64,000 nucleotides of DNA. Source: Candidatus Obscuribacterales bacterium (GTDB taxonomy: Bacteria > Cyanobacteriota > Vampirovibrionia > Obscuribacterales > Obscuribacteraceae). Shown piece by piece: positions 1 through 64,000 of the stretch. The DNA is taken from the NCBI GenBank assembly GCA_020050685.1, contig JAGVKG010000064.1, forward strand, positions 1 to 64,000. Reading direction: 5' to 3'. The notes below the pieces were generated by a model. The model did no database searches and was not told the DNA's origin. It saw nothing but the letters and a program-made list of their open reading frames with translations. The stretch's first letter is position 1. Each line of letters begins with the position of its first letter. The translations under genes and the position numbers were made by a program.

Positions 1-420
1 ATCTAAAAATGCGTCGTAGTAATCGAGTTTGTATTGCAAGCGCACGTCATCTTTTTTGCCATTGGGGAAATAAACATTGCAGAGGAGAAAGTCGCCATAG
101 TCGCAAGCAACCATGCGGCCTTCTTTGTCGAAGCGCTCTGCGCGTTTACCCAGAATTGGTGCCATGCCGTAACTAACCGAGGCCGGTTTCTCTTTTGTGT
201 AAATGGCAACGCCTGAGTAGCCACGCTTTTCTGCGTGTGACCAGTATGAAACATAGCCTTTTGGCAAAGTCAGTTCATCGGTTAATTGATCGCCTGAGAT
301 TTTTGTTTCTTGCACGCAGACGATTTTCGGCTTTTCTTTGGACATCCAATCGAAGAAGCCTTTTTTGCTAATTGCGCGAATGCCATTGACGTTCCAGGAG
401 GCTAGGGTTAGCTTGGACAT
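1..420 (-). CDS. xth: Exodeoxyribonuclease III, N-terminal part (cut by window edge)
   Basis: The reverse strand reads from an ATG at 418-420 without a stop to base 1, giving the first 140 residues of an AP endonuclease/3'-5' exonuclease of the ExoIII (EEP) family. The protein begins MSKLTLASWNVNGIRA, the hallmark N-terminus with the Asn of the active site, followed by CVQETKIS containing the metal-binding Glu and a GYSGVAIYTKE segment. Family members are about 255-270 residues, so roughly half is missing off the left edge. The role in base excision repair is known for the family. Alanine dehydrogenase lies upstream on the same strand, separated by a palindrome. Confidence 0.93.
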   Translation of the reverse strand, partial: MSKLTLASWNVNGIRAISKKGFFDWMSKEKPKIVCVQETKISGDQLTDELTLPKGYVSYWSHAEKRGYSGVAIYTKEKPASVSYGMAPILGKRAERFDKEGRMVACDYGDFLLCNVYFPNGKKDDVRLQYKLDYYDAFLD

Positions 421-447
421 GATTCTCTGCGTTTGAAATGAAAACAA

Positions 448-473
448 TAGGGGCGGGGTTTTCCCCGCCCCTA
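448..473. repeat. REP-like GC-rich palindrome
   Basis: An 11-bp perfect inverted repeat (TAGGGGCGGGG, loop TTTT, CCCCGCCCCTA) sits between ald and xth. The same motif recurs in part at 14033-14051, and a related palindrome occurs at 63529-63548. It could end transcription of ald, but there is no T-run after the stem, so a dispersed palindrome is the better reading. Confidence 0.8.
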
Positions 474-487
474 CATTGTATCGATCG

Positions 488-1588
488 TTAGACTGGTGAG
501 CAGACTTTGCCTACGCCTTCGGCAACACCAGCGTGGACGATGCGTCCTTCGTGGATGTTGATTCCTTTGCGCAGTGATGAATCGTCGAGAGCGGCTTGGT
601 AGCCGAACTTGGCGAGCTTCAAGCAGTATGGCAGAGTTGCATTGGTCAGTGCTCTGGTTGATGTCCATGGCACTGCACCAGGAATGTTTGCTACACCATA
701 GTGTACAACCCCTTCCCAGACGTAAGTCGGTGCAGAGTGTGTGGTTGAGTGAATGGTTTCAATGCAACCGCCCTGGTCGACTGATACGTCGACGATCACA
801 GAGCCTGGTTTCATTTTCTTGACCATGTCGGCTGTGACAATACGTGGTGCTTGTTTGCCTGGGATAAGCACGGCACCAATAACCAGATCGGCAGTTGGTA
901 ACAAGCTGTCGAGATAATGTCCAATAGAAAATACGGTGCGCAATTGTCCGTTGAATACATCGTCCAAATAACGCAAACGATCCAAGGAGAGATCGAATAT
1001 GGTGACGCGAGCGCCTAGACCGAGAGCAATCTTTGCTGCGTTGGTACCGACGACACCACCACCGATGATGATGACTTCACCAGGTTCAACACCAGGTACG
1101 CCACCAAGTAGAACGCCGCGGCCGCCCTGTGGTCTTTCCAAATAACTGGCACCAATTTGTGTGGAAAGGCGTCCAGCAATTTCGCTCATTGGTGTCAAAA
1201 GTGGCAAGGCACCATTTTCAGTTTGCACCGTTTCGTAAGCGATACAAGTGGCACCACTTTTGCAAAGATCTTCAGTCAGTTTAGGATGAGCTGCCAGGTG
1301 CAAATAGGTAAAGAGAATTTGCCCCTTACGCAACATCGGCACTTCTTTAGCTTGAGGCTCTTTGACCTTGAGGATTAAGTCTGCTTCACCAAAAACGGAT
1401 GGGGCATCAGGAGCAATCTTGGCTCCGACTTTTTGATATTCCTCATCGGTAATGCCTGAGCCGACACCTGCACCCTTTTCAATTAAGACGGTGTGACCAT
1501 CTGCCACTAAAGCAGTGGCGCCTGCTAGCGTTAACGCTACACGATATTCATTGTCCAGAATTTCTTTTGGGACACCAACCTTAGCCAA
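488..1588 (-). CDS. ald: Alanine dehydrogenase
   Basis: NAD-dependent L-alanine dehydrogenase interconverts alanine with pyruvate and ammonia. The protein (366 residues from the chosen start) shows [17 protein letters not shown] at the N-terminus, the substrate-binding KVKEPQ and [13 protein letters not shown] stretches, and a Rossmann nucleotide-binding segment [18 protein letters not shown]. Length matches the family (about 370). Start choice: an ATG at 1603 lacks a ribosome-binding site, but a GGAGG sits 8 bases before the TTG at 1588, and starting there gives the normal family N-terminus. The TTG start is an inference. It is apparently transcribed alone or with downstream xth. Confidence 0.93.
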
Positions 1589-1766
1589 GGTACAGCCCTC
1601 CATTTGGGGAAAGAAGTTTGTAATTTAAACAGTGTGCTAATTTTAGCCTTTTCCCTGCTGAAAATACGAAGACAATCCTAAATACTCGCTTGTCTTACAA
1701 TTGTCTAATTTGGTTGGTGTAGAATGAAGTGTCAGTCGAGCGAACGCGCCAGTCAAGGAATTCCAT

Positions 1767-2951
1767 ATGTCACATTCTGAAGAAATTGTCATTGTTAACG
1801 GGGCCCGTACAGCATTCGGCGCCTTCGGTGGCTCACTTGCGGAAAAGACAGCTACAGATCTGCAAGTGATTGCTTGCCAGGGTGCAATGGCGAAGGCTGG
1901 TATCAAAGCGGATACCGTCGATCAAGTTGTTTTGGGCAATGTATTGCATACGAGCAAAGAAGCAATTTACATGGGCCGTCATGTGGCACTGCGATCCGGT
2001 ATGAGCATGAAGACACCAGCAGTGGTGCTCAACTTGCTTTGTGGATCTGGTGTGAAAGCAGTTTGTGATGCAGAGTCGGCTATCAGATCCGGTCAGGCAA
2101 AAATTGTTGTTGCCGGTGGTGTTGATCAACTGACCATGACACCATATCTTTCTTGGGACACGCGCTGGGGTAAGCGCATGGGCCATGGACAAATGTACGA
2201 TGGTTTGGATATTCGCGACACTTTGCCGAACAATTCTATGGGTGAAACAGCAGAGAATTTACAAAGCAAATATCAAATCAGTCGCGAAGATCAAGACGAG
2301 TTTGCTTTGCGCAGTCAGACTCTGGCCAAGAAAGCGCAAGATGCTGGGCGCTTTGCCAAGGAAATTGTGCCAGTAGAAATTGCCGATCGAAAGGGCAATA
2401 TAAAACTTGTTGCGAGCGATGAACACTTGCGACCGGAAACAACTTTGGCTGCGCTTGCTGCACTTCGCCCTGCATTCAAAAAGGATGGCACGGTAACTGC
2501 CGGTAATGCCTGTGGTATCGTCGATGGTGCCTGCGCGCTTGTCGTCACAACTGCAAAAGAAGCAGAAAAGCAAGGACTAAAACCGCTTTGCCGAATAGTC
2601 TCATCAGCAGTTGTCGGTGTGCCGCCGGAAATTATGGGAATTGGACCGGTTGAGGCAATTCCGGAAGCCTTGGCCAAAGCGAATCTGACTTTGAATGATA
2701 TCGACTTGATTGAGATCAACGAAGCATTCGCAGTGCAATATATTGCTTGTGAGCGGGAGCTAAAACTCGACCGCGAGAAAGTAAACGTCAACGGTGGTGC
2801 AATTGCTCTGGGACATCCTTTTGGTGCTTCTGGTGCGCGCTTGCTTTTGACTTTAGGAATTGAATTGCAAGAGCGTAAAGCTCGTTATGGACTAGCAAGC
2901 CTTTGCGTCGGTGGTGGCATGGGTATTGCCATGATCGTCGAGCGTTTGTAA
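1767..2951 (+). CDS. Acetyl-CoA acetyltransferase (thiolase)
   Basis: This is a full-length 394-residue thiolase, condensing two acetyl-CoA or cleaving 3-ketoacyl-CoA. The nucleophilic Cys is in LNLLCGSGVKAV, the NEAFA motif is present, the catalytic His lies in NGGAIALGHPFGASGAR, and the second catalytic Cys is in LCVGGGMGIAM at the C-terminus. An AAGGA precedes the ATG. It is monocistronic here: the upstream gene is divergent, and its TAA stop directly abuts the stop of the convergent orphan at 2952. No beta-oxidation or PHB genes accompany it, so biosynthetic (AtoB/PhaA) and degradative roles cannot be separated. Confidence 0.93.
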   Translation: MSHSEEIVIVNGARTAFGAFGGSLAEKTATDLQVIACQGAMAKAGIKADTVDQVVLGNVLHTSKEAIYMGRHVALRSGMSMKTPAVVLNLLCGSGVKAVCDAESAIRSGQAKIVVAGGVDQLTMTPYLSWDTRWGKRMGHGQMYDGLDIRDTLPNNSMGETAENLQSKYQISREDQDEFALRSQTLAKKAQDAGRFAKEIVPVEIADRKGNIKLVASDEHLRPETTLAALAALRPAFKKDGTVTAGNACGIVDGACALVVTTAKEAEKQGLKPLCRIVSSAVVGVPPEIMGIGPVEAIPEALAKANLTLNDIDLIEINEAFAVQYIACERELKLDREKVNVNGGAIALGHPFGASGARLLLTLGIELQERKARYGLASLCVGGGMGIAMIVERL

Positions 2952-3251
2952 TTAGCTGCCGTAATAAGTTACGTATTTGTTTGGCTTGGTGACTGGTGGC
3001 TCTCCATAGCCAGGCGCGTACTTGATGTACTTGCTGTATGGGCTAGCTTTCTTTGCTTGGCTGATGCGCTCGTAGTCATACATAGGACTAAGCGAAGGTG
3101 TATAAGCCGGCGGTGGTGGCACGAAGTAATGACCTTGGGATCTATGAGTCGCTTTGCGACCCTTCGTGCTTTTAGCATCGGCACCGAGCGGATTTGACAC
3201 GGCCAGTGCGGAAATTAGTAAGGAAAGAAGAATTGTTTGACTATTTGTCAT
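2952..3251 (-). CDS. Small secreted protein, unknown
   Basis: A 99-residue protein begins with a clear signal peptide (MTNSQTILLSLLISALAVS, cleavage probably near GADA). The mature part is short, basic, and rich in Tyr, Pro and Ser, with a PPPPAY run and a C-terminal YVTYYGS. I recognise no domain. Its stop codon touches that of the convergent thiolase with no gap. The exported, low-complexity tyrosine-rich nature suggests an envelope protein, which is inference only. Confidence 0.6.
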   Translation of the reverse strand: MTNSQTILLSLLISALAVSNPLGADAKSTKGRKATHRSQGHYFVPPPPAYTPSLSPMYDYERISQAKKASPYSKYIKYAPGYGEPPVTKPNKYVTYYGS

Positions 3252-3340
3252 TGTTATTTGGATTGTTTTCGGGGCTTGCTTGGATTGTCATGAAGGGCTT
3301 TCTTAAGCCTTTCTTAGATCGATCTTAGCACAACATTGAA

Positions 3341-3361
3341 CCCCATCCTGGGGGGATGGGG
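3341..3361. repeat. Intergenic hairpin
   Basis: A perfect 8-bp inverted repeat CCCCATCC/GGATGGGG with loop TGGGG lies downstream of the orphan at 3401-3766 (minus strand) and upstream of the one at 2952. No T-run follows on either strand. It may act as a factor-assisted terminator or be another dispersed palindrome. Confidence 0.55.
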
Positions 3362-3400
3362 CTCAATGGCTTTTGGCATCGGAGGGGTCGGGTAAAAACT

Positions 3401-3766
3401 TTAGGATGTCCAGTGATTCGGACGCTTCTTCGGAGGTGGTGCAAAAGACTTCAAATCAATTTCTCTTGGTTTGTATGGTGCCAGTGCTTTTCCCCACCAG
3501 ACTTTTAGATCCGTAAGCGTGCCTTGATGCAAAGAAGGGGGTTTGAGATTGCTTTGTGGTTTAGCCGTGCTGCGACTTAATCCTTGTTTGGCATGTCCAC
3601 CGGAAATAGCTTGTCGTGCTCTCTCGTCGGAAAATCTTTGAAGGTCCTCCTTCCAATCAGGCGAATTTGTTATTTGTTGATTTCTTTGTGTAGTAGCACC
3701 GTAACTTTCATGTGAATGTGGCAAATGAAAAATGCGCAGTGCCGCCAGCTTGATAAACGTAATCAT
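3401..3766 (-). CDS. Hypothetical protein
   Basis: This is a 121-residue basic protein if started at the ATG at 3766. The frame stays open to a TTG at 3832, which is a weaker choice. The sequence is hydrophilic, with a central acidic/basic stretch (DWKEDLQRFSDERARQAI) and a Pro/Lys-rich C-terminus (FAPPPKKRPNHW). I recognise no family. No strong ribosome-binding site is seen, so the start and even the expression are uncertain. A hairpin follows the stop. Confidence 0.45.
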   Translation of the reverse strand: MITFIKLAALRIFHLPHSHESYGATTQRNQQITNSPDWKEDLQRFSDERARQAISGGHAKQGLSRSTAKPQSNLKPPSLHQGTLTDLKVWWGKALAPYKPREIDLKSFAPPPKKRPNHWTS

Positions 3767-3928
3767 ATTTCTATACTTCACCCAGAACCGCTGATGTGAA
3801 CATACCCAGCGTCCGAGAGAATATAACAACAAAACCCGCTGCTTAAGCGCGTTTTACATGTGATGCGTCTTATGATCAGATCAATGCATTCTATATAGAG
3901 GCAATACCAAATGCGGTATTAACAATAC

Positions 3929-4483
3929 TTAGCCTTTGCGGATTTCCCAGAAGTCTGCACCGAGTGTATCCCATGGTAGACGGTGCTCGTCTGGCTGATT
4001 GACATCAAAGCATTGATTGACAAAGTAAATCATTGAAGCGGGATTCTGCCAGATGTTGGCTAGACCGTGTGCAACACCACGTGGCAGATAAAGTGCTTGA
4101 GCGCGTCCTGCACCGAGTACAAAGCGCATTGTCTTTTGATAGGTGGGTGATTCCTTGCGTGCATCAAAGAGACCAACCAAGATGCGTTGGTCCGGCAGAA
4201 TGAACCAGAGATCTTCTTGATTGTAGTGCAGGTGGAATGCCTTGATTACGCCTGGCAACACTTGTGAAAACGTTGCTTGTCTGACTTTGAACTCTGGGAA
4301 TAACTGCAGAGCACCATTTTCATCGAAGCGAGCAATCTCTGCCAAAGCGCCGCCGTCGTCGACGAACAAGTTGAGATTGATTATCTGCACGCCTTCAATT
4401 ACAGATTTCTTGCTGTAGTCTTGGACTGAAAGCTCGTTTGCGTATTCGCGTCCAATCGCATCTTTGGTCAATGGTTTCAACAT
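3929..4483 (-). CDS. rfbC: RmlC-like dTDP-4-dehydrorhamnose 3,5-epimerase
   Basis: A 184-residue cupin of the RmlC family, which epimerises dTDP-4-keto-6-deoxyglucose at C3 and C5. The His-containing strand PGVIKAFHLHYNQEDLWFI, the LPRGVAHGLANI strand and the C-terminal PWDTLGADFWEIRKG follow the RmlC pattern, though with enough divergence (RmlC usually has RGLHYQ) that a related sugar-epimerase activity is possible. It is the last gene of the run rmlA-rmlB-rmlD-rmlC on the minus strand, 110 bases after rmlD. This context is the main reason for assigning the dTDP-rhamnose role. Confidence 0.85.
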   Translation of the reverse strand: MLKPLTKDAIGREYANELSVQDYSKKSVIEGVQIINLNLFVDDGGALAEIARFDENGALQLFPEFKVRQATFSQVLPGVIKAFHLHYNQEDLWFILPDQRILVGLFDARKESPTYQKTMRFVLGAGRAQALYLPRGVAHGLANIWQNPASMIYFVNQCFDVNQPDEHRLPWDTLGADFWEIRKG

Positions 4484-4593
4484 GACTAAATCCAGCCGTC
4501 CTTATCGAAGTATTTTTCAGTACATTCTGTTAGCTTAAAAGCGGCTAAACACAGAATGCTTGCGTGGCATTGCGACCACAGACAATAAGGATA

Positions 4594-5445
4594 CTAGACG
4601 GGCTGCTTTTCTTTCAATAGGTCGAGGTAAGTAGAGAGTGCTTCTTGCCAGGGCAATACCTCTCGCCCAATCGCTTGAATGAGCGTTGTCTTATCCAGGA
4701 CGGAATATTTCGGTCGAGTGGCCGGTCTTGGCATATCCTTGGTTTCAATTGCTTCCACTGGGACATCGCGACCGGAAACAATTTGTCTGGCGAACTCGCA
4801 CCAGTTGGTAACACCGCCGTCGGTTGCATGATAAACGCCAAAGCGTTCGGTAACGATCAGGTCGGCGATTGTTTCTGACAAACTTAGAGTACATGTTGGT
4901 GTACCCCACTGATCTGCCACCACGCGCAAGGTTTTTTGCTTGGTGGACAAATCCAAAATGGTATCAACGAAGTTGCGTCCGTTTGGACCATAGAGCCAGC
5001 TGGTTCTGAGAATGTAAAACTGATTGAGGTGTCTTTGTACCGCGGTCTCACCAGCTAATTTTGATTTGCCGTAGATGGAAATCGGTGCCGTTTGATCCCA
5101 GGTCGTGTAAGGACTATTCCGCTTGCCGTCAAAGACATAATCAGTGCTGATATAAACCATTGGTATTTGCAAATGGCTGCAAGCTACGGCCACGTTTTCC
5201 GTGCCATAACCATTGACCAAGTATGCAAGATCCGGCTCGGATTCTGCTTGATCGACTTTTGTGTAAGCAGCAGAGTGAATAACTAGTTCCGGCGCTAGTC
5301 CGGAAAATGCCTCCATGACTTTAGCAAAGTCAGTTACGTCGAGGTCTTCTTTGGTCAGCCCAGTTACGACATGCCCACGTGATTCTAAACAAGGGACAAG
5401 TGCTTGACCGAGCATGCCACCAGCGCCGGTGACTAGAATTTTCAT
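4594..5445 (-). CDS. rfbD: dTDP-4-dehydrorhamnose reductase
   Basis: This 283-residue short-chain dehydrogenase performs the last step of dTDP-L-rhamnose synthesis. The N-terminal MKILVTGAGGMLGQAL binds NAD(P)H, STDYVFDG is the family's conserved block, and YGKSKLAGE carries the catalytic Tyr/Lys pair. The downstream TSWLYGPNGRNFVDTIL and ATDGGVTNWCEFA segments are typical of RmlD. AGAGGA sits 6 bases before the ATG. It lies between rmlB and the rmlC-like gene. The rmlB-rmlD spacer holds a 55-bp repeat also found upstream of rmlA. Confidence 0.95.
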   Translation of the reverse strand: MKILVTGAGGMLGQALVPCLESRGHVVTGLTKEDLDVTDFAKVMEAFSGLAPELVIHSAAYTKVDQAESEPDLAYLVNGYGTENVAVACSHLQIPMVYISTDYVFDGKRNSPYTTWDQTAPISIYGKSKLAGETAVQRHLNQFYILRTSWLYGPNGRNFVDTILDLSTKQKTLRVVADQWGTPTCTLSLSETIADLIVTERFGVYHATDGGVTNWCEFARQIVSGRDVPVEAIETKDMPRPATRPKYSVLDKTTLIQAIGREVLPWQEALSTYLDLLKEKQPV

Positions 5446-5485
5446 TGTTATCCTCTTTTTAGTCGCTCCGAAGGCTCACGCCTTC

Positions 5486-5540
5486 TCCGCTCTTACTGAC
5501 GCTCGGCTGCGGAAAGCTCATCGCTGTCCTTCGCCTCGCT
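5486..5540. repeat. 55-bp dispersed intergenic repeat, copy 1
   Basis: This copy matches the one at 7833-7887 at 53 of 55 positions by eye and shares its core GCTCGGCTGCGGAAAGCTCA with a more diverged inverted copy at 36992-37034. It lies in the rmlB-rmlD spacer and would be transcribed within the operon. Confidence 0.85.
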
Positions 5541-5558
5541 GGCTGGGAGCATTGACTG

Positions 5559-6605
5559 TTATCTAACTGCTGCAGCTTGCACGTTTTGGGCAACAAATGT
5601 TGCTTGCTTGGAGACAGCTGCCATCCAGTTTTGATTCTTCTTGTACCAGTCGATGGTTTCGTGAATACCGGTTTCAAAAGTATGCACTGGCGACCAACCA
5701 AGTTCGCGGCGAATTTTGCTGGAGTCAATTGCATAACGGCGATCGTGACCAAGTCTGTCTTCCACGTACTTGATCATATCTTCGCCCTTGCCGAGCTCAG
5801 AAAGAAGAAGCTTGGTGATTTGCATATTTGTACGCTCGTTGTTACCACCAACGTTGTAGACTTCGCCAGGCACGCCTTTGTGGAAAGCCAAATCAATTGC
5901 TTGGCAGTGATCTTCCACATGTAACCAATCGCGCACATTCAATCCGTCACCATAGACTGGCACTTGCTGATTGTTCATCAAACGACTTATGAAAAGTGGT
6001 ATCAGTTTTTCCGGATGCTGATATGGTCCGTAGTTGTTGGAGCAACGTGTGATCACAACTGGCAAACCATAAGTGTGGAAGTAAGCGCGACACAACAAAT
6101 CTGCGCCGGTCTTGGTTGAGGAATAGGGGCTTGATGGCTGAAGTGGGGTTTCTTCTGTAAAGAAGCCTGTTGGACCTAATGAGCCATAAACTTCATCGGT
6201 TGAAACTTGCACAAAGCGAATTGGTGCATTGTTTTTAGTGTTGCGTTGCCCATGCTCGAAGGCTGCTTCCAAAAGCACTTGCGTGCCCATGACGTTTGTT
6301 TGCACAAAAACTTCGGGGTCGCTGATTGATCGGTCAACGTGAGTTTCGGCAGCAACATTGATTACGCCGTGAACCGGTCCATAAAGTTTGCCGGAAACAA
6401 TCTCGTTTACCAGTTTTGTATCTTCGATTCTGCCTTTGACATTAATCAAACGCTTGTCGCTGGCCAAATCGGCAAGATTTTCTGGATGTCCAGCATAAGT
6501 TACGGCATCGAGATTGATGATCGAGTAGTCGGGATGATTCTTGAGAATGTAGCGGATCAAATTCGATCCAATGAAACCCAAACCACCTGTGACTAGTAGC
6601 TGCAT
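5559..6605 (-). CDS. rfbB: dTDP-glucose 4,6-dehydratase
   Basis: The 348-residue extended SDR enzyme converts dTDP-glucose to dTDP-4-keto-6-deoxyglucose. Visible are the NAD-binding MQLLVTGGLGFIGSNLIRYIL, the VSTDEVYGSLG block holding the catalytic Asp-Glu, YSSTKTGADLL with the catalytic Tyr and Lys, and the NNYGPYQHPEKLIPLFI signature of RmlB. The frame opens at a TTG at 6626, but GAGGA lies 7 bases before the ATG at 6605, which also matches the family start. It is the second gene of the rhamnose run, downstream of rmlA. Confidence 0.95.
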   Translation of the reverse strand: MQLLVTGGLGFIGSNLIRYILKNHPDYSIINLDAVTYAGHPENLADLASDKRLINVKGRIEDTKLVNEIVSGKLYGPVHGVINVAAETHVDRSISDPEVFVQTNVMGTQVLLEAAFEHGQRNTKNNAPIRFVQVSTDEVYGSLGPTGFFTEETPLQPSSPYSSTKTGADLLCRAYFHTYGLPVVITRCSNNYGPYQHPEKLIPLFISRLMNNQQVPVYGDGLNVRDWLHVEDHCQAIDLAFHKGVPGEVYNVGGNNERTNMQITKLLLSELGKGEDMIKYVEDRLGHDRRYAIDSSKIRRELGWSPVHTFETGIHETIDWYKKNQNWMAAVSKQATFVAQNVQAAAVR

Positions 6606-6721
6606 TGATAGTTCCTCGCTTGACAATGTACAAAGTTGGTTTTCAACAATTGATAAATTGTCGCTGCTTGGAATCTATATGATCTTTACGTGGACTTAAG
6701 ATGGCGTCGATTTTGAGTGAA

Positions 6722-7795
6722 TTAAACAACTTCGACTTTACTGTCGTCGCCAAGCATCAATCTATAGGCAACCGGCTTGGTTTGGCTGCGGGTTAATTCA
6801 ACGTTCACGCCAATCAAAGAATCGACGATGCGGCCGTGATAGTCGCGGATTTGAGTATTCTCACGCAAGATGCTGTGTTCAATTTCGGCATGAGAAACGC
6901 GGGCGCCATCACCGATTGATGTAAACGGTCCGACATAACTATCTTCCAGTTGACAATCCTTGCCAATCACGGCTGGACCGCGGACGATGCAGTTTTTCAA
7001 AATACTGCCTTTGCCAATGTGCACGCGGCCGGAAATCCGTGTTGCTTCGTCAATCTGTCCTTCCATGGCCACTTCAGTCATTTCATCAAGCACGACCCGA
7101 TTGGCTTCCAACATATCGTCTTTCTTACCAGTATCCAGCCACCACGAGGTAAGTATGTGACTGTCGACATGGAATTTGGTATCAATCAAGCGCTGAATTG
7201 CATCAGTGATTTCCAACTCGCCTCTACGACTGGGCTGGATTTCATCAATTGCCTTGTGAATATTTTTGTTGAACAAATAAACACCGACCAAGGCTAAATT
7301 GGATTTTGGCTTGGCTGGTTTTTCTTCCAAGCAAAGAATGCGTCCGGAAGCATCTAATTGGGCAACACCAAAGGAACTGGGATTGGCAACTTCGCGCAAT
7401 AAAATAAATGCATCAGCCTTGCCTTGATTGAAGCGCGTGACCAGTGGTCCAACACCATCTTTGATCAAGTTATCGCCGAGATACATAACGAAAGGATCGT
7501 CTTGTAAGAATGGTCTGGCTGTCTTAACCGCATGAGCAAGACCTTTTGGTTCGTCTTGCACGATGTAGGTAATCTTGATTCCCCAACGGGTACCATCGCC
7601 AACCACGGCTCGAACATCCGGTCCAGTTTCAGGGCTAATGATAATTCCCAAATCAGAAATGCCGGCAGCAATAAGTGCTTCAACGGCATAAAACAATATT
7701 GGCTTGTTCGCTACTGGCAGAAGTTGTTTTGCTGCTGTGTGTGTAATTGGACGCATGCGCGTGCCTTTGCCACCACTGAGGATAAGTCCCTTCAT
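6722..7795 (-). CDS. rfbA: Glucose-1-phosphate thymidylyltransferase (long type)
   Basis: This nucleotidyltransferase makes dTDP-glucose from dTTP and glucose-1-phosphate. The N-terminal MKGLILSGGKGTRMRPIT is the nucleotide-binding signature, PVANKPILFY follows, and YLGDNLI holds the metal-binding Asp. At 357 residues it is the long form, whose C-terminus (from about residue 245) shows hexapeptide-like repeats (GRVHIGKGSILKNCIVRGP) forming a left-handed beta-helix. RmlA of classic rhamnose operons is about 290 residues, so this is the archaeal/cyanobacterial/actinobacterial-like variant. AAGGAG precedes the start at slightly long spacing. Confidence 0.93.
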   Translation of the reverse strand: MKGLILSGGKGTRMRPITHTAAKQLLPVANKPILFYAVEALIAAGISDLGIIISPETGPDVRAVVGDGTRWGIKITYIVQDEPKGLAHAVKTARPFLQDDPFVMYLGDNLIKDGVGPLVTRFNQGKADAFILLREVANPSSFGVAQLDASGRILCLEEKPAKPKSNLALVGVYLFNKNIHKAIDEIQPSRRGELEITDAIQRLIDTKFHVDSHILTSWWLDTGKKDDMLEANRVVLDEMTEVAMEGQIDEATRISGRVHIGKGSILKNCIVRGPAVIGKDCQLEDSYVGPFTSIGDGARVSHAEIEHSILRENTQIRDYHGRIVDSLIGVNVELTRSQTKPVAYRLMLGDDSKVEVV

Positions 7796-7832
7796 ATTTA
7801 TAATCGCTCCTTACAGCTCGTTCCTCGCCTCA

Positions 7833-7887
7833 TCCGCTCTTCTTGACGCTCGGCTGCGGAAAGCTCATCGCTGTCCTTCGCCTCGCT
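7833..7887. repeat. 55-bp dispersed intergenic repeat, copy 2
   Basis: Same element and same orientation as 5486-5540, differing at two adjacent-region positions. It lies between the sugar-phosphate transferase and rmlA, so two spacers of the same operon carry it. Confidence 0.85.
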
Positions 7888-7902
7888 TGATGGGCACTCA
7901 TT

Positions 7903-8514
7903 TTAAAATGCTCCCCGTCCGATACCAACTTCTCGAAATGTATGCCAAACAATTTTCCAATCGAGGAAGTAATGCCAATTGTCGCAGTACCATTTATCGA
8001 GCTCTACTTTGCGATCATCGGGCAGCTCATCGCGCCCGTTAATCTGAGCCCAACCTGTGATACCAGGCGGAAATCTTAACACACCGCAAGCCTCGCGTTT
8101 GGCGGTAAGTTCGGTCTGATTATACAAGGCAGGGCGCGGCCCGACTATGCTCATTTGACCGGCAATGACGTTGAAAAGTTGGGGGAGCTCATCCAGACTG
8201 GTTTTGCGCAGAAACTTGCCAACCTTTGTAACCGGGCTGGGGCGCTTGAGCATTTCATCGGTTGGTAAGTCGGGTGTGCCGATAAACATTGTCCTAAATT
8301 TAAATATTTGGAAAAATTTACCAAAGCGACCGACGCGCTTTTGGCAAAACAAAACTGGTCCGGGCGAGTCCAGCTTAATGGCAATGGCTAAAACCAGCAT
8401 AATTGGTGCTAGAGCCAAACAGGCAAGCAAACAACAGGCAAGATCGGTAGCTCGTTTGAGACCGATTTGTGATGGCATTGACAATGCACGTGGCTCTAAA
8501 TTTTGAGTTGGCAT
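7903..8514 (-). CDS. Undecaprenyl-phosphate sugar phosphotransferase (bacterial sugar transferase)
   Basis: This 203-residue initiating transferase moves a sugar-1-phosphate onto the lipid carrier at the inner membrane. One hydrophobic segment near residues 25-48 (LACCLLACLALAPIMLVLAIAI) is the membrane anchor. KRVGRFGKFFQIFKFRTM, TSLDELPQLFNVIAGQMSIVGPRP and FPPGITGWAQINGR are the family's conserved blocks. It corresponds to the catalytic domain alone, lacking the N-terminal membrane half of WcaJ/WbaP-type proteins. Placed immediately upstream of rmlA, it probably starts a rhamnose-containing glycan. Its donor sugar cannot be told from sequence. Confidence 0.92.
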   Translation of the reverse strand: MPTQNLEPRALSMPSQIGLKRATDLACCLLACLALAPIMLVLAIAIKLDSPGPVLFCQKRVGRFGKFFQIFKFRTMFIGTPDLPTDEMLKRPSPVTKVGKFLRKTSLDELPQLFNVIAGQMSIVGPRPALYNQTELTAKREACGVLRFPPGITGWAQINGRDELPDDRKVELDKWYCDNWHYFLDWKIVWHTFREVGIGRGAF

Positions 8515-8683
8515 GAAAAGATTAGGTTTCAGTCAAGTAATATGCGGAATATCATATTGCACTTATACTGCCTTATACTGTAATTTCCGCCAATATCAGT
8601 GATTTATAAGAGTTATCTCGCGATAATCTCCCGTGATCTGAATAATTGGTTGGGTTTGTCCCTTAATTGGCTATAAGTTTCCC

Positions 8684-9574
8684 ATGCGCCTTTCGGTTGT
8701 AATCGTTAGCTGGAATACACGCGATTTGTTGCGTCAATGTCTTGATTGCCTCAAGCAAGAAGTTGGCTGTGATGTTGCTTCTGGAAATTGCCAGGTTTTT
8801 GTCGTTGACAATAATTCTCACGATGGCTCAGCCCAGATGGTGAAAGCCGATCATGCTTGGGTGAAGCTGATTGCCAATGATGCGAATCTTGGATTTGCTA
8901 AAGCCAACAATCAGGCAATTAAGTTGACCAATTCCGAGTATGTTTTGCTTTTGAATCCGGATACGGAAGTTGAACCGGGTGCAATAAAAACACTTTTGCA
9001 ATTTATCGAGCCAAGACCGGAATGCGGAGTGGTGGCACCACAGCTTTTGAATTCGGATGGCAGCGTGCAGAGATCTTGTCGCGAGTTTCCTACTTTTGCC
9101 GGCATGTGTTACGAACTAATTGGCCTGACCAAACTTTTTCCCAAAAATGAAACATTTGGTCGCTACAAAATGCTCGATTGGAACCATGATGACGAGCGGC
9201 AAGTAGATCAACCGGAAGGGGCCTGCCTTTTGATTCGGCGATCTTTGCTTGATCAAGTTGGTTTGCTAGACGAAGGCTACTTCATGCTTTTTGAAGAAGT
9301 AGATTGGTGCTATCGTGTCAAGCGTGCAGGCTGGCAAATTTGGTTTACGCCGACAGCTAGAGTCAAGCATCATTATGGACAATCAATTAAACAAGTGAAG
9401 ACAAAAATGATTTTGTCATCGCATCGTGGGTTGTTTCGCTTCTGGCAAAAGCATTATCAAGGCAATCGCTGGTATTTGAGCGGCATTGCTTATTTGGGTT
9501 TGATGACACTGGCCTATTTGCGGATATTTGCTTATCAGCTGAAGGCGATGTCGGAAGTAAGATCACAGGCTTGA
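8684..9574 (+). CDS. Family 2 glycosyltransferase (rhamnosyltransferase-like)
   Basis: A 296-residue GT-A enzyme. It starts with RLSVVIVSWNTRDLLRQCLDCL, has VVDNNSHDGSAQMV and NLGFAKANNQAI, then LLNPDTEVEPG with the metal-binding Asp-x-Asp-like motif, and EGACLLIRRSLLDQVG plus LFEEVDWCYRVKRAGW near residues 180-220. This arrangement is that of GT2 enzymes often annotated as rhamnosyltransferases. It is divergent from the rhamnose operon, 169 bases away, and is likely a user of dTDP-rhamnose (inference from context). A hydrophobic C-terminal segment may contact the membrane. Confidence 0.9.
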   Translation: MRLSVVIVSWNTRDLLRQCLDCLKQEVGCDVASGNCQVFVVDNNSHDGSAQMVKADHAWVKLIANDANLGFAKANNQAIKLTNSEYVLLLNPDTEVEPGAIKTLLQFIEPRPECGVVAPQLLNSDGSVQRSCREFPTFAGMCYELIGLTKLFPKNETFGRYKMLDWNHDDERQVDQPEGACLLIRRSLLDQVGLLDEGYFMLFEEVDWCYRVKRAGWQIWFTPTARVKHHYGQSIKQVKTKMILSSHRGLFRFWQKHYQGNRWYLSGIAYLGLMTLAYLRIFAYQLKAMSEVRSQA

Positions 9575-9616
9575 TCGAAAAAATCATAAGAACGGATTAT
9601 TTGACTGGACAAGAAG

Positions 9617-11038
9617 ATGCAAAACAATTTTGAGAAACGACTGACAATCAACATTTCCATTTTTCTCTCTGCCATGGTGGCAGTGCTATTTAACTCTTTG
9701 GTTAGCCCTTTGGCTTTTGCTGCCAAGCAATCGGACTTCTCGGCTAATTTACCTGCGCTTGTGCATCCGACCACTCCTTCTGTGGAAGAAGGTTTGGCCA
9801 TGCGGGTTGATAAACGCACTTTGACGGTGATGCCGGGACGTTGCTGGGTGAATGATAAAAAAGTTGTCGTTCCGGAAATTGTCAAAATTGAAATCCCGCA
9901 AGGCGAAATGTTGAAAGTGGTCGATGAGCCATTGAAGTTTGTTCCACCAGAAAAGAAAGAAGACTTTGCCATGGCGACCTTATTAGAGTGTCGTGCCAGC
10001 AAAGACGATCAAGCCGTTCTGTCTGATGCCTTACTTCCGCCATCATTGCATTTGAAGGCTAAACCCGGTGCCGGTCCAGACTACAAACCTGGTGTTGATT
10101 ATCTGGTTAATCCGCGTTATGGCATTATTACGCTGACAAAAAATAGTGCCATCAAACCAGACCAACAAGTTTATGCTGACTATCAAGTTTGGCTCCGGCA
10201 AATTGATATTGTTGCTGTCTGCCAGGACGGCACAGTCAAGTTGATTAGTGGTCTGCCAAGTAAGTCTGCTTGTGAGCCACCGGCATGCTTGCCCGATTGT
10301 TTGCCATTGGCAAATATTTATTGCAGTCCTTTCAATAAGCCAATCCTGAGCAAAGACATTTTGCCGATTAATGCCAAGCACGAGGCGGTTTACCTTCAGC
10401 CACAGCGCAAGCGCAATACTCTTGCTTTGTCCGGAACTTTGGCTAAGCTCAAGGCTGGTTTACCAGTCTCGATTGTTTTCTGGGGAGATAGTATCACCGC
10501 TGGTGCCGATGCTACGGATTCGGAGCATAGATTTGCGCAAAGAGTGATTGAAGGATTGAAGCAAAAGTTTCCTAAGGCGCAAATCAGAGTCCATAATGCC
10601 GGCATAGGTGGATCGGATACGCGTACAAGGCTGCCGCATTTCCAGAAAGAAGTGCTGGCTTACAATCCGGATTTAATTATTGTTGAATTTATTAACGATA
10701 TTCGTTTGCCGTTAAATATAGTCAAGACAAATTTTGAAGGCATACTTGAGCAAGTGCAAAGTCTAGGAATTGAGCTGATTGTTATTGCGCCGCACTTTCC
10801 TGAGCCTTCCATCGTTCATGCCAAAAGTTGGGATAGTTTTTCCAGCAATCCTTACATTTTATTTTTGCGCAAGTTCTCGCGCGAATCTAATGTGGCGTTT
10901 GCCGATGTCTCGGCACGTTGGGAACATTTGGATCGTATGGGCTTGAGGCCAGACATGGTTCTTGTGGACAATATCATCCACCCGAATAATCTTGGTCACC
11001 AAGTTTATGCCGACGAAATTCTCAAGTGTTTTTATTAG
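9617..11038 (+). CDS. Secreted SGNH/GDSL hydrolase
   Basis: A 473-residue exported protein with a signal peptide over about residues 10-35 (ISIFLSAMVAVLFNSLVSPLAFAA). The N-terminal 270 residues are an unrecognised, Cys-containing domain. The C-terminal 200 residues are a GDSL esterase fold: VFWGDSITAGAD (nucleophile Ser), AGIGGSDTRTR (block II Gly), VEFINDIR (block III, Asn-Asp) and VDNIIHPNNLGH (block V His). In block V the residue three before His is Asn, with Asp one further away, unlike the usual DxxH. It follows the glycosyltransferase by 42 bases, so it may deacylate or acylate a surface glycan. Confidence 0.82.
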   Translation: MQNNFEKRLTINISIFLSAMVAVLFNSLVSPLAFAAKQSDFSANLPALVHPTTPSVEEGLAMRVDKRTLTVMPGRCWVNDKKVVVPEIVKIEIPQGEMLKVVDEPLKFVPPEKKEDFAMATLLECRASKDDQAVLSDALLPPSLHLKAKPGAGPDYKPGVDYLVNPRYGIITLTKNSAIKPDQQVYADYQVWLRQIDIVAVCQDGTVKLISGLPSKSACEPPACLPDCLPLANIYCSPFNKPILSKDILPINAKHEAVYLQPQRKRNTLALSGTLAKLKAGLPVSIVFWGDSITAGADATDSEHRFAQRVIEGLKQKFPKAQIRVHNAGIGGSDTRTRLPHFQKEVLAYNPDLIIVEFINDIRLPLNIVKTNFEGILEQVQSLGIELIVIAPHFPEPSIVHAKSWDSFSSNPYILFLRKFSRESNVAFADVSARWEHLDRMGLRPDMVLVDNIIHPNNLGHQVYADEILKCFY

Positions 11039-11055
11039 CGTTTCGCTGTAGCAGT

Positions 11056-12399
11056 TTACAGGGCTGATCTTATTTCTGTGTGCACCGTAAGTGCGGCGTG
11101 CACGCTTGGCGTTGGCACATCGGAATCAGAAGCTGCTTGAGTAGTTGCAGATGCTTGTAACTTTGAGCGTGACGCTAAGCCTTTGCTGTCGGATTTAATT
11201 GGCAGCGTGGCGGTTTGTGACTGAGCAAATTCTCTTGTGCCTGCCAATTTGCTGACGAAGAAATCGGAGAAGGAAAGCAAGGCCTTGTTTTGGGTTAAGA
11301 GGGCAGTGTTGTAGCCATCTACAGAAAGACGAGCCTCGCGCTCGAGAACTTTCCAGCGATTATCAAAGCGCTTGCTCAGGTAAACTTCTTTGAGCAATTT
11401 GGCCTCTTCCGGTCCGCCATTGATCATGACGAATGCCGCCCAGGCAACTTGTGATGCCGGTGCCACGATTGTCGGAGTCATAGCGCCGACTGCCAGTGTC
11501 GTGTTTACAATCTTGGCTGATGCGCGAGCAAATTTACTGCGGTGATTATATTTCCCGAGAGTTTCTTTGATGTTGTGCATTACGGGATCTTGATCAAGGG
11601 CTTTCTTGACAATCACGCTTGTCTTTTTGTCCAATTCCAACATGGTTAAGGGACGCTTGGCCAAATCACTCGTGGTGATTGGCGCTTCTTGAAGCCAATT
11701 ACGCATGTATGCCAATGTTTGATCAGCTTGCTCTTGGCCAACTAGCTGGACAAGTTCGGTCATGCCTGTTTCTACCACCTGCTGGCTTTCTGTCTTGTCG
11801 GTGAGACCAAGCCCCATAGCAATCTGCATCACGCCGGCAAAAATTTTGCTTTCTGCTTCATCTGCCTGACATTGCTTTGCATATTCGACAGAGGCTTTGC
11901 TTTTGAGTTTGACTTTGGTGTCGAGAATTATATCGGCAGCTTCGCTTGATTGTTCAAGACCTTTGTAGGAAGAAGCCATTTGACCTAATTCTTTGCCCCA
12001 AGTGTATAAAAGCGAAACTGGATGGCTAAAATGTTGGCTTTTTTTGTTGAGCTCATCGGTTTTGTTTGCTCTATCCATTGCCAGCCCAACCAAATCATTC
12101 ACGTGTTGATCAAGCGGTACTAATTCAGTCTCGCTGATTTCACCTTTGAGTACTGGTGCCTCGGCACCGGACATGTCCATAAAAATTTTGGCGGCGAAAT
12201 CGGCTTGCGATTGCATGACGTTTTTGTTTGTATCTTTTGTTGTACTGACTTTGCTCTTGCTTCTGGTAGTAGCAATTTCTTGGGCGAGGCAAAATGAATT
12301 AGTAAAAGCTAACTGGCAAGACAAGCTTAGCGCCAATGCCAGGGATACCTTCTGCATTGCTCGCGAATTAGGGTGTGGCACTAATTGTTTATCTGCCAT
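11056..12399 (-). CDS. Secreted protein of unknown function
   Basis: A protein of 447 residues, or 433 if the ATG at 12357 is used. A signal peptide is clear (MQKVSLALALSLSCQLAFT, cleavage near LAQ). The mature part is mostly alpha-helical in appearance, hydrophilic, with a short hydrophobic, Ala/Pro-rich segment near residues 285-320 (TTLAVGAMTPTIVAPASQVAWAAFVMI) that might be a hairpin or membrane contact. The C-terminus is Ala/Thr/Ser-rich. I recognise no family. It is convergent with the GDSL gene, with a 17-base gap. Confidence 0.7.
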   Translation of the reverse strand: MADKQLVPHPNSRAMQKVSLALALSLSCQLAFTNSFCLAQEIATTRSKSKVSTTKDTNKNVMQSQADFAAKIFMDMSGAEAPVLKGEISETELVPLDQHVNDLVGLAMDRANKTDELNKKSQHFSHPVSLLYTWGKELGQMASSYKGLEQSSEAADIILDTKVKLKSKASVEYAKQCQADEAESKIFAGVMQIAMGLGLTDKTESQQVVETGMTELVQLVGQEQADQTLAYMRNWLQEAPITTSDLAKRPLTMLELDKKTSVIVKKALDQDPVMHNIKETLGKYNHRSKFARASAKIVNTTLAVGAMTPTIVAPASQVAWAAFVMINGGPEEAKLLKEVYLSKRFDNRWKVLEREARLSVDGYNTALLTQNKALLSFSDFFVSKLAGTREFAQSQTATLPIKSDSKGLASRSKLQASATTQAASDSDVPTPSVHAALTVHTEIRSAL

Positions 12400-12605
12400 A
12401 GCGTTTGAGTGTAAAGCGGATATCTAGGGTTGTCTAGTCTCCCAAAGCGGGACTTGTCAACCAAACATTTGGCATTGGCTCTGGTGGCTACTTTTGTTGT
12501 GTAATCAAGAAGTTAATTCTTTTGAAATGGTATGCAACATACCGGCTTGCAAAGCAGCCGGTGTTCGAGGGTAAGATGCCTGGTTGCGCCTGGTACAATC
12601 CGGTA

Positions 12606-13382
12606 ATGCCAAATTGGGATGCTGGACAATATCGCAAATTTGAAAGTCAGCGCACGCGAGCCGCATGCGATTTATTGGCACAGGTGCAGCTTGATGATGT
12701 TCAATCAGTAGTCGATCTTGGTTGTGGTCCGGGCAACTCGACAATCTTGCTCAGGCAGCGTTATCCGCAAGCCAAAATTGTTGGCATAGATAATTCGCAG
12801 GAAATGCTTGATGAGGCAAAAAAGACTTATCCGGAAATTTCCTTTCGTCTTGGTGATATTGCCAATTGGCAAGCAGATGCTCCCGTCTCGTTGATTTTTG
12901 CCAATGCTTCCTTGCATTGGGTTGAGGATCACGGTCACGTATTTCCTCAATTGTTCTCGCAAGTGCAAAGTGGTGGTCAACTGGCGATTCAAATGCCAAA
13001 GACGTTCACTGCACCGACTCACATTTGCATGCGTGAGTTAGCTCGGTCGCAAAAGTGGCAAGCCTATTTTGCAAGCTTACATACTTATCCGGCATCCTCT
13101 GTAAAAAATGCGGGATTTTATTATGATCTTTTGGCTGGGCGTTCTCAGTCAATCGACATGTGGCAAACTGAGTATTCGCATATTGTTGATTCGCCTAAAG
13201 ATGTTGTGGAATGGGTGAAAGGCAGTGGCTTGAGACCGTATTTGGAAATGCTGCCTGTCGATAAGCAAGCAGATTTTCTTTCTGAATACCAAAGTGAAAT
13301 TGAAAAACATTACAAGCGCCAAGCCGACGGTAAAGTGATCTTGCCCTATCCGCGATTTTTCTTGATTGCCACAGCTATTTAA
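12606..13382 (+). CDS. tam: Trans-aconitate 2-methyltransferase-like SAM methyltransferase
   Basis: A 258-residue class I methyltransferase. Starting at the ATG 12606 the protein opens MPNWDAGQYRKFESQRTRAACDLLAQV, closely paralleling the E. coli Tam N-terminus, and length fits (252 there). VVDLGCGPGNSTILL is the SAM-binding motif I, IVGIDNSQEMLDEA is motif II, and FANASLHWVEDH is the family's post-motif. Tam methylates trans-aconitate, relieving aconitase inhibition. The frame is open further upstream, but family similarity decides this start despite a weak ribosome-binding site. Its 3' end overlaps the convergent glycosylase gene by 8 bases. Confidence 0.85.
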   Translation: MPNWDAGQYRKFESQRTRAACDLLAQVQLDDVQSVVDLGCGPGNSTILLRQRYPQAKIVGIDNSQEMLDEAKKTYPEISFRLGDIANWQADAPVSLIFANASLHWVEDHGHVFPQLFSQVQSGGQLAIQMPKTFTAPTHICMRELARSQKWQAYFASLHTYPASSVKNAGFYYDLLAGRSQSIDMWQTEYSHIVDSPKDVVEWVKGSGLRPYLEMLPVDKQADFLSEYQSEIEKHYKRQADGKVILPYPRFFLIATAI

Positions 13383-14007
13383 TTTCTAAGGCCCGCCAAA
13401 GATACCAGGATGCTACGGTGCGGAAGGGTCGCCATTTTTCGCCTGCGGCTAAAAGTTGTTTTGGTGCAGGCAAGTCGGTAGATTTAAATGTACGAGCAAA
13501 TCCTTTGCGCACACCATAATCATGAATAGGCAAAACGTCAGGGCGGCCCATTTGAAATATCAGCATCATTTCGACTGTCCAAGGACCAATGCCGCGAATT
13601 TTGATCAATTGTTCTTTGATTTCATCATCGGACATTTTTGTCAGTTTGGCGTTTGTCGGCACCTGACCATCATGGGCCTTGGCGGCTAGATCTTGCAAGG
13701 CAAGCGCTTTTGAGCCGGAGAGCCCGGCTTGTCGCAATGTATCAAAGTCGGTTGCCAGAATATGTTCCGGTTTTAAATACTTGGGACTTTCATACAAGGC
13801 TTTGACGCGAGAAAAAATAGTGGCGGCGGCTTTGCCGGTCAGTTGTTGGTAAACGATTGACTCTGCCAAAGAATGAAAAGGATTGGCCATAGGTTCAATT
13901 TCAAGACGGAAGGGACCGACTTGTTTGATTAGTTTGCCGAGGGTGCGATCTTTTTTACTTAGAAGTTCGATCGCGTCTTTGGGATTGAAAGGCAATTTTG
14001 TAGGCAT
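13375..14007 (-). CDS. DNA-3-methyladenine glycosylase II (AlkA/HhH-GPD)
   Basis: A 210-residue HhH-GPD base-excision glycosylase that removes alkylated bases. The helix-hairpin-helix LIKIRGIGPWTVEMMLIFQMGRPDVLPIHDYGVRKG ends with the catalytic Asp (DYGV), and SIVYQQLTGKAAATIF matches the family's substrate-pocket helix. It is the short single-domain type, without the N-terminal TBP-like domain of E. coli AlkA. The frame is open to 14109, but that extension translates the palindromic repeat at 14033-14051, so the ATG at 14007 is preferred. It overlaps the convergent tam stop by 8 bases. Confidence 0.9.
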   Translation of the reverse strand: MPTKLPFNPKDAIELLSKKDRTLGKLIKQVGPFRLEIEPMANPFHSLAESIVYQQLTGKAAATIFSRVKALYESPKYLKPEHILATDFDTLRQAGLSGSKALALQDLAAKAHDGQVPTNAKLTKMSDDEIKEQLIKIRGIGPWTVEMMLIFQMGRPDVLPIHDYGVRKGFARTFKSTDLPAPKQLLAAGEKWRPFRTVASWYLWRALEIK

Positions 14008-14032
14008 GAAACTTATTTCGTCGCGCTGAGGA

Positions 14033-14051
14033 CGGGGAAACCCCGCCCCTA
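14033..14051. repeat. Partial copy of GC-rich palindrome
   Basis: CGGGG-AAA-CCCCG followed by CCCCTA repeats the right arm of the palindrome at 448-473. It lies just upstream of the alkA-like gene and downstream of the SGNH-fold gene on the same strand. Confidence 0.65.
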
Positions 14052-14075
14052 CGGGATGACAAATTGTGTGGAGAG

Positions 14076-15407
14076 TTAACGTTGGCCGATTAGTTGGCCG
14101 CGTGAGCAAAGGGAGGCATTTAAGGCTTGGTTTTTGACGATGTCTCGTACCAATTGATCGTAAAACTTGAAACCAGCCTTGGTGTCCATATGGCAGGAAT
14201 CTTCAAAGTCTGTGGTTAGGTAATTGGCGGATTCTTTTGGATCAATAAATGTTGCACCATAATTGGTGGCAAGGTCTGCCAATTGTTTGCGGTAATTTTG
14301 CCAGCGTTCTTTTGGCAATAAGGAAATATTCTCGTCTGTAATTGGCATATTAACCAGGAGCAAGGGAATTTGTTTTGTTTGCGCCAGGGCCAAGAGTTTT
14401 TCCAAATACCTCATTTGCTGGTTATACAAGACAGGATTAAATGGGCTGTAGACTCTCGTCTTGTAGAGTGGAATATCGGATAAGACGTTTGGTCCGTGCA
14501 AGTATTTTGGTTTGGAGTTTGTTAGAACACCAACTCCGCCCATGTCTTGATCTGGATCAAGGGCGGCTTGCGCTTGTGTCTCTTCTTTATCTTTATGCTT
14601 GCCCGCCAATTTCTCTTCATTCATCACGTTGGCCATGTAAAGGCTCATTGGCCGTCCTGTAGCTGTTGCAGTCATGGCTACCAAAAAGTCGCGATAGTCA
14701 CCACGCGAACCAAAGTAATGCCAAATCTTGCTTGCGGCAAAATCGCCCAATCGATCAATTTTCTGGGCAATCTTCTGAGGCAGATTTTTTGAGGCATTGT
14801 TTGTTGCATTGCCCGAGCCACTTTGGCTTTCCAAAATGTCGTTGATGCTTGTCACATCAGCCAGTACTTTGTAGGTTGGTGTTTGCTCTACTTCGGCGCG
14901 ACAGTTGTCCATAAAATCACGTGGGGCCACAGCACAAATTACCAGCTTTGGCGTCTTGCCGGCTGCAACAGCTTTTTTGAAAATCAAATAGTGATCGGAC
15001 ATCATCGAACCGACTACACCCAAGTTGGCAATTTCCACACTTTGTCCCAGGGCGCGGCTGAGCGACTTTTGTAAATACTCAGAACGATTGTATTCTTGAA
15101 TACGGTTGCGGTAATACCAGCCGTCATAACGTGTGCGTATATGATTCATCGCATCGTCGCAACGCACTGCCGGAACAAGCACTAGTGACGAGCCGACAAT
15201 TAGCATGTCGGGATTTCTCAGCGAATTGATAAACTCAGGTAACTTAGAAACGACAGGATTTTGATTCAGACCAATATAGGCAGAATCGTTCAGATATCTG
15301 AGCGGGTTGATATAAACAACGGTCAGATCAACGGCAACCAACATCACAAGTGTCCAAAGAGTGACACTATTGTTTAGTCTGGATAGTAGTTTGCCAAAGA
15401 AATTCAT
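14076..15407 (-). CDS. Membrane-anchored SGNH-fold protein, partner of the MBOAT acyltransferase
   Basis: A 443-residue protein with an N-terminal membrane anchor (about residues 15-33, VTLWTLVMLVAVDLTVVYI) and an extracytoplasmic domain. It shows the SGNH arrangement: MLIVGSSLVLVPAV (block I with GSS in place of GDS, as in some AlgJ/AlgX/DltD-like proteins), ANLGVVGSMMSD (block II Gly), and FEDSCHMDTKAG near residue 410 (block V DxxH). It lies 44 bases downstream of an AlgI-like MBOAT gene on the same strand. That pairing is the standard layout for export and transfer of acetyl groups onto glycans. The overall role is inference from fold motifs and neighbour. Confidence 0.75.
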   Translation of the reverse strand: MNFFGKLLSRLNNSVTLWTLVMLVAVDLTVVYINPLRYLNDSAYIGLNQNPVVSKLPEFINSLRNPDMLIVGSSLVLVPAVRCDDAMNHIRTRYDGWYYRNRIQEYNRSEYLQKSLSRALGQSVEIANLGVVGSMMSDHYLIFKKAVAAGKTPKLVICAVAPRDFMDNCRAEVEQTPTYKVLADVTSINDILESQSGSGNATNNASKNLPQKIAQKIDRLGDFAASKIWHYFGSRGDYRDFLVAMTATATGRPMSLYMANVMNEEKLAGKHKDKEETQAQAALDPDQDMGGVGVLTNSKPKYLHGPNVLSDIPLYKTRVYSPFNPVLYNQQMRYLEKLLALAQTKQIPLLLVNMPITDENISLLPKERWQNYRKQLADLATNYGATFIDPKESANYLTTDFEDSCHMDTKAGFKFYDQLVRDIVKNQALNASLCSRGQLIGQR

Positions 15408-15451
15408 TGCCGGTGTCCAACTTTCCTGATTTAAAACGGGATTAGCCTGTC

Positions 15452-16915
15452 TTAGAACTGGAAGTAAATGAATGGCTTGGCACTATCCGGCAAGAACGTA
15501 ACCATGGCCAAAATCAGAAACGAGCAGAATGCGGCTTTCAGTGGAGCTGCTAGACGCTTGAAGGTACCGTTTTCGTTCATGGCGCTGACCGGGAAATTCT
15601 GCAGCAAAAGCGCTGCGACCATAATCAAAACTACAGGTACGACGACTGGCAGATCCGGTTTCATGACCAAGAAATGATGTGCTTCCACTGGTGAATATAT
15701 TGGATGCATGGTGACCATCTTCTTCACCATACCGAATGCCCAACCAATGTTTTGCATGCGAAAGAAGACCCAACCAATGCAGACAGCATGGAAAGTAATG
15801 ATGATGGAAAGGACATTCCAAACTTTCGAGGCAAAGAACTCTTTCAAGATTTGCGTTTGGGTTCTCCACTCAACAAATTCGCGATGGACAATCAAACAAA
15901 GTCCGTGGAATACTCCCCAAACAACAAAGTTCCAGGAAGCACCGTGCCAGAGTCCGCCCAGCGCCATTGTCAAAAACAAATTGCGATGAGTCATCCACTT
16001 CGAGCCACGCGAACCGCCGAGAGGAATGAAGGGGTAATCGCGCAACCAAGATGAAAGCGATATGTGCCAGCGGTGCCAAAAGTCGGAAACATTTTTGGCA
16101 ATGTAAGGCATGTTGAAGTTGATCGGAATGTGATAACCGAAGAGCATGGCTGAACCGCGGGCAATGTCGGTGTAACCGGAAAAGTCAAAGTAAATTTGGA
16201 AAGCAAAAGCATAAGCAAAGAGCCAAAGCTCCGGTGCTCCGTAAGCAGTCGGATCAGACAGACCCATTTGGACAAGCACCGCTAAATTGTCTGCCAACAA
16301 AAGCTTCTTAGCCATACCGATGATAATCAGTGGTACGCCTTCGTCAAAGTAAGACAAGTGCAGTTTCTTTTCCGTAAGCATCTGAGCTTGGAAGTCCGGG
16401 TAGCGTTTAATTGGTCCGGCAATTTGCGTCGGGAAAAATGCGGCAAACAAAGCAAAGAGAACAAATGAGTCGATTGGCTTATTGCCACGATAGATCTCAA
16501 AGAGGTAGTGAATAAATTCAAAGGTGAAGAATGAAATGCCCAGAGGCAGAATCACATTCACTGCCCAACCAGGATCGTGCCTGGTGACTAGGTGCAAAAT
16601 TGAATCAACCGTTGAGACCATGAAGTTTGAATATTTGAACACGCCCAAGCAAAGCAAGTTGGCGCCAATACCGAGACCGAGCCAGAGCTTCTTATGCCCG
16701 TCGTTTTGGGAGACGGACTTGTACAAGACTTTGCCCCAAAGCCAATTGAGCAAGGTCATGGGGATAATCAGCAAAAGAAAAGCGGGAATCCAGCTGCCAT
16801 AGAAGAAATAGCTGGCTACCATAAGCATTGGCAGTCGCCACTTTACCGGCAAAATCCAATAAAGTAGGACAACTGCGGGCAAGAAAAGTAGGTATTGAAA
16901 ACTTGTAAAGAGCAT
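15452..16915 (-). CDS. AlgI-like MBOAT O-acyltransferase
   Basis: This 487-residue polytopic membrane protein belongs to the MBOAT family, which passes acyl groups across the inner membrane for O-acetylation of glycans or teichoic-acid alanylation. Numerous hydrophobic segments run from residue 1. The conserved block DFSGYTDIARGSAMLFGY near the middle, NFMPYIAKNVSDFWHRWHISLS-type stretch, and ALGGLWHGASWNFVVWG with the catalytic His are all visible. Length is normal for AlgI/PatA-type proteins (about 470-520). It is first in a two-gene run with the SGNH-fold protein. The target glycan is unknown; the nearby rhamnose locus is a candidate. Confidence 0.93.
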   Translation of the reverse strand: MLFTSFQYLLFLPAVVLLYWILPVKWRLPMLMVASYFFYGSWIPAFLLLIIPMTLLNWLWGKVLYKSVSQNDGHKKLWLGLGIGANLLCLGVFKYSNFMVSTVDSILHLVTRHDPGWAVNVILPLGISFFTFEFIHYLFEIYRGNKPIDSFVLFALFAAFFPTQIAGPIKRYPDFQAQMLTEKKLHLSYFDEGVPLIIIGMAKKLLLADNLAVLVQMGLSDPTAYGAPELWLFAYAFAFQIYFDFSGYTDIARGSAMLFGYHIPINFNMPYIAKNVSDFWHRWHISLSSWLRDYPFIPLGGSRGSKWMTHRNLFLTMALGGLWHGASWNFVVWGVFHGLCLIVHREFVEWRTQTQILKEFFASKVWNVLSIIITFHAVCIGWVFFRMQNIGWAFGMVKKMVTMHPIYSPVEAHHFLVMKPDLPVVVPVVLIMVAALLLQNFPVSAMNENGTFKRLAAPLKAAFCSFLILAMVTFLPDSAKPFIYFQF

Positions 16916-17289
16916 GGCTTTTCCTATCTCTTATGGGACTTGCCAGATGTTAGCACGATTCCTCTTGTCATTCGGCTCCTGGTGCGCCTTATGCGCTTAA
17001 TTGTTTTTATAGGCATAGAGCTAAATTACTACTAGATGCCGATCAAAAGCCTTGCTTGGACAATTTTAATAAAAGTGGCGGAAGTCGGGCTGTTTGCCGG
17101 GTTGCCAGCAAAGTATTTTGTCATTTAGTAAACTAATTGTTGGAGATAGGTTAAATTGGATAGGTGGCTAAGCGTTGGCATGATTGAGGCGCATGGTCGC
17201 TTTGAAGTCCAGATGGACTTGGCTCTCCATGAGCTTTTGGTGACCGGATATTTCCGGCGTAGAGTACAAGGGTATTAGAGGGAAAGTTT
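16916..17289. other. Divergent intergenic region
   Basis: This 374-base spacer separates the MBOAT gene (minus) from the FecR-like gene (plus) and must hold both promoters. It is AT-rich in the middle. I see no convincing -35/-10 pair, no RNA gene and no open frame with a ribosome-binding site. The only clear signal is GAGGG ahead of the GTG start at 17290. Confidence 0.5.
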
Positions 17290-18780
17290 GTGAATAGATT
17301 TCTTCCTTTGGTTTTAGCAATGGCGGTTTCGTTTGCTTCGACATCGGCATACAGTCAAACGAGCGCCGTTGACAGTGCAGAAAAAAATGCTAATGCGGTA
17401 GGCGACACAAAGACAAACGAAGTAAAAGCCTCAGACGCCAAACCAGTCGACAAAACTAATATCTCCACCATTAACGATGCCCAGCAAACCGACGTAAAAG
17501 TACCGGCTCGCCCGCAGCAACCGGAAATCATCAGAGTAAATGAAAAGCGCACAAACCTGCTGCTGTTTAACACAGGCGCGGAAGCGATTACGGGAACGAT
17601 TGGCGGGGCCGCTGATGTGTTTTTGTTGGGCACCCTTGGTACAGTAGTTAGTACCGATCTTGATCGCTTAGTCCTCCATACCGGACGCTTAGATATTGAT
17701 ACGGGCAAGGCTCAACTTGCCATTTCTACTAGACTTGCCTCGGTAACGGTGAGACCAAATTCTGCTGTTGTTATTGAAGTGCATCCGCGCAAGCCGGTGC
17801 GAATCATGGCAATTGGTGGTGCTAACCAAGACAACGTTATGGTCAAGACGCGTGGTAAGCGCGGACAAATAATTTGGCTGAAGCCAGGCGAAGAAGTTGT
17901 AATCACGGATTCTGTTTTGCCCAAAGAAGATCTGCTTCCTTCCGATGGTGTGGCCAGACAAGAGCTGACCATGGCTATTCAAGCCAAGGGTCTCGATATT
18001 CGCAAGATGACATTTAACGATGCGCAAATGGCCGCTCAAGAAACTGCCAGACTGGAAGCAAACTATCGGCTTGGTGGGGATAAGAAATCTGGTCTTAACC
18101 GACTGGTATCACACGTGGTGCAAGGTGCCCAAGTAATCGAGCCTAAATTTGCACCAGCTAAAGTTGGTCAAGCCAATGCTGTCGCTGGTGGAGACCCTCT
18201 GCACATCATGGCCGAAGGTGGCAGTGAATTCACGATTGGTTCTGATGGCGCAATCAAACTGAGAACTGGTTTTCTTTTCATTCACGCAGACAAAATGGCA
18301 GAAGTTGATACTGCTGTCGGGCAAGCTTTTGGAGACAAAGATGCCTTGTTCTGTGTTGGTGCCAGCTCAAATAGAATGCGGGTCATGGCCTGCTCCGGCC
18401 CGGATGATGTTTGGGCTGTAGTTGGCGATCACAAATTGCCAGTCGCACCAGGACAAGAAGTCTTGGTCTGCGATCACGATCCGAAAGACGAAGATAAAAT
18501 GCCACCAGATGGAATTGGCCGCCGCGATTTGACCACAAAACAAATCACTGATGATTTCTCTGTGACTTTTGCAGACTTTTCCATTGTTTCCTTGCTCTTT
18601 AGTCAAGAACATTTGAAGACAGTTCGACAAGGCGTAAAAGATGTGGACAAAGATATCCTCGAGCGCCTAGAACGTGCCGCTGCGGCAATTAATACAATCA
18701 CTGCAGTCAAAGGCCCGTACAAATCCACGCCAAAATCCAAACCAAGCAACGCGCCAGGCAAACAGCAACGCCCAGTTTAA
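17290..18780 (+). CDS. Secreted protein with two FecR-like units
   Basis: A 496-residue exported protein starting with GTG after GAGGGAAAGTTT. It has a signal peptide (FLPLVLAMAVSFASTSAYSQ), then a low-complexity Lys/Asp/Thr linker to about residue 80. Two similar beta-rich units follow (about 95-240 and 300-430). Each has a strand set resembling FecR-type domains, ending in PGEEVVITD or PGQEVLVCD, and then DGVARQEL or DGIGRRDL. The C-terminus holds VKGPYKSTPKS. The gene at 19419 shares PGREIVLV, GIGWRDL and KGPY, so the two are paralogues. No sigma or anti-sigma gene is nearby, so a FecR signalling role is not supported. Confidence 0.75.
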   Translation: MNRFLPLVLAMAVSFASTSAYSQTSAVDSAEKNANAVGDTKTNEVKASDAKPVDKTNISTINDAQQTDVKVPARPQQPEIIRVNEKRTNLLLFNTGAEAITGTIGGAADVFLLGTLGTVVSTDLDRLVLHTGRLDIDTGKAQLAISTRLASVTVRPNSAVVIEVHPRKPVRIMAIGGANQDNVMVKTRGKRGQIIWLKPGEEVVITDSVLPKEDLLPSDGVARQELTMAIQAKGLDIRKMTFNDAQMAAQETARLEANYRLGGDKKSGLNRLVSHVVQGAQVIEPKFAPAKVGQANAVAGGDPLHIMAEGGSEFTIGSDGAIKLRTGFLFIHADKMAEVDTAVGQAFGDKDALFCVGASSNRMRVMACSGPDDVWAVVGDHKLPVAPGQEVLVCDHDPKDEDKMPPDGIGRRDLTTKQITDDFSVTFADFSIVSLLFSQEHLKTVRQGVKDVDKDILERLERAAAAINTITAVKGPYKSTPKSKPSNAPGKQQRPV

Positions 18781-18852
18781 GTATTTGGGATAGTGATTCT
18801 CCGTCGGATTCGACTCTCGTCGTGAACTTCGCAGCCTGGGTGCGCTAAGTTA

Positions 18853-19305
18853 TTACATGCCTATGGATTTTTTGCTAAAGGGTTCGTTGTAGCCATCTTT
18901 GATGCCGTCTTCAACGCCGTGTACTATACCTAGTACCGTGCCGCTGGCGACGCCGTATGGAATACCAAATGTGCCGGCTAAGACTTTCGCGCTTAGGTCC
19001 GGTTCATCGGTGAAATCGCTGTGCAAAGTTTTTACCATTCGATGCGATTCCGAGTAGATATATTTGCATGTCCTAATTGGAATTCCGCAGGTGATGGCAA
19101 ATAAGATTCCGCAAGATCCTTTGGCCACACCAAGGGTTTCCGAACAATGTGTCTTTAGACTGGAATTGTTGGAAGTTACATTCGGATTGCTTGTTGTGTC
19201 TTGTGTTTGCGCGAGATTGTCAGCTAACGCTGGCAGTGTCCAGGCAAGCAAACCGGAAACAAGCAAAAGCGAAAAGGATTTTGGAAATTGGCTCAGCCTG
19301 GTCAT
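18853..19305 (-). CDS. Small secreted or membrane protein, unknown
   Basis: A 150-residue protein from the ATG at 19305 (the frame is open to 19374). A signal peptide is evident (FSLLLVSGLLAWTLPALA). The mature part has four Cys in the central stretch (THCSETLGVAKGSCG, TCGIPIRTCKYIY) and a glycine-rich, weakly hydrophobic C-terminal half (FGIPYGVASGTVLGIVHGVEDGIKDGY). No family recognised. It sits between the two FecR-like paralogues on the opposite strand. Confidence 0.65.
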   Translation of the reverse strand: MTRLSQFPKSFSLLLVSGLLAWTLPALADNLAQTQDTTSNPNVTSNNSSLKTHCSETLGVAKGSCGILFAITCGIPIRTCKYIYSESHRMVKTLHSDFTDEPDLSAKVLAGTFGIPYGVASGTVLGIVHGVEDGIKDGYNEPFSKKSIGM

Positions 19306-19418
19306 GTTAATTACTCGTGCATTGAGTGGGGAAACCCGTAGCAGATTGTAGCGGATATGAGAGGCGTTAGGCATATAATGCTGTCGTGCTTGCTAATGAA
19401 AGTTATCTTGAGGTCCAA

Positions 19419-20327
19419 ATGAAATATTTTTGTTTGACAAAACTTGCGCTCGCATTCGGTGCTGTGCTTGGCTTTGCGGGAGTTCTGCCCGGCTTGGCTG
19501 CACCGAATCAGAGTCAAACGAATAAGGTCACGACTATTGCCAGTCACCCGGCTGTCAATTCTCCTTCATTTGTTAACACCGGCGTGATTCCAAAAGTAGA
19601 CGAAGGCGGACTGCCGCCAGTTAACCAGCACTACACTCCAATTGCTGTGAAGTGCAGCAAGATGTCCGGGCTTTCTCTCAGCGGCAAGGCAAAAATGATG
19701 CTGGTTGATAAAGTGCCGGGCTCAGTTGTTCTGGATGATCGGACCGTAGATTGGCAGTGCCATTACAATCTCATACGTGGCTGCGCCATGCTTACGACCA
19801 AGAAACCGATTTTGGTAGATGCTTTGGATGCGAAAGTTTATCTTGATCAAGGCACCACTGCAATTGTGCACGTTGATGATCAAGTAATCCGTTGCGTGAA
19901 TCTCACGGACAGTCATATGCATAGTTTTAGACTGGTGTTTGGCGGACACTACTTTGATATCGATCCAGGGCGCGAAATTGTTTTGGTCAAGGACACTCAT
20001 CAGAACCCCAAAGCACTAGCCATTCAAGAAGGGATTGGTTGGCGCGATCTTTATCAAAGTAAGGTGGATGGAAAATGGGTTTTTGTCTACAGAGTGTCAG
20101 CTAAAGACACGCTCAAGACTTGTAAGATTTATCGCCAACTAAAAGAATCACCGAATGCTCTTGATCAAGAACTGCGCAACGACTTGGTCAAGTCGGTTGC
20201 AGCACTCGAGACAATGTATAACAAGCGCAAAGGTCCATACCACCTGACGCCTTATCACTATGGAACTGGCGATGCACCTCAGGGTGAGACACAGACTGCC
20301 AGCCGAAATTCCAGCACCGCCCAATAA
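19419..20327 (+). CDS. Secreted FecR-like protein, paralogue of 17290-18780
   Basis: A 302-residue exported protein. GAGG precedes the ATG at 19419, giving a clean signal peptide (YFCLTKLALAFGAVLGFAGVLPGLA). One beta-rich FecR-like unit runs over about residues 80-220: LDAKVYLDQGTTAIVHV, then FDIDPGREIVLVKD, then EGIGWRDL. A helical C-terminal part ends with NKRKGPYHLTPY. The PGxE, GIGxRDL and KGPY landmarks, in the same order, also occur in the larger neighbour, which has two units. Function unknown; both look like envelope proteins. A good terminator follows at 20351-20383. Confidence 0.75.
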   Translation: MKYFCLTKLALAFGAVLGFAGVLPGLAAPNQSQTNKVTTIASHPAVNSPSFVNTGVIPKVDEGGLPPVNQHYTPIAVKCSKMSGLSLSGKAKMMLVDKVPGSVVLDDRTVDWQCHYNLIRGCAMLTTKKPILVDALDAKVYLDQGTTAIVHVDDQVIRCVNLTDSHMHSFRLVFGGHYFDIDPGREIVLVKDTHQNPKALAIQEGIGWRDLYQSKVDGKWVFVYRVSAKDTLKTCKIYRQLKESPNALDQELRNDLVKSVAALETMYNKRKGPYHLTPYHYGTGDAPQGETQTASRNSSTAQ

Positions 20328-20350
20328 GCGTCAATTGAACCTTCTCAAGC

Positions 20351-20383
20351 CAGTCTAGCCCAGTTACTGGGTTGGACTGTTTT
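20351..20383 (+). terminator. Rho-independent terminator
   Basis: A 13-bp stem (CAGTCTAGCCCAG/CTGGGTTGGACTG, two G-U pairs) with loop TTA is followed by TTTT. It ends transcription of the FecR-like paralogue. Confidence 0.8.
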
Positions 20384-20473
20384 GATTAAACCTGTCGTTT
20401 GCTCGTATTTTCCCCACTGAAAGCGGCTTCTACTTTTTGTATAAAGTGGAAATTCCAAGCAGAGGGCAAGCTG

Positions 20474-21538
20474 ATGGCTGAAATTAAGGCTCACGATGGC
20501 AAGTCAGAACTAGCAAGAGCGCATAAGTCGAAGTGCTCAGCTGCCAGCCTTGAAGCTAACAGCCACGCTGCAAATAGAGCGGAAAGGGCAAAGCCTGGGT
20601 CACCGGCTAAACGGGCAGCAGTTTCAGGTGCTATTGCTGGAGCAATTGTTTGTGGTGTGCCTATTTGTGCTTCTGCAGAATCTCAATTGATGACAAACGA
20701 ACCGGTACCATTGCTTGTATCAGCAGCGCCATTTAAAAAGCTTACAACTATCAATCTGGATGATCCTGGTTTTCGCATTTTTTATGTCAATGATCCGGAC
20801 TGGGCAGTACCCTATAAACAAGTGAAAGATGCTGTTGTCTCTGTCGATGTTGAATATCAATCGCGTGATGGTAAGCACAAATGCAAAGCCAGTCATGGAT
20901 CCGGTAGCCTTCTTAGTGCAGATGGATTGATTGTCACTGCCACTCATGTGATTGCCGATGCGCCTCGACTTCCAGCTTACCTTGGCGAAAAACCGCTCAA
21001 GAAAATCACCATTACTGATTCAAAGCAAAACACATATGCCGTTGAAGACGTTGGTGGCGAACATCCTGTTGATCTGAGTTTCGTTCACGTTGTCGGAAAT
21101 GCCAAAGGCAACAAGTTTTCATTTGTAAAACTGGCTGAGTCGAGCGACATTGCGAGGCAAAAAAATGGATTCGTGGTTGGCTATCCGTTGACTTTTGGTA
21201 TCCCATTTATTAGTGGCGGTCAGTACAACGGATTGGTGAAGTTATCTGCGATTAACTACAATCGCTTGCCTAACGAAAATACGGAACGCAATTTGCAACA
21301 GTGGTCATCCAAAGGTTTGTCCGGAGAAAGTGGTGGTCTGCATTTTGTGCAAACCGCAGATGGTCCACGATTAGTTGGTGTGCAAAGCCGATCGTATCCT
21401 GAGATCGGTAACTTTGCTACGCCTGTGGAAGATGTGAGACGGGGGCTGAGCAAAATGGCTGGCATAAAGAAGAATGCCGATGGCACATTTGCTTTTGACC
21501 TGATTCAAAATCGACGCGGACAGAAGAAGGCTTCCTAA
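20474..21538 (+). CDS. Trypsin-like serine protease (S1-type)
   Basis: A 354-residue protein starting at the ATG after GAGGGCAAGCTG. The N-terminal 50 residues are charged, followed by a hydrophobic Ala/Gly stretch (AAVSGAIAGAIVCGVPICASA) that is a late signal peptide or anchor. The protease domain shows GSGSLLSADGLIVTATHVIA (His158), HPVDLSFVHV (Asp200) and GLSGESGGLHF (Ser286), the triad in chymotrypsin-fold order. GESGG replaces the common GDSGG/GNSGG. No PDZ domain follows, so it differs from DegP/HtrA. It is convergent with cysNC, with 2 bases between stops. Substrate unknown. Confidence 0.85.
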   Translation: MAEIKAHDGKSELARAHKSKCSAASLEANSHAANRAERAKPGSPAKRAAVSGAIAGAIVCGVPICASAESQLMTNEPVPLLVSAAPFKKLTTINLDDPGFRIFYVNDPDWAVPYKQVKDAVVSVDVEYQSRDGKHKCKASHGSGSLLSADGLIVTATHVIADAPRLPAYLGEKPLKKITITDSKQNTYAVEDVGGEHPVDLSFVHVVGNAKGNKFSFVKLAESSDIARQKNGFVVGYPLTFGIPFISGGQYNGLVKLSAINYNRLPNENTERNLQQWSSKGLSGESGGLHFVQTADGPRLVGVQSRSYPEIGNFATPVEDVRRGLSKMAGIKKNADGTFAFDLIQNRRGQKKAS

Positions 21539-21540
21539 AA

Positions 21541-23457
21541 CTAGGATTTGGTCGTTGCCTTTTGTTGGACGACAGTTTGAGTTTCACCAAATGAAAATCC
21601 GCGGCCAGCAAGCAGCTGGGTGATAGCTTTCATTTCTTCTTCCACAGTCATCTTGCTCGAGTCAAGACGCAAGGCTGGTTCTTGCGGCGGTTGATATGGC
21701 ATATCGCGTCCGGAGAAAGATGGTAGTTTGCCGTCTTTGGCTTTAGCGTATAAGCCTTTGGGATCGCGTTCTTCGCAAACTTCCATCGGGCAGAATACAA
21801 ACACTTCGTTGAAGTCTTGTGCACCAATTATTTGTTTGGCTAATTCACGGTCTTTGGCATAAGGTGAAATCACAGCCACGATAACGATGGTGCCGGTATC
21901 AAGAAATAGTTTGGCAGCTTGGGCAACACGGCGAATGTTTTCGGCGCGGTCTTCGCGGCTAAATCCAAGTCCGGCACATAAGCCATGGCGGAGATTGTCG
22001 CCGTCCAAGACAACTGCTTGCATTCCTTGTTCAAAGAATTGTCTTTGCAATTTTTTGGCTAGGGTGCTCTTGCCGGCGCCGGACAAACCGGTAAGCCACA
22101 AGACTGTGCCTTTGTGTTTCTTCTCGCGCTCAAATTCGGTACGTTCGACATAGCCTGTTTCACAAGTGACGTTGCGATCAATTGCGACCGCCTTGCTTGC
22201 TTCTTGAGACTTGCCTTCAATGCTGCCAAATGCCACTGTCTCGTATTTTGAGCAGATGACTAAATTGCTTACCAGACCGGACTGGCTGGAATGATCATAT
22301 GCCAGTGGTTTCTTGGCCTTCAGAACTACATGAGCGAATGTGCCATTGGCCAAATTTGCCAGATCGGCAAACATTTCGGATTCTAGATGATTGGACTCGG
22401 GCATGGTTATCTTGCAATAAGATTCATTCGTGCCAATTTTTACAAGATATTCGTTATCCGGATCAAATGGATGAGTGCTTACCCAAGCAATTTGGGCGCG
22501 AATTTCGTTATCTGTTTCCGGAATTTGATTCGGGAAGGAAATGATTTCACCACGCTCGACAAAGATTTGATCAGAAAGAATCAGAGCAATTGAATCGCCA
22601 CTGACTGCTTCTGGCAAACGCTTATTAGGAAACTGAACAATTGCTTCCACCTTGGCCATTTTGCCGGAAGGCGAAAAGAAAATCTGTGTGCCCGGTGTGA
22701 TCTTGCCGGAAACAACGCGGCCGGCAAAATATCTTTCATCATCAAATTTGTAAACATCTTGCAGCAACATGCGGAATGGGGCTGACGACTTGGCTTGAAC
22801 CGTGAGCGTCGCATGTTGGCTGTCAATTAAAGGCAACAGTGCTTGACCAAAGTACCAAGGAAAGTTTTTCGAGACACTAACAATGTTCTCGCCGTTCAAA
22901 GCTGAAATTGGCACCACGGCAACGCAATTGAGTTTTTCTTGGGCGATTTCGGCGCGTATCTCTTCTGAGAGACGCTCGAACTTTTCTTGATCGTAACCAA
23001 TCTTGTCCAGCTTATTCACGACTGCGACAACATTGGTGATACCCAGTACGGAAAGGATTTTTAAGTGGCGAGTCGTTTGGGCGCGAATGCCTTCCTGGCA
23101 ATCGAGCACAAGAATGCCCAGCTCCGCTTCCGATGCGCCAGTCGCCATGTTTTTGAGGAACTCGATATGACCGGGTGCATCAATTAAAACAAAGCGGCGA
23201 TCGTTGAACTCAAAGCGAACGCGGGTTGTGTCAATGGAAATACCTTGCTCTTGTTCTTCTTGCAAGGCATCCAAGAAAAATGCTGGCTCGAAGACAACGC
23301 CTTTGTCTTGGCAAATCTTTTGCACATAAGCAATGCGGTCTTCCGGGATTTGCCCGCAGTCCATAAGGATGCGACCAAGTAATGTGGACTTGCCGTGGTC
23401 GACGTGTCCGACGATAACTATCTTACCGATTTGTTCCCCGATCGTTTCTTGGGTCAT
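21541..23457 (-). CDS. cysNC: Bifunctional sulfate adenylyltransferase subunit 1 / adenylylsulfate kinase
   Basis: A fusion of about 638 residues. The N-terminal GTPase part (CysN, residues 1-430) has IVGHVDHGKSTLLGRI (G1), DAPGHIEFLKNMATGAS (G3) and VVNKLDKIGY (G4), plus EF-Tu-like barrels. It drives APS formation by CysD. The C-terminal part (about 440-630) is APS kinase: WLTGLSGAGKSTLAKKL (P-loop), VVLDGDNLRHGL and the REDRAENIRRVA block. Together with CysD, sulfate is converted to PAPS. AGGG lies 6 bases before the ATG at 23457; an ATG at 23463 is possible. It follows cysD by about 12 bases. Confidence 0.95.
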   Translation of the reverse strand: MTQETIGEQIGKIVIVGHVDHGKSTLLGRILMDCGQIPEDRIAYVQKICQDKGVVFEPAFFLDALQEEQEQGISIDTTRVRFEFNDRRFVLIDAPGHIEFLKNMATGASEAELGILVLDCQEGIRAQTTRHLKILSVLGITNVVAVVNKLDKIGYDQEKFERLSEEIRAEIAQEKLNCVAVVPISALNGENIVSVSKNFPWYFGQALLPLIDSQHATLTVQAKSSAPFRMLLQDVYKFDDERYFAGRVVSGKITPGTQIFFSPSGKMAKVEAIVQFPNKRLPEAVSGDSIALILSDQIFVERGEIISFPNQIPETDNEIRAQIAWVSTHPFDPDNEYLVKIGTNESYCKITMPESNHLESEMFADLANLANGTFAHVVLKAKKPLAYDHSSQSGLVSNLVICSKYETVAFGSIEGKSQEASKAVAIDRNVTCETGYVERTEFEREKKHKGTVLWLTGLSGAGKSTLAKKLQRQFFEQGMQAVVLDGDNLRHGLCAGLGFSREDRAENIRRVAQAAKLFLDTGTIVIVAVISPYAKDRELAKQIIGAQDFNEVFVFCPMEVCEERDPKGLYAKAKDGKLPSFSGRDMPYQPPQEPALRLDSSKMTVEEEMKAITQLLAGRGFSFGETQTVVQQKATTKS

Positions 23458-23469
23458 AGCCATCCCTAC

Positions 23470-24273
23470 CTACATGTATCCGACTTGGCGCAATTTTTGC
23501 ATTGCGTAAGTATCTACCTTGTCTTGAGCACGTCCGGCTCTCTCGCCTGTTTTGGTTGATTTGAGCTCGGTAATGATATCGTCGATAGTCTTGGCCTGCG
23601 AATCAATGGTGCCTGTGCAAGGTGCACAGCCAAGGCTTCTATAGCGCTTGCCGTTTTCAGCAAAATAAAGCGGCATGACTTCAATCTCTTCTTGGCGGAT
23701 ATATTCCCAAATGTCCAACTCAGTCCATTGCAAAAGCGGATGTATGCGTAAATGTACTTCTTCCGGCAAGTGCAAGTTGTAGAAGTTCCAAAGTTCTGCC
23801 GGTTGATCTTTGTAAGTCCAGCTAGCAGAATCAACTCTTGGTGATACAACACGCTCTTTGCCGCGCGAGCCTTCTTCGTCTCGGCGAATACCAAGCAAGA
23901 GCGCTTGAATCTTATGCTCAGCAATTGTATCGAGCAAGGCTTGCGTCTTGAGCGCACCACAGCAGGTCAGTCTGCCCATCTCGGGATTCATGCCCTCTTC
24001 CAGGGCTTTCTTGTTTTGGCCAACAATTAGTTTGAGGTTATTGTCTTTGACAAATTGATCACGCCAGGTGATCATTTCGGGAATCTTGTAACTGGTATCA
24101 ATGTGCACCAGAGTAATTGGGCAGTGACCAAGAAATGCTTTCCGCACCAAATGCATAAGCACGGTTGAATCTTTGCCCATGGACCAGAGCATGGCTAAGT
24201 TTTTGGTTTTCTTGTAAGCCTCTCGAATGATAAAAACACTTTCATTCTCGAGTCGGCTCAAATAGTCATTCAT
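23470..24273 (-). CDS. cysD: Sulfate adenylyltransferase subunit 2
   Basis: This 267-residue PP-loop ATP sulfurylase catalytic subunit forms APS from sulfate and ATP. AMLWSMGKDSTVLMHLVRKAF is the PP-loop (S-M-G-K-D-S rather than SGGKDS), HIDTSYKIPEM and GIRRDEEGSRGKERV are the family's conserved blocks, and the C-terminus holds YRSLGCAPCTGTID. Length is slightly below the usual 300. It is the first gene of the cysD-cysNC pair. No PAPS reductase or sulfite reductase is in the window, so PAPS may serve sulfation rather than only cysteine synthesis; that is speculation. Confidence 0.95.
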   Translation of the reverse strand: MNDYLSRLENESVFIIREAYKKTKNLAMLWSMGKDSTVLMHLVRKAFLGHCPITLVHIDTSYKIPEMITWRDQFVKDNNLKLIVGQNKKALEEGMNPEMGRLTCCGALKTQALLDTIAEHKIQALLLGIRRDEEGSRGKERVVSPRVDSASWTYKDQPAELWNFYNLHLPEEVHLRIHPLLQWTELDIWEYIRQEEIEVMPLYFAENGKRYRSLGCAPCTGTIDSQAKTIDDIITELKSTKTGERAGRAQDKVDTYAMQKLRQVGYM

Positions 24274-24490
24274 TCAACTAGCCCTTTGGTGTCTGCTTGG
24301 CATCTGCTTGTGCCTGTCTTTGACCTGTCGTCTGAGCTCATTGCTGGCGGGATTTAGCTTCTCGGCTTGCAATCGACGATAAGTCAATTATCTGAACTAT
24401 TCTAGTAAAGAGGCGAGGATTTTGTATTTAGTAGCTTTTACTCAAGACTCTTGGCAAGCGTGCTGCTGCGCTCTGGTAACCGACCGTGAC

Positions 24491-26728
24491 TTAGCTAATG
24501 AAGCGAGAACCCGGCCCGTCAAATAACTTGTAGGCTTCTTTAATCGTGCCTGAATCTGTGGTGCTGTTTGGACCTTTTAGACCGGAATAATTAGCACCGG
24601 GAGATGATTGATTTGAGGCACCACCTGTGGTGCCCGCAACTGGTGCTCTATTGAAGCTTTGGCGGGAAGTGATTTCTTCTGTCTTCTTCGGAGCGTTGTT
24701 GTTTGGTCCAGGACCGGAAAGAGCAGCCTGCGGTGGCGAACCAAGAGAGCTTGGATTTGATGGCGGCGCGGATTGCAGACTAGCCATTTGGCGCGCGGCG
24801 CTTTTAGATTGCGGTGGCTTAGTAGCTTCCTTGCTCACTACCTTGATCTTGACCACAATTGGTCTGGCCAAAATAGCTTCAGCAGCAGCTTTGATATGAC
24901 TGACTTTATTTTCAACCAACTTCTGCAAGTTGTCCGAGAACAAACCAACAGTAATATCTTTGCTGGTTAATCCCAAGCAACAAGCATGCAAGGAAAGCAA
25001 GCTATGAGTTGGTTTGTGATGACTGTCTAGATATTCAAGAATTTGATCCCAGGTATAGTCGAGATCCAAATTGTCCGGCGCCGGTTCACGCACCGAAGAA
25101 ACTTCTGCTGGCTCGTCGCTTGATTCGATCTGGCTATCAGATGGTTCTTCTGCCGCTTGCGACAAAACTGCTGGGGGTGGAGCAACTTGAGGTTGCGATT
25201 CTTGAGCCTCTGAAATTGGCGTGACTGGTGTTGCTGCTGCTTGTGATTGTTCAATTGTTGATTGAACAACAGGAACTTGAGTTGTTGGTGCTTGCGCAAT
25301 CGGTGCTTGAACAATTGGTGCGGCGGGCGGAATTTGCTGTGCTTGCGGGATTTGCTGGACCTGTGGAATTTGTGGTGCCTGAGCCGGTTGTATTGGTTGG
25401 ACTTGTGGTGCAGGTGCAGGCGCGGGCTGGATTGGCGCTTGCTGTATCGGCTGCGATGCCGGTGCTGTTCGTGGTGTAGGCGCAACTGCTTGTTGTGGTG
25501 CTGCCGGCGGAATATAGGCATCACCGGTTAAGCGCGCTTCGATGCTTTCGAGACGTTCTTGCAATTGACGCACCATGCCGATTTCGTGTCTGTGGCAAAT
25601 GGATAGCAATCCCATTTCTAAATGAGTGGCTGGCTGAGTGGTGCGGCGACAAGTGGACTCCAGTCGGTCAAGTCGCTCAACAATTTGCGCCAAGTCGGCA
25701 TTGTCCCAAGCCTTAGCTTGCTCGCACAAACTAGTTATATAACTGGCTGAACCAACAATCAATGAATTCAATGGCGAGCTCAACTCTGCTTCATTCAATT
25801 GAGAGGCAGCGGATAAGCAAGCTGCTTTTGTCAGATTGAGAAAATGGATAGATAGTTCTTGAGCAATAACCGCAGGTTCTCTACCTTCGGAAAGCAATTT
25901 GTGCAAAGCCGCTAAAACCAAGCTTGCTTGTTTATCCAAAAGGTGTTTGCTGATTTCCAGCAGTACATCTTCGTGTACGGCACCGAGCAGTGAAAGCAGA
26001 TCGTTGACCGTAACCGGTTTACCTGGTTCTGCTAAAAGCCCAGCTTGATCCAAAAGACTCAATGCATCACGTAAACTGCCACCGGAACGTCTGGCGATCA
26101 GAGCCAACGTTTCAGGCTCCATTTCTAAGCCTTCTAGTTTGGCAATTTTGGCCAGATACTGACTGAGTTCTTCGGCGCCAACCAAGCGGAACATCAGCTT
26201 TTGGCAGCGACTAATGATTGTTTGTGGCACCTTGTGCTCTTCAGTAGTTGCAAGCACAAAGACAACATTGGCTGGTGGCTCTTCGATTGTTTTCAGTAAA
26301 GCATTGAATGCCTCTTTGGTCAGCATGTGACATTCGTCAATAATGTAAAACTTGAAGCGACCGCCAACTGCAACCAGCGGCGCGCGCTCAATCAAAACAC
26401 GCGCATCGTCAACACTGTTGTTGGAAGCTGCGTCCAACTCGAATACAGCAGTTGAATTGCCTTCTTTGATTTCTTCGCAGTTCGTGCATTTGCCGCAGGG
26501 ATTTGCCGTCGGGCCATTTTGGCAATTCAGGGATTTGGCCAAAATTCTTGCCGATGAGGTTTTGCCAGTGCCTCGCGGTCCGGTAAACAAATAAGCATGC
26601 GTCAAGCGATTGTTGTCAATTGCATTGGTCAAGGTTTTGGCGACCGACGTTTGACCAACCAATTCACCCAGCGACTGTGGCCGGTACTTGAGATAAAGCG
26701 GCTTATACTTTGCTAAGGAAGTTTGCAT
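24491..26728 (-). CDS. dnaX: DNA polymerase III subunit gamma/tau
   Basis: The clamp-loader ATPase, 745 residues. It has YRPQSLGELVGQ, Walker A (FTGPRGTGKTSSARILAKSL), four zinc-binding Cys (residue about 69 and CGKCTNC), Walker B with DECHML, and the SRC sensor (ISRCQKLMFR). After domain III comes a Pro/Gln/Ala-rich linker (about residues 400-540, with many PQ and QAP repeats), then a tau-like C-terminal domain (DNLDLDYTWDQILEYLDS) and a Ser/Gly/Asn-rich tail. I saw no slippery A-run suggesting a programmed gamma frameshift. Unlike in many genomes, ybaB and recR are not adjacent; they lie 10 kb away. Confidence 0.96.
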   Translation of the reverse strand: MQTSLAKYKPLYLKYRPQSLGELVGQTSVAKTLTNAIDNNRLTHAYLFTGPRGTGKTSSARILAKSLNCQNGPTANPCGKCTNCEEIKEGNSTAVFELDAASNNSVDDARVLIERAPLVAVGGRFKFYIIDECHMLTKEAFNALLKTIEEPPANVVFVLATTEEHKVPQTIISRCQKLMFRLVGAEELSQYLAKIAKLEGLEMEPETLALIARRSGGSLRDALSLLDQAGLLAEPGKPVTVNDLLSLLGAVHEDVLLEISKHLLDKQASLVLAALHKLLSEGREPAVIAQELSIHFLNLTKAACLSAASQLNEAELSSPLNSLIVGSASYITSLCEQAKAWDNADLAQIVERLDRLESTCRRTTQPATHLEMGLLSICHRHEIGMVRQLQERLESIEARLTGDAYIPPAAPQQAVAPTPRTAPASQPIQQAPIQPAPAPAPQVQPIQPAQAPQIPQVQQIPQAQQIPPAAPIVQAPIAQAPTTQVPVVQSTIEQSQAAATPVTPISEAQESQPQVAPPPAVLSQAAEEPSDSQIESSDEPAEVSSVREPAPDNLDLDYTWDQILEYLDSHHKPTHSLLSLHACCLGLTSKDITVGLFSDNLQKLVENKVSHIKAAAEAILARPIVVKIKVVSKEATKPPQSKSAARQMASLQSAPPSNPSSLGSPPQAALSGPGPNNNAPKKTEEITSRQSFNRAPVAGTTGGASNQSSPGANYSGLKGPNSTTDSGTIKEAYKLFDGPGSRFIS

Positions 26729-26769
26729 ATGTAAATTCTACTTGATCCACGTTGTCATGTTTGTAAACG

Positions 26770-27894
26770 TTATTTCAAATTGAAAATGAACTGGCTGACT
26801 ACTTGTGGCTCCCTGTCCGGCGCGGGGCGACTGAGCAAGAAAGCAACCTGGCTCAAAGGATAAACATAATTTTGACAAGTGGAGTTGGCTGGCTCAGAAA
26901 GAATAAATGCGGGCTGTCCGTAACGTTCTTTTAGAAGTGTTAACGAGTCCCCGTTCTGAATTCCTAAATCAGGTGAGGCAAATTCCGGATCGAAAACGCG
27001 AATTGCCTGCACAGTGCCAGCGCGCGTGAAAACTTGCAAGCGGCATTCGGCGGATTCACCCGCGCCTTTGTTAAATGACCAAATAGTCCATCCTTTGATG
27101 GTTTCTTTTTTTACTTGGCCCAGAGCTTCAAAATTTTTGCTGATTTGACTTTGAGCACTGCCCAAGCGCAAAAGAGGAATGCCCATGGCCACATTTGGTG
27201 GCAAGAGCGAAAGCTTCTTGTCACCGGAACGCAAGTTGCCGGCTACTGTCGTGGCTGAGCCTCCGAGAATTTGCCTTTGAACGCCGGGTGCCTGAATAGC
27301 ATCATCAAGCTTTCCTGCTTTCCAGGACTCGGGCTTTACTGCTGCGCCTTCGTCCAATTCCATTTCTTTGCGTGCGCGATAAAATTGTGCGGACTCGTTT
27401 TTTGCCTTGCCTCTCCACTCTTCGGCTCGCTTCTGGGATTTGGCTGCGGTTGCAGACGCTGCGGACAAAGATCCGACACTGTCCGCATCTTTTTTTAGTT
27501 CGAAGGTAACGCTCGAGGCAATACGATTTTTATCTTGGGCGCGCATACTGTCTTGGCGCGGCTCAATTGCTAAGCGAAAGTCTGTGATGCTTGGCTCTTC
27601 TGCCGCTGGTGCTTGCGCATTGTCTCGGCTTAAGGCCATGAGAGTTGGCTTGTAGACAGCAATTTGGGGCAGACCTCTGACTTTAGAAAGAATATTGTCC
27701 AAAAGTTTGACAGCACTATCGGCAGGTGGTGTGTTGAACTTGATCACCACACCGGAAAGTCTGGTCGGGCGCTGGGCGATCTTTAAAGATTGTGGCAAAG
27801 ATTGCGGAAACGATTGTGATGCTGTCGGCAAGCTAACAATCAAGCCTGCGACGACAATAAACACTATTCTTTCTGTCAGCGAAATGTTCTTCAT
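26770..27894 (-). CDS. Exported protein coupled to the response regulator, unknown
   Basis: A 374-residue protein. Its ATG overlaps the TGA of the response regulator gene in an ATGA, so it is translated with it. This decides the start. A signal peptide or anchor follows (IVFIVVAGLIVSLPTASQ). The middle is low-complexity and charged with Ala/Lys-rich coiled-coil character (about residues 130-190). The C-terminal 120 residues look folded, with DLGIQNGDSLTLLKERYGQPAFIL, a pattern reminiscent of small outer-membrane-assembly or lipoprotein domains with a YG-P motif. That likeness is weak. Gene coupling suggests it acts with, or is an output of, the CHASE2 two-component system. Confidence 0.7.
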   Translation of the reverse strand: MKNISLTERIVFIVVAGLIVSLPTASQSFPQSLPQSLKIAQRPTRLSGVVIKFNTPPADSAVKLLDNILSKVRGLPQIAVYKPTLMALSRDNAQAPAAEEPSITDFRLAIEPRQDSMRAQDKNRIASSVTFELKKDADSVGSLSAASATAAKSQKRAEEWRGKAKNESAQFYRARKEMELDEGAAVKPESWKAGKLDDAIQAPGVQRQILGGSATTVAGNLRSGDKKLSLLPPNVAMGIPLLRLGSAQSQISKNFEALGQVKKETIKGWTIWSFNKGAGESAECRLQVFTRAGTVQAIRVFDPEFASPDLGIQNGDSLTLLKERYGQPAFILSEPANSTCQNYVYPLSQVAFLLSRPAPDREPQVVSQFIFNLK

Positions 27895-28595
27895 GGCGTT
27901 TGAACCAGTTTGGTCTCCCAGTCCTCTAGTTCGGCTAAATTGATCAAACCGCGTTTGGTGGCAGTGTAGACAGCCCGACAACGCTGGTTGAATTCCGATT
28001 CTTGCCCATCAGTTCTGCCAGGAATATTCAACTTGCCATAAAGTGCCTTTAGCCTGGATTGAATTGCCTTTTCTGTTAAGTAAAGACGTTTGGCAATTGC
28101 ATGATCGGTCATACCCAAAGCAATACAAATGAGCGCTTCATATTCTGCATTGGTCAAATTGGTAGTGCGATTTTGTGTACGCTGAATCACGCGGGCAATG
28201 CCAGGATGGATCCAGCAGTCGCCAGAAAGAACCTGGGTAGCAGCTTCGATTACTTGCTCATCGGATGCATTTTTCAAAACATAAGCAAAGACACCATTGG
28301 GCGGGACAATCTTCCACAATTGCCGTACATAAACTTCATCGGCAAAATTGGAAAGCATAATTACGCCTGCTTCCGGCAGCTTGGCCAAAATTTGCTCGGC
28401 TGCTTTGATACCAGAAAGATTTGGCATTTTGATATCAAGGAAAATCAAACGCGGCTTTTGCTTGAGCGCTTGATCAATTGCATCCTGACCATTACTAGCT
28501 TCATGAATCGGCACCAAGTCGGGAAAGTTTTTCGTAAGCAGATCCCTAATCCAGGCACGGTCTCTTTGTTCGTCGTCGGCGATTAATATACTCAT
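27891..28595 (-). CDS. NarL/LuxR-type response regulator
   Basis: A 234-residue regulator. The receiver domain (1-125) has the acidic pair Asp7-Asp8, phospho-acceptor Asp54 in LIFLDIKMPNLSG, a Ser/Thr-position MLSN and Lys in YVLKNAS. A LuxR-type helix-turn-helix covers about residues 145-195 (LTNAEYEALICIALGMTDHAIAKRL then LTEKAIQSRLKALYGKL). A C-terminal tail of about 40 residues extends beyond the usual end. It lies 58 bases after the CHASE2 kinase and overlaps the next gene by 4 bases, making a three-gene operon. Confidence 0.92.
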   Translation of the reverse strand: MSILIADDEQRDRAWIRDLLTKNFPDLVPIHEASNGQDAIDQALKQKPRLIFLDIKMPNLSGIKAAEQILAKLPEAGVIMLSNFADEVYVRQLWKIVPPNGVFAYVLKNASDEQVIEAATQVLSGDCWIHPGIARVIQRTQNRTTNLTNAEYEALICIALGMTDHAIAKRLYLTEKAIQSRLKALYGKLNIPGRTDGQESEFNQRCRAVYTATKRGLINLAELEDWETKLVQTP

Positions 28596-28653
28596 TTTGC
28601 TATGCTCGTTTTTGATTTGGTTTCAACTATGGTATCAGGTGTAAGTCTCGGTG

Positions 28654-30561
28654 TTAGATTTCTGTATCTGCTTGGCTTGTCAGTGGTATCGTCAGCCTGA
28701 GAAGGCAACCAGTTTTGTATTGTCTTGGTCTTGACCATTCGACACGAGCACCAATCAGTTGAGCGCGCTGGCGAATATTTACCAGACCGTGTCCGCTATT
28801 GCTTTGCGGAAGCTCAGGAGATGAAATCGTGTCCAGGTTCGGTTTTTCCAAATTGCTTTTTTTCATACCTATGCCGTTGTCAGCCACTTCGATAATCAGT
28901 TCGGAATGATTGGCTCTGAGACTGACTTTGGCCTCGCTTGCCTTGGAATGTTTGCATATATTATGTAGAGCTTCTTGCACGATGCGATAGGCTTGCAGCT
29001 TTTTGAACTCCGGCAAGCGTGAATAGTCGAAAGAATCTTCACCTACGAATTGGCTACTGATTGCCGCTTCGTGTGAAAGTATGGAAACGAGATTCTCCAG
29101 AGCCGGTGCAAAACCCATGGTCTCCAATACTGATGGGTGCAAGTCGTTGATAATCCGGCGCATCTCCGACAATGTCTCATCGAGCTTGGTGCGAATTTCT
29201 TTTGGTAAAGTGCTTTCCGGCATTTCTTCAGATAAATTGTCGGCTAAGCGAGCACAAGAAGAAAGTGCCGGCAAAGTTTCATCATGTAAGTCTTCCGCTA
29301 TGCGGCGGCGTTCTTCCTCGGCTCGTCTTTGCATGGCCTCGCGCGCTGCCGCCAATTCTAAATTTCGGCGACGCAAATCGGTATCAAGATAAATGAATGT
29401 GGAAAGAACGAATGTGGAAATCACTATCGCGGCAAATGGAACCCAAGGCAAAGCCAAATAGAAATTTTGGAAAACGACTTGTGCCACCATGGCTGATGCA
29501 GCAAGCGTCAAAACAAAAACTGTTGAGCGCCACAAAAGTGGCAAAAAGGCAAGCAAGGCACCGAGTGCGGCACCACTTAGCAGCAGAAGCAAATACGAAA
29601 TATGCGTGGATACAGAAGCAATGGTTGCATTGTTTAAGAGGCTGGAAACAGCATCCGCTTGAATGACGATTTCTGGAACAGAGTGGGCAAGCGGTGTGCG
29701 GAAACGCGACAATTCATCTTGCCTTGTCGTAAGAGTTGAGCCAAGCAAGACAACTTTGTCTTGCAATAACTGTGGATTGAAATTCTCATTGAGAATATCC
29801 TTGAAAGAAATAACTGGATACTCTACTTGATTGAAGTTTATGTAAAGAACTTGATTGGTGCTTTTCTGCATGAAGCGACTAGCAGGACCAACACCAGCAA
29901 TGCGTCTGTGCAAATCAATCACTGCTTCTGCAAACGAAGGAATGTGGGTTGCACGCCCGGAGTCCATATTCATTTGTAGGTCAGAACGGCTGGCTGTTAT
30001 TGGTAAGCGGCAGACTAATCCATTGATCTCACGTGGTAATTCGCAGAGTCCCAGTTCGGCAGCATTATTGAGAAATTCTGCGGCCGGCAGTCCGGATGAT
30101 GCATCGAATGCACCAAAGAGTCCAATGACAATGTTGTTAGTTCTAGCCAGTGTATCGGCGAGCAAACTGGAAGCATGACCACGCAAATCCAAATCAACTG
30201 CGACTAAAGTTGGTTTAGTCCGCTCGATGGTGGCAAGTACTTTAGCAAGCGCATTTTGTGATTGCTCATCGTTGAAGCGAGCAATACCAAGATCAAATTG
30301 CGATGCATCATCAAATGCCACTATGGCTATTTCCTTTGATTCCGGTATGCGGCCGGAAATCTTGTTCAAGCTATTTGCCATTTGATACTGCCATTCCAAA
30401 AAACCAAGCTCGAAATTTTCTAGAAGTGGTGTAGTGGCAAAAAACATGGCGCATATCGTACCAATGACGGCACCCCAGACGAGCCGTTGATAAACAAGGC
30501 TATCAACATAAATCTCGGAATTTTTAAGAAGTCCTTGGAGAGGTCTTCGTTCAAAAGGCAT
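28654..30561 (-). CDS. CHASE2-domain sensor histidine kinase (HisKA_3 type)
   Basis: A 635-residue membrane kinase. GGAG lies 7 bases before the ATG at 30561; the frame opens at a TTG at 30591. A first membrane segment near residues 30-47 is followed by an extracytoplasmic CHASE2 domain (about 60-315; KEIAIVAFDDASQFDLG and ILNENFNPQLLQDKVVLLGST). Three membrane segments follow (about 320-390), then a charged helix, the dimerisation helix EERRRIAEDLHDETLPAL (His426), and an ATP-binding domain with EVADNGIGMKK and SGHGLVNIRQRA. This layout feeds NarL-type regulators, and one is encoded directly downstream. The stimulus is unknown. Confidence 0.92.
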   Translation of the reverse strand: MPFERRPLQGLLKNSEIYVDSLVYQRLVWGAVIGTICAMFFATTPLLENFELGFLEWQYQMANSLNKISGRIPESKEIAIVAFDDASQFDLGIARFNDEQSQNALAKVLATIERTKPTLVAVDLDLRGHASSLLADTLARTNNIVIGLFGAFDASSGLPAAEFLNNAAELGLCELPREINGLVCRLPITASRSDLQMNMDSGRATHIPSFAEAVIDLHRRIAGVGPASRFMQKSTNQVLYINFNQVEYPVISFKDILNENFNPQLLQDKVVLLGSTLTTRQDELSRFRTPLAHSVPEIVIQADAVSSLLNNATIASVSTHISYLLLLLSGAALGALLAFLPLLWRSTVFVLTLAASAMVAQVVFQNFYLALPWVPFAAIVISTFVLSTFIYLDTDLRRRNLELAAAREAMQRRAEEERRRIAEDLHDETLPALSSCARLADNLSEEMPESTLPKEIRTKLDETLSEMRRIINDLHPSVLETMGFAPALENLVSILSHEAAISSQFVGEDSFDYSRLPEFKKLQAYRIVQEALHNICKHSKASEAKVSLRANHSELIIEVADNGIGMKKSNLEKPNLDTISSPELPQSNSGHGLVNIRQRAQLIGARVEWSRPRQYKTGCLLRLTIPLTSQADTEI

Positions 30562-30622
30562 TACTCGTCTCCGGGTGAGCTTCCTCTCCAAGATTAGTCT
30601 AACTGTAAGAAGCTGGCAATCA

Positions 30623-30640
30623 TCTGGGGGAAACCCCAGA
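30623..30640. repeat. GNRA-capped hairpin in divergent promoter region
   Basis: TCTGGGG-GAAA-CCCCAGA is a 7-bp perfect stem with a GAAA tetraloop on the plus strand. It lies between the divergent CHASE2 kinase and VIT-VWA-TonB genes. It could be a leader element or an operator; nothing more can be said. Confidence 0.5.
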
Positions 30641-30783
30641 AGTTATCGGCCATTTACCCGGCAGTAAAATCGCCGCCCATTCTTTATTGTAGTGACAGGG
30701 CGCAAACATATATCGGACTAAACATGCCGAGCCACGCCACCCGATCTAATTCCCGACCATATATTAGGATGAGGAAATCTCTG

Positions 30784-33543
30784 ATGAACCACCCGCGCAA
30801 ATCTCGTTTTTTCAATGCCAGCCTGGGTCTGGCATTATCTTTATTGGCTTTGCCTATGCCGACCTTAGCTGCCGGCTTTATTGCCATAGATCCAATTGCC
30901 GGCATGCCGGTAGTCACGCAACCGCATGTCCGACCGACCATACCCCGCGGGGCGCCGATGCCGATACCGCCAACCACGTCGCATACTGGCAAACAGCCGC
31001 CCTTGCTTAAAGGTATGGTCTCATTTGGCCTGAGCCTGCAAGCGGAAACTATTTCGGTTGAAATTAACGACCAGGTGGCAAAAACTCATATTTGCGAAGT
31101 GTTTCAAAACGATACAGATCGTAACTTGGCAGGTACTTATTTATTTCCTCTGCCTGAAGATACAACCTTCAGTTCATTTTCTTTACATATTGATGGCAAA
31201 CCAGTGGAAGGAAAAATTCTTGAGGCGCAAGAAGCCCGTTCGCAGTATGAAGAAATTGTCCGGCGCATGGTCGACCCTGGTCTATTAGAGTATGCCGATT
31301 ACAAAACCGTGCGGGCGCGCATATTTCCCATTCCTGCTCACGGTGTGAAGAAGGTGGAGCTGGAATACACGCAAATTTTGCGCGGGCAAGATGGCATGCT
31401 CAAGTATCAATTTCCCATGCGAGCGGCTGGGCAATCTGCCATGGCCGACGAAGTGCAAGTGAATGTGAAATTGGCCAGCAAGCAGGGCTTGCGAACAATT
31501 TGGTCGCCTTCGCACACAATTTCTGCCAAGCGAGAAAATGAGCATCAAGCCAAGATTTCTTATTCGGGCAAAGATACGATTCTCGATAAGGACTTTGTTC
31601 TTTATTACAGTATTTCGGACAAAGATGTGGCAGCAAATTTGCTTACTCACAAGTTGTCCGATACTGATGGCTATTTTCTTTTGACATTGACGCCACCACT
31701 TGCGGCTAAGCAAATTATCGCCAAGGACATTGTTTTAGTTGCCGATACTTCCGGATCCATGGAAGGCGAAAAGCTGGTGCAATGCAAGCGTGCGCTTAAG
31801 TACGTGGTAAATGGCTTGAACGCCGAAGATCATTTCAATCTTGTTCACTTCAATACGGATGTGGAAAGATTCCGCAAGGAAATGGTCGGGGCAACGCCGG
31901 ATAATAAGAAATCTTGCGATGCTTTTATTGAACAATTGGAAGCAACTGGTGGCACGAATATCTCGGATGCTTTGCATATGGCGCATCAGATGCTTTCTGC
32001 CAGCAATCAACGCCCAACTTACATAATTTTGATTACCGATGGTCAACCGACAGTGGGTGAAACTTCAGTGGCTGGACTAATCAAATCTATTTCTGCCAAT
32101 TCGCCCGTGCGAATTTTTGATTTTGGCGTTGGTTATGACGTGAACACCGAATTGCTGAACAAATTATCTGATGCGCACCATGGTGTTGCACAATATGTTG
32201 AGCCGGATGAAAACTTGGAGACAGTGCTTTCGCAGTTCTACAAGAAGATCAAAGCGCCTGTGCTTTCCAATGTCAGTATCGATTTTTCCGGCATCGAAAT
32301 CAAAGATATGTATCCACGGGAAGTGAAAGATCTTTTTGCCGGCTCGCAGGTCTTGTTGATGGGCCGCTTCCGTGGTGATGGTAAAGCCACTCTCAATTTA
32401 AATGGTGTGATCAATGGTGTGGCGAAGAAGTTTTCTTATCCTTTGACCTTTCCCAAAGACGAGGCTGATCATGGCTATCTATGCCGGTTGTGGGCGATGC
32501 GCCGCATTGGACATTTGACGGAAGCGGCCCAAGCAAATCAAAACAATCGTGAGATTGTTGATGAGATTGTCGCTCTCTCGAAAAAATACGGCATCATTTC
32601 TGCTTACACTTCGTTTCTTGTCACTGATCCAAGTGAAAATCATCGCTTAGCACAAGCACCAGCTCCTTCACCAGTTGCCTTTGCACCGGGGGGTGGATTT
32701 GGTAGTTTCTTTGGTCGGACGCGTAAGCGTGGCCCGATTGGAATTGATCCGTCTGTTCCGCGCTCTTCTACAGGCGGTGGTGGTGGCAGTCGTACATCTG
32801 CACCTGCTCTGGTAAGAGCTGGTGGCGGTGGCAGACCAAATGTTGCTGCTCAGCCTGATACGGATTTCGGACCTTACATGGCCGATCTGCAAAGACGCGT
32901 GAAGCGTGCTTGGTTCCCACCACAAGGCAATGAAAGCAAGAAAGTAGCAGTTGTTTTCAAAGTAAAACGTGATGGCAGTATTTCCAATTTGCGCTTAGAT
33001 CGCACCTCTGGTCTGGCAGCCGCTGACCAGGCGGCGTTGAAAGCGGTCGAGAATGCTGCACCATTTCGCCCGCTTCCACAAGGAGCACCAAATGATGTAG
33101 ACATCCAATACACTTATGACTACAACCAATTTGCTGGTGCTGGTCGAGGAAGTTTCCGTGCTGTGTCTGGCGCTGACCAAAGTCAAAGAGTCGGTCAAGC
33201 CATTGCTCAAAGTCGATTGGAAAGCTCTGGCAAAAATGCTGTAACACTTTCCAAGGAACTGCTCGCACTTAAGTCTTCGGAAGTTGCCGAAAGCAAGGAT
33301 GCGAAGTCGGGAGTAAAAGTAGTTGCCGACAAGACTTTCTACTTGGTCGAAGGCTTCTGGACTGACAGCGCTTACGAAGAAGGAAAATCACCGAAAGCCG
33401 AAATTGTTGAATTCGGCAGCAAGAGATATTTTGACCTGGCGAAGAGCATTGCTGGCCTGTCCAAATATCTTTCCTGTGGCAAGCAAGTGATTGTCATCTT
33501 TAATGGACATTGCTACAAAATAGTGGAAAGAATTACCACTTAA
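30784..33543 (+). CDS. VIT-VWA protein with C-terminal TonB-like domain
   Basis: A 919-residue exported protein. GAGG lies 9 bases before the ATG at 30784; two ATGs lie further upstream in frame. Signal peptide: ASLGLALSLLALPMPTLA. A VIT domain follows (about 75-205, with FPLPEDTTFSSFSLHIDGK). The von Willebrand A domain starts near residue 315 with the metal-site DTSGSMEGEK, then FNTDVERF and LITDGQPTVGE. A Gly/Ser/Arg linker (about 635-690) leads to a TonB C-terminal domain (about 695-785; LQRRVKRAWFPPQ, VVFKVKRDGSISNLRLDRTSG, APFRPLP). A last domain of about 130 residues is unrecognised. VIT-VWA proteins bind partners or extracellular matrix; a TonB tail is unusual. Confidence 0.88.
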   Translation: MNHPRKSRFFNASLGLALSLLALPMPTLAAGFIAIDPIAGMPVVTQPHVRPTIPRGAPMPIPPTTSHTGKQPPLLKGMVSFGLSLQAETISVEINDQVAKTHICEVFQNDTDRNLAGTYLFPLPEDTTFSSFSLHIDGKPVEGKILEAQEARSQYEEIVRRMVDPGLLEYADYKTVRARIFPIPAHGVKKVELEYTQILRGQDGMLKYQFPMRAAGQSAMADEVQVNVKLASKQGLRTIWSPSHTISAKRENEHQAKISYSGKDTILDKDFVLYYSISDKDVAANLLTHKLSDTDGYFLLTLTPPLAAKQIIAKDIVLVADTSGSMEGEKLVQCKRALKYVVNGLNAEDHFNLVHFNTDVERFRKEMVGATPDNKKSCDAFIEQLEATGGTNISDALHMAHQMLSASNQRPTYIILITDGQPTVGETSVAGLIKSISANSPVRIFDFGVGYDVNTELLNKLSDAHHGVAQYVEPDENLETVLSQFYKKIKAPVLSNVSIDFSGIEIKDMYPREVKDLFAGSQVLLMGRFRGDGKATLNLNGVINGVAKKFSYPLTFPKDEADHGYLCRLWAMRRIGHLTEAAQANQNNREIVDEIVALSKKYGIISAYTSFLVTDPSENHRLAQAPAPSPVAFAPGGGFGSFFGRTRKRGPIGIDPSVPRSSTGGGGGSRTSAPALVRAGGGGRPNVAAQPDTDFGPYMADLQRRVKRAWFPPQGNESKKVAVVFKVKRDGSISNLRLDRTSGLAAADQAALKAVENAAPFRPLPQGAPNDVDIQYTYDYNQFAGAGRGSFRAVSGADQSQRVGQAIAQSRLESSGKNAVTLSKELLALKSSEVAESKDAKSGVKVVADKTFYLVEGFWTDSAYEEGKSPKAEIVEFGSKRYFDLAKSIAGLSKYLSCGKQVIVIFNGHCYKIVERITT

Positions 33544-33601
33544 AAGTGGTACGACGCGCGACGCTTTGCCCCCTGCCTGCCCAAAGCGTATGAACACTCA
33601 T

Positions 33602-33636
33602 CTGAGAATCCTTAATTGGGATTCTCAGTCGCGCTT
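33602..33636 (+). terminator. Rho-independent terminator
   Basis: A 10-bp perfect stem CTGAGAATCC/GGATTCTCAG with a 7-base loop is followed a few bases later by TTTTT. It ends the VIT-VWA-TonB gene, just before the convergent HMA gene. Confidence 0.75.
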
Positions 33637-33637
33637 T

Positions 33638-34108
33638 TTAGCGCTCGACCACTTTGTAGGAATGATAGCCCTTGCGGCGCAAGTAGGCTCTTAGCTGTTG
33701 CACTGAAATTTGTTTGGCATCAAAAGCAATGGTGAACGGTACTGAGTCTTGATTGACCGCATCAAAATAGTGCACCGCTTTCATGGCCTCAAAATCAATT
33801 TTTGCATCCGCCACGCCCACCAATTCTTTGACTTTCTTTTCCACTTCCTTCAAACAGGTAATGCACATTGAACCTGAGATTCTCATAGATACGTGGTGGC
33901 AGCTATTGATGTTTGGTGGATTCAAGTTGGGCGTGACTGTGCCTGTGACTTCTTCTGTGACGCGAGAAGTATTGGCAGTATTGCTGGGATCTTCGGCCAA
34001 AGCGCTTGTGCAAAGTCCCAGCGCTAAAATGGCTGGCAAGAACAAGCGATCGAGCCGCACTGCCGCGCATTTTGGTTGCGAGGTTTGTTGCGGAATTGTT
34101 AGGCTCAT
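33638..34108 (-). CDS. Exported protein with heavy-metal-associated (HMA) domain
   Basis: A 156-residue protein from the ATG at 34108 (frame open to 34168). A signal peptide (LFLPAILALGLCTSALAED) precedes a Thr/Asn/Pro-rich linker, and an HMA/ferredoxin-like fold follows (about 75-150). The domain reads VSMRISGSMCITCLKEVEKKVKEL, with CxxC (Cys-Ile-Thr-Cys) in the metal-binding place, VADAKIDFEAMKAVHYF and LRAYLRRKGY. HMA domains usually bind Cu(I) or similar; a periplasmic location is inferred from the signal peptide. No copper ATPase or MerP partner is adjacent, although an RND efflux operon lies 6 kb away. Confidence 0.8.
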   Translation of the reverse strand: MSLTIPQQTSQPKCAAVRLDRLFLPAILALGLCTSALAEDPSNTANTSRVTEEVTGTVTPNLNPPNINSCHHVSMRISGSMCITCLKEVEKKVKELVGVADAKIDFEAMKAVHYFDAVNQDSVPFTIAFDAKQISVQQLRAYLRRKGYHSYKVVER

Positions 34109-34322
34109 TTTCAAAATTGCATACTCGCTGGTCAAACAAAGAAATTGGCTAAATTTTGGCAAAATCATACTCTCAAAATCGCCCCAGGTTAAATTCTACT
34201 AAAGCCAAGGCGGTTGTGGCGAGTCCCTGGCGCTTAATTTGGCAAGCAGACAATTTCTTAAGCTACAAAGAAAGCCGACATTGTTATTATTGACGGTTCA
34301 CTAAGAGCAAGGCAACCCAGCA

Positions 34323-36287
34323 ATGTCTACAGTCATGTCCACTAGCTGCCAACCAGTATTGACGCTTTTGGAAAGTATTTCCGGCCCAGGCGACCTCAAG
34401 CGGCTTTCGAACCAGCAGCTTGCCAAGCTGGCTGAGGAAATCAGACAAGCAATCGTCCAGTCTGTTGCTAAAACTGGTGGACATCTGGCGTCCAATCTCG
34501 GCATAGTGGAAATAACCCTGGCTTTGCACCGCGTATTTGATAGCCCGCAGGACAAACTGATTTGGGATGTCGGTCACCAAGCATATGTTCACAAAATGCT
34601 GACCGGGCGCCGCGATAACTTTTCCACTCTCAGGCAGTACAAGGGGCTTTCTGGTTTTATCAATCCGTTTGAGAGTGAGCACGATTCATTTTTGGCCGGA
34701 CACAGTTCGACTTCGATTTCCTTGGCAGCAGGTATGGCAATTGCCCGCGACCACAAGGGTGAAAATCACAAAGTGGTGGCAGTAATTGGTGATGGTGGAC
34801 TGACAGGCGGCATGGCGCTTGAAGCAATCAATCACCTTGGTCACATCCAAAAAGATGTGATTATCATTCTTAACGATAACGAAATGTCCATTTCGGAAAA
34901 TGTTGGCGGCTTCTCGCAATACATGAAGCGTATTAAGGAAACATTTTTCTATCAAGATATCAAAGCCAAGATCGATCAGATTGAAGGTCAACTTGATCAG
35001 AAGTTGGGTCCTGGCGTTTGGCAGCTGATCTCAGCAGTTAAAGAGCAAGCCAAACAGCGTTTTGATACGCCGGGAATTGTTTTTGAAAAACTTGGGATCA
35101 ACTACACAGGACCAATTGATGGTCATGATGTTGGGGCAATGATCGATGTCCTCAGCAAGATCAAAGATCAACACGCGCCGCAAATTCTGCATGTGATCAC
35201 GCAGAAGGGCAAAGGTTACGCACCTGCCGAAGAAGATGCAATCAAGTATCATGGCGTGTCTGCATTCAGCCTGGAAAAAATTGAACCTTTGGTGGCACCA
35301 AAACCAAAAGCCAAGACTTATTCGGATGTGTTTACGGAAACTTTGGTCGAGCTTGCGGCAATTGCACCGGAAGTGGTGGCTTTGACTCCCGCTACGGCGG
35401 AAGGCTCGGGCCTTGTGAAATTTGGCAAGGCTTATCCAGACAGATTTTTCGATGTGGGTATTTGCGAACAGCACGCAGTAACCATGGCTGCCGGCATGGC
35501 AAAAGAAGGCTTGACGCCGGTTGTTTCTATTTATTCAACTTTCTTGCAGCGAGCAATTGATCAAGTTATCCATGATGTGGCAATTTTGAATTTGCCTGTG
35601 ATATTTGGTATCGACCGCGGTGGTTTGGTGGAAGATGGCGAAACGCACCAAGGTGTTTTCGACATTGCCTTTTTGCGCAATTTGCCGAATTTCACGGTGG
35701 TGGCACCAAAAGACGCACAAGAGTTGCGTAATATATTGTATACGGCAGTTAAAGAGCGCAAAGGACCGCTAGCTGTCCGCTTCCCGCGCGACAAAGCTGT
35801 CGACGCTGAGTCCTTTGCACCGTTTGAATTGATCGATTACACGAAGTGGGAAATGTTACATAATGGCGCGTTTAATTGCAAAATTGACAGCAAGGCCAAT
35901 AACGTAGTTCTTCTGGCATATGGCGCCATGGTTGAAGCAGCCAAACAAGCAAGAATAATTTTGCAAGAAAAAGGAATCGAGATTACTCTGATTAATGCCC
36001 GCTCTGCTAAACCACTTGATAGTGAAATGTTGGGTAAGCTGATTGCTGACCCATCGCTTACACTTGTAACCTTGGAAGAAGGCTGTGTTAGTGGTGGTTT
36101 TGGTTCTGCAGTGCTTGAATTTGCGGCACAAAGCAAAATGACGCGACCAACTTGTGGACAATCGAGTATTTATTGCTTGGGCGTCAACGATCAATTTGTT
36201 GAGCATGGCGCCAGACAAATCTTGCTCGATCTAAATGGATTGAGCCCGCAAAAAATTGCTGAGTTTGTTGCCTGCTGTCGGAAATAG
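34323..36287 (+). CDS. dxs: 1-deoxy-D-xylulose-5-phosphate synthase
   Basis: This 654-residue thiamine-diphosphate enzyme joins pyruvate and glyceraldehyde-3-phosphate, the first step of the MEP isoprenoid pathway. Features are TGGHLASNLGIVEITLALHRVFD, the catalytic His of WDVGHQAYVHKMLTGR, the ThDP-binding VIGDGGLTGGMALEA...NDNEMSIS pair, CEQHAVTMAAGMA with the general-base Glu region, and GIDRGGLVEDGETHQGVFD. Length is typical (620-660). AAGG precedes the start at 10 bases; a second ATG at 34335 is possible. It is convergent with recR, with a terminator-like hairpin between. Confidence 0.96.
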   Translation: MSTVMSTSCQPVLTLLESISGPGDLKRLSNQQLAKLAEEIRQAIVQSVAKTGGHLASNLGIVEITLALHRVFDSPQDKLIWDVGHQAYVHKMLTGRRDNFSTLRQYKGLSGFINPFESEHDSFLAGHSSTSISLAAGMAIARDHKGENHKVVAVIGDGGLTGGMALEAINHLGHIQKDVIIILNDNEMSISENVGGFSQYMKRIKETFFYQDIKAKIDQIEGQLDQKLGPGVWQLISAVKEQAKQRFDTPGIVFEKLGINYTGPIDGHDVGAMIDVLSKIKDQHAPQILHVITQKGKGYAPAEEDAIKYHGVSAFSLEKIEPLVAPKPKAKTYSDVFTETLVELAAIAPEVVALTPATAEGSGLVKFGKAYPDRFFDVGICEQHAVTMAAGMAKEGLTPVVSIYSTFLQRAIDQVIHDVAILNLPVIFGIDRGGLVEDGETHQGVFDIAFLRNLPNFTVVAPKDAQELRNILYTAVKERKGPLAVRFPRDKAVDAESFAPFELIDYTKWEMLHNGAFNCKIDSKANNVVLLAYGAMVEAAKQARIILQEKGIEITLINARSAKPLDSEMLGKLIADPSLTLVTLEEGCVSGGFGSAVLEFAAQSKMTRPTCGQSSIYCLGVNDQFVEHGARQILLDLNGLSPQKIAEFVACCRK

Positions 36288-36314
36288 TCGACAAGGCCAC
36301 GAACACGATATAGT

Positions 36315-36344
36315 ACGGGCGGCCAAAAGTTGCCCGTTTCGTTT
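36315..36344. terminator. Probable terminator after dxs
   Basis: A 9-bp stem (ACGGGCGGC/GTTGCCCGT, two G-U pairs, loop CAAAA) is followed by TTCGTTT on the plus strand. It lies between convergent dxs and recR. Confidence 0.6.
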
Positions 36345-36369
36345 GCAATAGATGACAAAGTGGGTGTTG

Positions 36370-36966
36370 TTAAATTTCTCTGCGGCCTTCGAGAGCGCGC
36401 GCCAGGGTCACGTCGTCGGCGTATTCCAAGTCGGAGCCAACTGGCAAACCAAAGGCAATGCGTGTCATTGTGATACCGACTGGCTTGAGCAAATGACTCA
36501 AATACAAAACAGTTGCATCACCTTCGATGGTTGGATTAATTGCCAAAATAATTTCGTGAACGTCTTCCTCGCCAATTCTGCCCAATAATTCTTTGACGGA
36601 AAGCTGCTCTGGACCGCGCCCTTCTAATGGTGAGATCAGTCCTGTAAGCACATGGTAAAGACCTTTGTATTCACCAGTGCGCTCAAGGGCAATCACGTCA
36701 CGCGTATCGGCAACAACGCAAATAAGTTTGCGATCGCGCTTTGCATTGGTGCAAATTTCACAAGGGTCCAGTTCGGACAAATTGAAACACTGGCTGCAGT
36801 GCCTGACCTTTTCTTTGGCTTCCAAAATGGTATCAGCAAAAATATTCACTTCCTCAGGCGAAAGCGAGAGCATGTGAAAAGCCATTCGCTGCGCCGACTT
36901 CGGACCAACGCCCGGAAACTTCTGGAACTGTTCAATCAATTTTGCTAACGGCCTTGTGAATTGCAC
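36370..36966 (-). CDS. recR: Recombination protein RecR
   Basis: This 198-residue protein loads RecA with RecO/RecF at gaps. It has an N-terminal HhH (LIEQFQKFPGVGPKSAQRMAFHML), the zinc finger CSQCFNLSELDPCEICTNAKRD, and a TOPRIM domain (LICVVADTRDVIALERTGEYKGLYHVL, ILAINPTIEGDATVLYL). Length matches the family exactly. The start codon is GTG. It lies downstream of ybaB on the same strand, the conserved ybaB-recR pairing, with an 86-base spacer holding a dispersed repeat. Confidence 0.96.
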   Translation of the reverse strand: MQFTRPLAKLIEQFQKFPGVGPKSAQRMAFHMLSLSPEEVNIFADTILEAKEKVRHCSQCFNLSELDPCEICTNAKRDRKLICVVADTRDVIALERTGEYKGLYHVLTGLISPLEGRGPEQLSVKELLGRIGEEDVHEIILAINPTIEGDATVLYLSHLLKPVGITMTRIAFGLPVGSDLEYADDVTLARALEGRREI

Positions 36967-36991
36967 TTTCTAATTCCCGGACAGAAAAACC

Positions 36992-37034
36992 AGAGAGACG
37001 AAGGAAAGCGATTGAGCTTTCCGCAGCCGAGCGC
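36992..37034. repeat. Dispersed intergenic repeat, diverged inverted copy 3
   Basis: Read on the minus strand, this shares the core GCTCGGCTGCGGAAAGCTCA and then TCGCT-TCCTTCG with the copies at 5486 and 7833. It lies in the ybaB-recR spacer, again between two co-directional genes. Confidence 0.7.
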
Positions 37035-37052
37035 TTAAAATTTGAAACCTAC

Positions 37053-37382
37053 TTAAAACAAGCCTGGTGGCAAGTTCATGCCCTTAGTGATTGAGCCGGT
37101 CTTCTCTTGCATCAAAGCTTGCGATTTCTGCGAAGCATCTTTGATTGCTGCCAGCACCAAATCTTCCAAAGTCTCTACATCTTGCGGGTCAACAGCCTGC
37201 GGATCTATTTTTACAGCGGTAAATTCGGAAAGCCCTGTGCAAGTGATTTTCACTGCACCACCACCGGCGGTTCCTTCGATAGCTGTCTTGCCCAGCTCTT
37301 GCTGCATGCTTGCCATGTCCTGCTGCATCTTTTGCATGGACTTTTGTGCATCCTTCAAAAGCTTACCGATATCTTGCTGCAT
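37053..37382 (-). CDS. ybaB: YbaB/EbfC nucleoid-associated protein
   Basis: A 109-residue DNA-binding protein: an N-terminal Met/Gln-rich helix (IGKLLKDAQKSMQKMQQDMASMQQELGK), a central strand GGAVKITCTGLSEFTAVKIDPQAV, and the C-terminal helix LEDLVLAAIKDASQKSQALMQEK. This is the classic tweezer-fold YbaB. AGAGGAG lies 6 bases before the ATG at 37382, which overrules the longer open frame to 37436. It is co-directional with recR. Confidence 0.93.
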   Translation of the reverse strand: MQQDIGKLLKDAQKSMQKMQQDMASMQQELGKTAIEGTAGGGAVKITCTGLSEFTAVKIDPQAVDPQDVETLEDLVLAAIKDASQKSQALMQEKTGSITKGMNLPPGLF

Positions 37383-37603
37383 GACGTACTCCTCTGGTTT
37401 ACAGGCTTTTGGAAATAAATTTGCACCAGATCGCAATCAATCTGGACGTGTTCTAAATTATCTCAGATTGTGCGCCCCACTGGTAAATATTCCTTAAGTA
37501 TATGAAGTAAATTGATTATAGACATGTGGTTTTGCTTTACTCTTGTCACAGAACCTAGTTCATGGAATCCCCCACTGGTGAGCTTTGAGCAAGGAGCCAC
37601 GAT

Positions 37604-37888
37604 ATGAGCGAAGAAACAGCGCAGGGCTATCAAACCAATTTTGCGCCACAAGACTATGCGGCAGCCGCCACAAATGAGAGTTCATCTCAAGAGCAAGGCG
37701 AGCCACAGCCTAAGAGTGCTCCAAAGGATGTAAATATGGACAGTGATTTTTGTGATGAAGGCCAAGAAAGTCGCGCCAAGATTTGGGAAGTAGCGGTCGC
37801 TGCCTTCAAACGGTTCGTTCTCTTTATTTCTTTCGGTCCGGGAGTTGTTGGATTTCTATGCTTACTTGGAAAGATATTGAAGCGCTAA
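37604..37888 (+). CDS. Small protein with C-terminal membrane segment
   Basis: A 94-residue protein with AAGGAG before its ATG. The N-terminal 60 residues are polar and acidic (Gln, Glu, Ser), and the last 30 form a membrane segment (FKRFVLFISFGPGVVGFLCLLGKIL) ending in Lys-Arg. No family recognised. It runs directly into the acyltransferase pair that follows, with overlap or 14-base spacing depending on the next start, so it is likely the first gene of a three-gene operon. Confidence 0.65.
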   Translation: MSEETAQGYQTNFAPQDYAAAATNESSSQEQGEPQPKSAPKDVNMDSDFCDEGQESRAKIWEVAVAAFKRFVLFISFGPGVVGFLCLLGKILKR

Positions 37889-38802
37889 GAAATCAGGATC
37901 CAATGGAGAACCTGGCCCGCCGCAATCCTAGTTATTACGCTAGATATGCCGGGCAGGAAGACGAATTTGGCTTCAGTTTGGAAACATATGCCAAGTGGTT
38001 GCCGGTCTTCAGTTTTCTTTACGAAGACTATTTCAAAGTGAAAGTGCACGGGATAGAAAATATCCCGGGGCAAGGTCGTGGTCTCCTGATTGGTAACCAC
38101 TCGGGACTTCTGCCGCTCGATGGCGGGATGATCACAATGGCGATGTGCCATCTGCATCCTGAACCGCGTCGCGTTCGTTACCTTGTGACCGACTGGTTTT
38201 TCTCACTGCCATTTGTGCGCGATTGGATGATGGAAACCGGCCAAGTGCGTGCCACGTTGGAAAATGCCCAAAAACTTTTGGCTAAGGGTGAACTGGTTGG
38301 CATTTATCCGGAAGGATTGCGCGGCGTTGGTAAAACATTCCGCGAGCGCTATCGCTTGATCGACTTCCATCCGGGATTTGTGCAATTGGCCATTGCCACT
38401 CAAAGTCCAATTATTCCTGTGGCAACAATTGGTGGCGACGAAATTTATCCGAACTTCATCAATGTCAAGCAGTTGTCGCAAGCTTTCAAAATGCCGTTTT
38501 TCCCAATTACGCCATTTTTCCCCTGGCTGCCGTTCCCAATTAACGTTATGCCACTGCCGGTTAAGTGGTTCATTGACATTGATAAGCCAATTGATCTTGG
38601 TTATCCTGCCGAAAAGGCATCCGATCGTCAACTGGTTTTGCGCATTGCGCGCGAAATTCAATACGATATTCAGAGCAAACTGAATGCACTTTTGCGCGAA
38701 CGCAAATCGCTCTTTACGGAAGTCGATGGGGATGAGCCGCAAGCTACGCCGGAAGAAACCAAGGAAAAACTGGAAGCCTTGATTCACGAGGTGCGCAATT
38801 GA
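37858..38802 (+). CDS. Lysophospholipid acyltransferase family protein (active type)
   Basis: A 314-residue PlsC-like enzyme that would transfer an acyl chain to a lysolipid at the inner membrane. Motif I reads LIGNHSGLLPLDGGM (His and Asp separated by six residues, a spacing I recall from a subgroup of this family). Motif III is IYPEGLRGVGKTFRERYRL, and ITPFFPWLPFPINVMPLPVKW lies near residue 215. The start is uncertain: the ATG at 37858 overlaps the upstream gene by 31 bases, while the ATG at 37903 has AGGA before it. Its stop overlaps the TTG start of the next gene. The substrate is unknown. Confidence 0.85.
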   Translation: MLTWKDIEALRNQDPMENLARRNPSYYARYAGQEDEFGFSLETYAKWLPVFSFLYEDYFKVKVHGIENIPGQGRGLLIGNHSGLLPLDGGMITMAMCHLHPEPRRVRYLVTDWFFSLPFVRDWMMETGQVRATLENAQKLLAKGELVGIYPEGLRGVGKTFRERYRLIDFHPGFVQLAIATQSPIIPVATIGGDEIYPNFINVKQLSQAFKMPFFPITPFFPWLPFPINVMPLPVKWFIDIDKPIDLGYPAEKASDRQLVLRIAREIQYDIQSKLNALLRERKSLFTEVDGDEPQATPEETKEKLEALIHEVRN

Positions 38803-39626
38803 CCACGATGAATTCTTTTAACCACACTTACCAGGAATATGTTGAGTCTGCGGATTTGCAGGACAATCCTTTTGGTTATGACTTGGATGTTGTGGAAAAG
38901 TTGGAGCCATACTTGTGCTTTCTTTTCCGTTATTGGTGGCGAGTTGATATCACCGGTTTGCAATATTTGCCGGATAGTGGACCGGCATTGATTGTTGGGA
39001 ATTCTGGATCGCTTGCGCCGTGGCCTGGCATGATGTTGCTTTATGCCTTGATGGCGCGCAAGGGTGGTTCGCGGCAAGTGAGCATTCTTGCCGATATGGA
39101 TTGGGTGCAAAGTCAAAAGTTGTATCGAGTTCTCACGGCACTTGGTTTTGTACAGTGGTCGCCGGAAAATGCTAAGAGACTTTTTGAAGCCGGACATATC
39201 GTTGCCACGTTTCCTGAAGGAATGGCAGGATTGGCTAAGCCATTTTCTGAGCGATATCGTCTGCGCGAATTTGATTGGACACGCTTCTTGCCGGCGGTGG
39301 AAGAAAATGTGCCAATTTACCCGATGTCAACAATCGGTTGTGATGAAGCGCTGCCTGTCTTGGGCAACATCGATTGGCTTGCAGATTTTCTCGATATGCC
39401 GGCTTTTCCGATTACACCATTTTTCCCTTGGTTGCCTTTCCCGGCCAGTTTGATGTCACTGCCTGTGCGCTGGCATATGCGCATTCTCAAACGTCGTCAG
39501 TTCACTGTCAAAGCCAGTCATGCGGATATCATCGCCATGACCAGACAGCAAGCAAAGTTTACTGAAGGCGAAATTCAGGCCGAACTTAATCGCTTGCTCC
39601 GCCAACGAATAATCAAGGCGAAATAG
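38799..39626 (+). CDS. Acyltransferase paralogue lacking the catalytic His/Asp motif
   Basis: A 275-residue paralogue of the preceding gene, with shared blocks PxxGMAGLAKPFSERYRL (motif III, Glu kept) and AFPITPFFPWLPFPASLMSLPVRW. Motif I, however, reads VGNSGSLAPWPGMM: the His is absent and the Asp position is Pro. The His-Asp pair is the catalytic base system of PlsC enzymes, so this copy is predicted inactive or altered. It starts with TTG, with GAGG 7 bases upstream, and the TGA of the first paralogue overlaps it, so the two are translated together. A role as a non-catalytic partner is inference. Confidence 0.82.
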   Translation: MTTMNSFNHTYQEYVESADLQDNPFGYDLDVVEKLEPYLCFLFRYWWRVDITGLQYLPDSGPALIVGNSGSLAPWPGMMLLYALMARKGGSRQVSILADMDWVQSQKLYRVLTALGFVQWSPENAKRLFEAGHIVATFPEGMAGLAKPFSERYRLREFDWTRFLPAVEENVPIYPMSTIGCDEALPVLGNIDWLADFLDMPAFPITPFFPWLPFPASLMSLPVRWHMRILKRRQFTVKASHADIIAMTRQQAKFTEGEIQAELNRLLRQRIIKAK

Positions 39627-39647
39627 AACAACAACGGCCAAATAAGC

Positions 39648-39749
39648 TGTCATCCTGAGGAGGAGCAGCGCGATGACGAAGGACCTCTCAAGTCCCAAGG
39701 TGCGTTTGCGTTGAATCATGAGGGATCCTTCGCTTTGCTCAGGATGACA
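39648..39749. repeat. Long imperfect inverted repeat (TGTCATCCTGAGG type)
   Basis: About 102 bases begin TGTCATCCTGAGG and end CTCAGGATGACA, with GACGAAGGA/TCCTTCGCTTTGCTC arms inside, forming a long hairpin. This ATCCTGAG...CTCAGGAT style of intergenic repeat is one I know from many unrelated bacteria. It lies downstream of the acyltransferase pair. Confidence 0.8.
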
Positions 39750-39932
39750 ATTTCCGTGGCTTCCCGCAGTGCCAATCACACCGGGTACGATTTCGTATAC
39801 TTGCTGCAGATCTGTTCGATATACGCAAGACATGTGATTTTCTTGCAAATTAAATTTCATCTGTTATTAATATATTCAGCTTAGTTTTTTTATACGATTA
39901 CAGCTGTATTTACTAACTCGTTGGCGAGCCAG
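39750..39932. other. Leader region of the efflux operon
   Basis: An AT-rich region before tolC. TTGCAA at about 39843 followed 16-17 bases later by TATTAA/ATTAAT could be a promoter, but the match is modest. No regulator gene or clear operator was seen. Confidence 0.35.
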
Positions 39933-41402
39933 ATGCGGCTTGAAAAAAATTTGCTCAGCATTTTATTGGCGACAGTGATGTTGCTTACGAATGTTTGTTC
40001 GGCATTTGCAGCCGAGCGCGGCTTTTTATTGCCTGAGATCAAATACCAACCGCAGCCCACGCAGCAAACATTCACAATCGGCGAGGCTGTCGATCTGGCT
40101 ATCCGCAATTTCCCGACAATTGCCAATGCGCGTTTTCGTTTGTACGCAGCACGGGCTGGAGTAACTTTAGCTAAGACAGCTTATTTGCCAAACATGAACT
40201 TGGTGGCACAAGAGTATCTCAGCACGCATAACGTGGTAACGGGTACTGTGCTTTCGCAAGCCAGCACTTTGGACGCTATTCCGATTCAATCGGGCGCACC
40301 ATCAACGAGTACAAGTTTTTCACCAATTTGGGGAAGCAACCAAGCTGCTAACTTCAACTGGTTGCTTTATGACTTTGGCTTGCGTGGTGCCAATGTGCAG
40401 TTAGCGCGTGCTGATACCAAACTGGCTGCTAACAACGTCAGGTTGACTGAGCTGGATGTTGCTTTTGCCTGTGCTGATGCTTTCTTGACTACGGTGGCTG
40501 CGCAACAAACAGTGGTGGCACAAGAATCAGTGCTTGATCGCATGCGGGCAGCACAGGTGCAAGTCAACACTTTGGTTAACGAAGGACTGCGTCCGGGCGT
40601 GGATGCATCGCGCGCGGATTTTGATGTTGCGGATGCTCGCATTGGCGTGATTCAAGCCGAGCGCAATACTGAACTTGCCAAAGTCGATTTGGCTGAACGC
40701 ATGGGTATTGCCGGCAGCCATGTGGAGGTAATTGCCGGACCACTCATCCGTAGGCCTGTTGGAAGAGTGAAAGTCGGCCAAACAAATTTTGAAACGCATC
40801 CTTTGACCCAAGTAAATCAAGCCGCAGTACGCACCTGGGCAGCGAAGGTGCACGTTCTGGATAGAACTTGGTATCCGCACTTGTGGTGGAACTCGGCCAT
40901 GCTTGGGCGTGGATCAAGTATTGGTGGCGAAGTGCCGCCGGTAGCCGGTGGATTTTTGCCGCAGGTGGCAAACTGGGTTGCTGGTATGCAAGTTTCATTT
41001 CCCGTCATGGATATTTTTGCCATTAAGGCAGAGCGCAAGGCGGCATTAGCAAATGAATATGCGGAACGGGCAAATTTGGATCTGGCAATTCAGATACTGG
41101 AACAAAAAGATGCGCGGGCGCGCGTACTTTTGACGGAAGCCAGAAAAATTGCCGATGAGACACCAAGGCTTGTGCAAGCCGCACGCGAAAATGAAATCAA
41201 AATTTTAGAACGTTATAAAGCTGGGCTAACCAACATGGTGGCAGTTGCCGATGCAGAAAGACTGCTTGCTAAAGCAGAAGTGGAAGACGAGCTGGCTCAA
41301 ATCGAAGTCTGGCGATCTATTTTGGCGCTTGGTTATGTGCAAGGTGATTTGAAGCCGTTTCTCACTTTAGTAGCCTACGCAGAGGGAGCCCAGCGCCAAT
41401 GA
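39933..41402 (+). CDS. TolC-family outer membrane efflux protein
   Basis: A 489-residue outer-membrane channel of a tripartite pump. Signal peptide: LLSILLATVMLLTNVCSAFAA. Two OEP repeats follow: the first with TIGEAVDLAIRNFPTIANARFRLYAARAGVTLAKTAYLPN, the second around GVDASRADFDVADARIGVIQAERNTELAKVDLAERMGI and the long helix near residues 370-460. The frame is open to a TTG at 39921, but the ATG at 39933 gives the better signal peptide. Its stop codon overlaps the RND start in an ATGA. Confidence 0.92.
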   Translation: MRLEKNLLSILLATVMLLTNVCSAFAAERGFLLPEIKYQPQPTQQTFTIGEAVDLAIRNFPTIANARFRLYAARAGVTLAKTAYLPNMNLVAQEYLSTHNVVTGTVLSQASTLDAIPIQSGAPSTSTSFSPIWGSNQAANFNWLLYDFGLRGANVQLARADTKLAANNVRLTELDVAFACADAFLTTVAAQQTVVAQESVLDRMRAAQVQVNTLVNEGLRPGVDASRADFDVADARIGVIQAERNTELAKVDLAERMGIAGSHVEVIAGPLIRRPVGRVKVGQTNFETHPLTQVNQAAVRTWAAKVHVLDRTWYPHLWWNSAMLGRGSSIGGEVPPVAGGFLPQVANWVAGMQVSFPVMDIFAIKAERKAALANEYAERANLDLAIQILEQKDARARVLLTEARKIADETPRLVQAARENEIKILERYKAGLTNMVAVADAERLLAKAEVEDELAQIEVWRSILALGYVQGDLKPFLTLVAYAEGAQRQ

Positions 41403-44400
41403 ACTTTGTCGGCGTCGCACTAAGAAGACCAATCACTGTACTTATGTCAGTGATCAGCGTCATATTGATTGCTGTTTTGGCCTTGACCAGTATGAAGCAG
41501 GATATCTTCCCGAACATGAACATACCTTGCATTTATGTTGTGCAGGGTTATGGTGGCATGGCGCCGGATCAGATGGAAGGTTATCTCGTTTCTACATACG
41601 AGCTTTACTTCTTGTATGTGCCTGGCATCGAGCATATGGAATCTAAATCGATTCAAAATGTCTCGGTAATGAAAATCTATTTCCAGCCAGATACCGATAT
41701 GTCTTCGGCCATGTCGGCTCTGGTGGCAATGTGCAATCGCGCCACAAGTGTTATGCCTAAGGGCACACTCAATCCCTTCATCATGCGTTTCGATCCCGGT
41801 AGCTTGCCGGTTGGACAATTGGTGCTGTCGTCGGAAACTAAGTCGGTCAAAGAATTAGAAGACCTTGCCTATGTTCGCGTTCGACCGCAACTGGGAACAT
41901 TGCCAGGGGCAGAGGCACCACCACCATTTGGTGGCAACATCCGCACAATTGTAATTAACGCCAATGCAGATAAGCTTCGCCAATACAATATTTCCGGTGA
42001 CGAAATTGTCAATGCGGTTGCGGAAGCCAACTTTATTTGTCCTGCCGGTAATGTGCGCACTGATAAGTTGTTGCGTATTGCGCCGGTTAATACCGACTTG
42101 CCAGACATTCACGATCTTGATTATTACCCAATTCGTTCCGGTCCGGGCCCGCAGATTTTCATTCGTGATATTGGCACTGTGGAAGACTCGGAAGATATTT
42201 TGGCCGGCTATGCGCTTTTCCAAGGCAGGCGAACTGTTTACTTGCCAGTGGTGAAAAGATCAGATGCTTCAACAATGTCTGTTGTGCAAGCCGTGCACGA
42301 TGCCCTGCCGGAGATGCAAGCTGTCTTGCCGCCAGACGTGAAGATTAGTTATGAATTTGACCAATCCAAATATGTGCGCGATGCAATTAACGACGTCTTG
42401 TTCGAAGGACTGATGGGCACGGTCTTACCGGGATTGATGATTCTCTTGTTTTTGCGTGACTTGAGAGCAACATCAATTGTTGTGACAACAATTCCTTGTT
42501 CGTTGCTGACTGCCTCTGTTTTGCTTTGGGCAAGTGGACAATCAATCAATATTCAGACCTTAGGTGGACTAGCTCTGGCAATTGGTATTTTGGTTGACGA
42601 GGCGACAGTCGTAATTGAAAACGTGCACACGCATATGAGTCGTGGTGAACCAATCAGTCGAGCGGTTTACGAAGCAGCACGAGAAACAATGGTGCCAAGA
42701 TTGCTCGCCATGCTTGCGGTTATCACTGTCTTTGTGCCGTCGTTTTTCATGACCGGCATAACCAAGAGTTTGTTCGTGCCACTTTCGCTTGCTGTCGGCT
42801 TTACCATGTTCGCCTCATTTTTGATGTCAAACACGCTTGTGCCTGTGATGGCGGTTTGGTTGCTCAAGCCTGAAAAGCAGGAGGAAAAAGAAGGGTTCAT
42901 AGATCACTTGCGTGAACGTCTCGGCAAAACAGTGAGCTTCCTTTTGGAGCGACGCAAGCTTGTCATTACTTGTTACCTTGGTGGCACCATGGTGGCAGTT
43001 GCAGTTTTGTATAGCATGATTGGGCAAGAAATGTTCCCAGACCCACATTCAAGTGAGTTCCGTATTCGTATATCAGCACCAACCGGCACGCGCGTGGAAG
43101 TGTTGGAAGACGTCGTACATAAGACTACTGCCATTGTTAAGAAGGACGCTGGTCCCGGTAATTTTGATAAGACGCTCGGTTATGCCGGACAGCAACCACC
43201 AATGTTCCCGATTAACTCCGCCTATCTTTGGACGTCCGGCCCGCATCAAGCAGTTATCGATTACCGCTTGAAAGAAAGCTCTGGTATTGATGTGGTGCAA
43301 TTCAAAGAGATATTGCGTGCCGATTTGCATAAGGCAATGCCTAATGTGGAATTTTCTTTTGAGCCGGGTGATTTGGTCAGCCAAATCATGAACCTGGGAT
43401 CACCAACACCGATTTCGGTGATGGTGCGTGGACACAGTTTGCTTGCCGACAGATTGTTTGCCGAAAAGGTGAGAAGAGAAATTGCCAAGATCCCTTATCT
43501 TCGCGATCTGCAATGGGGTCAGCCGCAAGAATATCCTACTTGCGATATTAAGATCGATAGAGAATTAGCCGGGCAGCTTGGTATCACGCCATTGCAAATT
43601 GGTCGTTCGCTTTTGCCCGCCTTTTTCTCCAGCCGTTTCATGCAACTTTCTTTCTGGAAGGACGCCGAAAGCGGCATGTCGTATCAGGTGCAGGTACAAG
43701 TACCGCAAGATCAAATTAAATCAAAAGACGATATCGAGCAATTCCCGGCGATGAAAAATCCGAACCAGCAGCATCCTTTGATTGGCGACATTGCTGATGT
43801 GGAATACGGCACGACCATCGGTGAATACGATCGTTACAACATGATGCGCATGGTCTCGCTGACAGCAAACATTCACGGAAAAGATTTGGGCAATGTTGGT
43901 AAAGAAGTGGAAGCCGCGGTTAAGCGTGCTGGTACTCCGCCTACTGGTGTCTTTGTTGATGTGAAGGGACAAGTGCCCTTGCTTACAGATACGTTCACAC
44001 ATTTGTTCATTGGATTGGCACTGGCCGTTGTGGCGATCTTCTTGATGCTGTCGGCCTACTTCCAAGCACCACGCATGGTGATGGTTGTGCTTTCAACCGT
44101 GCCGGCAATTTTGACTGGCGTTTTGGGAATGTTATTTATCACCGGCACAACTTTGAATGTGCAGTCTTTCATGGGCGCGATCATGGTTATTGGTGTCGGT
44201 GTGTCCAACGCAATTTTGCTGGTTGTCTTTGCCGAAAAATCCAGGCGTGATGGCATGCCGGTGGAAAAGGCAGCAGTGGTGGCAGCCGAATCTAGAATGC
44301 GGCCAATTCTGATGACTTCAATTGCTATGATTGCCGGCATGGTGCCGATGGCAATTAGCCAAGGCGTAAGCGCACCATTGGGCAGAGCCGTGATTGGTGG

Positions 44401-44515
44401 CTTGGCATTTTCCACTGCCACTGTTTTGACCATTTTGCCAATTGTATTTGTGATAATTCAGTCTGGTGCTGCCTTGGCTTCGCCATCGTTGCATCCGGAA
44501 GATCGGGGAGAGTAG
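41399..44515 (+). CDS. RND-family efflux permease
   Basis: A 1038-residue inner-membrane proton-driven transporter of normal RND length, with the N-terminal VGVALRRPITVLMSVISVILIAV and two large periplasmic loops. TM4 reads LAIGILVDEATVVIENVHTHMSRGEP: the first acidic residue of the AcrB-type DD pair is kept and the second is Glu. TM10 has VIGVGVSNAILLVVFAEKSRR, with Ser where AcrB has the relay Lys. It is translated from ATGA coupling with tolC and followed by the adaptor. The export substrate cannot be read; the family covers drugs, lipids and metals. Confidence 0.94.
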   Translation: MNFVGVALRRPITVLMSVISVILIAVLALTSMKQDIFPNMNIPCIYVVQGYGGMAPDQMEGYLVSTYELYFLYVPGIEHMESKSIQNVSVMKIYFQPDTDMSSAMSALVAMCNRATSVMPKGTLNPFIMRFDPGSLPVGQLVLSSETKSVKELEDLAYVRVRPQLGTLPGAEAPPPFGGNIRTIVINANADKLRQYNISGDEIVNAVAEANFICPAGNVRTDKLLRIAPVNTDLPDIHDLDYYPIRSGPGPQIFIRDIGTVEDSEDILAGYALFQGRRTVYLPVVKRSDASTMSVVQAVHDALPEMQAVLPPDVKISYEFDQSKYVRDAINDVLFEGLMGTVLPGLMILLFLRDLRATSIVVTTIPCSLLTASVLLWASGQSINIQTLGGLALAIGILVDEATVVIENVHTHMSRGEPISRAVYEAARETMVPRLLAMLAVITVFVPSFFMTGITKSLFVPLSLAVGFTMFASFLMSNTLVPVMAVWLLKPEKQEEKEGFIDHLRERLGKTVSFLLERRKLVITCYLGGTMVAVAVLYSMIGQEMFPDPHSSEFRIRISAPTGTRVEVLEDVVHKTTAIVKKDAGPGNFDKTLGYAGQQPPMFPINSAYLWTSGPHQAVIDYRLKESSGIDVVQFKEILRADLHKAMPNVEFSFEPGDLVSQIMNLGSPTPISVMVRGHSLLADRLFAEKVRREIAKIPYLRDLQWGQPQEYPTCDIKIDRELAGQLGITPLQIGRSLLPAFFSSRFMQLSFWKDAESGMSYQVQVQVPQDQIKSKDDIEQFPAMKNPNQQHPLIGDIADVEYGTTIGEYDRYNMMRMVSLTANIHGKDLGNVGKEVEAAVKRAGTPPTGVFVDVKGQVPLLTDTFTHLFIGLALAVVAIFLMLSAYFQAPRMVMVVLSTVPAILTGVLGMLFITGTTLNVQSFMGAIMVIGVGVSNAILLVVFAEKSRRDGMPVEKAAVVAAESRMRPILMTSIAMIAGMVPMAISQGVSAPLGRAVIGGLAFSTATVLTILPIVFVIIQSGAALASPSLHPEDRGE

Positions 44516-44525
44516 GGAGATAATT

Positions 44526-45890
44526 GTGAAACTAACGGGACTATCGGAAGGTTTGCCTAAACCATTGCCCAAGAATCTGCTTTTGATTCTGGCAGTGTTA
44601 GCAGCCGCCATAATTGCTTTTGTGGTGTACAAAGTATTCTTTGAGCACAAGCCAGAAGCGCCGGTTTCGCAAGCTCTGAGTTTGCCGGTTGTGCGAGTGC
44701 AAAAGGCAATTTTGTTCCGCGAAGATCAAATTCCTGGTGAGATTCAGGCATATCAGGATGTTTTGATTTATCCTAAAGTTCCTGGATTCATCAAGTGGAT
44801 TGGTGTGGACCGTGGCTCGATTGTTCATGAAGGCGAGCCGATGGTCACCATGTACGCGCCTGAGTATTTAGCCAGAAAAGACGAAGCGCAAGCAATAGTT
44901 TCGCAAGCCAGAGCCCAATTGGCAGAAGGTGAATCAAAACTGGCTGCCGCACGCGCTCGCTGGCGGGAAGCAAATGCCCAGTTGCTTGGTGATGATTCTA
45001 CTTATCAAAGAGTCAAGGCTGCTTCATTGGTGCCAGGAGTGGTGGCAACCAACGAAGTAATTGTGCTTGGACAGCAAGTAGATCAAGATCGCCAAGCCGT
45101 TTCTACCTGGGAAAGCAATGTTAAAGCTGCTGAACATCTAGTGGTTGCCCTGCGTGATAATTTGAAAGCTGATACAAAGTCACTGGATAATTTCAGCGAC
45201 TTTGCCTCATATTTGCAAATCACGGCGCCATTTGATGGTTACATAACTGAGCGCAACATGCACGTTGGCAGTTTCGTCGGGCCATTGGGCACGGGTGCGT
45301 ATCCGGCAATTTGCCGCATTCAGCAATTGGATCTTTTGCGTATCGTTGCACCAGTGCCGGAACGTGATACCAATGGTGTGGTAATTGGTGCGCCGGTTGA
45401 TTTTTCTGTTTCTACTTTTCCTGATCAAAGATTTACCGGCACCGTTGCCAGGTTAGGAAATTATTTGGACAAAGCCACGCGAACCATGCCAGTGGAATTG
45501 AACTACAACAATCCGCCCGATAAGCCAGACAGGCGCATTTTGCCTGGAATGTTTTGCAAAGTTTATTGGCCGACAAGACGCACCGAGCCAACACTTTTTA
45601 TTCCGCAAACCGCTGTTGAATCAACACCTTTGGACACATTTGTTTGCCGCCTTGGGAAAGATAACAAAGTGGAACGCGTGAGCGTAACCAAAGGTCAAAT
45701 CATGGGCTCCATGATCGAAGTGTTCGGCAACATTCACGAAGGCGATTTGGTATTAGAAACCTCGACAGAAGAAATTGAACCAGGCACGGAAGTCCAACCA
45801 ATCATGGTTGAGAAAGACATCGAAGAAGAAAAGCGCAAGGAAGAACATCCCAAACGCAAATTGCACGGCGGTCTTCCCGCGCGTAGTTGA
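44526..45890 (+). CDS. RND efflux periplasmic adaptor (MFP/HlyD-like)
   Basis: A 454-residue membrane-fusion protein. GGGAG lies 6 bases before a GTG at 44526. An N-terminal membrane anchor (LLLILAVLAAAIIAFVVYKVF) precedes the lipoyl half (IYPKVPGFIKWIGVDRGSIVHEGEPMVTM), a long coiled-coil hairpin (about 110-220, ARAQLAEGESKLAAARARWREA), the second lipoyl half (ITAPFDGYITERNMHVGSFVG), and the beta-barrel domain (FPDQRFTGTVARLGNYLDKATRTMPVEL). The last residues are highly charged. Order tolC-RND-MFP differs from the more usual MFP-RND-tolC. Confidence 0.93.
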   Translation: MKLTGLSEGLPKPLPKNLLLILAVLAAAIIAFVVYKVFFEHKPEAPVSQALSLPVVRVQKAILFREDQIPGEIQAYQDVLIYPKVPGFIKWIGVDRGSIVHEGEPMVTMYAPEYLARKDEAQAIVSQARAQLAEGESKLAAARARWREANAQLLGDDSTYQRVKAASLVPGVVATNEVIVLGQQVDQDRQAVSTWESNVKAAEHLVVALRDNLKADTKSLDNFSDFASYLQITAPFDGYITERNMHVGSFVGPLGTGAYPAICRIQQLDLLRIVAPVPERDTNGVVIGAPVDFSVSTFPDQRFTGTVARLGNYLDKATRTMPVELNYNNPPDKPDRRILPGMFCKVYWPTRRTEPTLFIPQTAVESTPLDTFVCRLGKDNKVERVSVTKGQIMGSMIEVFGNIHEGDLVLETSTEEIEPGTEVQPIMVEKDIEEEKRKEEHPKRKLHGGLPARS

Positions 45891-45931
45891 TCAGCGAAGA
45901 CTCAGCGTAACGCAGCGCGAAAACGTTCGGA

Positions 45932-45952
45932 GGAGCTGCCTTTAGCAGCTCC
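45932..45952. terminator. Hairpin between convergent genes
   Basis: GGAGCTGC-CTTTA-GCAGCTCC is a perfect 8-bp stem between the efflux operon and the convergent orphan. No T-run is adjacent, so strength is uncertain; it could serve both strands. Confidence 0.5.
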
Positions 45953-45963
45953 GGAGAACTTAT

Positions 45964-46812
45964 TTAAGGCTTTCCTGAGCCGAGGCCTTGAGTCTGTAGC
46001 TGTGTAAAAGGCACTGACGAGGCCGGTACAAGTTTGGGGCCTTTCTTGTGCGGAATGTCTGCTGCAATGGACACACCGTTATTTACCGATTGTCCTTCTG
46101 AGCCAACAGCTTCAGCAATTTCCACATCGCTGAAGTCCGACTTGTTCCAAAGTGCTGCCTCAAAGTAAAGATGCTCACCAATCAGATCGCCTTCAATTGG
46201 TGTGCTGACGATTAAGGTCGTGATACCACTGTCGGAAAGCTGACCGATGCCGACAAGTTTGCGATCAGCACCAAGTCTGATTGAATGTCCATAGATTGGC
46301 TTCGCACCAGTGTTATTCTGCGACATTGCCAATGCCACCATTGCTCCTGGTTTGCCTTTAATTACAAATTCAGCTGGTTGCCCAAGCACCATTCTGCCTG
46401 GCAAATAAATACGCGATTGAACTAACTTTTCCGAAAGGCTATGAGTAGTAATGCTGCTCAAGCGATCTCTCAGCGAAGCGCGCTGTGTTGATGGCTGAAT
46501 GTCGTTTATATCAATTGGTGATGAATTGACAGCCGATGATTCGTCAGATGCTTTCATTTGACCAAGCGATGGTGCCATCGGCAACTTGAGCGAACTCGAT
46601 GAATTGCCATCCGCAAGATCAATCGTCATTTCATTGCCAGATTGCCCAGGCTGACTGCCAGCAGGTTTGCTAACTGGTGCGCCAAATGGAGTTGGCGTGG
46701 TCTTCAACAAATTCGGCGGTCCATAAACTTCCTGCGCCAAGCCTGCGCTCAGGCCTTGTTGCAAGCCGCCAAGCAGGATGAGTGATAACCAGAAAGTGCG
46801 ATGTTTTGACAT
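45964..46812 (-). CDS. Secreted protein of unknown function
   Basis: A 282-residue protein with a signal peptide (MSKHRTFWLSLILLGGLQQGLSAGLAQ). A Pro/Ser/Gly-rich linker runs to about residue 120, then a beta-rich domain (about 135-245; RIYLPGRMVLGQPAEFVIKGKPGAMVALAMS, TTLIVSTPIEGDLIGEHLYFEAALW) that resembles an immunoglobulin-like sandwich. No family recognised. It is convergent with the efflux operon and divergent from a small membrane protein. Confidence 0.7.
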   Translation of the reverse strand: MSKHRTFWLSLILLGGLQQGLSAGLAQEVYGPPNLLKTTPTPFGAPVSKPAGSQPGQSGNEMTIDLADGNSSSSLKLPMAPSLGQMKASDESSAVNSSPIDINDIQPSTQRASLRDRLSSITTHSLSEKLVQSRIYLPGRMVLGQPAEFVIKGKPGAMVALAMSQNNTGAKPIYGHSIRLGADRKLVGIGQLSDSGITTLIVSTPIEGDLIGEHLYFEAALWNKSDFSDVEIAEAVGSEGQSVNNGVSIAADIPHKKGPKLVPASSVPFTQLQTQGLGSGKP

Positions 46813-46874
46813 GTTCGTGTATGCTAAGAGTTGGTCAACATATTAACATTAGTCTCTGACATCGGGAAATTTGC

Positions 46875-47171
46875 GTGACGCAGGCAGATTTTAAACTACC
46901 CAAAGAGAACCCGCGCCGGATTATCGGCAGGCTACTTCGCCGTGCCCGCTTCTTGGTCTTGGACCGCGTTTTACTAATCGAGGCATTTTTTGTTGCCCTT
47001 TCCATTCACGTGCTTTTATTTCCCGTTCTCTGGGTAATGGGCTGGGCGCTGCCATGGCCAAAGTCCCCTGTGATTCAAACCATAATCGAATACGACCTGC
47101 GCAATTGGCCCGCCGTCAACAAACCCAAGCGCATCTTCAACGTCCGCCCGCCAGAATTGAACCAGCCGTAA
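46875..47171 (+). CDS. Small single-pass membrane protein
   Basis: A 98-residue protein starting with GTG (GGGA just upstream). A basic N-terminus (PRRIIGRLLRRARF) precedes one membrane helix (LLIEAFFVALSIHVLLFPVLWVMGWAL) and a short Pro/Trp/Asn-rich tail. The layout resembles the N-terminal anchor of TonB/TolA-like proteins with the rest missing, but there is no periplasmic domain, so this is only a suggestion. No family assigned. Confidence 0.6.
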   Translation: MTQADFKLPKENPRRIIGRLLRRARFLVLDRVLLIEAFFVALSIHVLLFPVLWVMGWALPWPKSPVIQTIIEYDLRNWPAVNKPKRIFNVRPPELNQP

Positions 47172-47331
47172 CCTAAAGTATTCCTCATCGGGCAATTCTG
47201 GTTGTCATGAAACGGCTCGCTGTGCTTGCTCTTGCGCATTTCAGCCTGCTTGAATCAAACAAATAATTCATGCGCCAGGCGCGCCAATCACCCAGATGCC
47301 CGTCCGCTTCTGAGGTAAGCTATAGAAGTTC

Positions 47332-47403
47332 GTAGGGTACAGTCGGAATGTGTTCCGTCGCGCGCGCATAGCGCTCGCGTCACGTGAACTGGGCGCACCC
47401 TAC
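47332..47403. repeat. Small element with GTAGGGT/ACCCTAC ends
   Basis: Seventy-two bases are bounded by GTAGGGT and its inverse ACCCTAC, with an inner GC-rich stretch GCGCGCGCATAGCGCTCGCG. It resembles small dispersed palindromic elements. It is the only copy in the window that I can see. Confidence 0.5.
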
Positions 47404-47406
47404 CAC

Positions 47407-47547
47407 ATGGCAAACCTAACTAGCTTGATCAAGAAAGTGACCTCGGACGAGTGCTTCACGATAACGGTTCTGCCCCCGCTGTGCCTACTAATTTTCTTGT
47501 ATGTTTGTTCGTACCTCGGCCTGGGCGGACTGCTCAGCAACTGGTAA
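47407..47547 (+). CDS. Possible 46-residue membrane peptide
   Basis: From the ATG at 47407 the frame encodes a short polar N-terminus (MANLTSLIKKVTSDE) and one membrane helix (ITVLPPLCLLIFLYVCSYLGLGGLL). No ribosome-binding site is visible, and the ATG falls right after the 47332-47403 repeat, so expression is doubtful. The frame also opens at 47350, inside that repeat. Apart from this and the repeat, 47172-47635 shows nothing recognisable. Confidence 0.35.
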   Translation: MANLTSLIKKVTSDECFTITVLPPLCLLIFLYVCSYLGLGGLLSNW

Positions 47548-47635
47548 GCCTGTGATTCTCTTTGAAAGTCGAACAGCCGCTCGTTAGTCGCGCATTTGCT
47601 TAGTTTGCCTCAAGGCGATACGATAATGCACGCTT

Positions 47636-48958
47636 ATGGACGCAATTCTCGTCGAACTCGGTATTATCTTTTTGCTTGTCATTGCTAACGGCATATTGGC
47701 AATGACGGAAATGGCAGTGGTCTCGGCGCGCAAATCCAGACTGCAAGAGTGGGCAGACGATGGCGATCAATCTGCCAAGCTGGCTCTGGAAATTGTTAAC
47801 GCACCAACTGAATTTCTTTCCACGGTTCAATTTGGTATCACGCTTGTCGGCATAATTGCCGGTACTTTCGGTGGTGCCACCATTGCCAAGGAGTTGGCTA
47901 TCTACTTGGCTGATGTTCCCTTCTTCGCTCCGTATGCTCATGCGACTGCGATTGCCATTGTCGTAACTGTCATAACCTATCTTTCTTTGGTAATTGGTGA
48001 ACTGGTACCCAAAAGAATTGCTCTGTATTCTCCCGAGTTAATTTCAAAACATCTCGCGGTTCCGATAAAAATATTGTCCAAACTCGTCAAGCCCATAGTT
48101 ACACTGCTCAGTTGGTCGACGAACTTTGTCTTAGGTACAGTTAGACTGGAACGACATGCCCAACCGGTAATAACGGAAGGCGAAATCGAGATATTGGTTG
48201 ATCAGGCAACCAAAGCCGGTATCTTTAAAGAGACAGAAGATAAAATGCTAAAGAGGGTGTTCACGTTAGGCAATCGCAAAGTTGCCTCACTCATGACCCC
48301 GCGCAAGGATGTTGTTTGGCTCGATGCAAACGCAAGCCAGGAAGAGATTCTCAAATTTGTTAGCACCTGCCAACATACTCGAATTCCGGTAGCTAAAGGA
48401 TCTATTGATCAAGTATTGGGGATATTCGAAACAAAGGAGATTGTTCGTCAATTCGCACAGGGTAAGGCAATTGATTTGCAATCCGTAATGCTTGAGCCAG
48501 TTTACGTTCCTGAAACCACGACACCTCTGGAATTGCTTGAGCGCTTCCGAGACGCGAAGCAGCGTGTTGCTCTTGTCTTGGATGAGTACGGCGCACTTTT
48601 GGGTCTGGTCAGTAGAGATGACGTATTCAAAGCGATTGCTGGTAGTTTGTTCGTTTTTGGTGAATTGCCGAAATGGAAAGCGAATAAGCAGGCGGATGGC
48701 TCATGGATTATCGATGGACAAATTCCGCTTGAGGAATTCAACAAAATTTTTGGCAAAGACAAGTTGCCGACAGATGAGATGGGTTCCTATCACACGCTGG
48801 CAGGATTCATCCTTAATAAGCTTGGGCACTTACCAAAAGAAAATGAGTCTTTTGATTACGAGGGGCTGCACTTCAAAATCACCGCCATGGATCTGCACAG
48901 AATCAACAAGGTGCTGGTCTCAAAGACAGCGCATTCCAAAGACCAAGGCCAAAGTTAA
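47636..48958 (+). CDS. Hemolysin C/CorC-family CNNM transporter (DUF21-CBS-CorC_HlyC)
   Basis: A 440-residue membrane protein. The DUF21/CNNM domain (about 1-190) has NGILAMTEMAVVSARKSRLQEWADDGD and several membrane helices, with GITLVGIIAGTFGGATIAKEL and LSLVIGELVPKRIAL. A CBS pair follows (about 205-330; MTPRKDVVWLD, RVALVLDEYGALLGLVSRDDVFKAI), then the C-terminal CorC_HlyC domain (SWIIDGQIPLEEFNKIFG). The family is linked to Mg2+/Co2+ handling and is often called hemolysin by history; haemolysis is not implied. It appears monocistronic. Confidence 0.93.
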   Translation: MDAILVELGIIFLLVIANGILAMTEMAVVSARKSRLQEWADDGDQSAKLALEIVNAPTEFLSTVQFGITLVGIIAGTFGGATIAKELAIYLADVPFFAPYAHATAIAIVVTVITYLSLVIGELVPKRIALYSPELISKHLAVPIKILSKLVKPIVTLLSWSTNFVLGTVRLERHAQPVITEGEIEILVDQATKAGIFKETEDKMLKRVFTLGNRKVASLMTPRKDVVWLDANASQEEILKFVSTCQHTRIPVAKGSIDQVLGIFETKEIVRQFAQGKAIDLQSVMLEPVYVPETTTPLELLERFRDAKQRVALVLDEYGALLGLVSRDDVFKAIAGSLFVFGELPKWKANKQADGSWIIDGQIPLEEFNKIFGKDKLPTDEMGSYHTLAGFILNKLGHLPKENESFDYEGLHFKITAMDLHRINKVLVSKTAHSKDQGQS

Positions 48959-48972
48959 CGAGAAATCGAGTA

Positions 48973-49833
48973 CTACAAACCGAGTTTCTTCAAACCGTCT
49001 TGCGCTTTTTGTTGCAGTTGTGGATCTTTGGTTAGGGAAATTGTTTGGCGGTATTCGCTGGCGGCATCGGTGTATTGTCTAAGGTACACGAGTGTGACAG
49101 CCTTTATGTAATGCGCCTCGGCATTGTTTGGATCTTTGGCTAAATAACCGGAGATTGATGCCAGACAGTTCTGATATTCTTGCGCGTTCAAGTAGATGAT
49201 TGCATCGCGCAAAGGATTGAGCTGGACGGTTGGTGTTTCGTCCTTAGGCTGATCTTTTGGAATCGGTGCTGCTTTCTTTGGTTTCTTGGCTGGCGGTTTC
49301 TTGGTTGGTTTTTTGGCACCCGGTGTTTCTGCCGGTTTCTTTGTCGGCGCAGTTGTCGTGGGTCCTTCACCTGGAGCAGTGGTCGCGGCAGTTGGCTCGA
49401 CCGGCTCAGGCGGTGGTGGTTGGTAATGTAACGGCACCGGATCCGGATTGATAATTGTTTGCGGCGTGACGTATTGCGGCTGCGGCGTGAAAAGACCTTT
49501 GAGCGGATTTGGCTCGCCCTGTGGCTGGGCAGGATTGGGATTCATGATTGTTTGCGGGTCGACGTATTGCGGCTGTGGCGTAAACATCCCCTGCAATTGA
49601 TTTTTCGCACCCTGCGGCTGCACCGGATCCGGATTCATTATTGTTTGCGGCGTGGGGTATTGTGGCTGCGGCGTGAACAATCCCTGCAGCGGATTCGTTT
49701 CCGGTTGTGGCAAGTCCGGCGCGTCCTGAGCCTGCGCGGCAGGTGCTGCATTAATAAGGATAGAAATTAGCGAAGTCAAAACTGGCGCAGCGTTTTGTGC
49801 CCAGACAGACCAACATTTGTTTTTCCAATTCAC
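48973..49833 (-). CDS. Secreted TPR protein with a triple 31-residue repeat
   Basis: A 286-residue protein. The N-terminal signal sequence is NAAPVLTSLISILINAAPAAQAQ. Residues 47-139 are three tandem 31-residue units, each with GLFTPQPQY or GMFTPQPQY and PQTIMNPDP-like cores. A Pro/Thr/Lys-rich linker (KKPTKKPPAKKPKK) follows, then about 85 residues of TPR-like helices (AIIYLNAQEYQNCLASISGYLAKDPNNAEAHYIKAVTLVYLRQYTDAASEYRQT). The Lys-Pro linker looks suited to wall or nucleic-acid contact. Function unknown; TPRs bind proteins. It is convergent with the CorC gene. Confidence 0.75.
   Translation of the reverse strand: MNWKNKCWSVWAQNAAPVLTSLISILINAAPAAQAQDAPDLPQPETNPLQGLFTPQPQYPTPQTIMNPDPVQPQGAKNQLQGMFTPQPQYVDPQTIMNPNPAQPQGEPNPLKGLFTPQPQYVTPQTIINPDPVPLHYQPPPPEPVEPTAATTAPGEGPTTTAPTKKPAETPGAKKPTKKPPAKKPKKAAPIPKDQPKDETPTVQLNPLRDAIIYLNAQEYQNCLASISGYLAKDPNNAEAHYIKAVTLVYLRQYTDAASEYRQTISLTKDPQLQQKAQDGLKKLGL
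49417..49695 (-). repeat. Three 93-bp in-frame tandem repeats
   Basis: These encode the three 31-residue Pro/Gln-rich units of the TPR protein. Units are similar but not identical, so the array is diverged. Its length is a whole number of codons. Confidence 0.8.
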
Positions 49834-49887
49834 CTTTATGCCCTACCAAAAAACTCAGACCGCCCACCTTGATTCTAGCCTATTGTC

Positions 49888-52833
49888 ATGATGAATTTGA
49901 ACTTTTTGGGACTTTCGCCGTCTTTATATATGGAAGCGCAAGTTGGAATCGCAAAATTCCTTCTGGCAGGCAAATTTAATGAGGGACAAAGTATGTTTTT
50001 TAGTATGCTAAGCAGCGTCGATTGCCCAGACAGCGCGGATTCTCCGAACGCTATGCCTGATGGCATTCGATCGATATCGTTTTATGCTCCGGAAGATGTC
50101 TGTAAAGAGATCTTATCTGGGCAATACTCTTTAGAGGATTTGTTCGTGACTCAGATGACACTAGGTAAAGAGTGGAAATTTCCTCTTGACGTTCAAATTG
50201 AAGAAGATTTAGTCAATGTGGCGTTTGGTTCTTCCTTGGTCGCCAAATTGTTGGTCAAGCGGGGAATCACAACTTGCGCGGAAGCGGAGAAGTTTCTCCA
50301 TCCGGAAAGCTATGTTGAGACCAGTGCCTTGGAATTGCCTGGTGTGGCTGATGCGGTTGTGAGAATCACGCAAGCAATTGAAAAAAACGAGCACATCACC
50401 GTGTATGGTGATTATGATGTGGATGGTGTGACTGGCACTTCTGTTCTCGTGTCTGTGCTGAAATTGCTCGGTGCAAATGTCAGTTATTACATTCCTAATC
50501 GCACGGATGAGGGCTACGGTCTGAATCTCAAAGCGGTGAGCGTTTTGGCGAGTAAGCGCCGTACTAAATTGATCATCACTTGTGATTGTGGCATTTCCAA
50601 TTTTGCGGAAATCAATTTTGCTAAGTCGCTTGGCGTGGATGCAATTGTTTGCGATCACCACACGATGCCGGACATGTTGCCGCCAGCGGTTGCCACTGTG
50701 CATCCAAAACTTTTGAATGAAGAGCATCCGCTTTTCCACCTGCCTGGAGTGGGCGTTGCATACAAAGTGTGTGAGGCGTTATTAGACGCAAAAGGCATGA
50801 AAGAAGAAGCAGACAAGCTGCTCGATTTCGTCACGCTCGGCATGATCGCGGACATGGTGCCGCTTGTGCGTGAGAATCGTTATTTGGTGCAAATTGGTTT
50901 GCCGAAATTGGCAGCATCGCCGAGACCTGGTATCAAAGCCTTGCTTGCGCAAGTTGGCAATAATGGATCTGCAAACAGTGCTGCCGGAACAGAGCTGGTT
51001 GGATTTGGTATTGCGCCGCGCATCAATGCAGTCGGGCGTTTGTCCGATGCAGAACAAGCCGTTGAGCTTTTGACGACGGATGATGCCGATCAAGCTGAGG
51101 AAATTGCTCGCAAACTGCAATTGGAAAATACGCGCAGACAAGAAATGTGCGAGAAGATATTTTTTGAAGCAGATCAAATGGTGGCAAGCCGCATCAATCT
51201 GGAAACGGACCGAGCCATATTTATCTACGACAAGGGATGGCACCACGGTGTGGTTGGCATTGTTGCCTCGCGCCTTGTGGAAAGGTACCACTTGCCTGTG
51301 TTCATTGGTGAACATCATGTGAATGAAGGTATGATAAAAGGTTCGGCGCGCGGAGTAGAAGGCATTGACCTTTACGAAGTGTTGAAAGCCAACGAGCATC
51401 TCTTGGTCAAATGGGGCGGTCACAAAATGGCTGCCGGATTTAGTTTAGAGGCAGACAAAGCAGAAGCTTTGTTGACAGGGCTTTCTTCAACTTGCAATCG
51501 CATGTTGGAAGGAAAGAGCCTGGCGCCAACTTTGGAAATAGATTCACAAGTTACTGCGCCGGAAGTCTCTCTCGAAGTTACACAATTGATTAGTCGGCTT
51601 GCTCCATTTGGCATTGGAAATAGAAAGCCAATGTTGGTTGTGAATGGTCTTACTTTTATGGGCGCGCGTGTGCTCGGTAAAGAAGGCAAGCATCATAGAT
51701 TGGCATTGAAGGATACTAAATCTGGCGCGCTTTTTGAGGCGGTAATGTGGAATAGCCGCAATCGCATTCCACAAGAAGGACAAAGTGTAGACATTGCTTT
51801 CACTCCGGAAGTGAATAGATTTAATGGTACGGAAAGATTGCAATTGGTGCTTGCCGATTGGCGCACCACAGGTGGTGCCCAGGTTCCAGCTCCGAAGATG
51901 GCAGAGCAAGTAAATTCTGCGCCGGCTCGTCCTGTCGTTCAGCCTGCGCCGCAGCCCAATCGCACAGAGGCTCCGGCTCAAGCGACAAGACAACCATCCG
52001 CAGAAATTTCGCAACCGCAAGTTCAAGCAAATGTTCAGGCAGCATCTCCCGCCGCAGCATCGCAGGAACCTGCAAAGCCAAGTGAAGTAATTCGCCCAAT
52101 TGCATCGGCAAAAACCAATTGGAAAGATCTTCGTGCATATAGCGATCCGCAAGCAGTGTTGGATAAGGCAGTTGCTAACCTTGGTAATCGCCTGGCAATA
52201 TTTGCTGAGTCATGTCCAAAAATTGCTAATGTCAATTTTGTTGATCGCGCGATGGATGGTTTGAATGCAAATCAAAAACATCTTTTGCTTTGGCAGTATC
52301 CACCAAGCTTGCAAGTGTTTCAAAGCATACTTGCTAAATCGCAAGCAAGTGAGATTTATATAGTAGGTGGTGCAGAAGAAGATGATCTTGACCCAAGTGT
52401 ATTTGTGCGCAAGCTTATGGCAATCGTGCGCTTTGCAGTCAATCAAAAAGATGGCGAAGCGGAAGGCGAAAAAATTGCTTGCGCCTTGGGTGTAAGTAAG
52501 ATGGCCGTTGCACTTGGATTGACGCTTTTGCGCAAGATTCATCTTATAGATTGGTTTGCCGAAGAAGGTTTGCTTTATTTGGATCTTCTTGGCGAGGCAT
52601 CGGGACGTCCACCCGAGCAGTATGAAAACCAGCCGGAGTTCCGCCAAATGGCTGCTTCCTTGAAAGAAGTTAAGGAATTCAGGATCTGGTGCGCGAAAAC
52701 TACCATCAAGGACATACAATTAGCACTTGCGCCTAATCAGATTAGGCTCAATTCTCAATCATCCGGGTCAGAGGAGTTCGCAGATGAGCCCAGCCAGCAC
52801 CAATTCGACACTGTATCCGCTAACTCAGACTAA
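49888..52833 (+). CDS. recJ: Single-stranded-DNA-specific exonuclease RecJ, extended
   Basis: A 981-residue RecJ, much longer than E. coli RecJ (577). Residues 1-90 are an unrecognised extension. The DHH core has VYGDYDVDGVTGTS (Mn2+-binding Asps, about 172-185), CDHHTMPD (about 257), the DHHA1 part with KGWHHGVVGIVASRL, and KWGGHKMAAGFS (nucleic-acid binding). An OB-like domain follows to about 660, then a Pro/Gln/Ala-rich linker (about 667-735), then about 245 residues with a possible winged-helix segment (EKIACALGVSKMAVALGLTLLRKIHLIDW). No clear ribosome-binding site is seen. The 3' end overlaps apt by 50 bases. Confidence 0.93.
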   Translation: MMNLNFLGLSPSLYMEAQVGIAKFLLAGKFNEGQSMFFSMLSSVDCPDSADSPNAMPDGIRSISFYAPEDVCKEILSGQYSLEDLFVTQMTLGKEWKFPLDVQIEEDLVNVAFGSSLVAKLLVKRGITTCAEAEKFLHPESYVETSALELPGVADAVVRITQAIEKNEHITVYGDYDVDGVTGTSVLVSVLKLLGANVSYYIPNRTDEGYGLNLKAVSVLASKRRTKLIITCDCGISNFAEINFAKSLGVDAIVCDHHTMPDMLPPAVATVHPKLLNEEHPLFHLPGVGVAYKVCEALLDAKGMKEEADKLLDFVTLGMIADMVPLVRENRYLVQIGLPKLAASPRPGIKALLAQVGNNGSANSAAGTELVGFGIAPRINAVGRLSDAEQAVELLTTDDADQAEEIARKLQLENTRRQEMCEKIFFEADQMVASRINLETDRAIFIYDKGWHHGVVGIVASRLVERYHLPVFIGEHHVNEGMIKGSARGVEGIDLYEVLKANEHLLVKWGGHKMAAGFSLEADKAEALLTGLSSTCNRMLEGKSLAPTLEIDSQVTAPEVSLEVTQLISRLAPFGIGNRKPMLVVNGLTFMGARVLGKEGKHHRLALKDTKSGALFEAVMWNSRNRIPQEGQSVDIAFTPEVNRFNGTERLQLVLADWRTTGGAQVPAPKMAEQVNSAPARPVVQPAPQPNRTEAPAQATRQPSAEISQPQVQANVQAASPAAASQEPAKPSEVIRPIASAKTNWKDLRAYSDPQAVLDKAVANLGNRLAIFAESCPKIANVNFVDRAMDGLNANQKHLLLWQYPPSLQVFQSILAKSQASEIYIVGGAEEDDLDPSVFVRKLMAIVRFAVNQKDGEAEGEKIACALGVSKMAVALGLTLLRKIHLIDWFAEEGLLYLDLLGEASGRPPEQYENQPEFRQMAASLKEVKEFRIWCAKTTIKDIQLALAPNQIRLNSQSSGSEEFADEPSQHQFDTVSANSD

Positions 52834-53353
52834 GTCTGATTGGCTCAAGAGCAAGATTCGCGACATTCCGGACTTTCCAAAACCGGGGATTGTATTCAAG
52901 GATCTGACAACTCTGCTCAAGGATGCCGAAGCATTGCGCTTGTGCATTGATGCATTGGCAGATAAGAGCAATGAGTTGAAGCCGGATTACATTGCCGGTG
53001 TTGAAGCAAGAGGATTTATTCTTGGCGCTGCTGTTGCGTACAAGTTGGGACTTGGCTTCGTGCCAATTCGCAAGCCAGGTAAGTTGCCACACAAGGTTGA
53101 AAAGGCTTCGTACGATTTAGAGTATGGAACCAACACTTTGGAAATTCACATCGATGCTGTGGAAAAAGGCAATCGCGTTGTCTTGATGGATGACTTGTTG
53201 GCAACGGGCGGAACTGCGCAAGCGGGTTGCGATCTTCTGACAAGAGTTGGCGCCAACGTCGTCGGTTTCGGCTTCGTCGTCGAGCTGGGCTTCCTAGGCG
53301 GCCGCGAAAAACTCCAAAAAGGCGTCGATACGTTTTCGTTGATCACTTATTAG
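52784..53353 (+). CDS. apt: Adenine phosphoribosyltransferase
   Basis: This 189-residue purine-salvage enzyme converts adenine and PRPP to AMP. It has IRDIPDFPKPGIVFKDLTTLL, GVEARGFILGAAVAYKLG, IRKPGKLPHK and the PRPP-binding VVLMDDLLATGGTAQAG. GAGGAG lies 7 bases before the ATG at 52784, so the start is inside the recJ coding sequence. The N-terminus has about 20 residues more than the short bacterial forms. recJ-apt adjacency is seen in many bacteria, where the RecJ-like gene precedes apt. Confidence 0.96.
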   Translation: MSPASTNSTLYPLTQTKSDWLKSKIRDIPDFPKPGIVFKDLTTLLKDAEALRLCIDALADKSNELKPDYIAGVEARGFILGAAVAYKLGLGFVPIRKPGKLPHKVEKASYDLEYGTNTLEIHIDAVEKGNRVVLMDDLLATGGTAQAGCDLLTRVGANVVGFGFVVELGFLGGREKLQKGVDTFSLITY

Positions 53354-53388
53354 TTAAGTAGACGACAGCCGTCTTTAGAAGTAACAAA

Positions 53389-53420
53389 AAAGAGTGCCAC
53401 CATTTATGGTGGCACTCTTT
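53389..53420. terminator. Bidirectional rho-independent terminator
   Basis: A 13-bp perfect stem AAAGAGTGCCACC/GGTGGCACTCTTT with a 6-base loop, A-run on one side and T-rich on the other. It lies between the convergent apt and OsmC-like genes and can serve both. Confidence 0.9.
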
Positions 53421-53439
53421 AAATTTCGCTGCCGAATTG

Positions 53440-53868
53440 TTAGACGCGCGAGGCGGCTGGGCTTAATTCGGTTTTGATGTCTTTGCTGCCGATTAGCAGT
53501 TTGTGAATTTGGCACTTGTCGGCAATTGTTTTCAGTGTGTCGAGTTGCTCGGCATCGAGGTTGCCAGCGACGTGAATGTGGCGAGTGATCTTGGAGATTT
53601 TCTTGCCTGGTTCTTTCGGATCGTCAACCGATTCTTCACTAAGTTTGACGGTCAATTCTTTGATATCCCACTCGCGTTTCTTGGCAAACATTTGCAAGGT
53701 CACGGATGTGCATGCGCCGAGCGAAGCGAGCAGCAATTCGTGCGGGTTGGGTCCGGTTTCTTGTCCGCCGGAGGCCTTTGGCACGTCGGCAATAATTGTG
53801 TGGTCGCCAGCTTTGATTTCTTGCTGGTATCCCTTATCGATTTTGGCTTTGACTGTTACTTCGGTCAT
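53440..53868 (-). CDS. OsmC-family protein
   Basis: A 142-residue OsmC/Ohr-like protein. It reads MTEVTVKAKIDKGYQQEIKAGDHTIIADVPKASGGQ, then GPNPHELLLASLGACTSVTLQMFAKKREWDI, whose Cys is one of the pair used for peroxide reduction. The second Cys is in TIADKCQIHKLL. This is closer to the YhfA/OsmC general group than to Ohr. GGAGG lies before the ATG at 53868, deciding that start over the longer frame. Family members reduce organic peroxides or bind small ligands. Confidence 0.9.
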   Translation of the reverse strand: MTEVTVKAKIDKGYQQEIKAGDHTIIADVPKASGGQETGPNPHELLLASLGACTSVTLQMFAKKREWDIKELTVKLSEESVDDPKEPGKKISKITRHIHVAGNLDAEQLDTLKTIADKCQIHKLLIGSKDIKTELSPAASRV

Positions 53869-53965
53869 GGAAATTTTCCTCCAGAGGCTTGCACGTGCTA
53901 TTGTCACTTTAGAGCCTATTTCGGGCTAAAGGCGATAAGTATAGGATTTCTTCAGCGGAGCGGTC

Positions 53966-54706
53966 GTGAATAAGACAATTGCCAGTTCAGAATCGCAAAG
54001 AATGGCGAAATTTGTCAGCCGTCATTTCAACGTTTCTGATTTACCTAAATCATCCTTATATATGAATACGTTTTCCATCCACCGAATGATTCCTATGACT
54101 TTTGGTTTGGCATTTGCGATCGCTTGGCAACCGCTGTTTGCATTAGCCTTCGATCATTCGTCGCCATCATTTTCCCAGCCTGCTTCAAACAAAATTTCTT
54201 CACCTAAATCAAAGCGAAAGAGATTTTTAGCCCAAGCTAATCTCAAGCAAGTAAACGATACTTTTTTTGCCAAGGTTCAGACCGTGGCCAAAGGCTTTGA
54301 GGATTACTCAAAAGAGCACGGGCGCTTTCCGGAATTTTTTGGCTATGGCGGCGGCCAGATGGTTTATGTCCTGCAAGATTCACTGCGCGGCAATCTCGAT
54401 AATCCTTATTATGATGATCGCATTCGCCTGGTTCCCGATGGAAAGTTGCGCGATCAAATGACCGGTGAAGTAGACTTCCGCTTTTTTGCAGATGACAAGC
54501 TCAACGACGACAAAGTGGAAACTTACAGGACAAATCCGCCAGCCGATTGGCTGGGCGTGCCCGGCATAATTGTCGGCGTCGGCAGCAAAGACGAGAGCAT
54601 GGTTTTGTTTTTTGGTGTTGGCCCCGATGGCAAACCTTTGCGCGAACCCACAGGCGATGGTTTGCCTGGTCCGGTTCGTTTTGCCGTAGCCAAACGTAAT
54701 AAGTAG
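53966..54706 (+). CDS. Exported protein of unknown function, pseudopilin-like C-terminus
   Basis: A 246-residue protein starting at a GTG with GGAG 5 bases before it. A hydrophobic segment near residues 40-62 (MIPMTFGLAFAIAWQPLFALAF) is a signal peptide or anchor preceded by about 40 polar residues; an internal ATG at 54062 would give a standard signal peptide but has no ribosome-binding site. The domain from residue 90 begins with a helix (FAKVQTVAKGFEDYSKEHGRFPEFFGYG) and continues with YYDDRIRLVP and LGVPGIIVGVGSKDESMVLFFGVGPDG. The EHGRFP pattern resembles GspG-type pseudopilin-like domains, weakly. No secretion genes adjoin it. Confidence 0.65.
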   Translation: MNKTIASSESQRMAKFVSRHFNVSDLPKSSLYMNTFSIHRMIPMTFGLAFAIAWQPLFALAFDHSSPSFSQPASNKISSPKSKRKRFLAQANLKQVNDTFFAKVQTVAKGFEDYSKEHGRFPEFFGYGGGQMVYVLQDSLRGNLDNPYYDDRIRLVPDGKLRDQMTGEVDFRFFADDKLNDDKVETYRTNPPADWLGVPGIIVGVGSKDESMVLFFGVGPDGKPLREPTGDGLPGPVRFAVAKRNK

Positions 54707-55338
54707 ATGGAAGTCTCACAGGTCGCAAATGTAGTGAAAAGCGCGCAACGTTTGGTCGTGTTGAGATGTTTTGATCGTTAGACAAAACGTAGACGGATTA
54801 CATGCGCGCGCCGGCTGATCGCTTGCATACATTGCGAAACAAAACCACGCAAAAGTTATCGAAATAAACCCAGAGAAAAGGCTGCTTGCAGACATTGCTG
54901 ACTATGAGCTAAAAAGCGCGGCTGCTGTGCTTCTTCCGAGGCTTCTTGAGTGTTTTTAAATGTACATTAGACCAATCTTCTCTTTGGGGGGAGGTTGTAG
55001 ATCGAATCATTTAAGGACAATTGAAAAAGATCCTATGTTTTATGCATGATCGTACTTTTTTATGACCACAATATATGTGTTGGTCGATCTAAGCATAGAT
55101 TTCGGGGTGGTTTTGACCGTGATCTGTATATCGCGCAAAGAGCGTTGTAATCAGCCTGGCATTAATGATCCAAACGTTTGCAGGCGGTATACTTTCGCTC
55201 TGATCTTTACAAAGTCAGAGCTTCTTAAAGTCGCGTTTGCAAGTACTTCTTGCCTTCGAGATTTTATTTGATTAGTTTCATTATTGTATCCACAATACTG
55301 TTAGTTCCAATTAACCAAAATTTGCCTTGGAGTACGGG
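54707..55338. other. Long leader before nrdA
   Basis: This 632-base AT-rich stretch has no gene I can support. An open frame at 55062-55271 lacks a ribosome-binding site. CCACAATATATGTGTT at 55065-55080 resembles an NrdR box in its left half, and CCACAATA recurs at 55290. The distance to the start (about 260 bases for the first) and the poor second halves keep this tentative. No riboswitch was recognised. Confidence 0.4.
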
Positions 55339-58197
55339 ATGAGTAAATTAGAGAGCCAATTCGAAAGCCAACCAGGAATGCAGCCTGCAGCCTCGATTAC
55401 GACGCAGGAAACAGCTCCAGCTTCACCATACAGCAATTACAAAGTCGTGCGCCGCACGGGCTCGGTGGTGTTGTTTGAACCAACCAAGATTGCCGTTGCT
55501 TTGACCAAAGCGTTTTTGGCTGTAGAGGGAGAAACTGGTGCAGCAAGTTCGCGCGTTCGCGACATTGTGCAAAAGTTGACCGAACAAGTTGTTGGCGTGA
55601 TTATGCGTCGTCATCCATCTGGTGGCACGCTGCACATTGAATTTATTCAGGACCAAGTGGAACTTGCGCTGATGCGCTCAGGCGAGCATGAAGTTGCACG
55701 TCGTTATGTTTTGTACCGTGAGACTCGCGCACGTGAGCGTGCCAAGCAAGCTCCGCCAGAAGAGTCACAAGCTCCAGCTGCTATGCGCATGTTGCACGCA
55801 GATGGCCGTCAGCAACCAATCGATTACGATCGTTTGCGCACGGTTATTGAAGAATCTTCCGCCGGTCTTGGCGATGCAGTTTCGCAACAAACAATTTTTG
55901 ATGCCACAGTTGGCAATTTGTACGATGGCGTTCCGGAAGAAGATGTATTTCGTTCGGCAATTTTGAGCGCCCGTACTTTGATCGAACGTGATCCGGCGTA
56001 CTGCTATGTAACAGCACGCTTGTTGCTCGACCAAATCCGTCGCGAAGTTGTTGGTGAGCCGGTAACCCATACGCAAATGACCGCACGTTATCCGGAATAC
56101 TTTGCTGATTACATTGCCACAGGTATAAAGGCTGGTTTAATTGACCAACGCTTGGCTCAATATGATTTGGGTCGATTGGGTAAAGCGATCAAGGCCGATC
56201 GCGATTTGCAATTCCAATATTTGGGCTTGCAAACTTTGTACGATCGTTATCTTTTGCACGTCGACGGCAAGCGCATTGAATTGCCACAAGCATTCTGGAT
56301 GCGTATCGCTATGGGTCTGGCGATTAACGAAGTTGATCGCGAAGCGCGCACGATTGAATTTTATGAAGTGTTGTCCAGCTTCGACTTTATCAGCTCAACA
56401 CCAACACTATTCAACTCAGGCACGCACCGTCCGCAACTTTCTTCTTGCTTCCTCACAACGGTGGGCGATGATCTCGACGATATTTACGAAGCAATCAAAG
56501 AAAATGCTTTGCTTTCCAAATTCTCTGGTGGATTGGGCAACGACTGGACCGCTGTGCGCGCACTTGGTTCTCACATCAAAGGCACCAACGGCAAGAGCCA
56601 AGGTGTGGTTCCCTTCCTCAAAGTTGTTAACGATACGGCAGTGGCTGTTAATCAAGGTGGCAAACGCAAAGGTGCAGTTTGCGCTTATCTTGAAACTTGG
56701 CACTTGGATGTTGAAGAGTTTCTCGAAACAAGAAAGAATACCGGCGATGATCGCCGCCGCACGCACGACATGAATACGGCCAATTGGGTGCCGGACTTGT
56801 TCATGGAGCGTGTGCTTGAGGATGGTCAATGGACTTTGTTCAGTCCTGATGAAGTACCGGATTTGCACGATCTTTATGGTCAAGATTTCCGTGCCGCTTA
56901 CGAGCGTTACGAAAGAATGGCCGACAACGGCGAAATCAAATTGCATAAGCGCGTGTCCGCAGTAGGACTTTGGCGCAAGATGCTCTCCATGTTGTTCGAA
57001 ACCGGACATCCATGGGTGACCTTCAAAGATCCATGCAACTTGCGCAGTCCACAACAACACGTTGGCGTTGTGCATTCTTCCAACCTTTGCACAGAAATTA
57101 CACTCAACACCAATGGCAAAGAAATTGCCGTTTGCAATTTGGGATCGGTTAACCTCTCAGCTCACGTGAATGAGAAGGGCTTGGATCTGGAAAAACTCGA
57201 GCGCACTTGTAAGACAGCAATGCGCATGCTCGATAACGTCATTGATATCAACTACTATTCAGTTGCGAAAGCACGTCATTCCAACTTGCGCCACCGTCCG
57301 GTCGGCCTTGGATTCATGGGCTTCCAGGATGCGCTCTACAAACTGCGTATTCCATATGCTTCTGATAAAGCAGTTGAGTTTGCGGATTATTCACAAGAAG
57401 CAATTAGCTACTTTGCCATTCTCGGATCAAGTGAATTGGCTAAAGAGCGTGGTGCTTATCAAACTTACAAGGGCTCGCTTTGGGATCAAGGCGTTCTGCC
57501 AATCGACAGTTTGGATCTCGTGGCTAAAGCACGCGGTAAGTATTTCGAAGTGGATCGTTCAAGCCGTTTGGATTGGACACCGGTGCGCGAGCACATCAAG
57601 AAATACGGCATGCGCAATTCCAATTGCTTGGCGATTGCACCAACTGCCACCATTTCCAACATTATTGGAGTCAGCCAGTCTATTGAGCCGACTTTCCAAA
57701 ACCTTTACGTCAAGTCGAATCTCTCTGGCGACTTCACAGTCTTGAACACATACATGGTGGAAGACTTGAAGAAGCGCGGACTGTGGGATGAAGTAATGGT
57801 TCACGATCTCAAATACTTCGATGGTACTTTGAGAAAGATTGAACGCGTGCCACAAGACTTGAAGGAACTCTACGCAACTGCATTTGAAGTTGAACCAAAA
57901 TGGTTGATTGATTCTGGCTCACGCAGACAGAAGTGGATTGACCAATCGCAAAGCTTGAACCTCTACATGGCAGAGCCAAGCGGACGCAAGATGGATGAAA
58001 CTTACAAGTACGCATGGACGCGTGGATTGAAGACTACTTATTACTTGCGGACCATGAGTGCCACCAACGCAGAAAAATCAACAGTACAAACTACTTCGTT
58101 GAATGCTGTACAAGCGCAGCCGGCTCTCGTTTCGCCTCCAGTAAGTGAATACAAAGCTTGCGCAATTGACGATCCAGAGTGCGAGGCTTGTCAATAG
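55339..58197 (+). CDS. nrdA: Ribonucleoside-diphosphate reductase alpha subunit (class Ia)
   Basis: A 952-residue large subunit that reduces ribonucleotides using the radical from NrdB. GGAG lies 6 bases before the ATG. An ATP-cone (about 34-130, NYKVVRRTGSVVLFEPTKIAVALTKAF) is followed by a second cone-like domain (about 155-240, DGRQQPIDYDRLRTVIEESSAGL). The barrel has LSSCFLTTVGDDLDDI, KFSGGLGNDWTAVRA, NQGGKRKGAVCAYLETWHLD, HSSNLCTEI (active-site Asn-Cys-Glu) and CLAIAPTATISNI. The C-terminal CAIDDPECEACQ ends in the CxxC redox tail. E. coli NrdA has 761 residues, so this is about 190 longer, mostly at the N-terminus. Confidence 0.96.
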   Translation: MSKLESQFESQPGMQPAASITTQETAPASPYSNYKVVRRTGSVVLFEPTKIAVALTKAFLAVEGETGAASSRVRDIVQKLTEQVVGVIMRRHPSGGTLHIEFIQDQVELALMRSGEHEVARRYVLYRETRARERAKQAPPEESQAPAAMRMLHADGRQQPIDYDRLRTVIEESSAGLGDAVSQQTIFDATVGNLYDGVPEEDVFRSAILSARTLIERDPAYCYVTARLLLDQIRREVVGEPVTHTQMTARYPEYFADYIATGIKAGLIDQRLAQYDLGRLGKAIKADRDLQFQYLGLQTLYDRYLLHVDGKRIELPQAFWMRIAMGLAINEVDREARTIEFYEVLSSFDFISSTPTLFNSGTHRPQLSSCFLTTVGDDLDDIYEAIKENALLSKFSGGLGNDWTAVRALGSHIKGTNGKSQGVVPFLKVVNDTAVAVNQGGKRKGAVCAYLETWHLDVEEFLETRKNTGDDRRRTHDMNTANWVPDLFMERVLEDGQWTLFSPDEVPDLHDLYGQDFRAAYERYERMADNGEIKLHKRVSAVGLWRKMLSMLFETGHPWVTFKDPCNLRSPQQHVGVVHSSNLCTEITLNTNGKEIAVCNLGSVNLSAHVNEKGLDLEKLERTCKTAMRMLDNVIDINYYSVAKARHSNLRHRPVGLGFMGFQDALYKLRIPYASDKAVEFADYSQEAISYFAILGSSELAKERGAYQTYKGSLWDQGVLPIDSLDLVAKARGKYFEVDRSSRLDWTPVREHIKKYGMRNSNCLAIAPTATISNIIGVSQSIEPTFQNLYVKSNLSGDFTVLNTYMVEDLKKRGLWDEVMVHDLKYFDGTLRKIERVPQDLKELYATAFEVEPKWLIDSGSRRQKWIDQSQSLNLYMAEPSGRKMDETYKYAWTRGLKTTYYLRTMSATNAEKSTVQTTSLNAVQAQPALVSPPVSEYKACAIDDPECEACQ

Positions 58198-58310
58198 GCG
58201 CTAAAGTCCGTAAAGACTGAACAGGATGGAGTTTATAGGCAACGCCTATTGCTCCGGTCAATAAAAGCACATACAATTGGATGGGTATCGGATATAAGAG
58301 GGGGGATTAA

Positions 58311-59519
58311 ATGCTCAATTTTGACGAAGTCAAACCGGGCTCGCAAACAAATAGTGGCGGCTCTTCATCAACCTCGTTTGGTGGAGTGCAAACTTTGGCT
58401 GCACCAACAATTCCTGCTCCGATGGTGCCACCTGCAACCAATTCCTCGGCAAAAGCAACCGGTGCTGGTTTAACTGGCGTGGAAAAAATCACTTTCAATA
58501 GCAGCCGTATCTCTGTCGATGAGAAGAGAGTGATCAACAGCCGCGCTGATTTGAACCAACTCGTACCTTTTAAATATGAATGGGCTTGGCAGAAGTATTT
58601 GGATGCTTGCTCAAACCACTGGATGCCGCAAGAAATTCAAATGAGCCGTGACATCGCTCTCTGGAAAGATCCAAATGGATTGACCGAAGACGAGCGTCGC
58701 ATTATCAAACGCAACTTGGGTTTCTTCTCAACTGCCGATTCATTGGTGGCAAACAACTTAGTGTTGGCCGTCTATCGTCATATTACTAATCCGGAATGCA
58801 GACAATATCTTTTGAGACAAGCATTTGAGGAAGCATTGCACACGCATGCTTATCAATATGTAGTTGAATCATTGGGCTTGGACGAAGGCGAAATCTTCAA
58901 TATGTACAGAGAAATTCCTTCTGTGCATGACAAGGCAGCTTTCGAACTGCAGTTCACACAAGAACTTTCCGATCCGAATTTCCACACAGGCACGTTCGAA
59001 ACCGATCAGCGCTTGTTACGTAATTTAATTGGCTTCTACGTAATCATGGAAGGGATTTTCTTCTACGTCGGATTTGTGCAGATGCTTTCCTTCGGTCGTC
59101 AAAACAAGATGACCGGTGCATCGGAAGAATTCCAATACATCTTGCGCGATGAATCAATGCACTTGAATTTTGGTATCGATATCATCAATACAATCAAGGC
59201 AGAAAATCCGGGACTCTGGACACCAGCTTTCCAACAAGAAATTATCGAGTTGATTAAGCAGGGTGTGGAACTGGAATTGCGTTATGCAAGAGATACAATG
59301 CCGAACGGAGTACTCGGGTTGAACGTCAACATGTTCACCGATTACTTGCAATTTATTGCTAACCGTCGCTGCAAGCAAATCGGTTTGACAGAGCAATATC
59401 CAGGCGCTAAGAATCCGTTCCCATGGATGAGCGAAATGTTGGACTTGAAGAAAGAAAAGAATTTCTTCGAGACCCGCGTTATCGATTACCAAACCGGTGG
59501 CGCACTTTCCTGGGACTAA
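58311..59519 (+). CDS. nrdB: Ribonucleoside-diphosphate reductase beta subunit
   Basis: This 402-residue radical-generating subunit has a strong GAGGGG before its ATG. The N-terminal 60 residues are Ser/Thr/Pro/Ala-rich and disordered-looking. The ferritin-like core has [11 protein letters not shown] (Asp ligand), [16 protein letters not shown] (Glu and His ligands, and Tyr four after His, the radical position), [13 protein letters not shown] (Glu ligand) and [12 protein letters not shown] (Glu and His ligands). The Tyr supports a class Ia or Ib-type radical rather than the Phe of class Ic. It follows nrdA by 113 bases, and a strong terminator ends the operon. Confidence 0.96.
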
Positions 59520-59547
59520 TCGCTTAGGACAATTCTCAATCATCAAT

Positions 59548-59575
59548 AAAGGGCGGCTTAATAGCCGCCCTTTTG
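59548..59575 (+). terminator. Rho-independent terminator after nrdB
   Basis: A 10-bp stem AAAGGGCGGC/GCCGCCCTTT with loop TTAATA, followed by T and then GC. Strong GC stem and T-run; it ends the nrdAB operon. Confidence 0.9.
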
Positions 59576-59654
59576 CTTGCTGCGCATTTCGTGATGATTG
59601 AATTGTCAATTGCTTAAATCTCCGCCCCAAATTTGAACTTTTTGTTGGGGTCGG

Positions 59655-59769
59655 ACGTCTATATAGATGTAGGGCAAGGCAGCTTCATGCAATGCGGGGT
59701 GGCGCACGATAATCCAACGTGGTTTTGGTGAATTCAATAGTGGGTGCCTATATTGTATTTATGGGTGCC
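59655..59769. promoter_or_regulatory. Possible operators of the HicA/HicB-like locus
   Basis: ACGTCTATATAGATGT (59655-59670) is a near-palindrome with a perfect TCTATATAGA core. GGGTGCC occurs at 59742-59748 and 59763-59769, 21 bases apart, or two helical turns. Toxin-antitoxin operons are usually repressed from such sites, but no binding is shown here. Confidence 0.4.
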
Positions 59770-59793
59770 ATTTATTATAATAGAGGAGGAACC

Positions 59794-60015
59794 ATGGGTG
59801 GCAATTCATCAATAAGACTGGCAGCCTTTGAAGCCATGGTACAGAAATGGAACTGCCGCATAGCTAAAACTACCAAGGAATGGGAAGTGATAGATAACGC
59901 CGATGAGATGCGGGTCACTGGATTTGCGACTATTGGTGGTAGGCAGGTTAAAGGTTCCTGGGTTAAACGCTTCCAAAAGTTGATCAGAGACAAACGCGGA
60001 CGGTACGATCCCTAG
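59794..60015 (+). CDS. HicA-like small protein (candidate toxin)
   Basis: A 73-residue basic protein with GAGGAGG before its ATG. The sequence (FEAMVQKWNCRIAKTTKEWEV, then RVTGFATIGGRQVKGSWVKRFQKLIRD) matches in layout the short basic partners of HicB-type antitoxins, and the next gene is HicB-like. It contains no histidine, although HicA ribonucleases normally use one in the G-S-H motif. It could be a distant HicA with another active residue, an inactive copy, or a different partner family. The toxin call rests mainly on size, charge and context. Confidence 0.55.
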   Translation: MGGNSSIRLAAFEAMVQKWNCRIAKTTKEWEVIDNADEMRVTGFATIGGRQVKGSWVKRFQKLIRDKRGRYDP

Positions 60016-60024
60016 GAGCTGGTG

Positions 60025-60522
60025 ATGAACAAGAACGCGATAGCTAATACAGCAATTACGTATTGGTGCAAGGACGATAAATGCTATCTGAGAGAATCGC
60101 CACTGTTTGATTCGGTATTGGGTGTTGGCGATACGCCAGAGGAAGCAGAACAAACCTTCTCAGATCTTCTTGATGATGCTTATGAAGCGTATCTGGAGGG
60201 CAGAGTTCCTGGATACGCAAGTCCTGGACGTCCGACAAAGGGCGGGATTGCCCTCAACTCTGACGTCAAACCGGCCACCAAAAAAAAGATCAAAGAGCTC
60301 GCGGAAAAGTTTGATTGTTCAACCGGCGAGGTGGTCGACTACCTGCTATTTTCCTTTGAACACTCAAGTGTTGCGCAACCTAAAATGCTAGGCAAAGGAG
60401 GTCGCAAGGTGCGGACCAAGAGTTCTCTAAGTGGCCGCATGGCCCAATTAGAAGAAAATGTTGCTCACCTAATGAAGGTAAAGTCTCCGCTCGCAAAAAC
60501 TGCAAAACGCAGGGCACGGTGA
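60025..60522 (+). CDS. HicB-like antitoxin with C-terminal ribbon-helix-helix
   Basis: A 165-residue protein. AGGAG lies 6 bases before the ATG at 60025, nine bases after the upstream stop. The N-terminal domain (about 8-55; AITYWCKDDKCYLRESPLFDSVLGVGDTPEEAEQTFSDLLDDAYEAYLE) follows the HicB pattern, with GDTPEEA as landmark. A second domain near residues 75-110 (GIALNSDVKPATKKKIKELAEKFDCSTGEVVDYLL) looks like a ribbon-helix-helix DNA-binding fold. A basic tail (GKGGRKVRTKSSLSGRM, then a coil) follows and is unusual. The family neutralises HicA and represses its own promoter. Confidence 0.7.
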   Translation: MNKNAIANTAITYWCKDDKCYLRESPLFDSVLGVGDTPEEAEQTFSDLLDDAYEAYLEGRVPGYASPGRPTKGGIALNSDVKPATKKKIKELAEKFDCSTGEVVDYLLFSFEHSSVAQPKMLGKGGRKVRTKSSLSGRMAQLEENVAHLMKVKSPLAKTAKRRAR

Positions 60523-60556
60523 ATTGCCTTTAAGAGATTCTCTCGCAGCTTGTTGA

Positions 60557-62065
60557 TTACGAGCGGACTTGCGCCAGTTGTTTTAGTTCTATTGGATCTA
60601 CGTTGGCGAAAGTTGATTTAAGGGCGCACTTCCAGCCTTCGTAATCGGCGGTGCGATCGGTTGTGGGTTTAACGGTTAGATCGTTTTGCCAATTGCGGCT
60701 GATTTCATCAAGCCCGCTGATCAGTCCGGACTTGATACCAGCAAGGGCTGCCACTCCCCAAGCTGTTGATTCAGATTGAGACGAGCGAATTACAGGAATA
60801 CGCAGAACATCTGACTGGAATTGCAGCATGAATTTGTTGTGCGTGGCGCCGCCATCTACACGCAATTCATTGAGAGTAATGCCATGCTCTTCGATGTCTT
60901 TTGCTACATCAGCAACTTGGTAAGCCATTGCTTCCAGCGCGGCTCGGACAAAGTGGGCTCGTGTTGTACCGCGAGTGATACCGATGATTGTGCCGCGCAC
61001 ATCTGAGTTCCACCAAGGTGATCCCAATCCTACAAGTGCTGGTACAAAATAGACACCTTCGTTAGACTCAATAGATGTGGCAAGTTTTTCTGTTTCAGAT
61101 GACGATTGGATGATTTGCAATCCATCTCTCAGCCACTGCACTGCTGCACCAGCAATAAATATCGCGCCTTCATAGGCGTACGTAACTGGCTTGCCATCGA
61201 GTTTCCAGGCGACTGTACTTAAAAGTCCTGGTGCCATGCCTAACTTGTTGCCGGCATTTGCCAAAAGAAAACTGCCAGTTCCGTAAGTACATTTTGCCAT
61301 ACCCGACTCGAAACAGCCTTGACCGAAAAGTGCTGCTTGTTGATCGCCCAGGTTTGCGCAAATTGGTGCTTCGAAACCAACGACATTTTTATCCGTGGTG
61401 CCAAAATCCCCATCGGAAGAAATTACTTCCGGCAACATTGTGCGCGGAATATTCAGGCGCTTGAGCAGCTCGTCATCCCAATCTAAACTCGTGATGTTGA
61501 AGATCATCGAGCGCGATGCATTGCTTGGTTCTGTTTTGTGACTCTTGTCACCAGTCAAATGCCAAATCAACCAAGTGTCGATCGTCCCGAATGCAAGCTT
61601 GCCTTCCTGAGCCAATTTCGATGCACCAGGAACATTTTCTAGTATCCAAGCAATTTTTGGTCCAGAGAAATAGGCATCGGGAATTAGTCCGGTTTTGTTG
61701 CGAAATAGATCTGACTCTTTGCGCAACTTGTAAGCAATTTCTTGAGTGCGGCGGCACTGCCAAACAATCGCGTTGTGAATTGGTTTACCAGTCTGGCGAT
61801 CCCAAACAACAGTTGTTTCTCTTTGATTCGTGATACCAATTGCCGCAATTTCATTGCCATCGATTTTCGCTTTGGCAATTGCATCCTTGATACAAAAAAC
61901 TTGCGTCTCAAAAATTTCCCAAGCATCATGTTCAACCCAACCTGGTTTGGGAAAGTGTTGTTGGAATTCTTTTTGACCAACCCCAAGAACTTTGCCATCC
62001 TTGTCAAAAACAATTGCTCGACAAGAGGTGGTACCCGCATCAATGCTCAAGATATAACGTCGCAT
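60557..62065 (-). CDS. glpK: Glycerol kinase
   Basis: A 502-residue FGGY kinase that makes glycerol-3-phosphate from glycerol and ATP. It has SIDAGTTSCRAIVFDKDGK (phosphate 1), IGITNQRETTVVWDRQTGKP, WQCRRT, TGLIPDAYFSGPKIAWIL, and later KCTYGTGSFLLANAG and ELRVDGGATHNKFMLQFQSDVL. Length is exactly typical. A weak GAG-type ribosome-binding site precedes the ATG. No glpF, glpD or regulator gene is adjacent. It is convergent with the HicB-like gene. Confidence 0.96.
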   Translation of the reverse strand: MRRYILSIDAGTTSCRAIVFDKDGKVLGVGQKEFQQHFPKPGWVEHDAWEIFETQVFCIKDAIAKAKIDGNEIAAIGITNQRETTVVWDRQTGKPIHNAIVWQCRRTQEIAYKLRKESDLFRNKTGLIPDAYFSGPKIAWILENVPGASKLAQEGKLAFGTIDTWLIWHLTGDKSHKTEPSNASRSMIFNITSLDWDDELLKRLNIPRTMLPEVISSDGDFGTTDKNVVGFEAPICANLGDQQAALFGQGCFESGMAKCTYGTGSFLLANAGNKLGMAPGLLSTVAWKLDGKPVTYAYEGAIFIAGAAVQWLRDGLQIIQSSSETEKLATSIESNEGVYFVPALVGLGSPWWNSDVRGTIIGITRGTTRAHFVRAALEAMAYQVADVAKDIEEHGITLNELRVDGGATHNKFMLQFQSDVLRIPVIRSSQSESTAWGVAALAGIKSGLISGLDEISRNWQNDLTVKPTTDRTADYEGWKCALKSTFANVDPIELKQLAQVRS

Positions 62066-62150
62066 GGTTTTTAGCTCGCAATAAGTATTCAGAAACTAGA
62101 TCTTAGCACCCGGCAAAAATCCGCTTGGCATCTATGCCTTACTGACGGAC

Positions 62151-62179
62151 TTCACGCCCTAGGCAAAGTGTTGTAGAAT
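62151..62179 (+). promoter_or_regulatory. Promoter of tRNA-Leu
   Basis: TTCACG (-35) and TAGAAT (-10) are 17 bases apart, ending about 16 bases before the tRNA 5' end. Four of six and five of six positions match the sigma-70-type consensus. Confidence 0.6.
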
Positions 62180-62195
62180 GTTATCCGCTTTACTT

Positions 62196-62281
62196 GCCGA
62201 AGTGGCGAAATGGCAGACGCAGTTGACTCAAAATCAACCGGGATCAAACCCGTGTCGGTTCGACTCCGACCTTCGGCACCA
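62196..62281 (+). tRNA. tRNA-Leu (anticodon CAA)
   Basis: An 86-base class II tRNA with CCA encoded. Acceptor arms are GCCGAAG/CTTCGGC, the anticodon stem is GTTGA/TCAAC with loop CTCAAAA (anticodon CAA at 62229-62231), the long variable arm is CGGGATCAAACCCG, and the T arm is GTCGGTTCGACTCCGAC. It reads UUG codons. Confidence 0.95.
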
Positions 62282-62366
62282 CTATATAAATTGAATCTCG
62301 CGAGCGGTCATTCCACCTGATTATGTCCAAAGGGAATGACGTTTGGTTGATGGCTGGGAAATTGTT

Positions 62367-63266
62367 ATGAATAAAACTTGGCCGACAATTGAGTTTGATG
62401 TTGATACCGAGCATGAAGACCTCGCCAGTTGGTTGATGGTGCATGCTGGTGCGCTTGGTTGCGAAGTCAGACCAGGTGATCAAGCTTCAGCGAAGCAGAT
62501 AGTCATAGTGGCAACCTTTGATGGTGCGCAACTGGGCGAGTCGGATCTGAATCGCATCAGAGCGTCGTTTGAAGAATATGGATTAGCAAGCTGTCTCAAT
62601 TCTTTGCGCGTTAAATCCATTGCGGAAGAAGATTGGTTGGCTAAGTGGAAAGAAGGTTTTGAGCCATTTGCAGTTGGCGAGCAATTCATGATTGTTCCTT
62701 CTTGGTGCAAGGATAGATTGAATGAAGCGAAAGGAGACATCAATAAAGATCGCCATGCAATAGTGATTGAACCGGGCATGGCATTTGGCACCGGATTGCA
62801 TGCCACCACGCAATTTTGTTTGTGCGCATTGGAAGAACATTTGCAGGGAAAAGATTTGTTGGATGTCGGCACCGGCAGTGGCATTCTGGCAATTGCTGCC
62901 AAACTAATTCGTCCCGATTTGAATATCATTGCTTTTGATACTGACGAACAAGCAATAAAACTGGCAGCAATTAATTGCAAGCTGAGTGGTTTGGAAAGCG
63001 ACGCAATTGAATTGCTTTGTGGCACGAGCGATATCATCCAAGGCAATACCTTTGATGTGATTTGTTCCAACATGACTTGCGAGGATATTCTTGCCTTGTT
63101 GCCCGAATATGTAAGACTCTCCAAGCCGGGCACAAAAATCCCCTGTGCCGGCATCTTATTAGAGAAGCGCGATCTGTTTAAGCAAGGATTGTCCGGATTT
63201 CCCTTTTCTGTGATCGAAGAGAGGGTAAATGGCATGTGGGTCGGTATCGTTTTGCAGCGAGATTAG
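62367..63266 (+). CDS. prmA: Ribosomal protein L11 methyltransferase
   Basis: A 299-residue SAM methyltransferase that trimethylates L11. The N-terminal substrate-recognition domain (about 1-100) leads to EPGMAFGTGLHATTQFCLCALEE, then LLDVGTGSGILAIAAKLI (SAM motif I), IIAFDTDEQAIKLAAINC, and VICSNMTCEDILALLPEY, the NxxxxxL post-motif of PrmA. Length is typical (about 295). The ATG at 62367 is chosen over an upstream TTG because it gives the family start. It follows tRNA-Leu by 85 bases. Confidence 0.95.
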   Translation: MNKTWPTIEFDVDTEHEDLASWLMVHAGALGCEVRPGDQASAKQIVIVATFDGAQLGESDLNRIRASFEEYGLASCLNSLRVKSIAEEDWLAKWKEGFEPFAVGEQFMIVPSWCKDRLNEAKGDINKDRHAIVIEPGMAFGTGLHATTQFCLCALEEHLQGKDLLDVGTGSGILAIAAKLIRPDLNIIAFDTDEQAIKLAAINCKLSGLESDAIELLCGTSDIIQGNTFDVICSNMTCEDILALLPEYVRLSKPGTKIPCAGILLEKRDLFKQGLSGFPFSVIEERVNGMWVGIVLQRD

Positions 63267-63461
63267 TTGGGTGCTGGAACCTTGCCGGGCGGCAAATTCT
63301 GATAAACAATCTATAAAATCTTTCGAAAGCTAAAATTTCCAAGATTCGGGAACACTATTCAGTTACCTACGGTCTGTGTTTATAGGTTGCGTGAGCGTCC
63401 TACTAGACAAATGAAAGAACAAGGTTCGACGGAACCGCCTCCGGCTGGGCCTTTTAGGGAC

Positions 63462-63470
63462 TGTTATAAT
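63462..63470 (+). promoter_or_regulatory. Extended -10 promoter, probably of tmRNA
   Basis: TGTTATAAT has the consensus TATAAT with the TGn extension. No good -35 is seen, which is common for extended -10 promoters. Confidence 0.5.
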
Positions 63471-63528
63471 GTTGTCTGTAAGGGGCTCGCGCAGCCGCCA
63501 ATTTGCACCCTGAAAATTGAATTTGTAG

Positions 63529-63548
63529 GGATGAGGCATGCCTCATCC
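63529..63548. repeat. Perfect 20-bp palindrome
   Basis: GGATGAGGCATGCCTCATCC is fully self-complementary, preceded by GTAG. Its GTAGGG(G)-type start links it to the palindrome at 448-473. It lies about 30 bases before mature tmRNA. Confidence 0.75.
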
Positions 63549-63578
63549 GCCTTAAGGACTTAGTTCCCACAAACACAT

Positions 63579-63958
63579 GGGGGCGTTTAGATTCGACAGG
63601 GATGTCGGGTTATAAGTTGCAGGTCGAGGTCGCTTGGCACCTCGTAAAACACTGAGCAAAACTTAGACGCAAACAATGTCGTCAAATTCCCAACCCAGGC
63701 CAAATTGGCCTTGGTTGCCTAATTTAATTAGGTAACGGGAAACCTGATAGTAGCTTGGCTACCCGCCGCTATTAGGTAAACCATGGTGGCTGCTACCAGG
63801 TAAAGCTAGCGATTAATAACCTGGTTTAAGACTTAATCGCGATCCCGGGCGGTCGTTCAGTCCACTGCCAGCGGTTCTGGCGGAAACCTGAACTAAACTT
63901 GTAGTAGCTTATCTCTCAGCTTCTTTGGACGCGAGTGCGATTCTCGCCGCCTCCACCA
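63579..63958 (+). ncRNA. ssrA: Transfer-messenger RNA
   Basis: A 380-base one-piece tmRNA. The 5' GGGGGCG pairs with 3' CGCCTCC (one G-U), with A and encoded CCA after it. The 5' end reads GGGGGCGTTTAGATTCGACAG, the tmRNA hallmark, and the T arm GCGAGTGCGATTCTCGC precedes the 3' end. The tag frame starts at GCA (63669) and ends at TAA (63720-63722), encoding ANNVVKFPTQAKLALVA. With SmpB, tmRNA rescues stalled ribosomes and marks products for proteolysis. The tag's ANNxVKF start resembles cyanobacterial tags. Confidence 0.97.
63669..63722 (+). other. tmRNA tag reading frame
   Basis: Seventeen codons plus TAA inside ssrA encode ANNVVKFPTQAKLALVA. The end LVA is a degradation signal variant of the common LAA/ALAA. 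Confidence 0.93.
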
Positions 63959-64000
63959 TTTTTTATTTTTAGTGACTTCAAAGTATCATCAGGTGCAGAC

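Follow-up and report, generated by a model that had tools for sequence, protein, structure and literature searches.

A three-gene module of the Obscuribacterales combines a small membrane protein, an LPLAT/PlsC-like acyltransferase and an acyltransferase paralogue without the catalytic dyad

We conclude that three consecutive genes, here called S, A and B, constitute a lineage-specific module of the Obscuribacterales in which B is the non-catalytic partner. The genes were read in a window of 64,000 nucleotides (positions 1 to 64,000 of contig JAGVKG010000064.1, assembly GCA_020050685.1, Candidatus Obscuribacterales bacterium). The setting is an uncultured order of non-photosynthetic cyanobacteria, in which the gene for a lipid-modifying enzyme nearly always lies next to those for a very small membrane protein and for a dead, long-conserved version of the enzyme.

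Layout of the locus and choice of start sites

S, A and B are three plus-strand open reading frames that fill the interval 37604–39626, with A and B adjacent (Table 1). The scores of A and B against PF01553 were 69.1 and 28.3 bits, both above the Pfam cut-off of 23, and the tandem PlsC-like pair described in the first-pass annotation was thereby confirmed. The small protein with a C-terminal hydrophobic helix that was said to precede the pair was recovered as well. Its gene S ends at 37888 and has two candidate starts, at 37604 (94 aa) or at the ATG 37736 (50 aa). The product of the second (MDSDFCDEG...) fits the family N-terminus MxDFD, and AAGGA lies upstream of this ATG.

Table 1. Coordinates of the S-A-B genes, their motifs and the conserved neighbours in the window
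Feature	Position	Strand	Description
Gene S	37604..37888	+	Small protein; C-terminal hydrophobic segment FVLFISFGPGVVGFLCLLGKILKR
Gene A	37858..38802	+	LPLAT/PlsC-like acyltransferase, 314 aa
Gene B	38799 (TTG) or 38808 (ATG, by homology)..39626	+	A paralogue, dead active site; 275 aa from 38799
A catalytic motif	38098..38121	+	Codons H81 to D88 (HSGLLPLD)
B degenerate motif	39003..39026	+	Codons S69 to P76 (SGSLAPWP)
ybaB homologue	37053..37394	-	Divergent neighbour; conserved-locus marker, outside the S-A-B module
recR	36370-36966		Divergent from S-A-B, beside ybaB
dxs	34323-36287		Upstream neighbour of the conserved locus

A starts inside S, with an overlap of 31 nt in the window and in 20 of 28 relatives; in two relatives the overlap is 34 nt. 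For B, two starts were considered. The TTG overlaps the stop codon of A by 4 nt and is preceded by GAGG 7 nt upstream. The ATG begins a protein (MNSFNHTY) that matches the family N-terminus MxxFxxxY, and leaves a gap of 5 nt after A. The start of B is therefore ambiguous, the ATG appearing to fit the family better and the TTG having the better-placed GAGG, and the stop/TTG overlap claimed earlier holds for the TTG start only. The spacing of A and B varies among relatives, with extremes of 53 nt of overlap and 61 nt of gap; in 12 of 32 cases the two genes share 1 or 4 nt. Given this variation, translational coupling of A and B is frequent but not universal. Equal amounts of both products had been deduced from the overlap; this does not follow.

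Several further observations were made around the module. Positions 30724–33543 encode a 939-aa secreted-looking protein, in which a von Willebrand A-like region (VADTSGSM) and a TonB-like C-terminal region were recognized by eye; many relatives have a homologue of this protein upstream of dxs. On the other side, TolC-type, RND-type and membrane-fusion-type genes follow in a row 3′ of B (39921–45890). Directly 3′ of B lies an inverted repeat (39648–39749) whose arms contain TGTCATCCTGAG. This 12-mer has 93 copies in the genome against 0 in the control reading, often as inverted pairs approximately 70–100 nt apart. Copy number and inverted pairing thus identify a genome-wide palindromic repeat family.

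Active site and conservation of A and B

Motif I of A reads GNHSGLLPLDG with the catalytic residues in the spacing H81-x6-D88, and the PEG of motif III is kept. H81, D88 and PEG were invariant in the alignment of 34 A proteins; A thus carries the dyad of an HX4-6D acyltransferase. Every A orthologue from relatives (Obscuribacterales MAGs) has GNHSGxxPxD. In addition to PF01553, A matched the Diacylglycerol acyltransferase family PF03982 (DAGAT) with 29.9 bits (cut-off 22). This match is weaker than that to PF01553 and indicates kinship, not DGAT activity. A does not reach the cut-off of the PlsC model TIGR00530 (36.1 bits versus 102.95) and has H-x6-D, not H-x4-D; the only solved relative found by profile search was the PlsC structure 5kym (E 4e-5). 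A role of A as the housekeeping PlsC is unsupported, since at least two strong canonical HX4D PlsC-type genes are present elsewhere in the same genome.

The intact motif extends to A-type proteins outside the module. Lone A-type paralogues read GNH[ST]GxxPxD wherever the motif was covered. Many Obscuribacterales carry one or two such extra paralogues with intact His and Asp (L066-L087); in the genome of the window no A-type paralogue was found besides A and B. The scan gave 38 further A-type loci, 37 of them outside the order (Chloroflexota, Dormibacterota, Acidobacteriota, Actinomycetota), with His and Asp intact wherever the motif was read. In the aligned outgroup A-type proteins, His and Asp were each kept in 26 of 27.

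B aligns with A at 37% identity over 251 residues. Motif I of B reads GNSGSLAPWPG, and its NSGSLAPWP lies without a gap under NHSGLLPLD of A, which places Ser at the position of His and Pro at that of Asp. PEG, ERYRL and FPITPFFPWLPFP are common to both proteins. The loss of both catalytic residues and the retention of the motif III region, as reported in the first-pass annotation, are therefore borne out by the alignment. A misaligned motif was considered and rejected, because the alignment is gap-free and because NHSGVLPWDG is the reading in many outgroup proteins; PWP in B thus corresponds to PWD with D changed to P. B still belongs to the family, as all 35 of 35 B proteins match PF01553 at E<=0.01.

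The proposed check of the dyad in B homologues elsewhere gave a clear result. Asp was absent from all 34 full-length B homologues from relatives and His from 33 of them; the exception, L038, reads GNHGSFLPWPG and still lacks Asp. In those 33, the His position holds S, T, Q, N or A. The 42 named loci, examined as a second set, agreed, with loss of the dyad in every B. Since the loss recurs in both sets, it is due neither to chance nor to sequencing error. No column of the B alignment contains a conserved His, hence no general base has migrated. By alignment, B thus lacks the dyad of a catalytically competent HX4-6D acyltransferase. B has also lost the A positions H100, R107, P118, R155, G158, G173, F174 and D256, and has kept PEG and the positions K159, R164 and R166 (A numbering). 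It has invariant or near-invariant residues of its own (K126, F158-D159-W160, E256-G257, R265 and R268), several of which are absent from A, and a specific C-terminal helix, EGEIQAELNRLLR.

In close genome pairs (Nei-Gojobori), dN/dS was 0.02-0.07 for A and 0.00-0.08 for B, so purifying selection acts on B as strongly as on A. A decaying pseudogene is rejected by these values together with the open frames in relatives. The assignment of B as a pseudoenzyme, that is, an enzyme-family homologue without catalytic residues that is maintained by selection, appears well supported by the comparison of sequences.

An AlphaFold2 model of B, calculated with 83 aligned sequences, reached a pLDDT of 93.2 and a pTM of 0.90 and has a predicted LPLAT fold. 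It superimposes on human GPAT1 (8e4y) with Z 16.9 and an rmsd of 3.8 over 247 residues, and on Thermotoga maritima PlsC (5kym) with Z 16.1 and an rmsd of 3.8 over 200 residues. The B profile matched no solved structure by sequence. In the tree, all B proteins group together (SH-aLRT 100), the stem of their clade being long at 1.94 changes per site, and the paired A proteins (support 96) and the lone paralogues (support 98) form clades separate from B. The duplication that gave rise to A and B therefore took place before the two families of the order diverged. The placement of B relative to A and the lone paralogues (support 88) involves a long branch and was given no weight.

Distribution of the module and properties of S

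Homologues in the genome contigs were matched by an alignment-based scan; a single-sequence scan gave no match. Of 53 Obscuribacterales genomes, 47 carry B, two of them as contig-end fragments; in 187 genomes from the other orders of the class it was not found. S was found in 46 of the 53 genomes at the S-A-B locus, with one weak extra match in one genome. The A/B pair is kept across two families and approximately 24 genera, so the question of whether it is conserved beyond this genome was answered in the affirmative. The six genomes without B also lack S and A, and a search for ybaB in these six gave no match. The result was the same in G014, which has just a piece of B at a contig end. This ybaB search had no positive control, and tblastn found ybaB at nearly all other loci. 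As the six genomes also lack a ybaB match, the locus itself is probably unassembled in them, and assembly gaps are likelier than gene loss.

The upstream gene order dxs-recR-ybaB is common to nearly all relatives. The downstream efflux genes (tolC, RND, MFP) are not conserved beside the module. Neither S nor B was found near approximately 20 lone A-type paralogues within the order, nor near the 37 A homologues outside it. Thus, S and B are tied to one specific A. One exception to the gene order was seen at L062 (G037:C26), where S is followed by B across approximately 110 nt with no A in between. Two other contigs of the same genome end in A-type fragments, and either a real translocation of A or a faulty assembly may account for the arrangement.

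S matches no family in Pfam or NCBIfam. Wherever the contig of an examined relative reaches far enough, a homologue of S is found 5′ of A. S belongs to the module as consistently as B does, and its part was undersold in the first-pass annotation. S has one very conserved membrane segment. By the Kyte-Doolittle scale, A and B are without a strongly hydrophobic stretch and S has one, the mean best 19-residue values being 2.04 for S, 1.34 for A and 1.35 for B. The hydrophobic segment of S has basic residues on either side and Gly-Pro-Gly in its middle. Judged by this composition, it could enter the membrane as a hairpin instead of crossing it as a helix.

Proposed function and comparison with known systems

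The maintenance of a dead copy suggests that the role of B is that of a helper or a controlling subunit, not that of an enzyme. We consider it rather probable that A is catalytic, that B is a non-catalytic partner pairing with A, that S is a membrane recruiter and that the three form an order-specific module. A would be the catalytic subunit, in which the His81/Asp88 dyad would activate the acceptor hydroxyl; as for other HX4-6D LPLATs, a thioester would donate the acyl group. B would descend from an ancient duplication; it has lost the dyad and several family-conserved residues but kept the fold. Most likely it pairs with A and activates, stabilizes or positions it, as the prozyme does for AdoMetDC. 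The recruiter would be S, a small peptide inserted in the membrane. A and B lack an obvious membrane helix, and S most likely draws them to the bilayer, the site of the lipid substrate. The stronger version, an obligate heteromeric membrane acyltransferase made of a catalytic LPLAT, a required dead LPLAT and a dedicated membrane peptide, is put forward tentatively, at somewhat less than even chances.

Two weak tests gave no support for the active/inactive complex suggested in the first-pass annotation. A fused A-B AlphaFold model gave a pTM of 0.47 and a pLDDT of 72 with no confident interface, from a shallow alignment of 10 sequences. Its input was the A-B read-through of the in-frame locus L039 and nine others; B-only rows, which MAFFT placed on the A half, were left out. 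In a mirror-tree analysis the partial correlation of A and B was 0.26, not above that of control pairs (recR, ybaB). A physical A-B complex is a plausible hypothesis; the unusual lipid suggested in the first-pass annotation is unsupported.

The absence of a predicted interface would also suit a B that is a soluble lipid- or acyl-carrier-binding protein or a metabolic sensor standing beside A without a stable complex, for example feeding or sensing the substrate or product of A. The retention in B of positions conserved through the family (PEG, K159, R164 and R166) points the same way. However, the near-strict adjacency with S and A and the absence of B beside lone A paralogues fit a subunit better, and we hold a binding or sensing role to be unlikely. 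It is more improbable still that B is catalytically active through other residues, such as the B-specific D159-W160 together with E140. B does have invariant or near-invariant residues of its own, several not present in A, but it has no conserved His and has lost several family-conserved residues, and dyad catalysis is established for the HX4-6D family, whose mechanism needs both His and Asp.

Just as little credence is given to A and B being independent neighbours that share a promoter, their conservation reflecting that of the dxs-recR-ybaB region. The whole region from dxs-recR-ybaB to S-A-B is syntenic and the mirror-tree signal is not specific, as would be expected in that case. In contrast, conservation ends at S-A-B, as tolC, RND and MFP 3′ of B are not conserved; the genes often overlap, and S and B co-occur where the assembly permits. 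The reading of B as non-catalytic partner of A, with S as recruiter, is therefore preferred. If the heteromeric S-A-B architecture is true, it is carried throughout a whole bacterial order. An order-wide pseudo-acyltransferase beside its active twin is a clean and testable case, and the lone A-type paralogues without such a partner, present in many of the same genomes, provide a ready control.

Both A and B resemble the LPLAT/PlsC superfamily (PF01553) in fold and in PEG of motif III, and A also in the His/Asp dyad. PlsC has H-x4-D, whereas A has H-x6-D and B has neither residue (one homologue keeps His). PlsC is, to our knowledge, not known to need a dead paralogue, and we know of no other glycerolipid acyltransferase composed of a catalytic LPLAT, a dead LPLAT and a membrane peptide. 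Another comparison is with the A-like acyltransferases of actinobacteria and Chloroflexales, which are 38-46% identical to A and keep NH[SA]GxxPxDG wherever the motif was read. Unlike A, these genes are solitary, with neither B nor S nearby. In four loci checked (L131, L139, L144 and L146; Chloroflexota, Mycobacterium and Flexivirga) the A-like gene lies just 3′ of a gene for an NAD-dependent epimerase (PF01370). The mycobacterial copies may correspond to Rv0502 of M. tuberculosis. Rv0502 is among seven PlsC homologues in this species and among the four conserved in M. leprae (PMC10593935). Our literature search, limited to open-licence papers, found no PlsC/LPLAT-type pseudoenzyme and nothing on Obscuribacter acyltransferases.

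Among kinases, phosphatases and proteases there are well-known cases in which a dead paralogue controls its active counterpart. FAM20C/FAM20A resembles A/B in that a dead paralogue stands beside an active one, in another enzyme class (reviewed in PMC10211241); the text of this review does not mention an acyltransferase among the active/dead pairs. Human TMEM68/DIESL is an acyltransferase with a His130/Asp136 dyad in complex with TMX1, which restrains it (PMC10482677). Like the proposed module, it joins a dyad acyltransferase to a controlling membrane protein, but TMX1 is not a dead paralogue, and this human system is likened here by working principle, not by homology. In the trypanosomal AdoMetDC/prozyme system (PMC5201418), again of another enzyme class, a dead paralogue is kept by selection together with the active one, as is the case for B and A.
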